In this document: positions 1 through 64,000 of the stretch, one piece after another
Position numbering within the stretch: the first letter of the stretch is position 1
Layout of the letters: the number at the start of each line of letters is the position of its first letter
Assembly: GCA_029204225.1 (NCBI GenBank)
Contig: CM055104.1
Location: 52,010,294-52,074,293, forward strand
Origin: Diphasiastrum complanatum
Taxonomy: Eukaryota; Streptophyta; Lycopodiopsida; Lycopodiales; Lycopodiaceae
Reading direction: 5' to 3'
Length of the DNA stretch: 64,000 bases
Program-made: the position numbers and the translations under genes
The notes under the pieces: generated by a model
What the model was told of the DNA's origin: nothing
The model's database searches: none
What the model saw: only the letters and a program-made list of their open reading frames with translations

Positions 1-330
1 ATAACCGTGGTAAGAGGGTCATCACGCGCATAAGAGAGCTCATGTATATATACCTTCCCCGAGATATTTTCTATGACTGGCGTGATGTCAGCAATGACCG
101 CAAGAATCACGTCACTGACCAATTGTATAGTGAGTTTTTTGTCCTATCCCAAAAAATGGAATTTGCAAGGAAATGGATGAGGAGCCGCATGGGATCACGA
201 TGAGCCACCACAAATCGGAGATCCGAGATGTAGTGAGAGCTAACAGAGCCAGGCCTTCCTACGTGGAGACCACATGGGCTTCTCACTTGGGCAGTGGCGG
301 CGTGGGATATTTTTGAACCCACTTTGTAAG
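1..330 (+). pseudogene. Transposase_24 (Ptta/En/Spm)-like fragment
   Basis: The plus-strand frame from base 1 reads through a segment containing RELMYIYLPRDIFYDWRDV and, further on, QLYSEFFVLSQKMEFARKW. After a frame disruption comes an ANRAR...HLGSGGVGYF-type ending. This order (basic helical segment, N-R-A-N-R-like block, then H-x-L-G-S-G-G) is that of the Transposase_24 region accompanying plant CACTA elements. Stops interrupt it around 208-230, and the 5' part lies outside the window. A related sequence occurs on the minus strand at 26452-26740, continuing at 22212-22070. It could also be another repetitive plant protein; the family assignment is from memory of the motif order only. Confidence 0.4.
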
Positions 331-339
331 TCTATCCTA

Positions 340-468
340 AATTCTTAAGTGGAATTTGACTATTGATTTTTTTTTTTGCTCCTTGGGGTTTTTTGTTTGA
401 CACATTGGAATAAAATGATCTCTTTATATGATCAAAATTTGGAATGTTTGTGCATTTGGCACATGACA
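340..468 (+). repeat. Terminal part of an LTR (Alpha element, copy 1)
   Basis: The stretch ends in ATTTGGCACATGACA at 468. The same 15 bases end the LTR of the second copy (read on the minus strand from 25914). It is followed by the spacer TTTC and the primer-site-like CTAGGTATCAGAGC. Upstream of those 15 bases the LTR does not match copy 2, so it is either a diverged or chimeric LTR or only its tip is preserved. The left limit is a guess. Confidence 0.45.
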
Positions 469-1248
469 TTTCTAGGTATCAGAGCATAGATCCATGATGC
501 ATGATGATTCTATGAGAATTCCATTAGATTTGATGAGTTAATTGTTTTTGTAGCTTTCTTTTTGCTAATTTTCTACTTTGAAATTTTCAATTTTGTTCAG
601 ACGAATTTTTGACATTCAATTTTGTTTTTTATTTCTAATTTGATTCAATAAGTTTGTAGAGCTTTGTTTTAGCTTAATTTTCACCAATTTTCAAGCCATT
701 TGGATAAGAGACGCAAACGTTATTGCACTTTTTCCAAAAGTTGTCAAAATAGGTGACTAGAATTTTGCTTTCACTTGATTTGAATTTTTCAGATTTTATC
801 TGAGTTTTTATTTGAAGTTTCTTTCCATACAATTTTAGAGCATTGTCTTAGCTTTGATCTGATCCATATGGCAGGTCATTTGGATTAGTATCCAAAAAGT
901 TGTGACAATTCTTGATTCCTAGCTCTAGTTTTGTTAGTTTTCTTTCTTCAAAATTTTCAGCCCTGTTCTATTGTTAATTTGACCTATCAAATCACATTTA
1001 ATCATTGATCTGATACTATAACCTGATGGAGCTTGTTGTTAGCTTTTTAGAGGTACTGAGTTTGTGTGATTTGGATCAATATTGAGTAAGTTATGATCAA
1101 ATTACTAGAGATGGGTCAGATTAGCCAGAATCTTGAAAAAAAATTGTTGGATCTTTCCAAGTGAGAGAGAAGCTCTTCACATTCTCAGATCTGAAGTTTA
1201 GTTTCCTTTGTAACTTTTTTTCACATTCTTCATTTTGAAGCTTTTTAC

Positions 1249-1325
1249 AAAAAAAAAAAAAAACCTAACCCTACCTTCCCAGCCCTAACCTCTACGTGAC
1301 TAAACCTAGCCTAACCCTAATTCAC
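1249..1325 (+). repeat. Telomere-like CCTAACC cluster in the Alpha leader
   Basis: After 14 A residues there are five degenerate copies of the plant telomere unit CCCTAAA/CCTAACC separated by short unrelated bases. The same cluster is present in inverted orientation at 25060-25130 in Alpha copy 2. It therefore belongs to the retroelement leader and is not a chromosome end. Confidence 0.6.
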
Positions 1326-1599
1326 CCCTCCATGTACCCTAGGTTATCCTTTTCTCTCTCTTCTCTCCTCTCTCAACTATTCTTGTTACGAAACAGGAAG
1401 CCAAAAACTGATCGAGGAAGCCTTGTGTGTCCTGCTGCTACGATCCAGATTTGCTTTGGCATTTGGTAACCTGGCATCATGGCAGCTGCTGCGGGGAGCA
1501 TCATTGCATTGAACACCGTTTCTTTAAGCAACATCAAGCACAACTCTATTGCCGAAGATCGCCAACAGTAGAGTCTCAAACACAAAATTGATTCAATTT

Positions 1600-2600
1600 A
1601 TCATGAGATACAGTATCTCTGTAAGCCATAGCTTGACTGGTAGCTTTTGCTTCTTAGCAAACTTGGCAGCATATAGATCCATATAAAAGAGACTAATCAA
1701 GAGTATACCCCTCAATAGCGATAGTTAGGTGGCTTGTATTGTCCTTCCACAGGCACATTGATGTAGGCAGTCTGGTCTGCCATCAGCTTTGTAAGCTTAG
1801 CACCCAGCTGTCAAGGTGAAGTGCAGCAACTTTCTCATCCAAATGCCTGGGTAAGACATACACCTTCTTCTCTTACTTGCCAGAACTTCTCTCGTTCCAA
1901 AGCTCAAGCTGAGTAATCACCTGATTGGTGAAAGAACAAGACATCACAAAACTTAAATGCCCTGTTGCACAGCCCAGATTCATGCAATCAAGGTGAACGA
2001 TTCAGTCACCAAGAGCAAGTTTGACAAACTCTAGGGCTGCCGACACTCTCATCCTGACGGCCTCATGCGAGCTACTGATGTGATGATCGCCGGAAAGGTT
2101 GCAGTAATCTTTCTCATTCTTTGAGTGCCCATAACTTCTTTGTTTGAGCTGTAAAAACGAAAAGTGATCAGAAAGATGAGCCTGACACTGCTAAGTTATT
2201 AAAATTGTGTCATTATTACTTTTCATTTTTTTTTTTCAAGACCCATTTTCTTGAGTCAGTTTTTTCGTGTTTCCATTAGAAATTTTCAAATCTTCATATC
2301 ATCTCCGTTTTAGATCGGATTCAAACACTGTAAAAAGCAAAATTGTTCATGGTGACAGATTGAACAAACTGCTACTTCATTTTAATTTGTTACACTTTCC
2401 ATTCACAGCCACTTTATTCTTCGAGGACTCATAATCTTTAAGTGAGTGGAGAAGAGCAATTGTAAAATATCATTCTGAATAAATTTCAGACAGTGATTTC
2501 ATATTCCACAAGTCTTCGCTAGTCATTAATGATGGACCTTTATAGTCAAAACATCCAATTTCCATCTATTGATAAAATACAATCTAAAATCATACGTTAC
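1600..2600. other. Alpha internal stretch without recognisable coding
   Basis: This interval joins the leader to the first gag-like domain. It holds no open frame of useful length and no motif I recognise. Copy 2 has a (GA)n-rich stretch and an acidic reading frame at the equivalent place, so the two copies differ strongly here. Confidence 0.4.
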
Positions 2601-2604
2601 CGCA

Positions 2605-2955
2605 TTGTATTTGACGGACAACCAAGTTCAATCAGCATTGATGATTGGTTGACTGAATTATTGTCATCGCCATTATTCTGAAGAAGATAAAATCTATTTC
2701 ACTTCATTGTGCTTTCAAGGACAAGTTCAAGCATGGTGGGATACTCAAGCACACTTGAGCACAGAGCTTTGGAGTCAATTCAAAATTGCTTTCATTGATA
2801 GTATTACCAGGTTTTATGAGAAATCATTTGAATCTCTCAAACAAACTGGTTCTGTACAACAATTTAATCAGCAATTCTTGGCATTGGTTCAGAAGACAGA
2901 ATTTGAGTATAGAAGATGTTTGAACTACTATGTGGGTTTCCTCAAACGCCTATAA
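2605..2955 (+). pseudogene. gag-like domain 1 of Alpha
   Basis: The reading begins FDGQPSSISIDDWLTELL, then after a stop and a frame change continues LCFQGQVQAWWDTQ. It goes on with a tryptophan-containing helix (LWSQFKIAFIDSI) and ends in a SVQQFNQQFLALV motif. The pattern F-x-G...D-W...F-x-G-x-A-x-x-W-W...F...S-V-x-x-[FY]-N-x-x-F is the core of Ty3/gypsy-type Gag capsid domains (Retrotrans_gag family), which build the particle that packages element RNA. The frame is broken near 2680. A second, similar domain follows about 90 bases downstream. Confidence 0.55.
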
Positions 2956-3035
2956 AGAATGTGCTTCAACCAACTCTTTCCAAATCCATTTATAAATCTT
3001 ATTATTACAACCAACGACTGTCTGAATACGTTAGT

Positions 3036-3400
3036 CCTGCCTTTGATGGAAGCATCCACTCCATTAATGTAGACAATTGGCTAGAGGATTTGGATTATAA
3101 CTTCTACTAAAGTGGAGGTATTGGTGACAATGATATAGTTTTCTTTGCTTCATCGGGTTTCCAAGGACGTGTTCAGTCATGGTGGAACATCGTTCATGAC
3201 TTTCTTCTTGAGAACTGGTTAACTTTCAAAAGAGTTTGTAGACAGATCTTCAATCGATCTGAATTCATCCAATGGTGTTCTTTGGACCAGACAACTAAAG
3301 TTGTTGAGTACAATAGAGAATTCCAACAAATGTTTCCAATATTCGATTATGGAGAAGTATATCTTGTACAATGCTATATATATGGCTTACAATTCTGGGC
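3036..3400 (+). pseudogene. gag-like domain 2 of Alpha
   Basis: This domain repeats the layout of the first: FDGSIHSINVDNWLEDL, a stop, then FASSGFQGRVQSWWNI, a helix with NWLTFKRVC, and VVEYNREFQQMF at the end. FQGRVQSWW corresponds to FQGQVQAWW in domain 1, so the two look like a tandem duplication of a capsid-type Gag domain, or a fusion of two related Gags. One stop codon (TAA near 3108) separates the first and second halves. After it comes the segment shared with Alpha copy 2. No zinc knuckle is visible. Confidence 0.5.
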
Positions 3401-3750
3401 ATACTGTTGACAGAAATATTCAATATTCATGTCGACTACTTCGTATAGAGCATTTATATTTGAACAACAATTCATGACTATCATTGCTCATGAAAAATCA
3501 TAATGTTCTTCATCAAGTTGGTTAAACAACATGGATTGCCAACTACGGTAGAAGAGCCAGATGCAACACAAAACCAAGAATCCAAGGGAATTGGATAAGC
3601 ATCCAATTTGTTATGATGTCGAGGAAGCAGACAAAAGAGGATATTGCGGTGATGCACTCTGTCCATTCCATACAGATTGATTGCCAGCAAGCAATATGGT
3701 GCTTCATCAAACTCTTCTTCGACCATCAATTTTTCTCCATGGGAACAAGG

Positions 3751-4180
3751 GTAAGATCAACATAGGCTGCATAAAATGCAAAATGAGATGATCTGAGCAT
3801 GGAATTCACTGGACCATATCCTAAATTCTTAAGTGCAATATGTTTCTTAACAAAAATTATTTTATGCACCCTATTAAAATTATGTCCTCCAAGAAAATGA
3901 GAAAGTGCCTTGATTGCCATAATCATTGTATCACCATGTTGATGAAACTTTGAATGGGCAACACTTATCTCATTATTCTTGAAGAACTTGAGATAATGCC
4001 CCAATGCATGATCTCTTGAAAATTCTCCAGCAGAGGATCTCTGCCCACCTCAGCGAATTGCAAAATCATCAAGAAAAATTGTTTTCTAAAATGAAAAAAA
4101 TGCAAAGTAAGCTCCAATATAAAATCTAACATTACATCTCATTATTGCGTCATAATGACTTGTATAGACAATACACTTGG
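3751..4180. other. Unassigned spacer between Alpha copy 1 and the next block
   Basis: Homology to Alpha copy 2 stops at about 3750. A 92-codon minus-strand frame (3726-4004) is present but I do not recognise it, and it overlaps the end of Alpha. The 19 bases at 3817-3835 (TATCCTAAATTCTTAAGTG) also occur at 332-350, which hints that this is flanking sequence related to the left edge. Confidence 0.3.
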
Positions 4181-4233
4181 ACCACTTAAATGACGCCATG
4201 TGTTCGCAGTCGTTTATCACACGTGCAATTTTT

Positions 4234-4250
4234 TTTTTATAAATAATCCC
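4234..4250 (+). promoter_or_regulatory. TATA-like box upstream of the H3-like frame
   Basis: TTTTTATAAATAAT lies about 330 bases before the first codon of the H3-like frame. This is a weak candidate only; the region is A+T rich. Confidence 0.25.
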
Positions 4251-4569
4251 ACCAAATTTTCATTTTTCCTCGCAAATTTTTTGTTTTTGACCCCGATATC
4301 GATCCTAAACGCGCTCTTTGTATGTTCTAATTCCGCCAGCACTCCCCACGCTCAAGACCGATACCGTGATATAACCGATATCGCTTTCGAGTGTGGAACT
4401 TCCCTTTTTTTTTCTCTTGTATTCATATGTTTGAGACCGATATTCAGTCATGATATCGATTTCAAGCATCTTTCTTTCGTAAATTTTTTTGTTTTCATTT
4501 TCTGCACTTAGTTTCGATATTCAAATCAGAGACTTTTTTTCAAATTTACTTCTTTTGTATCTCAGAATG

Positions 4570-4935
4570 ATGGCTAGGACGAAATCCACTGCCCGTGCCA
4601 TTACCTCTGTACAGCCCTCTCGTACCCGTGTTCCCCCTAGTACTGGTCGTAGACGTGGCAGAAAGCAGGTCTGGCTGAGGGAGATAAAAAAATTCCAAAG
4701 ATCAATGGAATTGTCCCTAGAGCTCTTTTCGGCCGATCTGTTAGGAATGTCACTCTGTCACTTGGGCTTGATGTTCGTTTTGCCGTGACAGCCATGTAGG
4801 CTTTACAGGGTGTTACAGAAGATTTTTTGTCCCAGTTTTTTAAGGATTCTTGTCTTTTGGCCATGCATGTTAAGTGTGTTACCAACATGCCCAAGGATTT
4901 CATTCTTCTCAAAAGACTTCGGGACCATTATTCAT
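4570..4935 (+). pseudogene. Histone H3-like coding segment (divergent)
   Basis: The frame from the ATG at 4570 begins MARTKSTARA. It matches the H3 N-terminal tail around Lys4 but lacks the Lys9 equivalent, and it continues with a proline/arginine-rich tail. The alpha-N helix LREIKKFQRSMEL is close to the canonical LREIRKYQKSTEL. Near 4712 the reading shifts one frame and continues RALFGRSVRNVTLSLGLDVRF, then a TAG at 4797-4799. After it come ALQGVTEDFLSQFF, AMHVKCVTNMPKD and ILLKRLR, matching helix 2, loop 2 and helix 3 of H3. The H3 fold is therefore recognisable end to end, but broken by one frameshift and one stop. H3 packages DNA in the nucleosome; whether this copy ever did so cannot be told. 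It could be an ordinary decayed H3 pseudogene or a variant with a C-terminal extension. Confidence 0.75.
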
Positions 4936-5215
4936 TTCTGCATGTGGATAACACCAGCACATCCAAAGACCTCTGCCTCTGGATAGATCAGACTTGCCAA
5001 CTACCTCAAGGAAGAAAAAAAAGCAAGTTGTCCCTAAGAAAACTAGATCTCGAAGGCCAGCTAGTTCCCTTCCTCCTAGAGTTATCCCTGGCAAGAGACC
5101 CCACATGTTCCTGAGCTCTGAATCAGATGCTAGAGAATTTGATTCAGACGCAGAATCATCTTCTCCTCCCCATGTTACTCATCCAGCCCTCAGAAGATTT
5201 CTTCACCGAAAGTGA
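4936..5215 (+). pseudogene. Basic-then-acidic linker after the H3-like segment
   Basis: In the frame starting at 4994 there is a lysine/arginine-rich run (SRKKKKQVVPKKTRSRRPAS), then a serine/acidic stretch (SSESDAREFDSDAESSS), ending at 5214. The composition resembles a nuclear protein linker or tail. It lies between the H3-like fold and the protease-like frame and is out of frame with both. It may be the joint of a former fusion protein or a separate exon. Confidence 0.4.
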
Positions 5216-6572
5216 TGATAACCCAAGAGAAGCTTGACAAAATAACTAAAAAATCTATAAATATTGTGTCTACATCTCTTTCTCTCCCTGCACATAATCT
5301 TTTTGTCAAAACTCCATACCATCCTAACCAGGTTTATTTTGATTTTGATCATTATAACCAATACGAGACTTATTTAGCTAATAAAATTGATCTGCTCGAC
5401 AATTATTTTGATTTTTTTCTTCTAGATTCAAAAACACGCTATAGATTAGGTCCCAAATTTTGTATAGAGTTAAAAAATAAAAATTCAGAGATTATAGATA
5501 TTATTGTAAATGCCAGCGAAAATTTTTTGCAACATAATATTAGTTTGGATTCCCAGGGAGATGTTTTTGTTGTCAGTCCATTTTTAATGGCTGTAGTAAA
5601 GGCAAAAGAGGCCACTTTTGAAAAGGCTGTATTATTTCATCGATTGCAATCCAGTGGCAAAATTTTATTTGTTTCCATATGAGAATAAATAAAGATTGCT
5701 AGTTTTCTTTTGTTGTCTTTTATCTGGATGATTACTCCGGTTAAAATGAATTCTAATTCTCATTTTGATTATTGTAGTTGGCATTGGAGCCTGAATATTC
5801 TTTCTGTAAAAATAAATGAGGAGGGAGTATCAAATTCTCTATGTGTAAAACTAAACTTAGTTGATAATACACATAGAGAATTTGATTCTCTACTTCATGA
5901 GGTCATTTGTGAAATACCGACAACGACAACCTCGATTGGAGAGATAACCATTAAATCTCTCAAAGTATATACAATTTATCTCTGATATGCATCTATTTTT
6001 TTTAGTTTAAATCTATCGTCATAGCATGAATAAATTGTATGCCATAATATTACTAATTTTCGTTCAATATATGCAGTGTGTACAACAAAGGGATGCTTTT
6101 AGTTGTGCATGGTTTGTCCTGTACGATACAAAGCTCTTTTTTGAGTGGTACAATTTACAAGTCGATGTAGATATTGAAAAGGTAATATTTTGCTCATTTG
6201 TAGTTCTTTTCATTCTGATTCTTATTTATTTAGTGTCATTGTTAGTAATTTGCTCATTCACGTGTTTTGTGATGATAGTTCACGCTTGACCCGTACACTC
6301 CCGACGATGTGTATAGATTTCAGCAAGAGTTGATCAGAACTTATGTACAGAATGGTGTAAGTGTTCTGCCTGAAATCAAGGGCTCGAAAACACATGCTGC
6401 TCCTATCTTAATAGCCTTTCAGGTTTCTCAGGATGCAGATATTGTGATATACGATAAAAAAGACATACAAGTCTTTCCCAATATAGAGGAAGGCAAAATT
6501 GTAGGAGAGAGGACTGTTGCCTTAACAATTCCTAATACTGATATAGAAAATATAAAAAAACTTACTGAATAG
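5215..6572 (+). CDS. Ulp1 (C48)-like cysteine protease, spliced, degraded
   Basis: The first part (5215-5682) is an unrecognised 156-residue frame. Two in-frame stops follow (5680-5693), then a frame containing the HWSL motif (His at 5782) and an FDSL motif as in Ulp1/SENP peptidases. Splicing is convincing: introns 5965-6076 and 6182-6278 both have GT-AG borders, are phase 0, and join frames that otherwise stop. The middle exon carries QQRDAFSCAWFVLY, which fits the Ulp1 Q-x(5)-[DS]-C-[GA] catalytic site (Cys at 6104; the usual DCG is SCA). The last exon starts FTLDPYTPDDVYRF and ends at 6572. Ulp1 enzymes cut SUMO from proteins; plant DNA transposons often carry copies. The protease call is moderate, the exon structure good. 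Confidence 0.55.
5965..6076 (+). other. Intron, 112 nt, phase 0 (Ulp1-like gene)
   Basis: The donor is AAA|GTATAT and the acceptor is ATATGCAG|TGT. Without removal the frame stops at 5983; with it, the HWSL frame joins the catalytic-cysteine frame. Confidence 0.6.
6182..6278 (+). other. Intron, 97 nt, phase 0 (Ulp1-like gene)
   Basis: The donor is AAAAG|GTAATA and the acceptor is GATGATAG|TTC. Removal joins GAA AAG to TTC ACG in frame and opens the C-terminal exon ending at 6572. Confidence 0.6.
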
Positions 6573-6955
6573 GATTTCATTTGTAAAGGTGTATATATTT
6601 CCATCCAAAAAATGAGATACAATCTTACATGTAAACAACTAATTTATGGGATTTTTATTGATATCAATATAGATTCTTACAATCAAGTTGTGTCCATAGT
6701 GTAATACTGGATTGCAATTTTTTAGATTGATAAAAGGACATGATGATTGACATGTATTTGCTTATAGTAAATCTTAGTGTTCTTTCATAAGTTGGATTGT
6801 TTAGCCAATATCCATGCATTTGATCTCGAGCTCATGTCTTTTACGTACCTGCATAAATTTAATATAATGTGAGTTACAATTAGTATAGAGCTTGTATGAG
6901 AAAGTTTTGATAGAAACTATTCATAAAGAATCGAGTGTTTATAGTTACTTACGAG
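6573..6955. other. AT-rich spacer between converging genes
   Basis: Nothing recognised. The plus-strand protease-like gene ends at 6572 and the minus-strand frames begin to read from about 8072 down to 6957, so this is the intergenic space of a convergent pair. Confidence 0.35.
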
Positions 6956-6956
6956 T

Positions 6957-8072
6957 TTATCCTTGTAGGATCAATAGTTCCTGCCTGATGTAATTTAGGC
7001 TCCAATCCTCTTCCACCTGAACACACGTCAAAACTTCATCATTGTATATAATTGCAATTTTTTTGTTTTGAATGTCCACAGGCTTCCAAGTCTTGATCGA
7101 GTGGCACTCATTTACCTTTGTTTTTTTTTTCATCTTTGATAATGGAAGCATAAGCTCAACATTTGTTTTTCTATTTGATAATGAAAGCACATAGAAGAAA
7201 TTTTAATTCTGCATTCATCTGATCTTTTCTCCCAACCTTCATCCATAAGTTCAGATAATAAACTATCTGATAAATTTTTGCATACAAACAATGCTGGGGT
7301 TTTGTGTATATTGACACTTGAAAAGAAATCCACAAATATATTCAAAGAAATAAACCAACTCAATCTGATTGTCTTTGATTCCATGTTTATCTTTAATGAA
7401 TTTTTTACATCATTATATAGCTTGCAATGAAATGATTCTGAAAGTACAGCATCTGAAGCAACCCATTCATCACTACCAAAACTAGGTAATGGAATTGGGA
7501 CTATTTGTCCAAAATCTCCTTTTGTATCAAGAATGTATATTTATTCATAAAAAAAAATCCCACTATCAGCTAGATCTTTTGCAGTTCTACCTCTATATTG
7601 CAACTGTCCAATATCAGTGTGAATAACATCTAACACACCTGCTAGAGATCCACTGGGCTCCCATTCATTTATGTTGGATGGATATAAATTTGCAAGAGAA
7701 AAATGATAAAATTAGCAAGTTTACTAATAGATATTAATGAATGACGAAAATCAAAGTATTGTAAAATATCAATACTCATATTTATTTTTTTGTGATCCTA
7801 ACCGTTAAATCCTTGCACATTTATCCCTGAATGCATATATACATGTTGGACTAGAATTTCATAAATAGATTTTCCTCTTGATGATGTTTTGGAATCCAAA
7901 ATTCTAGCCTTCCAATAAGATCAAAATGATAGTTTTGACCTTTTGCTTTTTCGAAATGTTCCTCTGATGATGGATGCATCAAAACCCAATAATTTTTTGA
8001 ATATTTTTTTGGCACCCATAATCCATTGTCATCTTTCTCGTTGAAGAGAAGCACAGAGTCGATTGAGAGCAC
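6957..8072 (-). pseudogene. Unrecognised minus-strand gene, probably spliced
   Basis: From 8072 downward the minus strand reads a 73-codon frame with DDNGLWVPKKY and LIGRLEFWIPKHHQEE. A gap follows, then an open stretch (about 7690-7385) with NEWEPSGSLAGVLDV, DIGQLQYRGRTAKDLADSG and ILDTKGDFGQIVPIPLPS, and then frames down to 6957 with SWFISLNIFVDFFSSV and WEKRSDECRIKI. I do not recognise the family. The parts at 7530-8072 recur at 29045-29610, where the same residues are partly kept. Retention of readable protein between two diverged copies argues that it once coded. Breaks may be introns or mutations. Confidence 0.4.
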
Positions 8073-8523
8073 GGCTTCCTTGATGGTGCCATTCGTTATG
8101 TGCAGAAAAAAATTTGAAACACTGAACTATGAATTTGAAAATATGTGTAGGCAAAAAGCCATGAATCTGAAAATATGTGAGGGCAAAAATGAACTATTTG
8201 GCACTACAAGTTAACTCTAGTTAGCCTTGTAAACCATGATCTGACAATGCATATACGTTAATGGTACAACAATTTTCTCATTTCAACCATCTGTTATATT
8301 CATTTTCTATATTTTTGGGTCTCCCTCAACAACCAATAGCATTTTCACATGCTGCCCGACGAAACAGTAATACATTTCAGAAGTTTTTATTTTATTTATA
8401 TTTGGAAAATTTTACGTTACGTAGAACCCCGATATCAAGGTTTCACCTACATGGCTACGAAAATAAGAAAAAAAATAAAAAGCATCTTTTTCAAAAGCCC
8501 TCGTCGGGCTCTAAGGTTCTCTA
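7530..8523. repeat. Dispersed repeat, copy 1 (pairs with 29045-30078)
   Basis: The sequence from about 7535 to 8523 matches 29050-30078 with many substitutions and small indels. Shared landmarks include GATCTTTTG(C/A)AGTTCTGCCTCTATAT-like bases, the WVP(K/R)KY coding stretch, and CACATGCT(G/A)CCCGACGAAAC. The right end is sharp: both copies end CTCTAAGGTT(C/T)TCTAATG, followed by unrelated sequence (copia C here, copia A leader there). This marks the edge of a mobile element whose left edge was not located. Confidence 0.65.
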
Positions 8524-8525
8524 AT

Positions 8526-9348
8526 GCTTCACAAAGTGATATGTCACCTCAATATGCTTGCTCCTAACATAGTTTTGACCATAGAACTTTGATCCAACTT
8601 TAGAATGGTCTCTATTCTAAGTATAGACCTCCTTTATAAGGTTTTAAAGTAGCTTCCATAATTGATACAGAGAACAGTGTCCACTTTGGATTCTTCACTA
8701 TTTTTTACATCAATTTTACATGTCAAGATGTGAATAGAACATGAAGAACCAAATAGAATGTAAATGAGATGATTCCTCCATGCTATCAACTTTGAACTCT
8801 CTGAAAAATTACAGTAACCAAACAATAAATGTGAGTGCTTGCATGTATCCTCTCTCTTTGTCCTTTCTTGCCATGTATCCACCATGAAACTCCATGAATG
8901 AACCTCCATCTCCATCTTGCCACAAGATGTCATCATCACTTGATGACTTGACCATGAATGAGTGATATAATGAACCTCCAATAACTTCATTTCCATCAGC
9001 AAAACTAGCCAACAATGCTAGTAAATCTCCGACATCAAAATGATGCAAGCTAGTGTAGATAGTTTTACCATATCTTGACAATTTGCACACATTCACATGA
9101 AATTGCTCAAACATGAGATAGAACAAGTAAAGTAAAATTGAAAAACACTTACTTGCTGCTCCTTTGACCTTACTTGAGTCTTCAATAACATGCAAAAAAT
9201 GATCCAAAACATTTTTGCCGATACACTCTCCTTTGATACTCTTGATTAGCTCATCCAATATAGCACTCGGGCACCTATTGCATAGAAAGTTAGCACAAAA
9301 CAAAGCTTGATACCAAAATGGTTTTGGGAGATTAGCTCCTAACCTCAT
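8526..9348 (-). pseudogene. Copia C: substituted pol segment and RNase H end
   Basis: Minus-strand reading from the integrase tail FWYQALFCANFLCNR jumps by deletion into a segment with SIKGECIGKNVLDHFL, VIEDSSKVKG, LLYLFYLMFEQFHV and HHFDVGDLLALLASFADGNE. After frame changes it reaches a copia RNase H C-terminal piece (YVRSKHIEVTYHFVKH). The middle part is not reverse transcriptase. Its counterpart lies in frame in copia A at 31870-32078 and 36911-37250. The element is cut at 8524 by the dispersed repeat, which replaced the expected continuation. Confidence 0.6.
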
Positions 9349-9419
9349 GGCTTTGGCAATTTCACATCAAGTTCTATTGTTCCTCTTGACCACGCCATTT
9401 TGTTGTGGTGTCCTTGGAA

Positions 9420-10735
9420 TTGTGTACTCTCTCTTAATCCCATGCTCATCACAAAAGGCCTTGAACTTGGTTGAGATATACTCACACCATTTTCATTTAT
9501 CAAGAACTTGATCCTTGTGGAAATTGGTTCTCCCTTGCATTCTTGTACTTCACAAAGATATCATACACTTCATCTTTAGTCTTTAGTAGATAGACCCAAC
9601 AAAATCTACTAAAATCATCAATGAAAGTTACATACATCTTAGCTTCACTATTGCTGATTGTAGTAATTCCATGAATATCCAAATGTACAACTTGAAAAGA
9701 CTTTGTAGATCTAGTATAAGGTAGTCTATGTGATTTTGAGAAAGCACAAGACTCACAAACATGATGCATGCTAGTTAAGGAACTTGGAAGACCAATCACA
9801 ACCTGCTTTCTATCCATTAACCCCAATGACTTGTAGTTGAGATGCCCCATCCTCTTATGCCAAGCCTCTTGAATAGGTATTTGCTCACTTGACACACATC
9901 CAACTTGGTTAGCAATAACACAAGAATCTAGTTTAAATAAATTCCCTTGCCTTTTACCTTTTACAATCAAGACATCCTCCTTTTGATCATACAAGCATCG
10001 CGATATCAATTCAGCGCGCTCGAAACCAACTTCCTTCAATCCGTTACTACTCGCGCGCGCCCATCCGCTACCAATTCTAAGACCATTGATTAACATTTGA
10101 CTCACAGTAAGTAGGTTCTTAGTAATAGATGGACAAAACATCATTCAAATGAACATTCCTATTTGTAGAGAGAGAAATAGGAACTGTGCAAATCCCTTTG
10201 ATTGCACACTCACCGTCATTGGCCATGCAAATCACCCTCTTGTCATCCCCACATGCTAACAAAGAAGTGAAATACTCTTTATGAAAAGTCCTGTGTGAGC
10301 TTGCTCCACTATCAATCCACCATGGATCAATATCTCTAACTATAGAACTCAAACATGAAGACATCACAAAAGCATCATCATTTGTGTTTTGAGCATCAAC
10401 ACCATTCTCATCAAGAGTTAGATTACCTTTCTTGTCTCCTTGATCTCTCTTCTTTTTGTAGGAATCACTTGCAAAATGAGCTTTGATGTGACAATAGAAG
10501 CACTTCAACTGTGACCTATCTTTCTTCTTACCAAAAGAAGAAGACTCGCCGTAATCTTGTCCTTTAGACCACTTGCCCTTGGTTTTGCCCTTGAACTTTT
10601 CTGATGAACATGGCCTCCTCATCTTGAGATGTTGATGTAGATCCACCTCTTGCTTGAAGCCTATATTCTTCATTGATCAAGATTTCTTGAAGGTCCACCA
10701 AACTTGAAAAAGTTTTTAAGTTAGGGTAGTGTTAA
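9420..10735 (-). pseudogene. Copia C gag-protease-integrase remnant
   Basis: In minus-strand order there is a short end of Gag (near 10735-10620) and a zinc-knuckle-like CFYCHIKAHFASDSY, in which the last Cys is Ser and the Gly is Ala. The aspartic protease motif WWIDSGASSH follows at about 10320. Then comes the gag-pre-integrase His-Cys domain (AWHKRMGHLNYKSL...CESCAFSKSH, about 9870-9740). The start of the integrase core is DIHGITTI and FIDDFSRFCWVYLLK, ending in frame loss near 9500. Downstream PQQNGVVKR-like bases (near 9390) belong to the integrase end. Such polyproteins cut themselves into capsid, protease and integrase for retrotransposition. Stops and frameshifts make this copy dead. 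Confidence 0.85.
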
Positions 10736-10850
10736 GATAGAGTTAGATAAGCATATAAACTAGCAACTAAGCATAGTAAGGAACCTATCCAAGTGTTCTA
10801 ACCCTTTTGACAGGTGGAGGGCTTCTCATCACACATTTTACACTCCCTAT
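10731..10850 (+). repeat. Possible truncated LTR of gypsy 1
   Basis: The stretch begins TGTTAAGATAG, right after copia C sequence ends, and stops just before a primer-site-like TGGCACCATTGTTGGGGA at about 10854. The length is unusually short for an LTR and no 3' partner was found. Confidence 0.3.
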
Positions 10851-10852
10851 AG

Positions 10853-10870
10853 TGGCACCATTGTTGGGGA
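10853..10870 (+). promoter_or_regulatory. Primer binding site-like motif of gypsy 1
   Basis: GTGGCACCATTGTTGGGGA resembles TGGCGCCGTTGCCGGGG-type junctions seen next to the 5' LTR in plant Tat/Athila gypsy elements. It fits the plus orientation of the gag and pol remnants at 12294-15984. Confidence 0.45.
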
Positions 10871-12290
10871 TAGGCTATCACTAACTAGCTATAGTTGTTC
10901 TTTTAGTTGTTGATGTTTTTTAGTGTGTTTTAGGTGGATTTTGGGGTAGAGTTAGCTTGTTTTGTGTGTTTTTTTGTGATTGGACTGTTTTTAGCTATCG
11001 GAGGAGGTGTGGAAGGGTATTGGAGATCCAAAACAACCTCTAAGGGCTTCGCATCCCATCACAAACCTTGAAAACCATAAAAAAAAAAAAGTTCAAATCT
11101 ATTTTTGGAGAGAAAGAATGGCCAAAAACCACTCCAGACCTTTTTTCTCAAAACCCACTGAAAATTGACCTATGCATGACTGACAGCAGCTCCAGGGTAC
11201 TGTCCCAGACCTGGATAGAAGCCTGAGAAGGTTATTTCCCAATAGATTTGAAAAAATTTGAGAAAAACCCATAAAAATTCAAAAATCCTTCGTAAAAACC
11301 AAAAAACTTTTCAAAACTATAAACTAACCTTCGTAGAGACTCCCAGAGAAAAGATGGAAAAAACAGGCTAAACCCTCACAGGCTCAGTTCCAGTATGAAG
11401 TAACCTTTGTAGAGAATTCTGAAATTCCATCTCAGTGAGACAAGGACACAGAAGGGCCTGCGAGAGTTAGTTTGATTTCAATGAGCTGAAAAGTGGATTT
11501 AAGTTGCTTAAAAATCACTAAAATCATCAAATCCAAAAAATCCTTCCAGAACTAACCTTCATAGACCATCCCATTATTTTCAAAATATCATTTTCCATCA
11601 TTGATGAAGTTTGCGAGAGTCAGTTTGAGATATTGAATAATCTGTGAGCAAAAAAATGGTTTTGAACCCTCACAAACATCAATAACTTTTAGATCCTTGA
11701 GAAAGAACCCTCTCCACTCATATCCATATCAAATCCAGCTCATGAAAAGACTATGAGAGTTAGTTCCCAATAGATCTTGAAAATTAGAGTTTTGAGTGAA
11801 AGAACTCTCGCACAGCCAACTCTCGCACTAAGAATTCTCGCAAATAGGATCAAAAGAAAGATCTGACCCAGACCTGTCTACTGTGAAAATTTTAAAACAA
11901 TCAGAACTAGGATTAAAAAGCTATCAAGGAAAAACCACCGTAAGAAGCCTACAATCACACTTTTGGCCAACAAAACCGATCAGATCCTCAAGGATCCAGA
12001 CAGATTTCCACAGATCTATCAAGATTTAGCTACCTTGGACCTCCCCATTAAATGATCTGAGATCAAGTCAATCAGTAGCAAGAAGGATTGCAAATTAAGC
12101 TCCAAACCTCCAAAGAGTTGTAGTCGCAAAATTGAGGCAGAAGCAGAACCAGCAGCAATGGATTCAATGGACCAACATGTACATGTCGCACCCTCACAAG
12201 CAGTTCGGATATGATGGATCGCCATCCAATCAAGTTCCTCCATATATATGAGCAAGCATGCGAGATCTATGATGGCGAACACCGGCGAAA
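10871..12290 (+). other. Untranslated leader of gypsy 1
   Basis: There is no open frame of useful length. The stretch contains many short repeats of the type CTCTCGCA/CTCGCAAA and GAACTTTCGTAGA-like bases (11300-11860), typical of decayed gypsy leaders. The first gag codons follow at about 12294. Confidence 0.4.
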
Positions 12291-12293
12291 AAG

Positions 12294-13766
12294 TTGATGC
12301 TATTTTCCATGTCACTCATTATTGCAGTGCAAGATTGGTTATTCAATCTTTCGAACGAGAAAAAGTTTACTTGGAAAGGGGTTAAAGCAGCCCTCACCAC
12401 GCGTTTTAAACCACGAAAGTTCTTGGAAAATCCATTTCTCTTGCTAAGTAAAGTCAAAATGAGAAAAAAAGAAAGGGTCTGGGATTACATCGACCGGGTC
12501 AAACACTGAAGATCTGAATGCAACACGGCCCTGACTCCCGATCATGCAACATGGCCCTGATTCTCGATCATGTGATATTCATGTGATTTCTTGCGGTACT
12601 AGCACGAAGTATCAGAAGAGAACTCAAACGATGAGAGTAGTATGCTACGTTGCAAGAAGCAATGAAAGATGTTATCAAGGAAGAGGATGAATGTTCGGAG
12701 GATGATTCTTATTAAACGTTTCATAATCCAACTCCCTCGATACCATCCACCTCGATTGCTTTCAATGTTTCAACATATCAGCTAATGGAGCAAATGGTGA
12801 AATTATACAAGCAACAGATGGAGCGGTTAATGGCCCAGTTTGATCAGAAGCTGAAGGCCTTGCAAGGAGCTGCAGTGCCTACTTCTAATGCACCTAAATA
12901 GAACCAGCTATAGTATCCATGAAGAGAAAATGTATGGTGTCCAGTTTGCACCCAGAATCATATAGCAAATGAGTGTCCAGTTTTGAAAAAAAATCTTAAG
13001 CTGATACAATGGTATTTCCATTTGTGCAATGCATCATTGCACGAGATCGCATTTTGCCCATTCAACCCCAAGATCATACAACAGAAAAGAAACCAGTATC
13101 AAACTTCATATGCCTATCACTAGGGGGGCTCCGAATGTGGCACCGAGGTATGGAACACCGAATAATCAGTAGCGCATGGCCTTATCTACAACACCAGGGC
13201 CAGCTAACAACCAAGTGGCCCATGTGAATTTGACAGTAGTGGAGTATGAAACACCTCCTCAACTTGAGCAGCTGCAGTGGTACGGCCCGGATGATACATT
13301 TGTCAGTCCAGCAATCAATAAGTATTGCGCGACCTACGCTGTCCAACATCAATGGCAAGGTGAGAGAATTTACGGCTGCTATGGATGCAACGAAGGGCAC
13401 AGAATTGCTGAGTGTCCTCCAAAGGGCGTGTAAAATCCCTTTTGCCAAGAATACAGATATGGGTATTGCTACAAAAATTGCCCTTTTAAACCTGGAACAA
13501 GTGCACCGTTGAACTTGATCTCAGTGCAACCAACAGCAATTCCAAGAAGGACATCACAGAAAAAACAGATTTTCCATGTTCCAGTGTTAGCGATTACACG
13601 AACACAGAACCCGAAGGAAGTGGCTCCAGTACCACCATCTTCGATATCAATAGTAGATGATCAACCCTCAACCACAGGACCATATGCTACAGTGAGGGAA
13701 GAAGGACGACAGTACCATAAGATCTGCCATTGGATACATATGGCACAAGCCGAGAAAGCTGCATGA
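12294..13766 (+). pseudogene. Gypsy 1 gag remnant
   Basis: The Gag capsid-like start is AVQDWLFNLSNEKKFTWKGV...LENPFLLLSKVKM (12330-12465). Its counterpart is at 63610-63906 in gypsy 2. Frames then break until 13176. There, LEQLQWYGPDDTFV and IYGCYGCNEGHRIAECPPK give a CCHC zinc knuckle (C-x2-C-x4-H-x4-C, about 13372-13420). A proline-rich segment follows (VAPVPPSSISIVDDQPST, 13615-13670), also present in gypsy 2. Gag forms the particle and its knuckle binds element RNA. Several stops and frameshifts are present. Confidence 0.7.
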
Positions 13767-14129
13767 GCAAGAAAAACCCCTGTAGAACCTCACACTACTA
13801 AAGAACCAACACCATGAGGGGCTCACCATTGTGAATAGATCAAAATGATTATTTTCACCATCGTAAACCACCCTTCCACATGGAGGAGCTGAGGTTCCAC
13901 ATACAGTAGTGCTCACAAGTCTGTTATCTAGCCATGTGAACTTATCCCTCAAAGGGTTACTACGGATTGATCCAAAAGCATCCTAGCTAAATGGGCCAAA
14001 ATGAAACTAGAACCAAAAACAAAGAGCTCTTATGTTGCATGGGCTGCAAAGGAACCAGCAATCTCCTCCAAGTGGGAGCAACATGGAAAAGTTGACAACA
14101 TAACATCATGTTGCCAATCAAGCACAAGA

Positions 14130-15374
14130 GATATGAGGACGAAGCTGTGGTAGTGGATGGAGGATCGGGCGTCAACTTGATCTCGACTACTTTGTATCGA
14201 AATGGAGTTTGTAGGATTAAAGCCAGCAAGATTCACAATCAAGCTAGCAGATCAATATTGTGTAAAATCAAAAGGTGTGGTTGAAGACATTTTGATAAGG
14301 ATAGCGGGAGTGAAATTTGTAATCACCTTCGTGGTGATGGATATCCCAGAATCCCCTTTTGCTTATCGCATTTTACTTCGAAGACCTTGGTTGAGAGTCG
14401 TGCAAGTGATTCATGATTGGGGGACAAGAAAACTCACCTTTGAAAATAGAGAGTAGGCTGTAAAGGTGGATCTGACCATATGGGCGGTGAAGTCAATTGC
14501 ATCCAAAGCTGATGATGGATCATCCACCATTGATCGCCCAAGGCAAGCTAAGAGAGGTCATTATGACTCACAAACCTATGTTATGAGATGAACGGATGCA
14601 TTAGCAACAATTGATTGCATGGCTGAGCATGCATGTCATCCAAATTCAAATACGGAACCCAACACATCATCACCAAAATGTTACACCCTAGACACGCCAA
14701 TAAATTTTGGGGTGAACATGATCATTGTGGCATGGTTAGCAGTGGAGTTGTTATACCAGAACAAGTCGAAGATGATCTGGTGCCCTGGCAACATGCCTTC
14801 TCATATAACAAAAAAGTGGAGCTAACAGATGAATAGGTCCTGCAACACATGGATCTTGATCGATACGGATTAGGAAAAGTACCAGCTCAACCACCGCAGA
14901 AAGCACCAATGGCTATGTTTTCCAAGTTAGAATCACCCAAGGCACCCATCAACAAGAAACATCAGTTGAAGCAACACTATGATCTATTGGAGTGATCTAC
15001 CCAAAGAAGCAATAGCTACGGTGGATATCGATATTTGTAATCACGAAGTAAATATTTGTCCAGTTCCAAAGAAAGATGACAAGGAGGTATACAACTATGT
15101 TGATTAAGAAAAAGTATTAAACTCGTTGAAGTCAATCCGAATGGAAGCAGATGCAACGTCATCATCCACTCAGATGACTGAAAATCCAAAGACTACAAGT
15201 CATGCTAAGATTAACATGCTGAAGGAGGAATCTCGACTAATGCCAGTCCATGAGATGTTGAAAACCTTCAAGAATTATACCTTAGACGACATAGTAATCA
15301 TGATGCCACAAGCACAGAGAGAACCTGATCAAAATCAAAAACCAGCAGAACAAGTCTTCAAAGGACCTGCGTGA
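14130..15374 (+). pseudogene. Gypsy 1 protease region
   Basis: The retropepsin-type motif VVDGGSGVNLIST sits at 14150-14190, followed one frame later by a chain with VITFVVMDIPESPFAYRILL and RPWLRVVQVIHDWGTRKLTF. It then reads through a stop (14455) into SKADDGSSTIDRPRQAK. The matching region in gypsy 2 is 62325-63173 and is better preserved. The aspartic protease cuts the polyprotein. The tail to 15374 (FKNYTLDDIVIMMP) is a linker without a known domain. Confidence 0.65.
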
Positions 15375-15383
15375 ACACAATCA

Positions 15384-15629
15384 ATGAACCTAGCTGAGCT
15401 AGGTGAGGAAGAGAAACTTGTATATGTGGGAGAACAGTTGACACCCACTGAATTCACAAGGCTACGTAATTTGTTGGTGGAGTACAAGGATTGCATTGCG
15501 TGGACATACAAAGATCTGAAGGGTATACCACCAATCTTAGTCCAGCATACCATACCCTTGGTGGATGGAGCAGTCCCCAAGCATGAGCTACCTAATGGGG
15601 TTTTGTTTTATATTGATACAGTACCATAA
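15384..15629 (+). pseudogene. Gypsy 1 reverse transcriptase N-terminal fragment
   Basis: An 81-codon frame contains LTPTEFTRLRNLLVEYKDCIAWTYKDLKGIPP, discussed here only as its core YKDCIAWTYKDLKGIPP. This is the segment that precedes the catalytic palm of plant gypsy reverse transcriptases. The catalytic YxDD core is missing; sequence after about 15640 jumps by deletion towards the integrase. Confidence 0.7.
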
Positions 15630-15779
15630 TGGGCCACTGACATAGTTGAATATTTAATGCGGAGCCAACCAGATCAATCACCACAAAAAATGCAAAACAA
15701 TGAAAGATGATTTTAAAGGCTAGACCTTATTAGTTGATTGTCGACCAATTGTATCGACGAGGATCAGATGGGATCCTTT

Positions 15780-15984
15780 GAAGATATATTCTTCCACATG
15801 AAGCCACCCAGATTATCTCAATTTTGCTTGAAGGCATGGGTGGTGGTCACTTTGCATCTGTCATTACAATTCGCAAGATCTTGCAATCAGGATGCTGGTG
15901 GCCAATGATGCATAAAGACATGGAAAAATACTTGAGAAAGTGCGATGTGTGCCTACAAGCTAGGAGACCAACAAGATTGAATTA
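15780..15984 (+). pseudogene. Gypsy 1 integrase zinc-binding fragment
   Basis: The reading includes ISILLEGMGGGHFASVITIR, WWPMMHKDMEKYL and KCDVCLQARRPT, which is the H-H-C-C zinc-binding domain at the start of Ty3/gypsy integrases. The element is cut at 15984, where the copia D LTR begins. Confidence 0.7.
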
Positions 15985-16838
15985 TGATCTATAGAAAAAA
16001 TAGTAACAATTCTTTCTCAAAGAACACGATGAAAGTTTGAATAAATCAAACTAATATCAATGTCTTCAATTAGGTCTGTTTCTGATCTATGTACTAATAG
16101 AACAGTTTTTGCCTTGATTAAATAAGCATGCAGAATTAAGAGACAATTTTAGACAATCAAAAATTGAGAAACTTTGATCAAAAATGAATTTTATAATTCT
16201 AAATCTATATCATTAATATACATCTCTTGTTGTCTTATTTCGTTGTTGTGTCTCTGATTGAGTGAGTAGAGATTGCGAGTTACAGCGTGTAGTGCACATG
16301 TATTTATATTGCTATAGAACAGGTCTTTTGGCCTTTTAGTTCTGTGACAGTAGATCTAACCGTTACGATGGTCGATATTCAAATAAACGCTCTGTTTTCA
16401 AGCTCGAATAATTTATGTTCGTGACAGTTTGTCTCTTCGTCTAAGCCTCATGTTTTGCGAATTATTCGTGACACTTTGTCTCTTCGCGACATCTTCGTGT
16501 TTCATGAATTGTTCGCGACAGTTAACAATTTTGAGCTTGAAGAAGAATCAAGAATATTTCGTAAATTGTTCACGACAGGCGACAATCTCGCGACAGGTGA
16601 GGTTTGAACAAGAAACAGAATATTTCATGGCAAGAACTTGTTTGCAAATCTTTCGAGTCTCCACAAGAAATCTGTTCACGAATCTTTCGAGTTACCACAA
16701 GAATATTCGTGAATCTATCGAGGTTGAACATGAAAAGAAATGTTTCGAGTTCGAGTTCGAGTTCGTTCCTCATCCTTTGTCAATTAAATTGTGCACTTTG
16801 TTAGTAGAATCGAGATTTGTCTGATCGGGTGTTCTACA
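15985..16838 (-). repeat. 3' LTR of copia D
   Basis: The plus strand runs from TGATCTATAG (15985) to GTGTTCTACA (16838). On the minus strand the LTR would begin TGTAGAACACCCG directly after a purine-rich tract (GAGAGGGAGC, 16848-16839) and end ...ATAGATCA. The right border is well supported by the polypurine tract. The left border is set by where gypsy 1 coding stops. No partner 5' LTR was found. Confidence 0.6.
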
Positions 16839-16850
16839 GCTCCCTCTCAA
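16839..16850 (-). promoter_or_regulatory. Polypurine tract of copia D
   Basis: On the minus strand TTGAGAGGGAGC immediately precedes the LTR start TGTAGAAC. This is the place and composition expected for plus-strand priming. Confidence 0.6.
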
Positions 16851-16926
16851 AGTGGGCAGGTGGATTAATCCCAATCTTCTTCGTTGCTTCTCAAACAAAG
16901 CCTTATTGAGTGGCTTTGTAAAGATA

Positions 16927-17244
16927 TCAACTATCATTTGTAGGTATGAAGACTGTCTTCAGTATCTTCTTTTCGACTAAGTCTCGAATAACATGATACT
17001 TGATAGCAATATGCTTTGAATGAAATACAGGATCTTTCGTAAGATAGATTGCTAAAGTGTTATCCATTAACAAGACATAAGGTTCAGAAATAATATCATC
17101 AAACCCTTCTAACATTTGTTTGATCCATATCAGCTCGTTTTCCATCTTGGCTGCTGCTACATATTCGGCTTCACAGGAAAATTGAGCTACTGTTGTTGCT
17201 TCTTGCTTATTCATAGTATGGCTACGCCAGATGCTAGAGTACAC
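16927..17244 (-). pseudogene. Copia D RNase H
   Basis: The minus-strand frame contains QEATTVAQFSCEAEYVAAA, KMENELIWIKQML, LLMDNTLAIYLTKDPVFHSK and HIAIKYHVIRDLVEKK. These are the characteristic blocks of Ty1/copia RNase H, the enzyme that removes the RNA strand during cDNA synthesis. In the active-site signature S-x-x-E-A-E-[FY], the Glu is kept. The region between it and the reverse transcriptase is deleted. Confidence 0.88.
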
Positions 17245-17291
17245 TCCTGAAATACTTTTGTTATCATCCTATGGATGCCCAGCTTGCATCA

Positions 17292-17895
17292 CTATAAGAT
17301 TCGATCTGAAATCCAGCTCCCTTTGAATAACACAGTCCATAGTCTTTCGTTTCCTAGAGATATTGTACTACTCTCTTCGCCAACTTCCAATGCAACGATC
17401 CATTCAACGAATAGAGGTTCGAAGACTAAGGAATGTAGTGCTTCATCCTTCTTTCTATACCATTGTCTGGCTACTTGTTTTAGACCATAAATGCTTTTAT
17501 TCATGTGACATCCGTATTTTGGATATTCTTGGCTTATAAAACCAAGTGCTTGGTCCATGAATAAGTCTTCTTCTAATTCTACATGCAAGAAAGCAATTTT
17601 CTCATCCTAAATATGGATTTTGAGATCATGAGCCACTGCATAAGCGAATAGCAAGCGAATTGATGTATGTTTGACTACCGGTGAGAAAGTATCAGTGTAG
17701 TTGATCCCATATTTCTGTGAAAAACCTTTTGCAACCAACCTCGCTTTGTATCTGATGTTTTCTCCATCAGGACCTGTTTTGATCTTGTATATCCACTTGT
17801 ATTTGACTGGTTTTCTTCCATCAGGTATAGGTGCAAGTGTCCATACATTGTTCTTATACATGGATGTCATTTTGTCCTCCATTGCTTGAATCCAG
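17292..17895 (-). pseudogene. Copia D reverse transcriptase fragment
   Basis: The frame 17895-17607 holds [48 protein letters not shown] and [16 protein letters not shown], the fingers/palm entry of copia reverse transcriptase. After one frame change, 17588-17292 has LHVELEEDLFMDQALGF and HMNKSIYGLKQVARQWY, the next conserved blocks. The YxDD catalytic block is missing because the palm C-terminal part is deleted before RNase H. Confidence 0.88.
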
Positions 17896-17929
17896 TGATC
17901 TTTTCATTTAAAATTCTTTTATATTAGCC

Positions 17930-18856
17930 AGTGCTTCGAGCAGTGACTCTGATCTATTTTCTAGTCCTATTGTTGGCTTCATTAACTCTAATGCTAACTT
18001 AGCAGCATCAGCATGCTCCTCATAAGGTCCAACCGCTGAGGCCAGAAGTAATCTGGACTCAAACCTCGGGTAGAAGTCCTGCAAGATAGCGCTCCTTTGT
18101 ACACAGTAGGCCTTTGGTGCAGTCTGTGGAATTGGAGCATTTGCAAGGTGCTTTGATAATGCTTTGCACTTGACTAGCTCAGTGGGCCCATCAGGACTAT
18201 ACTCATTGCTGAAACAGAAGATATCGTTGTCAGGGAATTGTCCAATGTAGTATGCTAGGGATGCATCTGGCCTTCGCTCTGTTCAGTCCTCACGAGAACC
18301 TCCGCTCCTCATTGCAAAACTGTCAATCTCCACCGCATACTGCAATACATTATATAAGAATGTTATAATTATAATAAACAGACTCAAAAATGGGAATAAG
18401 CATGGACGAGAGTATTTATTGACAAAGAATTGTCTGAGATCCTTCATCCTCATTCTCACTTTTTGCAAGCACAATTCCATGGCCTCTGTATGGCATCTCA
18501 GTTGTGGAAATCGATAATTTCCCAAATTGTTTATGCTCAACCTCCGATGGTTGCAGAGTCTTTAGTTCACACAAAAATTTTGCCAGAGCTTGCTCAGGAG
18601 TATCTGCGTCATCTCCAATCAACTGTCGAAATGTATCGTCTGGCACTGAGTGGTCAAAGGTGTTGGTGCCATTTTACAATTTCACTAATCCTGTCAACAT
18701 CTCATCCTCTCGTAAGCCGAGGATATGTTGCAAGTCATGCAGAAACGAATACTCTTGCCCATTAATTATCACTGGGACAAGGTCACGTATTCGCAGCATG
18801 TGATCGGAGTCGTCTACGTCCTCCGGTTGGGCAGATGTTGATGCAACTGAAGCCAT
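17930..18856 (-). pseudogene. Unrecognised broken coding region joined to copia D
   Basis: From the ATG at 18856 the minus strand reads MASVASTSAQPEDVDDSDHM and LQHILGLREDEMLTGLV. After a stop it continues DDTFRQLIGDDADTPEQALA and KFGKLSI-like sequence to 18416. A third stretch (about 18335-17930) has YYIGQFPDNDIFCFSNEYS and RLLLASAVGPYEEHADAAK and runs towards the copia D reverse transcriptase. An A+T-rich stretch between 18423 and 18340 looks intron-like (GT...AG, 84 nt) but does not restore one frame. The last part could be the linker before copia reverse transcriptase; the first part has no known family. Confidence 0.35.
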
Positions 18857-19050
18857 CTTGGTTGAATTTGTTGAATGTTGTATTAATTTACAAAATGTAG
18901 ATCAGCAGTTCCTGACTACATTCTGGAGAATTGTAGAGTGATTTAGCTGGTAGTGTCCAGCGATCATATCTAAACTCCATCTGAATCGCAAGAGAGTCGA
19001 GTTTGTAGTTGCGATAGTTTCGCGATCCCCGTCCATCTTGATCCCCATCA

Positions 19051-19066
19051 GTGGTATCAGAGCCTA
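19051..19066 (+). promoter_or_regulatory. tRNA-Met primer binding site-like motif
   Basis: GTGGTATCAGAGCCTACC follows a stretch ending CCATCA (19050). It has the form of the plant retroelement primer site on the plus strand. An LTR to its left (about 18880-19050) is possible but has no partner, and no coding region follows in this orientation. Confidence 0.45.
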
Positions 19067-19102
19067 CCTATCTTGTCATAATCTGACGTAGCCAAGAAGC
19101 TA

Positions 19103-19375
19103 TCAGATCAAGGAGGCCAAGCATTCAGACAAACAACCATCAACGAGGGAACAAACTTCAGAAGCAATGGCTTCTGCTTCCTTCATGGGTGTTAATTCCT
19201 CTTCTGCTTCTTCCTCTTCCATTTCGTTGACGTTCACGCTAGGATCCTGTTTTTCTTCAGCAGTATTTGTAGAAAATTCATTCAACAAAAGAATCACAGT
19301 AATTTCACTTGACAAGAACTTGTTTTCTAAACTTTTGAGATTAAAATTTACTTGTTGATTGTGCGTTAACTCCAA
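19103..19375 (-). CDS. Small acidic open frame, unknown
   Basis: A 90-codon minus-strand frame has a hydrophobic start, then VNVNEMEEEEAEEELTPM, and a short C-terminal helix. It may be an exon of the gene lying to its right. I recognise no family and the coding status is doubtful. Confidence 0.25.
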   Translation of the reverse strand: MELTHNQQVNFNLKSLENKFLSSEITVILLLNEFSTNTAEEKQDPSVNVNEMEEEEAEEELTPMKEAEAIASEVCSLVDGCLSECLASLI

Positions 19376-19507
19376 AAAGTGCTCGTTCCTTGAAAATGAG
19401 ATAAAGTGGTCTTATATAAGAAAAAGTTTTTCAAAAATAGACATGATTTTAATATTGTATCGAATAAAGTCTATCTATAGTAATCAAATAAATTATACCA
19501 CTATACT

Positions 19508-21059
19508 TCAAAACAATTTGATATTCTCAATAGATTCTATTTGTTCATTGTGCGCTATTTCTGAAATGCCATTCTCTTCATTGGATGTTCTTTGCCAAGG
19601 AACCCACCGCTTCCCTACACGAACCCGAGACATCCTCCATTCCCTATGCCTTGCATTAGCTGTGGATGACTTCCAAGCGGCTCTTCTGGCTAAATTTGAT
19701 GAAGAGATCATTGAAGTCAACCCTAGAGCCCATGTTTCTTCGATGTTTTGTCTGCTCAAAACTCCTCTATAAAACCATTGAAATATCTCTACCAAGGCAT
19801 TGCTAAGACCTTTACCTCCACCATGTCTTGAATTTTTGAAATACGCAGCCTTGGCCCTATAATGACTCTTCTCCATCCCTTGGGTATTCCAAATAGCCAA
19901 TGATCCATATGTCTTTAAAAACCAAGGTCCATGAGCGTACAAAATGTGTTGTTTGCAAAAGAATCTAATTAGTACATTTCACTTGGATAGAACTTACAAA
20001 GAAAAAAATAAAGACAAAACACTGACCATATAATGAGTGGTGTGTGTTTCTCCCCATGCATCAATCATCAATCGAGTGAATGCTTGTACTTCCGTCTGAT
20101 ATCTATCATAATCTTCCTCCCTCAAGTCTTTTTTATTGATAGTTAGTGACAAAGCATCAAATGCTTGCCACACTTTTGCACGTGTGGCAGCCATACGCGG
20201 ATCCGAGCCAATATTTGTTATGCATTCACACACTCTCTTCCAATACTCCCATTGAAGACTACTTTCTCGTCCAGTATGATTTGACAAGAAATGCCTTGCT
20301 TTTGCGCCCCCATGGAAACTTTTGCCGGCAAGTCTTGAGTTTTTCCACTCAACTCAACGTCCTTGGAAATATTCACATCCGTGAAGTCCCATTTCTGATA
20401 ACACTACCTCTAGATTTTAAATGCTAACATCCGCGCATGATTTGGGTTGCATATTCCATGCATAGCAACAATGCAATTTCTATAAATGAATTGCATTCTC
20501 GCTTTGTAGTTTGAAACAATTTGTAAGCAGGTAATATTTGATGTCGTTTCAACCTGTTTTGGTCAGATTTTTTCATAAATTTTTTCAATGCTCTATATCC
20601 TTTTCGACTCACACCTCCTTGATCACACACATAAACTATTTCTCTAACATTTGGATTCAGTTGAAACCTGGTAGCAAGTCTTCTTGCAATCTTTAAACAA
20701 AATGAATCACTCGTTTCATTTTCCACAATCTACATCAAATCTTTACCCTTCATGAATTGCTTCATATGTTTGGTGCTTTGGAAATGATCTCTGACCATGT
20801 TATTCAAAAATTCTTTCGTCAATCTCTTGCGTCTTTTACTAGCACCACCACCTGGTGTCAGAACATCTAGTTTGCGCCTTTTAGTATTGTCTTTTGATTG
20901 GTCATCTGTTGAGATTCGTTGCTTTTGCTGAAATCCATATAATATCTTTTGAAGACTAATGTTCGAAGATTGCAATTCTTCAAACTTTGTGACAGATCTG
21001 GTGAGCTCTAATTTTAGATTTGTTATCTCTTTAGCCAATGTCTGATTTGTTTGTTGCAA
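19508..21059 (-). pseudogene. Transposase-like gene with a H-G-G-G motif, unclassified
   Basis: In minus-strand order there is a coiled-coil N-terminus (21059-20730: ITNLKLELTRSVTKFEELQS), then basic KRRKLDVL and SKRRKRLTKEF. A stop (20729) is followed by FCLKIARRLATRFQLNPNV and YRALKKFMKKSDQNRL (to 20424). A frameshifted middle has LQWEYWKRVCECI and ITNIGSDPRMAATRAKVW (20287-19994). The last part has GPWFLKTYGSLAIWNTQGM, EKSHYRAKAAYF and RHGGGKGLSNALVEIFQWFYR (19942-19508; shown in pieces). The E-x-S-H...H-G-G-G...W-[FW]-[YF]-R ending resembles repetitive proteins I have seen in animal and plant genomes, suspected to be transposases. A 33-nt GTAAGT...TAG stretch (19997-19965), if removed, would keep the frame. 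Confidence 0.5.
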
Positions 21060-22070
21060 TGATTTTCATTGCTCATTCATGTATGTAATGGAATACTCCT
21101 TCTCTAAGTTCACATGCAAGTGACATTTTGTTCCCATCTTGAAAAAGTCCAAGGTCCAAGAAGATCTTCAAAAACAAGTTTGGCTTAATGTTAGTTTGAA
21201 GTATGCACTTGAAATGAGCTAGACATGGAGTATTGTGTCATGCCTAGGTCCTATGTGTTGTACTTTTGGGATGACATTCAATGATAGGCTTTGTCCTACT
21301 CTAAGGTTACCCTAGTATAGTCTATGTAACAAACCTACTAAAGTCTATGCAAATAGATCTTAGAGATAGCTCTTAACTCATGCTCACTCTATGTGGTAAC
21401 CCGTGGTAAAGGTGCCATGTAGGATGGATTAGCATTACACTAATTATTATTAAGAAACTTGTTTAGGCAAGGAAGAGGCCCTTTTTGAGTTCAAAAAGGG
21501 CCCTAATGATCTATCAAAAACCTAGACACAAAAAAGTTGATCTAGATTGGCAATTTGACAAACAACAAGCATTAACAGTCAGAACCATTAATGAACATTG
21601 AAATCCAAGCCCACTCGTGTTAGCCACAGAGTGTAGTACGGCCTGCAAGCTAAGAAACAAGTAGAAATTGATTTGGTTGCATTTGGATCACAAAAACTTT
21701 CTCACTATGGGAGCTTGGATTACAAAGCAAATTCGACTTCCTTCTTGAAGTTAGGTGGATTTCCAGCATGTAATAAGGAAGTTAACTCACTCTTCTTGTC
21801 CTAAAATGAAAACCTAGCCTAGATCCTAGAGTTATGCTTGGTAGGTAGCTAGTTGGTCAGATTTTCACCTTAAACTTAGGTTTAGGTCCTATAAAGTAGG
21901 GATGACCACCAAATAGACATGACCAACTCTCTTGACTTGACCTAATATACTTTAGGAGTGGGTTGCCAAGTGGCATTTTGGCCATACATGTGTGGAACCC
22001 AATTATGTACAAAATTTACACTATTCTTCATGGTTTTTGATCAAGCTATATTTGCCAATTTTTGGCAATT
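21060..22070. other. Stretch without recognised genes
   Basis: No open frame with a recognisable motif. It contains a perfect 12-bp inverted repeat at 21477-21502, described separately, and otherwise looks like decayed intergenic sequence. Confidence 0.35.
21477..21502. repeat. Perfect hairpin, 12-bp arms
   Basis: GGCCCTTTTTGA (21477-21488) and TCAAAAAGGGCC (21491-21502) are exact reverse complements with a 2-base loop. Confidence 0.85.
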
Positions 22071-22212
22071 CTTCACACCGCTGGATAGACTCTCGTGGAA
22101 GGGAACAACACCTCGGTCGGAGGGTTGTGGGGACTGAATCTTCTCAGAATGAGATGATGTAGATGGGTAGTCGACCAACCTACTGGAACTCCGTGCCTCC
22201 CAACGATCCCGT
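22070..22212 (-). pseudogene. Transposase_24-like fragment, distal part
   Basis: The minus-strand frame RHGVPVGWSTTHLHHLILRR...VLFPSTRVYPAV ends at 22073. It continues the reading of 26740-26452, from which it is separated by the Alpha copy 2 insertion (CCCGT on both sides). Family unsure. Confidence 0.35.
22208..22212 (+). repeat. Target site duplication CCCGT (left)
   Basis: These five bases directly precede the LTR at 22213 and are repeated at 26452-26456 directly after the other LTR. Confidence 0.85.
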
Positions 22213-22746
22213 TGTCATGTGCCAAATCTAAGCAAATAGCAATTACAATGGAAGTAAAGCTAAGAGCAAGAAAAGTATAAAACATTCAAGATAGCATATC
22301 CATAGAAAGCTAGAAACACAAGGATCTCCATAGAATCTCAATAGAATGAAAGAAAGAGTACAATCAATGGAAATGGAGCATGGATTCATGTAGATAAGGC
22401 ACATGAGACCTAACAATGGAAATCCCCATAGCTCATATTCACAAGGAGGAAGCAAGAAGCTCTCACTTGCAAATGAGCCAAAAGATTCACAAAATGATGT
22501 CTCTTGTCTAGTTATAGACAATGCTCTTACTTAACTTAACTTAACTATCTTGAGAGATAGTTAGCCCTTGTTAAGTATTATTTAAACTACATTGGGCCCT
22601 TGTTGGCCTATTATCCTTATTAATTACTTTGGAGGGCCTAAAGGGGGAACCGCTTTGTTCTTAAGGCTAATAGCTCCTTCTGGGCCTACAAAGCTTACAA
22701 TGGATATTCTGATGCATTGATAAGCATGTACTAGTAGTACATGACA
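22213..22746 (-). repeat. 3' LTR of Alpha copy 2
   Basis: 534 bp, from TGTCATGTGCC to AGTACATGACA, with 8-bp inverted ends (TGTCATGT/ACATGACA). It is nearly identical to 25914-26451. The high similarity implies a fairly young insertion. Confidence 0.92.
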
Positions 22747-23071
22747 CTCGACCTACTTAAACATTTTTGTCCTAAAAAATAAAGACGCTTGTCTGATTAG
22801 CTGGATCACCTTGGTTAAGTAGTCAGAATTGATGAGGATGTGTCGTCCACAAAATTATTGTCTCATTACAAATCCAAAGCTGTCGAATTGAATCCATTTT
22901 GTTAGCTTCAGACTGTTATCCTTGTTCCCATGGAGAAAAATTGATGGTCGAAGAAGAGTTTGATGAAGCACCATATTGCTTGTTGGCAATCAATCTATAT
23001 GGAATGGACAGAGTGCATCACCGCAATATCCTCTTTTGTCTGCTGCCTCGACATCATAACAAATTGGATGC

Positions 23072-24283
23072 TTATCCAATTCCCTTGGATTCTTGGTTTT
23101 GTGTTGCATTTGGCTCTTCTACCGTAACTGGCAATCCATGTTGTTTAACCAACTTAATGAAAAACATTATAATTCTTCCATGAGCAATGGTAGTCATGAA
23201 TTGTTGTTCAAATATAAACGCTCTATACGAAGTAGTCGGCATGAATATTGAAATCTGGTCATATGGTGAGACGTAATTATGGGCATACTGTTGACCGAAA
23301 TATATTTTTTCAAATTTGGTCAATACCTCATTCATAGGTGGTTGTGAATATTTGACCTGATTGACCTCAAAAATAGACTCTTGTCTCGAAATATAAAATT
23401 TGCAGTTGCCCATCGTTGAAGCATCAATCCCAATCCAAAGTTGAACCAGGGATTTGATGTCTTGATTGTTCCAAATAACCATTGATGAACAATCATTGTT
23501 GACATTACTCAATTGAAGATTGATTACATTAGAGTCCACTGAGCAATGTAGACCTCTCCAAAGAGACTGATATAGATTGATGGCATATTTTAAAATTAGC
23601 TTCTATAGAGTGTTGGTTGACTGAGAGAGTATTCCCAATCATTATTCACATCCATACATTCCAAACATGCACGTGAATTACATATTGGCTTTTGAATTCT
23701 AGAGAATCCATAGGAGTAAGGTTCTCCAACAAAAGCCACTTGAAGCTCTTGACTAATGGATCCATGAGACGTTGTACAAGTAGAATTTTCCTGGATTGAT
23801 GAAATCTCTTCATCTCTACTAGTATCCATGTTGAATACCTCACACTCCCTTAGATCATTATCAAAAATAAAATTATTCTCAAAAGCTCCCATATCATGCA
23901 GTTGCTTGTTCATTGACCAGATTAAGGCATCGATGTAAGTCAAGTTCTGGACTTTGATAATTGAAGTGAAACTCGAAAGGATATTCAATTATTTTCACAT
24001 CCCGATCTGAATCTTGACCTTTGTTTGAATCTTGATTTTCACCATCTGTTGTTGCAATTGTGTCTAGATCTGGGCCTTCACTCTCGTCATCACTTTGCTC
24101 ATCTGACTCATTGTCCTCACTTCTCTCATCTGCTTCATCGTTGTCACTTGGCTCATCAAACTCATTGCTGGAATCATCTTCATCTTTAGTCAACTTAGAA
24201 AAGGGGGTTGTAATTTTTTTACAAACTGGATTGTATAAACTTTGAGATCCATGAATTGTTTTGGTGCTTGGGAGAAATTGCAA
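23072..24283 (-). pseudogene. Alpha copy 2 internal frames (acidic, gag-adjacent)
   Basis: The first frame (24283-23894) has a very acidic block, SSNEFDEPSDNDEADERSED, and a C-terminus with YPFEFHFNYQSPELDLHR. The next frames (23988-23596 and 23539-23072) read VIWNNQDIKSLVQLWIGI and YVSPYDQISIFMPTTSYRAF. The last of these matches 3400-3600 of copy 1. No catalytic motif is seen. The antisense frame at 22899-23183 is a shadow of this coding strand. Confidence 0.45.
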
Positions 24284-24424
24284 GAACCGTAGGGAATTAA
24301 AAAGTTTTATGGTAAATTTTTTTAACGGCTATCTATATGGTGCATTTGGGTGCTCGTGAAGGATTGGGGGCAACCGTAAATTTTTTTTAAGAAAACTAAA
24401 ATTTTTCTCAGGCAGGGAATAGGT

Positions 24425-24880
<456 letters not shown>

Positions 24881-25913
24881 TGCAATGATGCTCCCCGCAG
24901 CAGCTGCCATGATGCCAGGTTACCAAATGCCAAAGCAAATCTGGATCGTAGCAGCAAGCCACACAAGGCTTCCTCAATCAGTTTTTGGCATCTTGTTTCA
25001 TAACAAGAATAGTTGAGAGAGGAGAGAAGAGAGAGAAAAGGTTAACCTAGGGTACATGGAGGGGTGAATGAGGGTTAGGCTAGGTTTAGTCTCGTAGAGG
25101 TTAGGGCTAGGAAGGTAGGGTTAGGTTTTTTTTTTGTAAAAAACTTCAAAATGAAGAATGTAAAAAAAAGTTACAAAGGAAACTAAACTTCAGATCTGAA
25201 AATTTGAAGTGCTTCTCTCTCACTTGGAAAGATCCAACAAAAAAATTTCAAGATTCTGGCTATTCTGACCCATCTCTAGTAATTTGATCATAACTTACTC
25301 AATATTGATCCAAATCACACAAACTTGGTACCTCTGAAAAGCTAACAACAAGCTCTATCAAGTTGTATATCAAATCAATGATTAAATGTGATTTAATTGG
25401 CCAAATTAACAATAGAACAGGGCTGAAAATTTTGAAGAAAGAAAACTAACAAAACTAGAGCTAGGAATCAAGAATTGTCACAACTTTTTGGATACTAATC
25501 CAAATGACCTGCCATATGGATCAAATCAAAGCTAAGACAATGCTCTAAAATTGAATGGAAAGAAACTTTAAATAAAAACTAAGATAAAATCTGAAAATTT
25601 CAAATCAAGTGAAAGCAAAATTCTAGTCACCTATTTTGATAGCTTTTGGAAAAAGTGCAATAACTTTTGCATCTCTTATCCAAATGGCTTGAAAATTGTG
25701 AAAATTAAAGCTAAGACAAAGCTCTACAAAGCTATTGAATCAAATTAGAAATAAAAATGAAATTAGATGTCAAAAATTCATCTGAACAGAATTGAAAATT
25801 TCAAAGTAAAAAATTAACAAAAAGAAAGCTACAAAAACAATTAACTCATCAAATTTAATGGAATTCTCATATAATCATCATGAATCATGGATATATGCTC
25901 TGATACCTAGAAA

Positions 25914-26451
25914 TGTCATGTGCCAAATCTAAGCAAATAGCAATTACATGGATGTAAAGTTAAGAGCAAGAAAAGTACAAAGCATTCAAGATAGCATATC
26001 CATAGAAAGCTAGAAACACAAGGATCTCCATAGAATCTCAATAGAAATGAAAGAAAGAGTACAATCAATGGAAATGGAGCATGGATTCATGTAGATAAGG
26101 CACATGAGACCTAACAATGGAAATTCCCATAGCTCATATTCACAAGGAGGAAGCAAGAAGCTCTCACTTGTAAGTGAGCCAAAAGATTCGCAAAATGATG
26201 TCTCTTGCCTAGTTATAGAAAATGCTCTTACTTAACTTAACTTAACTATCTTGAGGAATAGTTAGCCCTTGTTAAGTATTATTCAAACTACATTGGGCCC
26301 TTGTTGGCCTATTATCCTTATTAACTACTTTGGAGGGCCTAAAGAGGGAACCGCCTTGTTCTTAAGGCTAATAGCTCTTTTTGGGCCTACAAAGCTTACA
26401 ATGAATATTATGATGCATTGATAAGCACTAATGTACTAGTAGTACATGACA
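25914..26451 (-). repeat. 5' LTR of Alpha copy 2
   Basis: 538 bp, TGTCATGTGCC...AGTACATGACA, matching 22213-22746 except for a few substitutions and a 4-base difference near the right end. The primer site lies immediately to its left, which makes it the upstream LTR of a minus-strand element. Confidence 0.92.
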
Positions 26452-26742
26452 CCCGTAGTCTCTCCCTGTAGTCGAGGGAGACATTCCATCCATCGCCACT
26501 GCCAAGGTGAGAGGGCTTTGTAGTCTCTAGCTGCTTCTTAGCTGTCTCTCTTTGTTGCTTGAAACAATCTGGATTTTCTCAAAATTCTTTCTTGCAAACT
26601 TTTATTCGTCCTTGTGCACGTTGTATGGCCTAGATCTGCCAACTCTCAATGCATCTCGGATCTCCAATTTGCGGTGGCTTATTACGCCTCCCATGCGTCA
26701 TCCCATCTAGTTTCAATCAAATTCCAAATCAAGGGAGGGGAC
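26452..26742 (-). pseudogene. Transposase_24-like fragment, proximal part
   Basis: The minus strand from 26740 resembles the plus strand of 140-310 (GGAGATCCGAGATG, then GGCAGTGG(C/T)G). The protein-level endings are similar (HLGSGDG here, HLGSGGVG there). It was split by the Alpha copy 2 insertion and continues at 22212. A purine tract (AAGGGAGGGGA, 26731-26741) lies next to the copia A LTR. Confidence 0.35.
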
Positions 26743-27390
26743 TGTGAAATATTCAACTAGTTTGATCATATTTGCTGTATTTTCATATTTTGCAAATTGA
26801 GGCCAACTTTGTTTTTAGACTTAGAGATTGACTTTTTAAAGTTCATTAGTCTATATTTCATTTGAATAAACACTTTTTGAAAGTGTGGGAAAGTTAGAAG
26901 GCAAGTTTGAGTAGATTCAAATTTGAATGTTGGATACTTTGATTCTAGACCCAAAAATAGTAGGGTTAGCATTTTGGAGAGAAAACCAAGTAGCCGAATA
27001 GGTTCTGGACCTGTTATAAAAGGAAGAAACTCATGGAGAGACACATCTTCTCTCTTCTCTATCTCATTTCATGCTTATACATGGTTCTCTTGGGTTCTAC
27101 TATCCATTGGCGCACTATACTTGTGATTGCATGCAATTCTATGTGTAGAATGGTCTATATTTGTTATTTCTGGATCCACACGTGTGAAATACAGTAGATT
27201 GCTAGTTTTGTATAGACAGCAATAGTACTTTTTCATTTGATTCATGTTTGATCAAGTTATATTAGGGTTTGCATCTCATTTTGTGTATAGATGCTGATTT
27301 TTCTACATTGGTGAGACTGGTAGGATATCTTCTTTTGTAACCCAAGACCTTTTTGTGGATTGGATCATCAATGGTCTGAAATTCTTCACA
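26743..27390 (+). repeat. 5' LTR of copia A
   Basis: 648 bp from TGTGAAATATTCAAC to AATTCTTCACA, directly followed by TGGTATCAGA. Its first ~300 bases match 37431-37725. A TATA-like TTATAAAAGG at 27014 with start-proximal sequence downstream is the likely promoter of the element. Confidence 0.85.
27014..27023 (+). promoter_or_regulatory. TATA box-like motif in the copia A LTR
   Basis: TTATAAAAGG in the middle of the LTR; the 3' LTR keeps the same bases at 37684-37693. This is the expected place of the transcription start signal for a Ty1/copia element. Confidence 0.55.
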
Positions 27391-28080
27391 TGGTATCAGA
27401 TCTTTTGTTTCAGGTTATGAAGGAGGAAATCATATCCATCAATGACTGGTGAAAATATCAAGGCTAGAGCATGCTAGAGGGGATTCTACACCAAAATTGA
27501 GTTTTTCGCTTTTGTAGATTGGATCTTTTGTAGATCAAAACCCTATATACGTTCACAACTTGATCAATTCCGATTTTTTATTTCACATACTAGACTTGGC
27601 CAATTTTTGGATCATTGGATCAGCCTTAGTGGTGGCTAATACATTGCATATCAAATTTTCAGCATTTGCATGTAGATTTAGAATAGTCCATTTTTTGTGA
27701 TTTTGTCAACACCCTAATTTTGATTGGATCTCTATATAGTGAGGTTGCTGGACTTCATTTGAGTGTGTTTCAATCTTAGGAAGTGACAAAATTCATTAGG
27801 CTGAGGATAGATCATAAGTTGATCAAGATTACATGCATTAGAGAAAAATATGGGCCCAAAGTGGGCCCTATAAAAAATGCCATGTAGGAGAGAAAAATAA
27901 CAATAAATCTATTAAAATATCATTTTTTAACTTCTTTACGCATCTACTTGCACTACTTTCCATGAGAATGAATGTATCTTACTTTAGTCACATCAAACTC
28001 CATTGATGCTTAACCAAAGTTTAAGTATAATTTTCAAAATGTTGAAATATTTCCTCCCAATATTGAGAACACTCAAAAAT
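27391..28080 (+). other. Copia A primer site and leader
   Basis: TGGTATCAGATCTTTTG starts right after the LTR and fits an initiator-Met tRNA primer site. The following ~700 bases have no usable frame and look like a leader. They are then interrupted by other sequence before gag begins at about 30229. Confidence 0.6.
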
Positions 28081-28132
28081 TTGAATTAGGAGTGACGTTT
28101 GAGAAACAAAGCCTACGCCATCTCTATCTCCA

Positions 28133-28831
28133 ATGTCGCGCCATCTCCATCTCTGTTATTGTGATTGTGTTGTTTGTCACTATACTACTGTACTGATGAC
28201 AAAGCTTTATCATCTTCATATGGATCTGTCACCAGAATATGCTCCACTCAGGACAAGAAATTCAAAGCAACCCAAATTGTCAACTTCTAATATGATCCGA
28301 TACAAGGAGGAAAAGCTAAAGCATGTAGATTTATGGTCATCAAGAACATTGTATCCTATTGACTCATGTTTATTGCAACATCCCGATTTTCATTCGATGA
28401 GTCAATTAAAAATCTATATGTGTCATGGCAAAAATGGCCATTTGAGATACTATGAGAATTTGATGCTCTATGGGAATGCACATTCAATGCAAAGAATACA
28501 TTATTTGGAAGAGAAATTAAGGAAAATATCAAAGGAGTGCGATGAAAAATCTACAAAGTTGAAAACTTGTTTGAAAGAAAATGAGATGTTCAAAAAGGAG
28601 ATCCAAACGTTAGAATCTTATTTGCGTGATTTTACGACTAGTAATGATGAGATGAAAACTGCATTTCAATCCATGCATATATCATATTTGTCTCTTGTTA
28701 AAGATATGGATGTGCTCAACAAAAAGGTTAGAAACAACAAGAGAAAAAGATTGGTAACAAGAATATATGTGATCTATTATCCAAAGGAGGTTATCGAAAA
28801 AGACGAATCCGTGTTTTCAAGTAAGCTATAG
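28133..28831 (+). CDS. Unrecognised 232-residue protein with a coiled coil
   Basis: An open frame of 232 codons. Residues ~40-100 are charged and contain SQLKIYMCHGKNGHLRYYEN. Residues ~120-205 form a likely coiled coil with heptad-spaced Leu/Ile (RIHYLEEKLRKISKECDEKS; YLSLVKDMDVLNKKVRNN). It ends shortly after a basic KRKRLV-like stretch. A GT-AG intron might follow, since a good acceptor (TTTGCAATGCAG) lies at about 28996. It sits in the segment inserted in the copia A leader, upstream of the dispersed repeat at 29045-30078, and may be a gene of that element. No family recognised. Confidence 0.45.
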   Translation: MSRHLHLCYCDCVVCHYTTVLMTKLYHLHMDLSPEYAPLRTRNSKQPKLSTSNMIRYKEEKLKHVDLWSSRTLYPIDSCLLQHPDFHSMSQLKIYMCHGKNGHLRYYENLMLYGNAHSMQRIHYLEEKLRKISKECDEKSTKLKTCLKENEMFKKEIQTLESYLRDFTTSNDEMKTAFQSMHISYLSLVKDMDVLNKKVRNNKRKRLVTRIYVIYYPKEVIEKDESVFSSKL

Positions 28832-29044
28832 CTTATTTGGTTGAATATTGCTTGAAATTTTAGATTCAATCATAATCACTAGTTTTGTTATTTATTAATT
28901 TCAACTTTCTATTGATTTGTTTATTGTGTTGTTGTGAATACTATGATTGTCCTAATCTCCACTGACAGTTTTATGAACATTATGTTTGCAATGCAGATCA
29001 ACATTGGTTGTTGAAGACCATTTGGCCGATGAGATTTCCATTGG

Positions 29045-30078
29045 AAACTCAAATGTACATTGATTCATAAAAGAAGATTCCATAATCAGCAAGATCTTTT
29101 GAAGTTCTGCCTCTATATGGCAGATGGCCAATATCAGTGTGTACTACATCTAACACACCTGCAAGAGATCCACTTGGCTCCCATTCATGTATATTGGATG
29201 GATATAAATCTGCAAGAGAAAAATAATCAGATTCGCAAGTTTAGTAATAGATGATAAGGAATGACAAAAAAATCAAAGTATTATAATATATCAATATTCA
29301 TAGTTATTTTTTTTGTGATCTTGATGGTTGAATCCTTGCACATTTATCTCTGAATGCATATATACATGTTGGAATAAAATTTTGAAAATAGATTTTCCTC
29401 TTGATGATGTTCTGAAATCCAAAATTATGCCCTTCCAATAAGATCGAAATGATAGTTTTGTCTTTTTGCTTTTTTGAAATATTTCTTTTGATGATGAATG
29501 CATCAAAACCCAAGAATTTTTTAAATATTTTCTTGGCACCCATAATCCATTGTCATCTTTCTCATTGAAGAGAATCACAAAGTCGATTGAGGAGCACGGC
29601 TTCCTTGATGGCACCATTTGTTATGTGCAGGCCAAAATTTGAAACACTGAACTATGAATCTGTAGGCAAAAAGCCATGAATCTAAAAGTATGTGTAGGCA
29701 AAAATTTGAAACATTGAATTATTTGGCGCTACGAGTTAACTCTAGTTAACCCTGTAAAGCATGATTTGACAATGTAAGTACCTTAATGTTACAGCGATTT
29801 TCTCAATCCAATCATCTGTCATATTCACTTTTTGCATTTTTGGGCCTCTTCGGGCAATGATGGGCTGGAAGGGCAGGCCTCGTCATCCAATAGCATTTCC
29901 ACATGCTACCCGACGAAACATTTTTATATTTAAAAAGTTTTTATTTTATTTATATCTGAGAAAAGCTACGTTACATAGAAGCCTAATATCAAGGTTTCTA
30001 TTGGTCCACATGGCTACCAAAATGAGAAAAAAATAAAAATGCATCTTATTCAGAGGCCCTCTAAGGTTTTCTAATGAT
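29045..30078. repeat. Dispersed repeat, copy 2 (pairs with 7530-8523)
   Basis: Counterpart of 7530-8523, with the same right end (CTCTAAGGTTTTCTAATG). It holds the minus-strand reading DDNGLWVPRKYLKNSWVL (29617-29540) homologous to 8072-7990. About 45 bases around 29850-29890 (CTCTTCGGGCAATG...GGCAGGCC) are absent from copy 1. It lies inside the leader of copia A, so it arrived after copia A. Confidence 0.65.
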
Positions 30079-30228
30079 TCTATTGTTGATTTACTTGGTA
30101 TAAGTGCTAGAAGAGCATTGCTGAGATAGTTTCAAATCTTTGTGATTTGTTTTGAAGACATTTGTTGTTGTTCAAAGGAGTGCTTTGTGCATTGAAATAG
30201 GTTTTAAAAGAATATCAGGTCATTGCTA

Positions 30229-30800
30229 CATGGCAACCTCAATTGGAGTCATGTTGGAGGCCAATAATAGGCTAACCTCAAGTAACTATTTATTTTGGAA
30301 AGTGAGATGGAATCACTTCTTGGTGTGAATGATGTTTTGGATATTGTTGTAGGTTTGGAGGAGAGACCAACAACACAACAAGATCAAATGAGATTTGATA
30401 AGAGGGCCAAAAGGGCTCTACACCTTATTAAGATAAATGTTACCAATGAGCTTCTCAAGGAAGTTGGTAAGTGTACTTCATCTAAGGATGCTTGGGATTC
30501 ATTGAAGAAGCTTTATGAATCCAAGTCTACTTCTAGAGTGTTGACTCTAAGAAGACAAATCTTTTCTTGTTTGCAAAAGAATGAAGAAAGTCCAAGTGCT
30601 TTTGTTTTGAGAATGAAAGCAATGAATGATGAGTTGGCTTGCATCGATGAAAGCATTAAGGAAGGAGAACTTGTTCAAGTGATTCTTAATCGGTTGCTGG
30701 ATGCTCATGCTAACATTGTTCAAAGTATTGTTATTCAAAAGACTTTGCCAAGTTTGATTGATCTTCAAGAGATAATGATCAATGAAGAATATAGACTTGA
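30229..30800 (+). pseudogene. Copia A gag
   Basis: The reading starts with ATG at 30229 (MATSIGVMLEANNRLTSSNY), then loses frame once near 30300 and continues ESLLGVNDVLDIVVGLEE. After it come KRAKRALHLIKINVTNELL, SSKDAWDSLKKLYESKS, AFVLRMKAMNDELACIDES and LVQVILNRLLDAHAN. This is the UBN2-type Ty1/copia Gag. The zinc knuckle and protease that should follow are missing: at about 30800 gag runs in frame straight into the integrase core. Confidence 0.85.
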
Positions 30801-31650
30801 TAATCTTAGTAGATTTTGTTGGATCTATCTACTAAAGAGAAAGGATGAAGTGTATGATGTCTTTATCAAGCTCAAGAATGCAAGGGAGAACCAATTTTCC
30901 ACAAAGATCAAGTGCTTAAGGAGTGACAATGGTGATGAGTACATATCTACCAAGTTCAAGGTCTTTTGAGATGAGCATGGGATCAAGAAGGAGTATACAA
31001 CATAAAGGACCCCACAACAAAATGGAGTGGCTAAAAGGAAGAATAGGACTTTATGTGAAAGTCCCAAATCCATGAGTTTAAGTGCTAATCTTGACAAACC
31101 ATTTTGTGATCAAGCTTTGTTGTGTGCCAATTTCTTGTGCAATAGGTGGCTGAGTGCTATTTTGGATGGAAGGACACCTTTTGAGATGCTATTCAAGAGG
31201 AGGCCAAGTGTCAACTTTCTAAGAACCTTTGGATGCACATGCTATGTCAACATTACCCCTGATGATAGGACCAAGGAGGATCCATCTTCAAGAAGAGGTA
31301 TTTTTGTTGGATATATTGAGGTGAGTAAAGCCTACAAGGTTTACATTCCTTCTACTAACAAAGTGATTGTTTGTAGAGATGTCATCTTTGATAAGGGGAA
31401 TATTTCAATAGTGTCTTCAAGCATGATTGATAAAGGTGTGTATGAATCTAACATTCTTGATGTTGATGTAAAAGATTCTACTTTGGATGGTGATGATGAT
31501 GGACCTTCATCAAGTCAAAAGCCAAGGAGAACATCAAGGAAAAGACAAGTACCTTCAAGGCTCACATATGATGAAAAGGATAAGCAAGTAGTTTTTGGAA
31601 ATTATGTTGCTTTCCTAACCTCTTTTGATGAACCTACAAGTGTAGATGAA
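30801..31650 (+). pseudogene. Copia A integrase
   Basis: The frame contains LSRFCWIYLLKRKDEVYDVF, KCLRSDNGDEYISTKF (catalytic Asp of the D-D-E triad, in SDNG), and after a stop (30967) TPQQNGVAKRKNRTL with the usual glutamate position altered. The C-terminal block follows (FEMLFKRRPSVNFLRTFGC, RRGIFVGYIEVSKAYKVY, VIVCRDVIFDKGN). The first catalytic Asp block is lost through the gag-integrase fusion. The enzyme inserts cDNA into the genome; this copy cannot be active. Confidence 0.88.
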
Positions 31651-32078
31651 GCAAGGAAAGAAAAGGAGTGGATCCAAGTAATGGATCTTGAGTATCAGAT
31701 TCTTATGAAGAATAAAACATCTTTTGGTGGATCTTCTTGTGTAGATGATACTATGCAAGTAGATGGATGTTTTCATGTTTTTACAACAAGTAATGAATCT
31801 GGAAAACAAATTTTGCTCAATGACTTTGATGGTCAAGTTGAAGATCAAGAGGTTGATCTCAAAGGGCTTCAAGTAGTCAAAAGGAAAGTTGGCAATTTGG
31901 AGCTAGTCAAGAGCATCAAAGGAGAGTCAATTGGCAAAGATGTTATGGATATGTTTTTGCAGGTTATTGAAGACTCAAGTAAGGTCAAAGGAGTAGCAAG
32001 GAAGTGTCATTCAAGTTTACTTTATTTGTTTTATCTCATGTTTGAGCAATTTTATGTGGATGTGTGCAAACTAGCTAC
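31651..32078 (+). pseudogene. Copia A pol segment replacing reverse transcriptase (5' part)
   Basis: After a standard copia entry (FDEPTSVDEARKEKEWIQVM, DLEYQILMKNKT) the frame continues open but no longer as reverse transcriptase: TMQVDGCFHVFTTSNESGKQ, FDGQVEDQEVDLKGLQVVK, SIKGESIGKDVMDMFLQVIE, SSKVKGVARKCHSSLLYLFY, LMFEQFYVDVCKL. It is then cut by the Beta insertion at 32084 and resumes at 36911. None of the F-x-P, YGLKQ or Y-x-DD blocks is present. Copia C has a homologous segment at 8809-9270. Confidence 0.6.
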
Positions 32079-32083
32079 ATTGG
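32079..32083 (+). repeat. Target site duplication ATTGG (left of Beta)
   Basis: ATTGG directly before the Beta LTR, repeated at 36911-36915. Confidence 0.88.
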
Positions 32084-33326
32084 TGTTGTAAAGCTACCTT
32101 TACAAAGCTTTACTTCTCGCGCCATCGGCGCCAGCTATGTTCCCGGCGCCAACAGCGCCCTGCTGCTCCCGGCACCAACGGCGCCGGTGCAGCTCCCGGC
32201 ACCACTGTGATCAGAATCCAGCTGGCGCCAAGTTCCTATGGCTGAAAATCTTTGATCGGTTCTAGCGGAGTCCAGAGAGCTCAGATCGATGTGCAATCAC
32301 CTCACACGATCTAGGCATGATTAAAGGAAGCCTAGGGATCAATAAAATCTAGAGAGAGAAAATGACTTTCTAGAAAGAGAAAATTCTAGAGAGAGAGAAA
32401 CGTGCTCTACCAGCTTGGGTAGAGTGCTTGGTATGAGGGGGGTGCCGAATCACACCAATACTATAGGGGAGTGCGGGTTGCGACTCAGGACGAGCTCCAA
32501 CCAAGTCTCAGCCTCCCTTGCTGGAATGTTGTCATGGCTCTCGCCTTGGCATGCTAGCACCCCGGAGACTAGGGTCGGTCACACACTTGAAATGTAACCT
32601 TCTCAGATTTATCAATAAAGTGGGATTTTTCTCAAATTGACTCTGATTACCTTCTGGGTTTCAGTGTTCGGTAAAAGCGCCAGTTGTAAGGCCGCTTCCA
32701 AATTTTTAAGTTGGCACATAGTTGAGGATCGTATCCCGGGACGCCAGCGGTATGTCGTCGGGACCATTCTATCTGTGGCGCCTGCCGTATGCTGTCGGGA
32801 CCATTTGGTCTAGAAACTGGTTGTTTCCATATCTGTCGCGGCTTGTGGTTCTGAGTGTTCCTTGCATGAACGTGAATGGGTTAAGCTCTTGGGGAACGGG
32901 CTCTAACCTGTCGGTTGAGTTGGATGGCTTGCTTGGGTGGAAGTTACATGTTTATGGCTGTCCAGTCTGGTGTGGCGCCAGGTTGGCTTCCAACGCTCGT
33001 GACAAAGCTTTCAGTTGGTTAAGTCTGATGTAAGTTAGACCGCTTGCTTGGAATGGATGTTACTCGTTTGTAATGAAGCTTCGAGTTGGTTAAGTTTGAT
33101 GTATGTCGAGCGGCTTGCTTGGAGGGAAGTTACCCACATCGGGACCCCCGATCTGGCATGGCGCCAGGTTGGATCTCAATGTTGGTTTTCGGAACTTCAA
33201 GTTGGTTAAGTCTGATCGTTGTTGGCGAGTTGACTGCTTGTATGTCAAGTGGATTTGGATGTCAAGAGTTGAAGGCTGGGAAGCTAAGTCGTGGTTCCCG
33301 GCTCCCTTTGGGATGCCTGCGCTACA
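32084..33326 (+). repeat. 5' LTR of Beta
   Basis: 1,243 bp starting TGTTGTAAAGCTACC and ending GCGCTACA, immediately before TG + TGGTATCAGAGCC. Homologous throughout to 35724-36910. It contains GGCGCC-rich repeats near its start (32120-32200), expanded relative to the 3' copy. Confidence 0.92.
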
Positions 33327-35723
33327 TGTGGTATCAGAGCCGACTGTCCGGTCAGCTATGCGGATCTCATGGAAATGGCCACGGTTTGGGGTTCATCAAG
33401 ACAACTGTTGTGCAAGGTGCTGCCCACAGTGTAAGCATGGGTGCGTCCATGGTCGAGGTGGTTGGCAAGACGGGGGCTTGATGAGTCAAAGTGCTACCCT
33501 TGAGGTGTAAGCACGGTCAGTTTCCGCGGTTCAGGCCTGGCGCCATCTGCACATAGGACAGATGAGGCAATGTGCTGCCATTAGGTTGGTGTAAGCACGG
33601 TCTGTGCCTTGTGGGGTGCGGGGTGAAATATTCGCGATGGCCACCGTTTGTTTAGCTATAAGGGCTATCGACCAAATTTGGTGGGGGCGTTACTGAGGCA
33701 ATGTGCTGCCTAACGGTGAAAGCACGGGTGCGTCCACGATTGGAGGGTACGTTGCCAATCGTTTAGCTATAAGGGCTATCGACTAGATTTGGTGGGGGCG
33801 TTACTGAGGCAATGTGCTGCCTAACGGTGAAAGCACGGGTACGTCCACGGGGGTGGTATATTCAAGGATAGCTGCCGATCGTTTAGCTATAAGGGCTATC
33901 GACCAAAAAGCGGTGGGGCGTGACTGAGGCAATGTGCTGCTTAGTGGTGAAAGCACAGATAGTTGGAGGGGTGTCCTATGTGGGCTGATTCTGTGATCGA
34001 TTTGTATGGGCGCGGCCAGGCAAAGGTCCGTTGGCAGGACCATCTCAAAGGGGGACCTTGTCTTTGTTACTTGTTAGTAAACCTGCCTGAGTGTCTTACT
34101 TGTATGTATTCGTGGTGAGTCTTAGTACTCGTGCTTTGCCTGGTTTGCATGATTGCTTGTGATACAATGAGCTGATGGCTCAAGAAGGAACCTTTTCTTT
34201 TGAAGGCTGATACCATCAAACAAAGAGGACTACAAAATCTGTGGGGCGGATTTGCAATTCAAGTACTCGCACGTGAACGGCAACGAAACGACTCAATGTT
34301 TGCAAAGGATGGATGGCTAGCCTGTTTCTTGGGTTAGTTTCATTTGCGACAACGCCCACCAGACGCAAGCAGGAAGTCAAAAGTTGGCAAGGGTGATTTC
34401 AAGGGAGATCTTCTATGGAGCAGTTGGTCTTCATTTTGGGACGGCCACCTTCGGAACTGAAACTCACTGAGCATGGGTGATATCCAGTATCAGTTGGGTT
34501 TTTCCTCAAAGGGGGAAGACTAGGGTCCTCTTCAGAGATTGGCAACAAGTTGGATCGAGCCATAATCCTAGCAGATGGGAAGCAAAGTGTTGGAAAGGCT
34601 TTTTGTTCGAAGAACTCTACTCTAAGTCCGATCAGCTGATTTTATAAGTGAAGGGGAACTATCACACACACCTCTCTCTTGGGGCAAATTTTGAATGAAA
34701 GTTGATCAAAACGGGGGCAAATTCAAGGTGACCTAGCCATACGATGAGGAAACATATGAGTACGCTGGCTTGTGTTACGTGTAAGGTAGCTGATCAATGA
34801 AGGAACTGTGAAAGTTGAGTCTTGCATGAGAGACTTGGTATTTCAAACGGACGCTAAGGGACAGTTCGCGTTGAAATCGGACTAGTGCAAACTCTGGGTG
34901 CATGTGTCTGATTCAAAGAGAGCTACTTGAAGCCAAGCTCGATGTACACTTCTTGTTTTGACTGTGAGGCAACTGACCAATGATGGAATTGTGAAAGTCA
35001 AGTTTTGCGCGACGGACATGGTGCTTCAAACAAATGCGAAGAGATAGTTCGGATGCGGATCAAACTGGTGCGACCCTTTGGCTTTCCACGAGGTCAATGG
35101 TTACATTTGGACTGATTCAAAAGAGCTACTTCAAGCTAAGTGAGAGGTGCATTGCGGAGTACTCAATCTTTGCCTACCTTAAAGAGCCAAGATAGAAAAG
35201 TATCAAGATCAAGCTGGGACAAGGAGAGACATCAAGGTGCAGAAGCAACAAGGCACGGAGTGGACCATAAAGTGGGCAATCAAATGATAAATCCTTTGGC
35301 TCATGGAGCCTTGATACCTGTGCGGAACTGATCAAATTTGGAGCTCAGGGAGCTCAACACAAAGTGCATCAAGGACAAATCAGGAGCTCAAAGGAGTTCC
35401 AAAGTCGAAAGTCAGAAGCGACAGGGGCGAACATTTCAAAGAAAGGCCTCTATCACCAGTTAATAAGGTTCTTGGGTTTTACGAAAGCGATATCAAATCT
35501 ATGCTTTTCCCAGACAAAGATATATTTTCAAGTTATGTAATTTTCCAGTACAAAGAACTAAGCCTCCGACTTGTGGTGTGCCAGCTTCAATGTTAATAAA
35601 AAGTGGCCAGTAAATTGAACACTGTGCCAAGTAACTTAAATGTATAGCTATTTTAATTGGGAGACACCTTTACTTTAATCTGACATCTGATGAGGACATC
35701 AGATTTTATAAAGGTGGGGTGGA
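33327..35723 (+). other. Beta interior: tandem repeats, no coding
   Basis: Two repeat groups are visible. The first (33540-33960) has three copies of a ~111-120-bp unit with TTTAGCTATAAGGGCTATCG at 33651, 33762 and 33882 and GAGGCAATGTGCTGCC in each. The second (about 34785-35125) has two copies of a ~182-bp unit with GAACTGTGAAAGTTGAGT-like and GAGCTACTT(G/C)AAGC bases. Open frames are short and unlike any Gag or Pol. The repeats may act as packaging or RNA-structure signals; that is inference. Confidence 0.65.
33540..33960 (+). repeat. Tandem repeat, ~111-120-bp unit x3-4 (Beta interior)
   Basis: Each unit contains TAGCTATAAGGGCTATCGAC, then GGTGGGGGCGTTACTGAGGC and a variant of GTGCTGCCTAACGGTGAAAG followed by CACGGGT(G/A)CGTCCACG. 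Starts of the marker are at 33651, 33762 and 33882. Confidence 0.85.
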
Positions 35724-36910
35724 TGTTGTAAAGCTACCTTTACAAAGCTTTACTTCCGGCGCCAGCTATGTCCCCGGCGTCGGCGCCGCTCCCGGCGCCA
35801 CTGTGATCAAAATCCAGCCGGCGCCAAGTTCCTATGGCTGAAAATCTTTGATCGGTTCTAGCGGAGTCCAGAGAGCTCAGATCGATGTGCAATCACCTCA
35901 CATGATCTAGGCATGATTAAAGGAAACCTGGGGATCAATAAAATCTAGAGAGAGAAAATGACTTTCTAGAAAGAGAAAATCCTAGAGAAAGAAAAACGTG
36001 CTCTACCAGCTTGGGTAGAGTGCTTGGTATGAGGGGGGGTGCCGAATCACACCAATATTATAGGGGAGTGCGGGTTGCGACTCAGGACGAGCTCCAACCA
36101 AGTCTCAGCCTCCCTTGCTGGAATGTTGTCATGGCTCTGGCCTTGGCATGCTAGCACCCCGGAGACTAGGGTCGGTCACACACTTGAAATGTAACCTTCT
36201 CAGATTTATCAATAAAGTGAGATTTTTCTCAAACTGACTCTAATTACCTTCTGGATTTCAGTGTTTGGTAAAAGCGCCAGTTGTAAGGCCGCTTCCAAAT
36301 TTTTAAGTTGGCACATAGTTGAGGGTCGTATCCCGGGATGCCAGTGGTATGCCGTCGAGACCATTCGGTCTGTGGTGCCAGCGGTATGCTGTCGGGACCA
36401 TTTGGTCCAGGAACTGGTTGTTTCCATATTTGTCGCGGCTTGTGGTTCTGAGTGTTCCTTGCATGAACGTGAATTGGTTAAGCTCTTGGGGAACGGGCTC
36501 TAACCTGTCGGTTGAGTTGGATGGCTTGCTTGGGTGGAAGTTACCTGTTTATGGCTGTCCAGTCTGGCGTAGCGCCAGGTTGGCTTCCAGCGCTCGTGCC
36601 GAAGCTTTCAGCTGGTTAAGTCTGATGTAAGTCAGACCGCTTGCGTGGAATGGATGTTACTCGTTTCTAACGAAGCTTCGAGTTGGTTAAGTTTGATGTA
36701 TGTCGGGCGGCTTGCTTGGAGGGAAGTCACCCACATCGAGACCCCTGATCTGGCATGGCGCCAGGTTGGATCTCAATGTTGGTTTTCGGAACTTCAAGTT
36801 GGTTTTTGGCGAGTTGGCTGCTTGTATGTCAAGTGGATTTGGATGGCAAGAGTTGAAGACTGGGAAGCTAAGTCGTGGTTCCCGGCTCCTTTTGGGATGC
36901 CTGCGCTACA
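35724..36910 (+). repeat. 3' LTR of Beta
   Basis: 1,187 bp, TGTTGTAAAGCTACC...GCGCTACA, followed by the target duplication ATTGG. Differences from the 5' LTR are scattered substitutions and a shorter GGCGCC block and other small deletions. Confidence 0.92.
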
Positions 36911-37430
36911 ATTGGTGAGCATCATTTTGATGTTGGATTTGTACTAGCATTCTTGGCTGGTTTTGCTGATGGAAATGAAGCCTTTGGAGGTTCATTATAT
37001 CACTCATTCATGATCAAGTCATCAAGGTATGATGGTATCTTGTGGCAAGATGGACATGGAGGCTCATTCATGGAGTGTCATGATGGATACATGGCAACAA
37101 AGGACAAAGAAGGAGGAAACATGCAAGAAAATGTTGATCACTCACATTTATTGTTTGTTTGTTGTATTTTTCCAAAGAGTGTAGAGTTGGAAGCATGGGG
37201 GAATCATCTCACTTACATTCTATGTGATTCTTCATTCCTCATTGAAGTGGTATTGCAACATTTTGTGAGGGAGCAAGTCATTGCAAAGGAGGTGGAGCTT
37301 CAACATGTGTCCTCAAGGGAATGTGTAGCTGATATATTCACCAAAGCATTGGGAAACGACTTGTTCATGAAGCATAGAACATCACTTGGAGTGTTATTAA
37401 AGTCTATGTTAAAACTAGTTGAAGAGAGAG
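36911..37430 (+). pseudogene. Copia A pol 3' end: substituted segment and RNase H tail
   Basis: Continuing after Beta, the frame reads HHFDVGFVLAFLAGFADGNE, AFGGSLYHSFMIKSSRYDG, ILWQDGHGGSFMECHDGYMA and KSVELEAWGNHLTYILCDSS. It then rejoins a standard copia C-terminus: LQHFVREQVIAKEVELQHV and ECVADIFTKALGNDLFMKHR. The frame ends at 37435. So the substituted segment is in frame with both the pol N-terminal entry and the RNase H tail. The first part matches copia C (9100-8870) closely, including the D-G-N-E and G-G-S-L-Y-H-S-F blocks. Confidence 0.75.
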
Positions 37431-37725
37431 TGTGAAAGATTCAACTAGTTTTCCATATTTGGCAAATTGAGGCCAACTTTGTTTTTAGACTTAGAGATTG
37501 ACTTTTCAAAGTTCATTAGTTTAAGTATCATTTGAATAAATACTTTTTGAACGTGTGGTAAAGTTAGAAGATGAGTTTGAGTAGATTCGAATTTGAATGT
37601 TGGATACTTTGAATCTAGACCAAAAAATAGTAGGGTTAGCATTTTGGAAGGAAAACCAAGTGGCCAAATAGGTTTTGGACCTGTTATAAAAGGAGAAAAC
37701 TCGTGGAGAGACAAATCTTCTCTCA
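37431..37725 (+). repeat. 3' LTR of copia A, truncated
   Basis: Starts TGTGAAAGATTCAAC right after the purine run GAAGAGAGAG and aligns with the first ~300 bases of 26743-27390, ending after the TATA box region (TCTTCTCTC). The remaining ~350 bases are lost where the AT-rich block begins. Confidence 0.8.
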
Positions 37726-38654
37726 TATAAAAAGTTATCTATCTTGACTTTATGGGTTTGACAAAGTTTTGTAGTCAATCATCTTGGTGTCATTAGTAGA
37801 TAGGGCCAATTTTGGCTTTAGTGGTAAAAAGTCATGTACACATGTTTTTTGATGATTAAGCCAAAAAACATGATGACCAAAAAACAGAGAAGTGACTTGA
37901 AGACCCATTTTTTTAAAATTTACTAAATTTTTCTAAAAAGTATCTAAATTTAAAATACTTCAAATAAATATATTGTAATGGTATAAAAATGTTGTATTTT
38001 GCAAAAACATAATTTAAGCTACAAAAATTTGGTCAATAGATTTTTATAAATAGCTTAAAATTAGCTTACATTAAATAATAATACTATTTATAATAAAATC
38101 ATTAGATACACAACCACTAAAATACCTAAAAAATATTTTTTGCTTACTAAAAACAAATGTTATAGTTTTTTTTTGAAATTTTAAAAATTTTCTAAACAAT
38201 TCTTGTATCGAAAAAAATATTTTTAAAATTATGTTAAAAATTTGAATCAATGTTTTTTAAAATTTTAAATTTTTGAAAATCTTTACTTTCACCCATGTAA
38301 GTTTATTAAATATCTAAACATTAAATAAACGCAAATAAAATTACTTTACAATAATCAAGACTAAATTATTTGTGATAATATCTAAATCACCCTGAAAAAA
38401 TATAGATTTTTTTTTCATTTTTCATAATTTTTAATAATATTTTTTTTACAAAAAATATTATAAAAATACATCTAAAACTAAAATATTGTAACTTGATAAA
38501 TCATTACAATTATAGTTTTTGGTAATAATTATCAATGTTAAAATTTTTAAAATGTTTCAAATTTTAAATTTTAAATCGTTAAAAAATAAATTTAAAAATA
38601 TTAAATCAATCAAAAAGAATTCAAAACACAATACATCAAAAAATATAAACACAA
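37726..38654. other. Extremely AT-rich spacer
   Basis: No genes. Runs of A and T dominate between 37900 and 38650. It forms the left margin of the methyltransferase/DUF7869-like block; I found no terminal inverted repeat. Confidence 0.5.
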
Positions 38655-39819
38655 TTATTCTTTAAAACAAAAGAGAATTTTTAATTTCCAAAAATCATCG
38701 ATGTCATTTACATCTTTTTCTTTTGCTTTTTCTTGAGTAGCCACTGTACTATCAAGTGGCACCTCTTCTACAATTTTCTCGACTACAGTTACTACATTGT
38801 AATCTTGATCCAAGACATTAGCAAATTCTCCTGTGTCGCCTACTTTTCCGCTAGCAGGAGGTTGAGGTTCCTTGGACAAGGGAATTATTGTATCCTCGCT
38901 GTCAAACTCTTTTCCACCTCAGATAATTCATCTGGCAAAATTGAAAGAGATTTCATTCTCATTTTTATAAAATCAACTAAATTAGTATCTAAATCTACTA
39001 CAGCAACATGTCTGTCTTTTTTAATAGCACATGCGCTCGTAGTGCTGCTACTGCTAAATAAATCTAAAACTCAATCAGTTGGGTGAGAAAAAATATCAAT
39101 TAAATGATTAATTAATTGTTGTGGCTTTTGGTAGGGACAAGCCACGGAACCCGTTATTGGATTTTTTAGTTTTTTTGTCACAATTGGATACTGGAACAAG
39201 TTTTCAAAACTTGTCAGTCCGGAAGTGTTATAATACAGCATCGAGCGTTTGTCATCCAAAAAATAATAACCGATGGTTATGTATTCTATTTCATTGCAAA
39301 GTCGAGCTCCTCTCGAGTTCTTGACATTGGGCTTGTACCTGACATGGAACATTACAAGTAAAATCAATTTAAAATTTTAATTTTAAAATAAAAAATTTAA
39401 AATAAAATTATGCATTAAAATACGAATTGATAATTCATGAACTTAAGAACTTACCACACAGCATTCTCAATTCCTACATTACAGAAAGTTAGTAAAGCTT
39501 TCTATACTGATGCTGACTGCCAAGAATAATGAAAAATAACAACTTTCCAAATTGGAGAAGTTGTGACTTCAAGAAAGTCCTGTATAAAACTATGGATTTC
39601 AGTGAATTTGAAAGGAGTATCATCATTTAATAATTCTTTCATCTGAAATCCATATGGTATATCGGCGATGCCGAGTGTATAAGGCCTTTTTCTTAAAAAA
39701 TTTGAAGTTTTTCTGCAATCGTCCTCCTCAACAGAGTAAAAGCATGTTTGATCATCGACACTTTTGAGAATGTAGGTCTCTAATGGATTCTCCTCCGCAA
39801 TGGTCTCACTCCGTGCCAA
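38655..39819 (-). pseudogene. DNA methyltransferase-like gene (beta-class motif order), spliced
   Basis: Minus-strand order: the exon ending at 39455 has RKRPYTLGIADIPYGFQM (motif IV-like DIPY at about 39663-39652) and SFIQDFLEVTTSPIW. It then passes a TAG (39504-39502) into KALLTFCNVGIENAVW. A GT-AG intron (39454-39339, 116 nt, GTAAGT donor) joins in frame to YKPNVKNSRGARLCNEIEY, then YQKPQQLINHLIDIFSHPTD. A TGA (39073-39071) precedes VLDLFSSSSTTSACA (motif I-like; usual FSGSGTT) and RHVAVVDLDTNLVDFIKMR. The acidic tail SKEPQPPASGKVGDTGEFA ends at 38655. DPPY-like motif before FxG plus the KPxxLxxxLI block is typical of N6-adenine/N4-cytosine DNA methyltransferases (N6_N4_Mtase). Catalysis is unlikely now. 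Upstream exons are listed separately. Confidence 0.7.
39339..39454 (-). other. Intron, 116 nt, of the methyltransferase-like gene
   Basis: Donor TG|GTAAGTTC and acceptor CCATGTCAG|GTAC on the minus strand. Removal restores TGG TAC AAG and fuses the two conserved exons; unspliced, the frame stops at the TAA inside the donor. Confidence 0.7.
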
Positions 39820-40326
39820 TCTCTCTCCGTCCCTTTTTTTCTGTTTTTGCCTTCAGAATATGTCTCTTGAATTGCTCTGGAAGGACTTTGTTTTTTTTGT
39901 CTTCGGGAGACTGAAAAGGAAAAAGCTATGCTTAGCATGGGAGACAAAAAATATAAAATAAAATAGGAGACTTAACTTATCAAAAAATAATAATTAAATA
40001 AAAAAGCTATTAATAATAAAATATAGAAAATAGAAAATAAACAATTAATAAGCACCTATGCTAAGCATGGGTGAAATAAATACCATGTCTCTAAACAAAA
40101 TCAGAAATGGACTCAGGACTTCATTTCGGCTGCTAAGAGGATAAAGCCTCTGGCACTCATCGAAATCTTAACAATTTAACCCTGTCACAAGGGCTTCTTG
40201 AACTTTCATAAATAATTTGTGCCTGTATTTAAAAAATACAATTGTTAAAAATCCAACCAAATTATAAAAATCATTTTATTAAAAAAGGTAACATGAAAAT
40301 AAATATTCAAATTATGATTATTACCT

Positions 40327-40850
40327 CTAAAATTCTTTTCTCATTTCTGTCAGGGAAAGTTGACCATCGACAACTCTTGAAAGAACACTTATTATTAGCT
40401 CTGAAGAGTTAATCCCTTGCATATTCTTCCACTCTGATATTCCCATTTCAGTAGGGATTGGCTTCAGAGTTTGAGTGCTCACAACATTTTTTTTTGGACT
40501 TTGAGGCACCCTGAGCAAGTTGGCCTTTTATTTGGAAAGTTTCCTACTTATCAAAAATTTTATCAATAAAAGCCCACACCTGAAATAAAATAAAAAAATT
40601 TAATTGATAAAGAATTTAACCAATATTAAAATTGAGTTCAAAATTTTAGTCTGATAAAAATAATCTAAAAAGATTATAACATATATTATGACCAGAGCAT
40701 TCCATGATGAGCATAGCCAAACAAATTACCTGGCCACTATAAAAAACAAGCTGAAAAAAAATTATGGTATTTAGTAAGGCTCTGCGTAGAATTTTTCGAA
40801 TCAAAAGGCAGGTCTGTCTCTTGAGCACATAGTGCTTTCAGCTCAAGTTG
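40327..40850 (-). pseudogene. Possible N-terminal exons of the methyltransferase-like gene
   Basis: The minus-strand frame 40518-40327 has PSPKKNVVSTQTLKPIPTEM-like and ISEWKNMQGINSSELIISVL residues, without a known motif. Another short frame lies at 40828-40646. Both are on the same strand as the methyltransferase-like exons with AT-rich gaps (40520-40640, 39830-40320) that could be introns. The assignment to the same gene is inference from strand and spacing. Confidence 0.35.
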
Positions 40851-40851
40851 A

Positions 40852-42403
40852 TTCACATCTCTGCTTTGGAAACTCTCATGTATTCTTTGTGAAGAAAAAG
40901 AATTCTTTGTATCACGGTCATCTTCATCCGGTAGTCCTAATCAATATTGTGGTCCCAAGCCAATAATTTCGTTTCTTCCACTGTCAGGCCAGCAAATGCA
41001 ACTTCAAAAAAATCCAACATCACGAGGATCCTTACAGGGTCAAACTGTTTCTCCAGATGCTTTAAATGCAACTGCTTGGCTAAAGCATTTCATAGATGTG
41101 CACGAAAAAAAATTGTCTAATTCTTTATATTTTCACTTGCCGGATAATTTTACAAAATTAGAAATATTTTTAATATACAAAGAGTTTGCAAAAACAAAAA
41201 ATGTTCTCTATTTGCGTTACTCATATTTTTTTAGAATTTGGAAAAGAGATTTTGGACTGGTAAAGATTCTCAAAAAATCTACAAAAGCTCTTCAACTGCA
41301 CAGAGAGCATCGAAAGAAATGTTTGGAATGTCCACAAAAATATATGGGACTTGTTATTGATGGCATGGATCAGAACAAAACAATGTTGTCTCATTTTGTC
41401 AGAGTGCCCAAAAATTTGAACGAGACAGATTTTATTCAGGTTCATCTCGTTGAAGCACTTTTGTTTAATGGCACTTTGAAATCCAAGATCTTTTTTTATT
41501 ATCCCAATGTTCGAAATCATCCAAATTTGACGATCACCATTGTACATAAGATAATTTGCGAATTTGGTGAAAATCTTCTAGAAATACTTTATTTGCAGCT
41601 TGACAACACTGCTAGGAAAAATAAAAATCAAACTGTTCTGGCATTCTTGTCTATGCTAGTGGAGAAAAAAAATTTCAAAAAAGTAAAAATAAGATTTTTT
41701 GTTGGTAGGACATACCCACGATCAAATTGATCAAATGTAGAGTTGCCTTTCTAAGAGGTTGAGACGCAAGAAAGCATTTTCATTTCCAGTGCTTCAAAAC
41801 ATTGTTGAGGAATTGAATGTGCCAAAGCCAACGTGTCATTAATCAGACACACATATGATTTGCGTGATTATGTTAAGACATCCAACGAAACAGAGCAATG
41901 CGTAGCTAATATTAATGACATGCTTTCAGCACCAGTTTAAAATCAAATATAACAAATCAGGCATTATATTATTATGGGGCAAACTATTTTCAAATTTAGT
42001 TTCGTGGCTACCTCTTGAAGGAGTTCGATTTTTGCTTAACATTCCATCGACTCAAATCAAGCTTGTTGTGTTGTCTCCCTTGAAGTCCTTGCTAGAAGAA
42101 CAAAAGGCACAAAGAGAACATCGTGAGATTGATTCATTTGCCTCATTAAATTTTTCGGAATCAAGTATTCAAATAGCTTATTATTTTTTTGATGAGTTTG
42201 ATCAGCATTGGTGGCTGGACTTTTTCGAGGAACAAAAAATCAGTTTGCTCAATCTCGAACATACATCAACAACTCATGAATTTCATTGGCCTCATAAATT
42301 AGGAACATCAACTACGACTGTCGAACCTTCAGATTCTTGCAGCTTGTGCAAGGTGAGGAACGTGAAATTTATGTGGGCTCAAGGAAGAATAGGCAAAGTG
42401 TAA
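40852..42403 (+). pseudogene. DUF7869-like protein gene
   Basis: The plus-strand frame is open from 40852 to 41730 (ATG at 40996): LSCILCEEKEFF, NQYCGPKPIISFLPLSGQQ, then ALQLHREHRKKCLECPQKYM, LVIDGMDQNKTMLSHF, LTITIVHKIICEF and LQLDNTARKNKNQTVLAFLS. One frameshift near 41700 is followed, after a stop, by the remnant of VGHTHDQIDQM and LRRKKAFSFPVLQNIVEEL. Further frames reach 42403 (WLDFFEEQKISLLNLEH). D-G-M-D-Q, L-D-N-x-x-x-x-N-K-N and G-H-T-H-x-x-I-D are the landmark blocks of proteins annotated DUF7869. They probably have an RNase H-like transposase fold with acidic catalytic residues; that role is inferred. Confidence 0.75.
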
Positions 42404-42432
42404 AAGCTGCAAAAATGAAATAGCGCAGTGAT

Positions 42433-43004
42433 TTGAATGAAATCCAAATTGGAAGCCTTGTTGCACTTCTAGCTTCAGAAAACTATGAAGGACATCCATT
42501 TTGGATTGCCAAAGTACTTGGTTTTATTCAAAATAACAATCAAACAAAAGTACTACGTGTCCATTGGTTGCGCACCACTTCAACGAATGTTTTTTTGGGA
42601 AGGTACGAACTCGAAATGTTGCAAGTAGATCCAAAGGGCAAGAGAAAGAGATTGCCAAAAAATCACCCAAGAGTCGACGATTTGAATCTACAGGATGTAG
42701 ATGTTTTGACATTTAATTTTGAATTAATAATGACCAATCATCTACAAAAGTCAACAATATCTATATTGAAAGAACGACTTGGATTACTTGAAAAACCATC
42801 ATCTTCCACTCGTCATCAATAGAGGAAAGCTGATTTACAAGGTTTTTTGTCAACAATAGACGCGGATTCTGAGGAAGACATGCCAGTTGACTCTGATGAA
42901 GAAGACGGGTCTTCCACTTCATCAGCTGAAAATGAGAGTGTTGAGAATATGTCAAGTTCTGAATTGAGAGGCATCAGTGAAAATTCCTTAGAAAATGTAC
43001 TTTA
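42433..43004 (+). pseudogene. DUF7869-like gene, C-terminal reader-like and acidic part
   Basis: The frame from 42424 reads LNEIQIGSLVALLASENYE, GHPFWIAKVLGFIQNN, TKVLRVHWLRTT and LGRYELEMLQVDPKGKRKRL. This resembles the G-x-x-V-A...F-W-I-A-K-V...V-H-W pattern seen in small barrel folds such as BAH or Tudor/PWWP-like domains (a family resemblance only). After a stop (42823) comes an acidic Ser-rich tail, DADSEEDMPVDSDEEDGSST, to about 43003. It follows the DUF7869-like core on the same strand and probably formed one protein with it. Confidence 0.5.
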
Positions 43005-43390
43005 AAAAAAAAGAATGTGCAAATATAATTTAAGTTATTTTGTATTTCAATGGGATTTCGAGTTTCAAAAATCATTTGTTCTCTTGAATTATTATTTCTT
43101 TTGTAATTATGATGGTTTTATGAAGTTTGCAACAAAAAACTTGTAGTTCTTTATTTAAAAAATGCATTTTTTGGTATTTTTTAAAAACAAAATTTAGAGA
43201 TTTATTAAAAAAAGTTCATGATTTTGGCCTAAAACTAGGACCATTAAAAAAAACCAAAAAATATTACTCTTTTTCAGGTCAAAGTCCCAAAACAAATGTC
43301 ATCGTGTTAAAAGTCAATTATTATGTATCTCGAGCTAGTTAGGTTGCTTACAAGTGTACAACTTAGATTTGATGAGTGATCAAGTCAATG
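43005..43390. other. AT-rich right margin of the DUF7869-like block
   Basis: No gene. T/A-rich, with a short overlapping frame only (43127-43342). Searches by eye for an inverted repeat matching 37726-37900 failed. The copia B LTR starts near 43391. Confidence 0.35.
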
Positions 43391-43804
43391 TGTTGGCAAA
43401 GATTCAAGTGTCCAACCATAAGTGAAAGATTTGTTAGATGGATCCAATCAAAATCAAGGGATGATGAATCACTCATCCAATAGGATTAGAGAGGTCATAA
43501 ATAAGGGGTCCAGTAGGAATTGAGCTTGGGCCACCTCGAGTTACTACATGTACTTTGATTTCCCTCATAATCTATATTGAGTTTTTGAGAGCAATTTGAG
43601 ATCAATCAATTTTGTGTGTATTACACACTCTTTCTACCCGAGGCTTGATTGGCACTTTCTCTCTCTACTTGAGAGCAACAACTTTTCTTACTTTTTTTCT
43701 TGAGTTCCTTCCACACATGTGAAACTACTTTGGTAATGAATGTATGCATGTAGATTTGCCTCTTTGCCTTAGAATTTGACTTAAATCATGTGTGAATTTT
43801 CACA
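43391..43804 (+). repeat. Probable 5' LTR of copia B
   Basis: From TGTTGGCAAAGATTC to TGAATTTTCACA, followed at 43805 by TGATATCATAGCCTACC, which is a primer site with two substitutions (usual TGGTATCAGAGCC). A TATA-like CATAAATAAGG lies at 43497. The left end is an estimate; no 3' LTR was found. Confidence 0.55.
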
Positions 43805-44545
43805 TGATATCATAGCCTACCTAAGTTTTTGATGTATTTCTTATCAAGAGTTTCAAAATTTTCATGACAATCAAAATCTAGAGAGTGTTGATTTCATGTC
43901 CCATGCTATCTTAGAGCTTTTTGAATCAAGAGAGTTCATTATCATAAGGATTGAATCAGATCTAATACTGTACGAAAATCAATACTTAGACACGTGTGAA
44001 GGACAGCCAAATTCATTTGGATAGTTCACTTCCAAATTAGATCCAAAGTTTATGCTTGATAGCTTGTTTGTAGAGTCTAGTTTGTGTAGCAATTTGCTTC
44101 AAATCAATTAGATCTCTCACCAATTGAGTCCAGGTGGGTAAGGCACGGGCACCCAACCTGGTTGGACACATTTACTTTTGTCTCTATCATGCTTGTTTGA
44201 TCCAAAAATTCAAGATTAGGCTTGCCAATCCCGTCGATTTGAGATCTAGTCATCTTTTTGAGGTCATAGCCACATTGTTTCATACAATTGCATTGTATTT
44301 TTGTGATTGTGGATTCTTTGAGTGTTTCACATGTGCCAAAGATAGGTTGTTCCAAACTTTGCCTATACTCCACCTTTGAGTGAGAGGTTGATCTAGTTTG
44401 AGAGAGATTGGCAAAGCTAGTGAGATCCATCTCACATTTTGTTGCAAGATCTTGCATAGGAGTTGGTAGTACACCTTTCAAGGATCCTATAGTGATAGAG
44501 AAGCAACATTTATTGTCTCATTACAAGGAGTCTTCACTAATTTTG
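43805..44545 (+). other. Copia B leader
   Basis: Leader between the primer site and the gag start. The long open frame from 44408 extends in front of the likely start at 44546; earlier residues are not Gag-like. Confidence 0.55.
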
Positions 44546-45376
44546 ATGGCATCCATGGGTTCCTTCCTATTGGAATTTAGTGAAAGACTATCTACTTCCA
44601 ACTATTCTATTTGGAAGGTTAGAATGGAGTCAATCTTGATACTCCAAGATGTGATGGACATTGTACTTGATATTGAAAAGGAGCCTCGAATTCTTCAAGA
44701 AGTACAAAGATATAAAAAGAGAGCTAGGATGGCTCTACATTATATCAAGATGAATGTCTCTGATGAGATTTTGAGAGAGATTGGTGCTTGTACCTTGGAC
44801 AAGGAAGCTTGGGATGCACTCAAAGCTATTTATGAGGCCAAGAATACCTCTAGGCTCCTCACTCTTGGAAATAAAATATTCCAAAGTTTTCAAAAGAGTT
44901 ATGAGAGTGCTACTAATTATGTTTTGAGAGTGAAAGACATTCATAGGGAGCTTGCTTGTATTGGAGATTCTATCAATCAAAGTGAGGTAGTTCAAGTCAT
45001 ACTTAATGGCTTGAGAGATGAATATGAAAATCTTGTCCAATCCTATGCTATCAAGGAGAATTTACCAAGCTTGGAGGCCTTGCAAGGAGTTCTTATAGCT
45101 GAAGAATCAAGGCATGAGTACAAAATATCGAGGATGGACAAATTATCCCTCAATCATAATGGTGATGACAAAGCACTATTTGTCAAAGACAAGCACAAAG
45201 GGAGGAGCAAGAAGCATCACAAACAATTCTCTAAAGACAAACTCATAGATGGAGAGGAGGATGATTACTCTCAAACTTCTACCTCTAAGATGAAGAAGAA
45301 GAATGTTAAGTGCTTCTTTTGTGGCAAAAAAGGCCACTATGCCACTAATTGCTTAAAAAAAAAAAAACCAATTTAA
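44546..45376 (+). pseudogene. Copia B gag
   Basis: Begins MASMGSFLLEFSERLSTSNY at 44546, chosen because copia Gags start near the STSNYSIWKVRME block. It continues MDIVLDIEKEPRILQEV, KKRARMALHYIKMNVSDEIL, DKEAWDALKAIYEAKNTSRL, YVLRVKDIHRELACIGDS and VQVILNGLRDEYENLVQS. It ends with a CCHC zinc knuckle CFFCGKKGHYATNC (C-x2-C-x4-H-x4-C). The frame is open for ~277 residues, then a run of A (45357-45367) shifts the frame; an A-run slip is plausible. Confidence 0.9.
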
Positions 45377-46610
45377 GCAAGCCAACATCTCTAATGAGAA
45401 AGAAGACTCTATTGCAAGTGATGGAGAAGGATCCCTTATGGTTTATAGCTTCTCCACTTCCCCCTTCAAGAAGGATGGCTCTTGGTATATTCATAGTGGA
45501 GCATCATCTCACATGTGTTGCTACAAGGACTCCTTCTCATCTATCTTGCCTTATGAAGGAGACAAGAAGACGATATACACTGCAAATGACCAAGAGCACA
45601 AAATTGAAGGCGTAGGGACTATTCTTTTGAAGCTTGCATCATCTAAATTTCTCTCTCTAGATAAGGTTCTTTTTGTTCCCAAGCTTACAAAGAACCTCAT
45701 AAGTGTTGGCCAACTTTTTGACAGTGGCCATGAAGTGAAATTCTATATTGATACTTGTGTGATCAAGAAGAATAATGAGATCCTCGCATATGGATCTAGA
45801 TTTGGAGGAATATACAAATTGGATCCAAGAGAAAGAACAAATTCTTGTGATGTTGCTTATGTGACCAAGCTTTCCAAGAAGGAGTTATGGCATAGGAGAT
45901 TGGGACAACCCAATTACAAATCCATGCTTTCTATGATCAAAGAAAAAAAAGGTTATTGGTTTGCCAAAGACACTTTCCAAGGAGATCAAGCCATGTGAGG
46001 CTTGTGCTATTGCAAAATCACACAATAAGCCATATACAAGATATTCCATCAAAAGTACACATCCTTTGGAGTTGATCCACTCATATGTGCATTTCTCATC
46101 AAGCACAAGCAAGGGAGGAGCCTCTTATTTTGTGACATTTATTGATGATCACACACAAGATACACATGGTTATATCTTCTTTCTTCAAAGTCCATGGTGT
46201 ATGATTATTTCCTATTATTCAAAGCATGTGTTGAGAAGCAATTCTCATTGAAAATCAAAGCTTTGAGGAGTGATGGAGGTGGAGAGTACTTCTCCAACAA
46301 ATTCCATGACTATTGTGAGCAAGAAGGCATCGAAAGGGAGTTCTCTTGTGCCTATTCCCCTTCTCAAAATGGGGTGGCTAAGAGGAAGAATAGATCCTTG
46401 TGTGAATGTGCCAAAGCCATAAGGATTGAAGCATCTTTGCCTAAAGATTTTTGGACAGAAGCTATCAATTGTGCAAATTATCTTTGCAATAGCCTCCCTC
46501 ACCTTGCTCTTGGAGGAAAGTCACCATATAAAGTCTTATTCAAGAAGAAGCCTCATGTTGATCACCTTAGAGTATTTGGAAGTGTTATCTTTGCACATAT
46601 TCCCACTACA
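45377..46610 (+). pseudogene. Copia B protease and integrase, truncated
   Basis: The protease motif is WYIHSGASSHMCCYK, with the catalytic Asp of DSGA replaced by His. Then come FVPKLTKNLISVGQLFDSGH, the gag-pre-integrase domain (ELWHRRLGQPNYKSML...CEACAIAKSHNKPY, one frame change at ~45950), and integrase core remnants (THPLELIHSYVHF, ASYFVTFIDDHTQDTHGYI). KALRSDGGGEYFSNKFHDY and SPSQNGVAKRKNRSL give catalytic Asp and the usual region of Glu. After LRVFGSVIFAHIP (46565-46605) homology stops; reverse transcriptase and RNase H are absent. Confidence 0.88.
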
Positions 46611-47150
46611 AGAGGATGGACAATTTCCAAGGCTTTTTTTGAGCATTTTTTTGATAGATAGTTTTTAAAATGAGTCGTGAGGGGAGCGGAGTGCTTTGGT
46701 GTTTGGCCTCGGTATAAGCCTACCAAATCTAAACTTGTTTTTAAAACATTTATAGAGAGGGTTATAGAGAGGCCTATAGAGAGAGTTATAAAGAGGGCCA
46801 AGGTGGCAAGAGGCATTCCAAGACACTCTGTTAACCGGGGATAATATTAAGGCTGATGAAAAAAAGTCCCCTCAGTATAAATCATGGTATAAAACAGAAC
46901 GTAAATGGATCTCACATTTGGAATTTGTTACCTATCAACACATTGAATTCCATTTTCTATCAACATTGGTTGCCATATGCACAAGTGAATAAAGAAATTT
47001 TTGTATCACAAAAAAATGATGACCACAAATTGTGTACTCACATGCGTTGACTTCTTGTTTGATGTCAACTAGTCAATTAACAAAGTGTAATCGCATCTAT
47101 GAGCAATATCATTAATATTACAATGAGTTGAAATACATCGTACTCTCTCA
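46611..47150. other. Unassigned stretch between copia B and the CACTA transposase
   Basis: Contains small repeats GAGAG(G/A)(G/C)(T/C)TATAGAGAG (46754-46800), giving a short IERVIERPIERV-like reading on the plus strand. No known domain. A poly-A and A+T-rich margin leads to the CACTA C-terminal frame. Confidence 0.3.
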
Positions 47151-47151
47151 C

Positions 47152-47535
47152 TTATTCATTTGGTGGTTCATCGCTATCATTTGTCGCATCATCATGCGAC
47201 AAATCTACCAAACCAAATGAGTCTATCTCTAATTCTACCCAAATATCTCCTATAGCTTCATCATTAATAAGTTGACCTTCAAAAGCTAGTGGTGACAGTG
47301 ACAACGAGTGAGATCGGAAAGGTGTGTCATGTGTCATCGATCCATCCAATGATGATGCATCACGCTCAACATCATCATTAGCTTGTGAAGCTTGCACATG
47401 ATCATCCTCCAAAAATGTGTCATCAAATCCATCATTATGATCTTGTTCATGAGGTGCATCAGTTGACAGCGCCATGTCCTCCACAACATCTCTATCTTCA
47501 AAAATTCTTTTACTTCGAGATGCGACTTGAATCAT
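47152..47535 (-). pseudogene. CACTA transposase acidic C-terminus
   Basis: Minus-strand frame with SRSKRIFEDRDVVEDMALS, DGFDDTFLEDDHVQASQAND and a D/E-rich tail ending at 47152. CACTA TNP2-type proteins commonly end in such an acidic region after DUF4216. It lies directly downstream of the DUF4216-like exon. Confidence 0.5.
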
Positions 47536-47687
47536 GTACCACCATCTAAAATCTAAATGATCGGGGTGAAAGACCGCCTGTAATTGATCAAGTTACCATA
47601 AACTTTGACTTGCAGTGAGTATCCATAGCTAATGTTACAGTTGTTGGGTATACATGACACTATGAATTTTTTGCAGTATACTGAAAA

Positions 47688-48075
47688 TCAATTGTTTTTT
47701 ACAACAAAAGAGCATAGACATCTTGAAGACATAGAAGAAATGTACCTACTCACATTGTTGAGGAAAAACAAATATATCACTTTGATCCGTCCAAAGCTTG
47801 GTAGAGTCAATGGCAAAATAACCACGCTCATCTTTCCTAATAGTTGCATTGGGACCATTGCAAATAACTTTGAACCATTTGACATCAAATATGAAAAAGC
47901 TGAATTGCCTAAATCCAACTTCGAGGATGTCATTGATTGTCCCACAATAATCAAGTTGATAAGAGAGTAAATTTGTGTCCGTCGTGCTTGCTCGACTCTC
48001 TTGGATAAAATTTGCCATGATTCCACAATCGTATGTATTTCTATTTTTGTCCATACAAAAGTGTCGTCCATGCAT
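47688..48075 (-). pseudogene. CACTA transposase DUF4216 region
   Basis: Minus-strand frame: NRNTYDCGIMANFIQESRAS, LDYCGTINDILEVGFRQFS, FFIFDVKWFKVICNGPNAT, GYFAIDSTKLWTDQSDIFVF and QQCEQVHF. The Y-x-G-x-[IL]-x-[DE]-I-[LI]-E...[FLV]-F-x-x-x-W-[FY] pattern is that of DUF4216, found at the C-terminal side of plant TNP2 transposases. Confidence 0.7.
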
Positions 48076-48167
48076 CCACAGTACATTATATTTTTTGTAT
48101 TGAACGAAATAGAACTAAATTTGTTAGGGATACAACAAACATGTAAAAAATTGCACGTACAAATGGT

Positions 48168-48301
48168 TTAATTAACATGTGAATGATCATCATCATAGCT
48201 TACATGTAAATCGCACCCGCTTGCATATTCTCGCTCTCTCTTTGTTACTTCGTGGTTGTTTGCCAAGGATTCTCTAAGGGCATCACGCAGCCAATCAAGC
48301 G
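48168..48301 (-). pseudogene. CACTA linker between DUF4218 and DUF4216
   Basis: Minus-strand reading KARRQTARATFRRGHRRQPY and YPALLPKDMTLDWLRDALRE follows the DUF4218 exon out of frame (frame 48407-48168). It is a basic spacer of no known fold. Confidence 0.4.
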
Positions 48302-48910
48302 TCATGTCCTTGGGTAGAAGGGCGGGGTAAAGTGGATATGGTTGTCTTCTATGCCCTCTCCTGAAAGTGGCTCGAGCGGTTTGTCTACGAGCCTTGGCCT
48401 CTTCCACTTTTGCACTTCCTCACTATTAAGAATGCAAAACTTATTTACTTTCTCCCTGAAGGACTCACTCATTCTCATGATCGTTCCTTTTCCTTGAGGA
48501 ACTTCGCCAACAACACGCTCATCATCCTTCTTATCCCAAAGATGAGGAATAGAAGGATCGCTATGAGCAAGGAACTCCGTGATGTAAACCATGGACTCTT
48601 GCACTAGCCATCCTTCCGACATGCTACCCTCAGGCCTTGCTCTTTGTCTTATAAAGCCTTTCAATGTTTTCATGGATCGTTCAAAGAAAAACATCCAACG
48701 GCTATGGACAGTGCCTGAATTACAAATATGGACCAATGTTAGTGAGAGAACATGGGAATTACCACAATAGCAATTTAGTCTAGGCTGGACTAAGAATAGG
48801 CAACTGACGCAAGTAGATGATGTACCTACAATGGCCACCTCATCTACCAAATGCACAAAGAGATGCATTTTAATGGTGAGAATGGATGTGGAAAAGTGCT
48901 TCTCGATCAA
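48302..48910 (-). pseudogene. CACTA transposase DUF4218 region with intron
   Basis: The exon on the minus strand reads FSTSILTIKMHLFVHLVDEV. A stretch starting at GTAGGTACATC (about 48830) and ending TTGTAATTCAG (about 48716) looks like an intron. Next comes GTVHSRWMFFFERSMKTLKG, FIRQRARPEGSMSEGWLVQE and SMVYITEFL. This is the DUF4218 order (MVHLxVHLxxE ... RWMYPFERxMKxLKxxVRNxxRPEGS). It then runs to 48302 with a long degraded linker (RPRLVDKPLEPLSGEG). Confidence 0.75.
48716..48830 (-). other. Intron candidate, ~115 nt, in CACTA DUF4218
   Basis: GT(AGGTAC)...(TAATTC)AG on the minus strand, exactly between the HLVDEV and HSRWMFFFER halves of DUF4218. CACTA transposase genes often carry an intron at this place. 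Confidence 0.6.
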
Positions 48911-49329
48911 ACATGCTGCCTCGATGGAGCTTTGTCTTCTTGCCTCAATTGATGCCAGCGGTATCTCCTTGGATGAAATGTATCTTCATAAAAAAAGTAA
49001 ACAACAATGACATACGTATTAGTAAGATCATCATCTTGAATCATCCCAAGAAAAAATGATGTGAGATGCATTCACCGTACTTCACCAAACCACTGATTTT
49101 ATAGATTGTACTACTTTACTCCTCTATCAAGAACCCTCTCAACACCAAGGGAAGCACAAACTGCATGCACAAAAATAATCTGGTCATTGAGATACATGTA
49201 TGCGCAATGAGATCATCATGAAATTACAAGACATGCTATAAAATGTAATCCACAATGTTGAGATGGAAGCAACGTCAAAAAACATGCCATGCCGACCTGT
49301 AAAAATTTATGCCAGACATGAGACTTTAG

Positions 49330-50120
49330 TCCACTTAGCTTGTTGTCCCTTGTAAAGGCACCCTTTAGGCATCGCATGTGTCTTGTCGGAGTTCAAAATG
49401 AGGCTATTGCCTTCTTAACAATCGTCTCTTCTCTCCTCGAGAAGATCCATGGCGCCTTTGGGAGGACAATGAAATTCTTCACCATTTGTGGCCATAAATC
49501 GGCCATCTTTTCCACTTCTTTGAGGTCATCTTGTGCACCTTTTTTTATCTTTCGACCCGGTCAAGTGCTCCCAAATCATGCTCCCAACATTCTTGAATAT
49601 GTGCATTGGGTCCAAAAGATGGTTTATCAACAATTTCTCTCACTATGGGAGAGGGAGTCGCCTTAGATCTTGATTGGATCTCCAAATCTAAAGCCAATCA
49701 CTTGCCTACAATTTTAAGAAACAAGCACACACATTTAATCGAGATTATTGTTAGAAAATCTAAAGAGAATAACTATAAAATAAATAAATGTACATTAATT
49801 GGCCCAAATTAAATATGTATTGTATCTTCATGGATTGGGGACATTGACCACAAGTCCGTCACACATAGGGTGATCGGGTAGAAGGTATCGAGTGTGGCCC
49901 TCATAAACCATTTTTCGTAGATGTTGTGAGTGACGTGCTTGCAAATACTTGTCACAAACGGGGCATGCATTGTAGCCACTAGTTTGGAGCCCTACTTTGA
50001 GACCACAACCAATTTAATTATGAGTCTAATGTTTGAATTGAAAGAAAGTTTGTGAATACACATTCAATTTAATACCATAAATCAAACCAATGTCAAGGTT
50101 ATCTCACTTGAACATTCACC
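49330..50120 (-). pseudogene. CACTA (TNP2) transposase catalytic core, degraded
   Basis: Minus-strand pieces: SGYNACPVCDKYLQARHSQH, LRKMVYEGHTRYLLPDHP (49985-49845; counterpart of GYxACPxC...H-x-R-x-[FL]-L...HP) and, after a gap, DPMHIFKNVGSMIWEHLTG (about 49590-49530) followed by HCPPKGAMDLLEERRDD. The DxMHI-x-KN block is a hallmark of the Transposase_21 catalytic domain. The segment is frameshifted, and an insertion or intron separates the two parts at about 49665-49840. It cuts and moves CACTA elements by recognising their ends. Confidence 0.8.
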
Positions 50121-50838
50121 ATATCTAGGAAAGTCGCACATCGTCCACATCAAGATTCCCTTTACAACAAAATCTCTTTGTTTGCATAGTCTTGATATAT
50201 CACTCACTTGAACTCCTTGCCATAGAATCTTTAGCTCATCTATCTAGGGAGCCATATACACATCCATATCTTTTGCTTTATATATTCCTGGGATAAGAAG
50301 GGCAAACATTAGGTGCCCCTTCTTGATACTTAGCCAAGGGGGGATGTTGTAATTTACTAGGACAACCAGCCAAGTGGACCATGATGTGGAGCACAAACCG
50401 AATGGATTCACACCATCTATCATTGAATGCAAATGGCGAGGCTCATCCCTAAACTCATGCCAAATAGCATACACGTGCTTCCATGTTGAACAAATCGGCA
50501 GGGATCCTCATAGTGTCGTCCGATGAACGATTGTTTGAATGCTATGTCATTAACTCTGCTATGGAATTACACTTAAACATGTGGTGTATCCTGGGTATGA
50601 TGGAAAAATGTCTTACCACCTTGGCGGGTATGGTCGCTCCCTGTAAATCTTGCCCATAGCAATGTTTCCCACATCGTGGACACGTGCTTGCCTCCTTAAA
50701 CTCATCTCGATATAAGATGCAATCACTGGGACATGCATGAATACTCTTGTAATCCATGCCGACCACGGAGAGCATTTTATTGGCTTCTTGTGGAGACGCC
50801 ACCATGGTGTTATTTGGAGGCAACATTTTTCTGAGCAA
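50121..50838 (-). pseudogene. CACTA (TNP2) transposase, central region
   Basis: From 50838 on the minus strand: LPPNNTMVASPQEANKML, SVVGMDYKSIHACPSDCILY, ASTCPRCGKHCYG (a C-x2-C zinc-like pair), VVRHFSIIPRIHHMFKCNS. Then from 50474: WHEFRDEPRHLHSMIDGVNP, FGLCSTSWSTWLVVLVNYNI, PPWLSIKKGHLMFALLIPG, DMDVYMAP, then QVSDISRLCKQRDFVVKGIL and MWTMCDFPRYGECS (50230-50110). This order (LP..N..P.S..EAKK...Y.KI..CP..C.LY, IPRL...F, DG.NPFG, NLPPWLCMK..., D.DVYLAPLI) is that of plant CACTA TNP2 proteins. Confidence 0.9.
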
Positions 50839-50997
50839 ACTGCAACAAAATATCTATGTAACTAGTTATAGTTTCTCACAATGCATAAAAAAATAAAATG
50901 AGATGAGAGTTTGTCTATAACACACAAGAAGCTAGCAAGCTTACCCAAACAACTTTGTGACGCTCGCATCTTACCAACCGTACTTAGTTTGCAAGTT

Positions 50998-51216
50998 CTA
51001 AAGTAACAAACAAGCTTTCAACTTTGACATTTGTCCACCCTCGTACAAAGGGGTGGATGCAAAGCCACGCATCATCTCTTCTTCCCTTGTCAATGTGGTC
51101 TCAAGGGGCTCTGTGAAGAATGCATCCATCATGTCATCCATGTCCCCCTCGTGATCATGCATTGTGAATGGCACATCCTCATGTATTGTGTCTCCTTGGG
51201 ACATATCTTCGTGCAA
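50998..51216 (-). pseudogene. CACTA transposase N-terminal exon
   Basis: Minus-strand frame with an acidic start (HDHEGDMDDMMDAFFTEPLE) and FASTPLYEGGQMSKLKACL. The PLYEG..xSKL motif is the usual beginning of the conserved TNP2 part. The following block is interrupted at 50997-50840. A gypsy-adjacent fragment at 60084-60215 has the same PLYEGxxxSxL block. Confidence 0.75.
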
Positions 51217-51259
51217 GTCATGTGAATGTGATTCATCATCCTACACAATACAAGTGCAA

Positions 51260-52962
51260 CAACAATCAAGAACAAAAGAATATTCTCTCCAATCGTGAAG
51301 ACCACCAAATACATACACTATAAGAGTGCATGGAATGGTTTTTAACATTAATGTAAAGTGCTTTGGCAATCAAAACTCACCGAAGAACCGACTTCGGGCC
51401 CCACAAATAATGACTCTCTCTCAATTTGTCCATACATGCGAACGTGTGATATGGTAATATGTCGCTCTTATCGTAGTGCATACTTACACCATGTCCATGG
51501 ACATGGTATTCTCTGGTATGGCCAGGCCTCTGATCCAACATGTGATGGTCTTGCCTCATCATCTGAAGAAGAAGAATGTAAACTCGCCATCTGCATCAGC
51601 TCATCTTGACAAGTGACAATGGATCAAATACAAAATTAGAGAGCAATACATGTCATAAACAAATTAAATACATGTATACATGAATACAAGACATGTTTTG
51701 TAATTTTGAGTCTAGTGCAATCTCTCCAATTTTTTTTAAAATGAACGAAATTTATTAACAAACAATATTGTTCAACCTAGCTTAGTTGTACGGCACTTGC
51801 TTGGATAGTGCAAGAGCATTCTCGATGAACATCGTTCGTCAAGGTGATCGGTTTAGGTGACCTTTGTTATTGGTATCTAGAGCAATATCTCTAGTAGCAA
51901 TAAATCCAAGGGTCATACCCAAGGCAATTATATCCACAACTATTGCTCCCCAACTTAGCTTTCATAAGACAGGGGAAAATCGCCTTGCACCATTAACAAA
52001 GTATGTCATGATATCTCACAACAGGAAAACAGTCTTAAGCTCATATTGTTTAGTTATTATTCTTGGATTCATTATGATTTGCTATCTAATTGAGCACTCT
52101 GGGATACAATCACTAATGAGTTGAGTCTATTCCTTAACTACACATAATTTTAACTGATGAACCCAAATGATTCACTAATCATGCATCTTACAAGCAATAG
52201 AAAATAAAACTATCAGTTTCTGGTGAATCCTCATCACACTGATCGTTTTACCAATTGACTTCATCTTGGAGTAATCAACTACTCAAGTTAATTGCCAATG
52301 ATTCAAAAATCTCAAATGCCTAGGTTAAGAATTCAATTATACTAGTATGACACCACATTTAGATCCTTACCCAAATCATTTATAAGTTAATCCATAAATC
52401 TTCCATACAAAGATTTGTTAACTCTACAAGTATTTGTCAAAACAATACTTGATTAGATGTCTATGTTCACCGACTAGATTAAGTGCACCAAATAACTCTA
52501 GTAACTAGGAATACACAATAGATCCATACAAGATTAATTGTGCATATATGTGAATAATCTCACTATGACCCAGTACATAAACATATTTTTATTTGGCAGA
52601 TTCCTCCAGAACCAACATATGTTACTCACATATCTCACTGAGATCTTGTAACTCAGCTACAAAAGATTTTCTAATTCTCATGAGAAAATAACATATCCGG
52701 AAAATCTCTGAGACGAATAACATTCACTCTCAACAGTTTTTTAATCCCACTTACATCTAATTACATAATTTCTTCCACTCAATCACTCAACTAGGATTAG
52801 GTTGATCCAATACAGAACTCTCGAACTTAAATCTTGATCAAACTTACTCCTATTCCAACCAAAATGAAATTAGTAACATTTGACCTTTCATTGTACTGCT
52901 TATAAATAATAATTCAAATTCCAAACTTGTTCTAGTTTCAAATTGTCCACAAAATCCCTAGA
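51260..52962. other. Right flank of the CACTA gene and unrecognised interval
   Basis: 51260-51600 may be 5' untranslated/N-terminal CACTA sequence (minus strand), without a clear protein. From about 51780 to 52962 no open frame or motif is recognised. A primer-site-like TTGGTATCTAGAGC lies at 51868 (plus strand). The interval continues on the other side of the Gamma insertion. Confidence 0.35.
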
Positions 52963-52967
52963 GAATT
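52963..52967 (+). repeat. Target site duplication GAATT (left of Gamma)
   Basis: GAATT before the LTR at 52968; repeated at 55699-55703 after the other LTR. Confidence 0.8.
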
Positions 52968-53462
52968 TATAAAGTCCTCACAACAGGATTCTAGTCTAAG
53001 CATACCATACAAAGCAACAACACATGGGAACCGGTGGTAGTTAAACCAACCCAACCAATCCTAGGTCGTTTGAATCTAGCCCCCAAGCTATGGATCAATC
53101 ATAGTCATGGAAAGAGGAGTCATACCAGCAACATGTAGCTACTCATCACAAATCAAGCATACACTAGTGAGAGCCCAGCAGGTATACTTATATCCTCCAA
53201 GGCCCATGCACCACTAGTAGTGCACTGTGACACCTCACTGAACACCTCTACAGCCTATCTGGGCCATGTCATCCAGTTCCCTAATGACTCACTGATAGAC
53301 CCATACCAACTCCACCACCATGTGTTTAGGCCTACAACCATTAATTATGACCATGTACACATAAGGGCCCCAATTCCCTTATAGTCACAATTAACTTACG
53401 GGTTGTTGGTCTACCGGTCCCTAGCGTGGACACGCTACCTGAGACCAGTCATGGGCATGACA
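52968..53462 (-). repeat. 3' LTR of Gamma
   Basis: 495 bp, TATAAAGTCCTCAC...GGGCATGACA. On the minus strand it starts TGTCATGCCC right after the polypurine tract AAGGGGGGAAGAG (53475-53463). Matches 55226-55698. Its outer end TATA probably derives from TACA/TGTA by mutation, since related LTRs (59501) read TGTAAAG. Confidence 0.85.
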
Positions 53463-53548
53463 CTCTTCCCCCCTTATTCAAGTTCTGTCCTCAAAACTTA
53501 AAACTGGAAAAGTTTATCCTTAAGCTTCCTTCCTATTCCCAGAAATCG

Positions 53549-53971
53549 TCATCGTCTATACATCCCCTCCATCGAACCAGATGCTCGGTAACTATACGAT
53601 TTCTCAATCGTTGTATCCAAGATCTTTTCAGGTTCAAGATGAGATACACCCGATGATTCATCCAACAGGTCCAACTGATCTCCAAATCCAAGATGCTCTC
53701 CTTCACATAGACTCTTTTTGAGACGACTAACGTGAAATATGGGATGCACTTGCGATCCATCCGGGAGTTCCAATTGGTACGTTAAGGATTCGATCTTTTT
53801 CAAGATGTTAGATGGTCCTCTATATCTAGGGGACAACTTATAATGCTTGTCGATACGCATTACACTTGGAAATCTCTCGGTGATCTTTTCATATCTTGAG
53901 AAAAGGGGGCCACCTACCCCCCCTTCCCTCCACTCCTTGGGCTGCCACCACTCGGGCTTCATGGCCTTCAC
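53549..53971 (-). pseudogene. Gypsy integrase C-terminal fragment (Gamma)
   Basis: Minus-strand frame of 140 codons: [60 protein letters not shown] and [10 protein letters not shown]. The KLSPRYxGPxxVxxxIGxxAYxLxLPxxxxxHPxFHVSxLK block is the integrase C-terminal domain of plant gypsy elements (often followed by a chromodomain). It precedes the 3' LTR as expected; the catalytic core is missing. Confidence 0.85.
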
Positions 53972-54017
53972 GCTCCCTCATCGGGCCTCCAAGACCCCGT
54001 TCAACAGAATGAACTGG

Positions 54018-55210
<1,193 letters not shown>

Positions 55211-55225
55211 TGGCTCTGATACCAA

Positions 55226-55698
55226 TATAAAGTCCTCACAACAGGATTCTAGTCTAAGCATATCATACAAAGCAACAACACATGGGAACCGGTGGAGGTT
55301 AAACCAACCCAACCAATCCTAGATCGTACGGATCTAGCCCCCAAGCTATGGATCAATCAGAGTCATGGATAGAGGAGTCACACCATCAACATGTAGCTAC
55401 TAATCACAAATCAAGCATACACTAGTGAGAGCCCAATAGGTATACTTATACCCTCCAAGGCCCATGCACCACTAGTAGTGCACTGTGACACCTCACTGAA
55501 CACCTCTGCAGCCTATCTGGGCCACGTCATCCAGTTCCCTAATGACTCACTGATTGACCCATACCAACTCCACCACCATGTGTTTAGGCCTACAACCATT
55601 AATTATGACCATGTACACATAAGGGCCCCAATTTCCTTATAGTCACAATTAACTCCCTACCAAGGACATGCTACCCGAGACCAGTCATGGGCAAGATA
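55226..55698 (-). repeat. 5' LTR of Gamma
   Basis: 473 bp, TATAAAGTCCTCAC...GGGCAAGATA, with the primer site directly to the left on the minus strand. It lacks ~22 bases near the right end present in the other LTR (ACGGGTTGTTGGTCTACC region). Confidence 0.85.
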
Positions 55699-55703
55699 GA
55701 ATT

Positions 55704-58700
55704 TCTCTTATTCGAAAATTTCCAATTAGGTATCTTACTCTGATACTATCCAAGATTACTTTTAGACCAAATCTTATTTCTATACCACAGTTGGTTCTCT
55801 TTCGAAAACTATGCAACCTACAGATTTTCAAATAGAATTTTATCCCATCACTTCACCCCTCCTTTTAAAGAAATTATAATAAAAGTTAACTGGAAAGATG
55901 ATATATGAAAATATCTAAATCCAAGAAAATTCAATAATAAGTGCTTCTACTAAAGGATTCACTCTATTACAACCAGGACTTTTCCTTCAAATGTTTTCAA
56001 CCTGAGTGACAGTACAATCATTCCATTGAAATCTATTTATGCAACAGAGATATTCTAGATCTAAGAAATTGAAACACTTTAACCTTAGAATTTATCTGAA
56101 TTCCAAGTCCATTCTCACAAGTAGTAATTTATATGACATAACAGCCTTTCAAGAGAATAACTTCATGCTGGAAAGAATTCATATAAACTAGTCTGATGTC
56201 TTATATTTGAGAAATTACTAAGAAGTAAAGAATTCATTAAGAAAGCAAGAAATAGATTTGAGGGCCTCTGATTTTGTAAATAATGAGATACCATAATGGG
56301 ATCTAGATTAAATCTCAAAAATTTTCAAAATACTCCACATTTGATCAAACAGTTTTATTTTTTTGATATCGCGACTAGGTACTAAAACACACCATTGATC
56401 TTCAGATTTTTACAATCCTAGAATTCCCTTTCCAAAATTACTGATGTCCCATACCATCAGCTTTTCCTTCCAAAAAACTCTTGAATGTCTTATCTGATAT
56501 TCTAGAGATCCATTGATCATCTAGTTGTCCTATAATCACTATAGGATATTATCTCTTGCTTCCAACACTAGAGAATCCATTTATTTGGATGACTTGCATG
56601 TCTATCAAATGGATACCACAATCCACACCTGATCTTGTGATCTAAACAGAAGAATTAACATGGTTCAACACTACATTCTGATCCTTACAAATTAATGATA
56701 AGTTTCGAATCCCCATGGATCCAAGAGCATTAACTCTAGGGACAAGCTTCTATCAATTAACAGATCCAATGTAATCCATGTATCAAATTTCTCTTTTAAC
56801 ATCACAATTAAAATCCAAAATTGTGGATAACTCAATGGTCACAAAGATATTAATTATGAATTCAGCTAAATGAATTAAATCCAAGAAATTAATATCCGGT
56901 ATTAAGTAATTATTTACTGGGACAACCAAAATTCTAATTGTAAAATACATTTCTCGATCACACTTACTACCAATAATGTTTACTCTTCTTCCCTCCTTAG
57001 AATTTTTCAGTTCCCTGAAAATCTTTCAGCTAAGGTATATAATGAAGAACTAAAGACATTAGTAAATGTAAAAAATGAATTACTGTAGGAAAAAAATTTG
57101 AAACAGTTTCAGCTCTATCCTATATCTGGGTAGAATTATTGATATACAAACCTGCATAGGATTTTACCTAGAAATGCAATTAGTTTTACTTTTGATCAGT
57201 TTCTATTATTATAATTTTTTCAATAAAATTGGACTGTTTGCTCTTTTCACTTACTGGCTGAAGAATTACTTCATTAAAATTATTTATAATTAATGGGAAA
57301 TAAGATTTGGATTCGGGTATTCCTAGATTGTATTCACTCCATATAGTATTGTTGAATAAAGAATTACCTCCAAATACTATGAACTGTCCACCATTAATTA
57401 TTTAACAAGTATCTCAAAAACTTTGGTTTGTTCAATTTTAATGACCAAAATCATCAAAACCACAATAACCAACTGATCGGTGTTCCACCTATTTGAAAAG
57501 GAGAAAACTGAAAAGAAACACAATTTAACTTCATTTATTGGGAGTACCAATACTCTAGAGTTAATTGGTTTAATTGTATTATACCAAGGAATCAAATTTC
57601 TAAACTGGGTATAAGGCTGAGAACTGTACCACTCCCTTCGTTCCATCAAGATCAGCTTCGAAAAAATTTCCACCAGAAATCGATTAATACTGCTTGATAA
57701 TGGTACTCAAGTTTTACAAATTTTGGACATACATTGCTGAAAGTCGAATGCCAGGTTGATAAGAGCGAATGACATGCAAATTGTCCATGGAGAAAGAAAA
57801 TCCAATTTTCTTCTAACCATCCGGGAAACAATATACAAATATCAAGGTTACACATTGATAAACGAGCACCAAGAAACACAAGCTTCTTTAACAGGGTGCT
57901 AGTAACTTAAAATTTCTGAGTTAATTTAGAGAATCAACTTTTCTAAGTTACCATCGTCAGACCACAATTGATCCTTGGATAACTGTCATGTAACAAGCCA
58001 TGCAATTACCGAATTGTGGATTGTCATCCAGCTCAAATTCAACCTTATAGTAAAAAAAAAACCCATACTACCCCCAAAGGGCCCCTCACGACCTATTTCG
58101 AAATCTAATAGGTTTTTTTTTTTAACAAGGAAGCATTACAAAGGAGATTGCAAGTTTCTACAGCTGCCATCCTCGGGATAGAGGAAACATGCATGATGCC
58201 TTGTTACACAATCGACTGGCAGAACCAAGTTGCAGCCATCACTGATAGCTCACTTATTTCTGTTGTAACATCCTCTGGATTCATTGTTTTACATTAGTTT
58301 AATAACCAAGGTTTCAGCTCGTGGAGAGGAACAAACAGAGTGTTGATCTTCAGCGAGCAATAGAAGTGCAATATTTTTGTACAATGTAGTGACACTCCAG
58401 TTGTTTCAACCTCCAAAGTTCTATTATTCCACCTTCGGCCCTACTCAGATATAAACAACTGATCGATTTCAAACAACTCCCCCAACTTGAAGAATCGTTT
58501 GCAGGACTGGAACCAGCAGTCTGACACACTTTGCATCACTCTTGAGATTCTAACAATCTCTAAATAGACTATTTTCCACACGGTTAAACTTCTGTGATCA
58601 GAGAAATGAGTAGGAAAAGATGGAATAGCATCTCGCAGCTAAAATGAACTCCAACTCCACTACTGTAACAACCAACATGAATCCAACAACTAATCCATGT

Positions 58701-59485
58701 TGTTTACAATCTAGGATTCCTCAATTCTTCATTCCAAAAATTGATCAAAGGTTCAGTTCAGTAGGCTTGATTCAAGTCAGGGCTACATCCTCACTCATTC
58801 ACAGACAAGTAGATTATGGACTACCAAATCCAAGAAAACTATTCCATCAATTACAGACCTGAATTTCGCTTATTTCATAGCATGCAGGTTGTACCGATGC
58901 AAGCAAAAGGTCTTTTAATTTTTTCCAGGGAATAAAAATCTAGAACTGAGGTTGTAAGATTGCTTCATACCAGAGAATTGACAACTTTGCAATTTCATTT
59001 TATAACTTTGGTTAGCATGCTTCACATGAGAATCAAATTTAGAAAGACTTCAACCTCGTACATGCAATGATTTACTTCAAGAAACAACATCTCTAATTGC
59101 TTATACATCCGGATCAATTGCCCTTTAACAATCTATCAATAAACAGATTTAGTTATGCATGAATCAAATCTCCCAAAGCATTATGAATCTTGCAACTATC
59201 AAAACTCTTTATGTTGTGCAAATCCATACAGCAATTTGGTGATTCACACTTGCAAATCATTCTACATGAATTGAAAAGCTCCTCAAGAAAATAGAAAATT
59301 GAGAATGAATCTCAAGACTAATTTTTAACATTTTCATCAAAATTGAATGTGTAGAAGGGCACTCTACCACCAACTTTGAAAAATCACCAAAAAATTGAAA
59401 ATTCCATTCCAACTTTCTTTGAGAAATCTGTTCTCCAATCCAACGTAGAGCTTGCTTCCATCTCATCCCAAAATCGCATCTTAAC
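55704..59485. other. Long interval without recognisable genes
   Basis: AT-rich with only short frames (the longest 91 codons, minus strand 57398-57673), and no motif I recognise. The primer-site-like GCTTTGATACCA at its right edge (59489-59500) indicates that this is the 5' interior of a minus-strand LTR element whose LTR is 59501-60023. The interior of that element is non-coding or too decayed to read, and Gamma sits inside it. Confidence 0.4.
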
Positions 59486-59500
59486 CGAGCTTTGATACCA

Positions 59501-60023
59501 ATGTAAAGATCCTAAAGGATTGCCCCTAAGATGAGGATAGGAGAACACAATAAGAGAGACTATGGAGCCAAACCACCCAACCAATCCTAGATCAAACCAG
59601 ATCTAGCCCCCAAGCCATGCCATTTGAAGCAAGAGGAGAAGAGAGAAACTGGTAACCTAAACCCAATATGTCGACGGAAGAATCCCTACCTCATTATATA
59701 GAGAGTAGAGTCCTGTGCATGAAACCATGCAACCCCCATGCAGGTCAATTATAAATAGATCACATCTCTTCATGCAGTCCTCCTACCTATATCCATCACA
59801 CATACATGCAATACTCCATATGTCTCAATTAGAGTGTATGGGTCCTCTCAAGGTTATTAGTCACAAACTGGCCTTGACATGGAATTAAATGATGGCGTGA
59901 TCAACAATCTTGAATATTGGAGGGCTAGTCTACCATATTAGGACTATTCCAGGTCCTTAACCAAATATGGCCATCAGGTAATAGTGAAGGTAACAACCTT
60001 TGGCAATTGCCAATAGTGTTACA
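59501..60023 (-). repeat. 5' LTR of a minus-strand retroelement
   Basis: 523 bp, TGTAAAGATCCTAAAGG...AATAGTGTTACA, with TGTAA/TTACA ends. Directly left of it lies TTTGATACCAA, that is TTGGTATCAAAGC on the minus strand, a primer site. The matching 3' LTR was not found in the window. Confidence 0.55.
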
Positions 60024-60083
60024 AACTTTGTCAATGAGTTAGTGATTGAATAGAAACAAAAAATATTAAAGTTTTATGAATAG

Positions 60084-60215
60084 TCACCTGAATAATGCAT
60101 CAACACTTTGATTACTCCATTTGTATACAACTTGAAGATTTAGGATGAGCAAGCATGTTGACAGTCTAGAAACATTTGCCCCTTCATATAAAGGAGTTGT
60201 AGCTTCGGTTCTCAT
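60084..60215 (-). pseudogene. TNP2 N-terminal-like fragment next to gypsy gag
   Basis: The minus-strand frame ends TTPLYEGANVSRLSTCLLIL and VVYKWSNQSVDALFR. P-L-Y-E-G-x-x-x-S-x-L...L-L-x-L-x...W-S-[ND]-x-S-x-[DE]-x-L matches the start of CACTA transposases (compare 51060-51010). It is in frame with the gypsy Gag segment preceding it on the minus strand (60752-60220), so a fusion or a chance read-through is visible here. Confidence 0.6.
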
Positions 60216-60219
60216 GCTT

Positions 60220-61370
60220 GTTTCATCTTCGGTTCTCATGTCTTCGACATTTTGTTGAGTTGTGAAGTTAGCTTCTTGTCTATAATTGTGTTGTGCATCA
60301 TTTCTATCGATTGGAGTAGTCTCATGTGGTGCAATCCGCAGTAATTCCCTGAGGGGTAAACTAACATGGCTCGCCAGCAGGCTTGTGAGCCTTTCAGTGT
60401 GTGGTTCCTCGGGCTCCACCATGTGGAAAGGTGGTTCATGACGATGCAATCGATCGTTCTGAGTAGTGCGCAATGGTAAACTCGTTTGTGGTCCCCGTTC
60501 GTCATCAGTAGGAGGTTTCATAGGGTTGTCCCTTTCTTGCTCTTTTTCCTCTACTTGTGCTCTCTGTACCCAGTGCCGTATCTTCTGGTACTGTCTCCTT
60601 TCTTTCCTCACATTCGGATATGGCACTGAAGTTGAGGGTTGGTCATCAGTGACCGATGGTGGTGGTGAGGGAGCCACTTCCTTTCTCTGCTGTGCTCGTG
60701 TAACAACTAACACAGAGGCATGGAAATGTTGCCCTTCCGGTGGCATCCCCACTAGAACTGTTGCTCATTGTATTGCAATGAATTTTAATGGTGCGCTAGC
60801 AGTGTCCATAACCGCATTCTCGACAGAAGGATGTATATTGTCCCTTGTAAGGAGATTCAACAATTCTATGTCCTTCGCCACATCCATAGCAGCCGTAATT
60901 TCTTCCACCTTGACGCTGAGTTTGAGCGGCATAGGCCGTAATATATTCATTTATGGCATGATCCATATATGGTTTATCCAGCCCATACCATTGCTGCTGC
61001 TCAGGTTGAGGTGGTACTGACATCTCTAGTTTGGATGCTGTTTAGTTTACGTGGGCCACTTGTTGATTGGTTGGCCTTGGTGGTGCAGGTAAGGCCATGC
61101 GCTGTTGATTATTCGGTGCACCGTACCTCGATCCGCATTTGGTGCCCCTTGATGATATGGATAAGAAGTCTGATAAGGACTCCTCACGATTCTTGTGGAT
61201 CCACCTATATTACCAGGTGGCATGCAAGAATTGTTGACTTGTCCATCCACACCTTTAGAATCACCTAGTGGATGGCTGAAAAGAATGGGAGTTTGTCTAG
61301 ATTTTGGATCATCATTAGCATTGGATGAAGATTTGGTGGATAATGTTGACGAGGTCATAGGTCCGGCCAT
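60220..61370 (-). pseudogene. Gypsy 2 gag C-terminal part (zinc knuckle, proline-rich)
   Basis: In minus-strand order: RGTVHRIINSAWPYLHHQGQ and PINKWPT (61110-61047), PPQPEQQQWYGLDKPYMDHA, YGCYGCGEGHRIVESPYKG with a second CxxC pair FCRECGYGHC (about 60905-60800), then VLVVTRAQQRKEVAPSPPPS, DDQPSTSVPYPNVRKERRQY and RTTQNDRLHRHEPPFHMVEP. The counterpart in gypsy 1 is 13130-13990. The knuckle's last Cys is Ser. It is separated from the N-terminal gag (63906-63610) by a segment in the opposite orientation. Confidence 0.75.
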
Positions 61371-61378
61371 AGTAAATG

Positions 61379-61707
61379 ATGTTTATCTTGTTGAAGATTT
61401 TCCTTTGGGGTTATTTGAAAATGTGATGGAATCACCCATTGAGAGCCCCTCCAAATCTTTTTCCATTGATACTATGGACCGCCCTCTTGTAGATAGAACA
61501 TGTCATCAGAGACAAATTAGTGCATTAAAGAAAAAGGTTAAAACTTTGCATATTCGTGATTTGAGTGCTACTATTCTGGACCAAATACCTGACACCATAG
61601 GTATTGTCCCACCACACCTATTTGCCATCCAAAAACCATTCAACCGTGTACGATTTGGATGTTTGCCAGAGTCTGTTGCTTTTCCTAGAATAAGTGATAC
61701 ATTTTAA
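61379..61707 (+). pseudogene. N-terminal part of a SET-domain gene
   Basis: Plus-strand frame with DFPLGLFENVMESPIESPSK, TMDRPLVDRTCHQRQISALK, KKVKTLHIRDLSATILDQIP and DTIGIVPPHLFAIQKPFNRV, ending at 61705 (TAA). It does not match a known domain; a helical basic segment is likely in the middle. It precedes the SET-domain part by ~60 bases with stops between. Assignment to one gene rests on strand and spacing. Confidence 0.35.
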
Positions 61708-61766
61708 TACTGGAATTAATCTATGAACTCTTTCCTAGCTTACGATTTTTAGACGCCGACCTAAGT

Positions 61767-62229
61767 TTGTATATCCACACTCATGTGGATGTGCCTCCAG
61801 GTAGTTATGTCACACTCATGGTGTATGGAGGCCCCGAGTACAATTGGGGTGATTGGCATGCTTTATGCAGACATTATTGGAGGATGCAAATATATGGTTT
61901 ACATTCAAATGCATGCTCCACAAGAGAAAGGGAAGAGCAAGGTGAGTTGGTGGGACGTGGAAAGTATACATACATTGATGGAAGGCCATTCGAATTTGGA
62001 AATATAGCGGGATATATTAATAGTTCTTATGGTTTTCCTAGTGTAACAAATTGTATTTTTGAAGAGCGTAACAATGGCATGGAAGATTGTTTTACTAGAT
62101 TCGTTAAAGGTACTTATGTGATGGTTTGTGCTTGTTAATCATTGCAAGCTGGAGATGAATTATTCATTAGCTATGACTATAATCGTCCATTGCCATCTAT
62201 TATACAAAATATAATTAACTCTATTTTGT
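61767..62229 (+). pseudogene. SET-domain protein fragment
   Basis: The frame starts near PPGSYVTLMVYGGPEYNW and continues WHALCRHYWRMQIYGLHSN, REREEQGELVGRGKYTYIDG, RPFEFGNIAGYINSSYGFPS, VTNCIFEERNNGMEDCFTRF, VKGTYVMVCAC. It then hits a TAA (62136-62138) and goes on SLQAGDELFISYDYNRP to about 62190. The I-D-G...G-N-I-A-G-[FY]-I-N-S-S...N-C...[IL]-x-A-G-[DE]-E-L-[FL]-[IV]-x-Y-D-Y order is the catalytic core of SET lysine methyltransferases (the N-H-S/N-C cofactor block appears as I-N-S-S...N-C, and the C-terminal Tyr is present). It lies directly before the gypsy protease on the same strand. A stop makes it a pseudogene. Confidence 0.8.
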
Positions 62230-62324
62230 AAATAAATGATGTAAGTTTTTGGCTATGCAATGTCTTTTTGTAATTAAATGGTGTATTGTACAGGCTACAA
62301 AGAAACTAGTAATGAATAGGCGAC

Positions 62325-63173
62325 AATGGTAGATGGAGGATTCGATGTCAATTTGATCTCCATTACTTTGTATCAAAAGTGGGGTTTACAGGTATTGAAG
62401 CTAGCAAGATTCGCCATCCATTACAGGTATTAGCAGATCAATCTTGTGTAAAATCGAAGGGTGTGGTTGCCGATATCCTTATAAAAATAGTAGGCATGCA
62501 GTTTGTGATCACCTTTGTAGTAATGGATATACCTGAATCTCCATCTGCATACCGTGTTTTACTGGAAAGACCATGGTTGAGGATTGCGCAAGTAGTACAC
62601 AACTGGGGTACGGGAAAACTCACCTTTGAGAATAGAGAGCAGGCTGTAAAGGTCGATCCAACCACATGGGCGGTGAACCCACTTGCATCCAAGGCTGATG
62701 ACGGATCATCCATGACAGATCACACGATAGATCGCCCGAGGCAAGCCAAGGGTGGTCACTACAATTCAGAGACAGATGTCATGAGATGGATGGATGCATT
62801 AACAACGATTGACTGCCAAGCATGTCAATATGAATCAGATCCTGAAGCCAGCACATCTTCACCCAAGTGCTACACCATGGACACACCAATTACATTTGGA
62901 GTGAATATGATAAATGTAGCATGGCTGTCAGCGAAATCTATTGAGAATCCAATGGACGATGATTTAGTCCCTTGGCAACATGTTCTGACTTACAACAAGG
63001 AGACTGAACTGACTGATGAGCAGGTCCTACAGCAAATGGACCCAGATCGTTATGAAATTAAGAAAGTACCAGCTCAACCGTCGCAAAAATCTGCTATGGC
63101 GAAAGTTTCAAGGATAGATCCACCAAGGGCACTTACGAACAAGAAGAACCAGTTGAAGCAACGCTACAACTAG
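62325..63173 (+). pseudogene. Gypsy 2 protease region
   Basis: MVDGGFDVNLISITLYQKWG at 62325-62385 is the retropepsin-type motif (usual DGGSGVN; here FD). The long open frame (62379-63173, 264 codons) continues VADILIKIVGMQFVITFVVM, DIPESPSAYRVLLERPWLRI, WGTGKLTFENREQAVKV, RWMDALTTIDCQACQYESD, ITFGVNMINVAWLS and YNKETELTDEQVLQQMDPD. It is the better-preserved twin of gypsy 1 at 14130-14960. It reads on the plus strand, opposite to the gypsy 2 gag parts on both sides, so this block has been inverted. Confidence 0.8.
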
Positions 63174-63609
63174 GTGATCTGATGGAGTGATATACCCGAA
63201 GAAGCTATCATTAGAGGAGTTTCAAAATTAAAAAAAAAAAAGACCCTTTGTATAGATACTTTTATTTTTTTTCTCTAGTTTCGACCGTCACCAGGCCAAT
63301 CAAAATGCACAGATTTGAAATCTACGTAACATAGTCCAAATTAACTGAAAAATAAAAATACAATACAAAAAACTTTGAAATTTGTGTCCGGGCAGCATGG
63401 ACTTATCCCATTGGTTTCTTCTTCCTACCCGACACATCCTAATCTATCCGACGTCAAAGTGCATACTCATTATGGCATTTCAGCTCAAGTCTGATCCTTT
63501 TAAGTAAACCTGACAAAAACCATATAATCATGGCATTTTCGTTAATCAGCTCAAGTTCGCACTCAGATCTGAGATATTTTACTCGTTCAATGTAATCTTG
63601 AACCATTTC
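63174..63609. other. Gypsy 2 spacer
   Basis: No open frame. A 10-A run at 63232 and A/T-rich sequence mark the end of the inverted protease block; the minus-strand gag resumes beyond 63609. Confidence 0.35.
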
Positions 63610-63906
63610 TCACTTTTCCATTTTAATTTTACTTAAAAGTAGGAAAGGGTCTTCCATAAACTTCTGAGGTTGTGTGATAAGGGCTCGTTTAATAGTCTCC
63701 CAATCTGTACGTTCAGTTTCATCTGGATTATAGTACCAATCTTGTACTATGCCTGTTAAGGCCATAGGAAAAAGTCTAAGTTTATCTTGGAAAAAAATTT
63801 GGTCATAGACTTCACAAGATTCAAAATAGATTTGAAGAAATCTAACTAAATCTATTAATCTATTATATTTGGGTAGATTTAAATGGGGTGCTCTTCTAAT
63901 AATCAT
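63610..63906 (-). pseudogene. Gypsy 2 gag N-terminal part
   Basis: Minus-strand frame of 98 codons: HLNLPKYNRLIDLVRFLQIY, FESCEVYDQIFFQDKLRLFP, MALTGIVQDWYYNPDETERT, WETIKRALITQPQKFMEDPF and LLLSKIKM. F...A-x-x-W-[YF]...W-x-x-[IF]-x-x-x-[FL]...F-x-x...L is the gypsy Gag capsid pattern; gypsy 1 shares FLENPFLLLSKVKM at 12420-12465. The frame runs out at 63906 near the window end; an LTR is not visible. Confidence 0.75.
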
Positions 63907-64000
63907 TGGATCGACTTCCTATTGAGCACCTCCAGGAGTACCTCCAGGGTCAGCCATCTTTACAGATTAAATCAAGCAGACAATGAGATTGGATCTAGAT
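63907..64000. other. Window end, leader side of gypsy 2
   Basis: Minus-strand sequence upstream of the gag frame; an in-frame ATG lies at about 63957 (reading MADPGGTPGGAQ). Nothing else is identifiable. Confidence 0.3.

Follow-up and report, generated by a model that had tools for sequence, protein, structure and literature searches.

A decayed DNA transposon copy carrying a DUF7869 gene and a DNA amino-methyltransferase-like gene in the lycophyte Diphasiastrum complanatum

The window analyzed here, a stretch of 64,000 nucleotides from contig CM055104.1 of Diphasiastrum complanatum, contains two decayed genes in head-to-head orientation, i.e., a gene for a DNA methyltransferase-like protein on the minus strand and a gene for a DUF7869 protein on the plus strand. 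Based on comparisons with other copies, we annotated the following features, including terminal inverted repeats (TIRs) and target site duplications (TSDs), in window positions.

37863-37866, no strand: TSD AAAA on the methyltransferase side; A-rich and weak on its own
37867-43308, no strand: decayed DNA transposon copy of 5442 bp; the ends are where similarity to the copies L080 and L081 stops, together with the TIR and TSD
37867-37877, plus strand: TIR AACATGATGAC; 10 of 11 bases match the opposite end, and the identical 11 bases are found in L080 and L081
38655-39338, minus strand: methyltransferase exon 5 with YKPN, QKPxxL, motif I and an acidic tail; interrupted by a stop ahead of motif I and by a change of frame; bounds set by eye
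39455-39910, minus strand: methyltransferase exon 4 with motif IV, ADIPYGF; bounds set by eye
40084-40222, minus strand: methyltransferase exon 3 with one stop; 85% to L079, to fern-like L003 by eye; bounds set by eye
40320-40527, minus strand: end of methyltransferase exon 2, SVLSR block; 86% to L079, to the C terminus of fern-like P0013 by eye
40814-40829, no strand: intact empty target site CTGTCTCTTGAGCACA; in another copy, the L080 element occupies the corresponding site
40853-41001, minus strand: what is left of the N-terminal exon of the methyltransferase, with the TVEETKLLAWDHN block; 85% to L081, 77% to L080, to fern-like P0013 by eye
40996-41001, no strand: internal deletion junction with 6 bp of microhomology; L081 has ~3.4 kb at this point
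41002-43005, plus strand: DUF7869 gene, truncated at the 5' end, with frame breaks and stops; DGMDQ, LDN, HTHDQID, a C-terminal PFWIAKV region and an acidic tail
41279-41306, no strand: second internal deletion junction; ~0.3 kb lost relative to L081
43298-43308, minus strand: TIR AACACGATGAC; L081 and L087 share it exactly, L079 differs by one base and L080 lacks six bases
43309-43312, no strand: TSD AAAA on the DUF7869 side

With stops translated as X, the minus-strand gene matched PF01555 (N6_N4_Mtase) with 48.6 bits (cut-off 26.7), while its single open pieces scored 17.4 and 14.1 bits and, thus, below this cut-off. The related proteins P0008 and P0009 reached 30.9 and 34.9 bits, respectively, against the same profile. 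Matches in the PDB were CcrM (E 1.6e-5), RsrI and MboIIA, and in the CcrM alignments, motif IV (DIPY) precedes motif I (DLFSSSSTT), which lies in the C-terminal part after QKPxxL, as in beta-class enzymes. The profile match and the motif order support the assignment as a beta-class N6_N4_Mtase-like gene made in a preliminary description of this locus; the two exons described there are present, and the gene has further 5' exons. L081 aligned across the entire exon 5 in one frame. The D. complanatum protein P0010 contains a fragment that shares 83% identity with the methylase. In protein searches, a 580-aa methylase query found relatives, whereas a 284-aa query gave no match, probably because candidates are limited to at most 1.75 times the query length. 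P0010, as a fragment, and P0011 and P0012, which are ordinary SPPY/DPPY enzymes, were left out of the methylase family alignment.

The plus-strand gene, read through in the same way, matched PF25273 (DUF7869) with 121.2 bits (cut-off 26), in agreement with its earlier assignment, and P0001, P0002, P0004 and the L003 frame scored 175 to 185 bits. Protein similarity begins at 41065, which corresponds to residue 187 of P0002. In a model of the DUF7869 core, the strands are ordered as in RNase H, and mariner-type transposases and retroviral integrases make up most of the 50 structural neighbors listed, with Z below 8 throughout. Foldseek with DUF7869 had no hits with an E of 0.001 or lower, BFVD gave no structural match at E 0.001, and a sequence profile gave no match in the PDB at E 1. 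The DUF7869 protein, modeled with an RNase H-like core, is a probable transposase, putatively of the DDE/D type. DUF7869 is mentioned in no paper of the literature searched, and the finding suggests a function for this uncharacterized family.

The ends of the element were obtained only by comparing copies; a TIR search within the window alone was at chance (equally high scores were reached by 73 and by 155 of 500 random pairs). For the C5 pair, the comparison yielded the DUF7869 end alone, and for the C9 pair, neither end. While the preliminary description reported no terminal repeats and an extent of 38655 to 43004, the element spans 37867 to 43308 and has short TIRs with the consensus AACAYGATGAC, 10 of 11 bases matching between the two ends. 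These TIRs are 11 bp in the window copy and 33 to 34 bp in the fern-like L007 and L005. The flank comparison proposed earlier also revealed target duplications: with a TSD length of 4 bp, chosen after comparing 4, 5 and 6 bp, duplications were present in four of six testable copies (AAAA, AGTT, TTGA and TGTT), and the fern-like L003 and L005 were without matching ones. In L080, both genes lie between one pair of target duplications, and this element is nested inside another copy, where it is flanked by a TTGA duplication, whereas the window retains the empty TTGA site. This arrangement indicates that both genes move as one unit and, together with the recurrence of the head-to-head pair elsewhere, supports the earlier proposal of a single element.

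L080 and L081 are longer, with 8.9 kb and 9.1 kb, respectively, compared to 5442 bp for the window copy. Judging from the alignment with L081, the close proximity of the two genes in the window is the scar of the internal deletion at 40996 to 41001. Thus, the head-to-head orientation described previously stands, while the spacing of ~25 bases is not original. Altogether, we consider it likely, with a probability of roughly 80%, that the element in the window is an old copy, shortened by internal deletions, of a cut-and-paste transposon from a family with short AACAYG inverted ends, 4-bp TSDs and two divergently oriented genes. One of these encodes a DUF7869 protein, the probable transposase, and the other encodes a large DNA amino-methyltransferase, the N-terminal domain of which may be ParB-like.

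L079, L080 and L081 were inserted separately in the genome of the window copy, which they resemble, block by block, at 87 to 94%. L078 shares its flanks with the window copy and, therefore, represents a segmental duplicate and no proof of mobility. First-look searches of the D. complanatum genome gave thousands of candidates for each gene. Among the best 150 listed places per gene, seven pairs were located within 10 kb of each other compared to 0.24 expected; six of these were head-to-head, two of the six being duplicates of one locus, and one was on the same strand. Fern-like contigs in a cyanobacterial MAG had the pair head-to-head in all five contigs holding both genes. Because Trichormus, the genus of the MAG, includes T. 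azollae and the genes are fern-like, we infer that these contigs derive from the fern Azolla. The preliminary description had named a lack of co-occurrence in the same orientation as grounds for abandoning the pairing, and the opposite was observed in both lineages. Among viral contigs, we found no DUF7869 relative (83 pattern matches, none confirmed) and one remote methylase, on L001, a contig on which none of the seven DUF7869 proteins had a match.

The fern-like relatives include both genes with open reading frames, although L005 has a disrupted DUF7869 frame and stops occur in the methylase exons of C358 and C473. Using the four open DUF7869 copies (L005 was left out because of its broken frame), we obtained dN/dS values of 0.07 to 0.12 in six of six pairs. 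For the methyltransferase exons, for which only open stretches of other loci were used, dN/dS was computable in 5 of 30 pairs, with values of 0.03 to 0.08, and the remaining pairs were synonymously saturated; pN was 0.04 to 0.22 across all 30 pairs. Among the three stretches tested, the motif IV exon was the most constrained (dN 0.04 to 0.13). Thus, both genes are under purifying selection in a second, plant-like lineage. CpG observed/expected was 0.61 to 0.68 in four D. complanatum copies compared to 0.45 in the rest of the window, where 2-kb bins ranged from 0.03 to 0.80; the elevated CpG is weakly in line with less C5 methylation of the copies.

Given that both genes are present with open frames in the fern-like relatives, the element may set epigenetic marks of its own. 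The DUF7869 protein would cut and join DNA by means of a DDD triad, while the methylase, guided by its N-terminal domain, would add methyl groups to the DNA of the element itself, at N6 of adenine or N4 of cytosine; these marks could time transposition or keep host silencing off. We tentatively suggest, as one possibility, that a fern/lycophyte cut-and-paste family writes its own 6mA/4mC with a phage- or bacteria-derived enzyme, thereby timing transposition and escaping 5mC silencing.

Alternatively, the methylase could be part of the element but catalytically dead, having lost catalysis through DIPY and kept SAM/DNA binding, and serve as a DNA-binding helper or a transposase repressor. DIPY aligns opposite DPPY of CcrM, but in a separate stretch scoring only 0.8 bits, and replaces the canonical (D/N/S)PP(Y/F/W), so that motif IV has one proline rather than two. 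ADIPYGF is common to the window copy, P0008 and P0009 (three of three aligned). It is present in 14 of 34 D. complanatum loci, with 5 having a decayed form and 15 no recognizable motif, and in 8 of 8 fern-like loci, for which it was one of the two patterns used to find them. DPPY was found in none of these 42 scanned loci, as expected if catalysis was lost. Nevertheless, motif IV retains its Asp, second Pro and Tyr, DLPY and DIPY motifs exist in bacterial enzymes, and the exon encoding motif IV is, as described above, the most constrained. Moreover, motif I reads DLFSGSGTT in 13 of the 34 D. complanatum loci, and, therefore, SSSS in the window looks like decay; fern-like L003 has FSGTG. We therefore regard a dead enzyme as unlikely.

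Less likely still is that the methylase is passive cargo without a role, i.e., a gene of the host or of a bacterium that the transposon has captured. Gene pick-up by transposons is frequent, and the D. complanatum copies examined are decayed; however, the identical head-to-head pair is present in this genome and in the fern-like contigs, and constraint is strong among copies with silent sites near or at saturation. Many DUF7869 places, among the matches listed for each gene, have no methylase nearby, but a chance juxtaposition of two unrelated decayed elements is refuted by the single TSD-flanked unit with both genes in L080 and by the five of five fern-like contigs.

The methylase of the element is of a type with which bacteria chemically mark DNA. 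Known carriers of DNA-modifying enzymes are retroelements, fungal elements and virus-genome elements, and a vascular-plant DNA transposon with its own amino-methyltransferase would represent a novel weapon in the conflict between transposons and silencing. If the family writes its own marks, part of the disputed plant 6mA/4mC would be made by a selfish element, and the element described here is a concrete candidate source of both marks. Among the matches listed from literature that covers a minority of subscription journals, no title or abstract described a transposon with DUF7869 and such a methylase.

According to PMC5890265, DIRS retrotransposons have Dam-like N6A methylases, and Symbiodinium LINE/DIRS as well as charophyte elements have C5-methylases. 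In these mobile elements, one of which is from a green plant lineage, a DNA methyltransferase is likewise encoded by the element itself; however, they are retrotransposons, and their enzymes are of the C5 or Dam-like type rather than a beta-class N6_N4_Mtase with DUF7869. The virus-integrated Mariner, as described in PMC3627910, similarly combines a cut-and-paste transposase and a methyltransferase in one element, but resides in virus genomes, has an enzyme of the Methyltransf_26 or C5 type, and has an endonuclease as partner. Fungal DNA transposons, Zisupton among them, also carry an enzyme acting on DNA methylation. Their enzyme acts on existing 5mC, whereas the one described here is likely a writer of amino-methyl marks in plants, and their transposases belong to other families. 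Membership in KDZ (Zisupton), which has an 8-bp TSD, was rejected because the duplication of L080, as judged against the empty site, is 4 bp long. Bdelloid N4CMT and the Marchantia 4mC methylase are likewise amino-methyltransferases of bacterial origin in eukaryotes, but in PMC8885841 they are described as host genes rather than transposon genes, and N4CMT has SPPY.

P0009 matched 94 phage records, and the 20 of these that were listed include the ParB-N6_N4_Mtase fusions L082 to L085 (Ca. Heliusvirales). These phage fusions share the order of an N-terminal domain followed by a methylase, but have DPPY and a single reading frame of 412 to 427 aa. Of two fusions scanned for ParB_N (cut-off 26.3), L083 scored above the cut-off (33.7) and L082 just below it (24.9), whereas hhalign of the plant N-terminal exon against ParB, with very shallow profiles, gave a probability of 0.2%. 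This exon had no ParB match in Pfam, PHROGs, NCBIfam or a PDB profile search, weakly matched DUF6551 (E 0.07 and 0.01), and gave a poor structure model (pLDDT 42); P0013 had no match in phages at E 10.

Finally, in a comparison of ends, duplications and protein size, the ends and duplications fit Sola2 elements. Based on PMC3627910, both have 4-bp AT-rich TSDs, short imperfect TIRs (12 to 21 bp in Sola2 and 11 to 34 bp here), a transposase or, here, probable transposase of similar size (888 aa compared to 865 to 870 aa) and a second gene that was picked up, which is Fanzor1 in Sola2 and the methylase here.

Read through with X at its stops, the minus-strand gene matches N6_N4_Mtase with 48.6 bits, well above the cut-off, and its closest solved relatives are the beta-class DNA methyltransferases CcrM, RsrI, and MboIIA, in agreement with its preliminary description as DNA-methyltransferase-like. 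The minus-strand open pieces at 39071-39376 and 38885-39070 match consecutive parts of this profile, each below the cut-off; the minus-strand open piece at 39502-39852, taken alone, had no profile match. A protein search with a short methylase query returned no matches; a longer query with additional exons gave 1010 candidates and the following five proteins at E 10.

Proteins matching the longer methylase query
P0008, methylase relative, E 1.6e-29
P0009, methylase relative, E 1e-26
P0010, Diphasiastrum complanatum protein with a fused methylase fragment, E 1.3e-9
P0011, match to the methylase query, E 6e-8
P0012, match to the methylase query, E 5.9

P0008 and P0009 pass PF01555, and both have the ADIPYGF of the window copy. 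P0010 is a potassium-channel-like gene model with a methylase-family fragment (83% identity) at its end, which is either an annotation artefact or an exonised transposon. The plus-strand neighbour, described as DUF7869-like, indeed matches DUF7869, with 73 bits in a single open piece and 121 bits when read through. Among 7994 proteins scored, seven relatives had E ≤0.01, with sources including Ceratopteris, Riccia, Adiantum, and an amphioxus hybrid. Homology to the window gene starts at residue 187 of the Ceratopteris protein, so the 5' part of the window gene is missing.

Scanning contigs of prokaryote genomes with the methylase alignment gave 76 pattern matches and eight confirmed loci (L002-L009), all in one MAG labelled Trichormus. 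Fern-like genes also lie on these contigs, for which contamination by a host fern is the simplest explanation. This cyanobacterial MAG (CAKZGI01), part of the GTDB set, seems to include plant contigs, which matters for its users. DUF7869 was present on eight of its contigs, the N-terminal methylase exon on nine, and both on five; in all five, the genes are head-to-head, as in the window, and 958-1602 bp apart in the four contigs measured. Four contigs with the methylase and without DUF7869 (C259, C294, C358, and C473) start <900 bases before the methylase match and are too short on that side to show DUF7869; C299, C326, and C425 have DUF7869 without a methylase match. Short repeats between the two genes (L008:6239-6930 and L009:3650-4140) match each other in both orientations, and L079-L081, copies in the window's own genome, have comparable self-matches near L079:4643-5032.

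The pairing also extends beyond the window in the own genome (1.74 Gb). A first look gave 2954 DUF7869 and 3927 methylase candidates, of which the best 150 each were scored, and high copy numbers of both genes are only suggested. Among these best 150 places per gene, with the methylase places merged to 137 loci, we identified 7 pairs within 10 kb versus 0.24 expected. Six of these are head-to-head, including two C17 pairs that have common flanks and represent one duplicated locus; the seventh has its genes on the same strand. The preliminary description had placed the window genes ~25 bases apart: the head-to-head order holds, while the close spacing results from internal deletions relative to L081, with ~3.4 kb absent at 40996-41001 (at a junction with 6 bp shared) and ~0.3 kb at 41279-41306.

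Terminal repeats, previously reported as not found, emerged from comparing copies. L079, L080, and L081 delimit the window element to 37867-43308; its ends are AACATGATGAC and AACACGATGAC. These three copies are separate insertions, 87-94% identical to the window copy block by block and with different flanks. L080 (8916 bp) and L081 (9084 bp) each contain both genes; L080 lacks six repeat bases at the DUF7869 end, and L079 has lost the methylase end. In the fern-like contigs, L003 and L007 are whole elements with inverted ends starting AACAC, and the ends of L007 and L005 are alignable over 33-34 bp. Identical 4-bp duplications flank four of six testable copies (window, AAAA; L081, AGTT; L080, TTGA; L007, TGTT), a length chosen after 5 and 6 bp were also weighed, while the flanking 4-bp sequences of L003 and L005 do not match. 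Independent support comes from L080, which is nested in another copy of its own family with TTGA on both flanks; the window copy has the empty counterpart of this site, with a single TTGA, at 40814-40829. About 0.8 Mb from the window copy, on its contig, L078 (G000:C13:51243500-51253400) repeats at least 9.9 kb of the region almost identically in inverted orientation. Its 99.4% identity to the window extends into the flanks, marking it as a segmental duplicate, which reflects either a recent duplication or an assembly artefact.

Motif IV reads IADIPYGF or VADIPYGF in 8/8 fern-like loci, a count biased by the use of [IV]ADIPYGF as one of two patterns to find them. Among 34 own-genome loci (L048-L081), of which several are mutual duplicates and some end before the motif, IADIPYGF was present in 14, a decayed form in 5, no recognisable motif in 15, and DPPY in none. 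DIPY lies opposite DPPY in the CcrM alignment, where this stretch alone scores just 0.8 bits. Motif I is DLFSGSGTT in 13/34 loci, so the SSSS of the window copy probably reflects decay. Own-genome and fern-like copies share a conserved first methylase exon (P0013), which by eye resembles ParB (IGGSHSAEARRQL), a likeness unconfirmed by the tests run on it; phage matches of the methylase domain include ParB_N plus N6_N4_Mtase proteins, which keeps this idea alive.

Both proteins have been kept in the fern-like copies. L003, L007, L008, and L009 have an uninterrupted DUF7869 frame of 865-869 aa, that of L005 is broken, and DUF7869 dN/dS is 0.07-0.12 in 6/6 pairs. For the methylase, six loci have a long first exon with an open frame of ~500-583 aa; this exon is shortened in L005 and interrupted by stops on C358 and C473. 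Contig ends truncate the methylase C-terminus in L008 and L009. Silent sites of the methylase are saturated in most pairs, and dN/dS was computable in 2/15 pairs for the first exon (0.06 and 0.08; pN 0.12-0.22) and in 3/15 for the motif IV exon (0.03-0.04; pN 0.04-0.12).

Published reports describe DNA-modifying cargo in fungal TET/JBP transposons (PMC12730594) and methylases in DIRS and LINE elements (PMC5890265) and virus-integrated mariners (PMC3627910), and as described there, all three resemble the window element in such cargo. Among the matches listed by a literature search, none was an element combining a DUF7869 protein with an amino-methylase. The methylase would most likely mark element DNA. 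In bacterial transposons, Dam methylation times movement; by analogy, a methyl mark on the element ends could time movement or could instead hinder C5 methylation. CpG observed/expected is 0.61-0.68 in own-genome copies versus 0.45 in the rest of the window (2-kb bins, 0.03 to 0.80), which hints only weakly at reduced C5 methylation.

At 47000-51600 on the minus strand, the sequence by eye looks like a CACTA/En-Spm (Tnp2-type) transposase; the single short piece scanned, a by-eye translation, had no Pfam match. Two copia LTR copies, at 26740-27300 and 37433-37735, are 91% alike across 275 bases, the latter stopping just short of the element's methylase end. Directly at the element's DUF7869 end lies a Copia-type LTR retrotransposon (43307-46700; gag_2, 86.9 bits) strongly depleted in CpG (observed/expected 0.13 versus 0.59 in the adjoining block).
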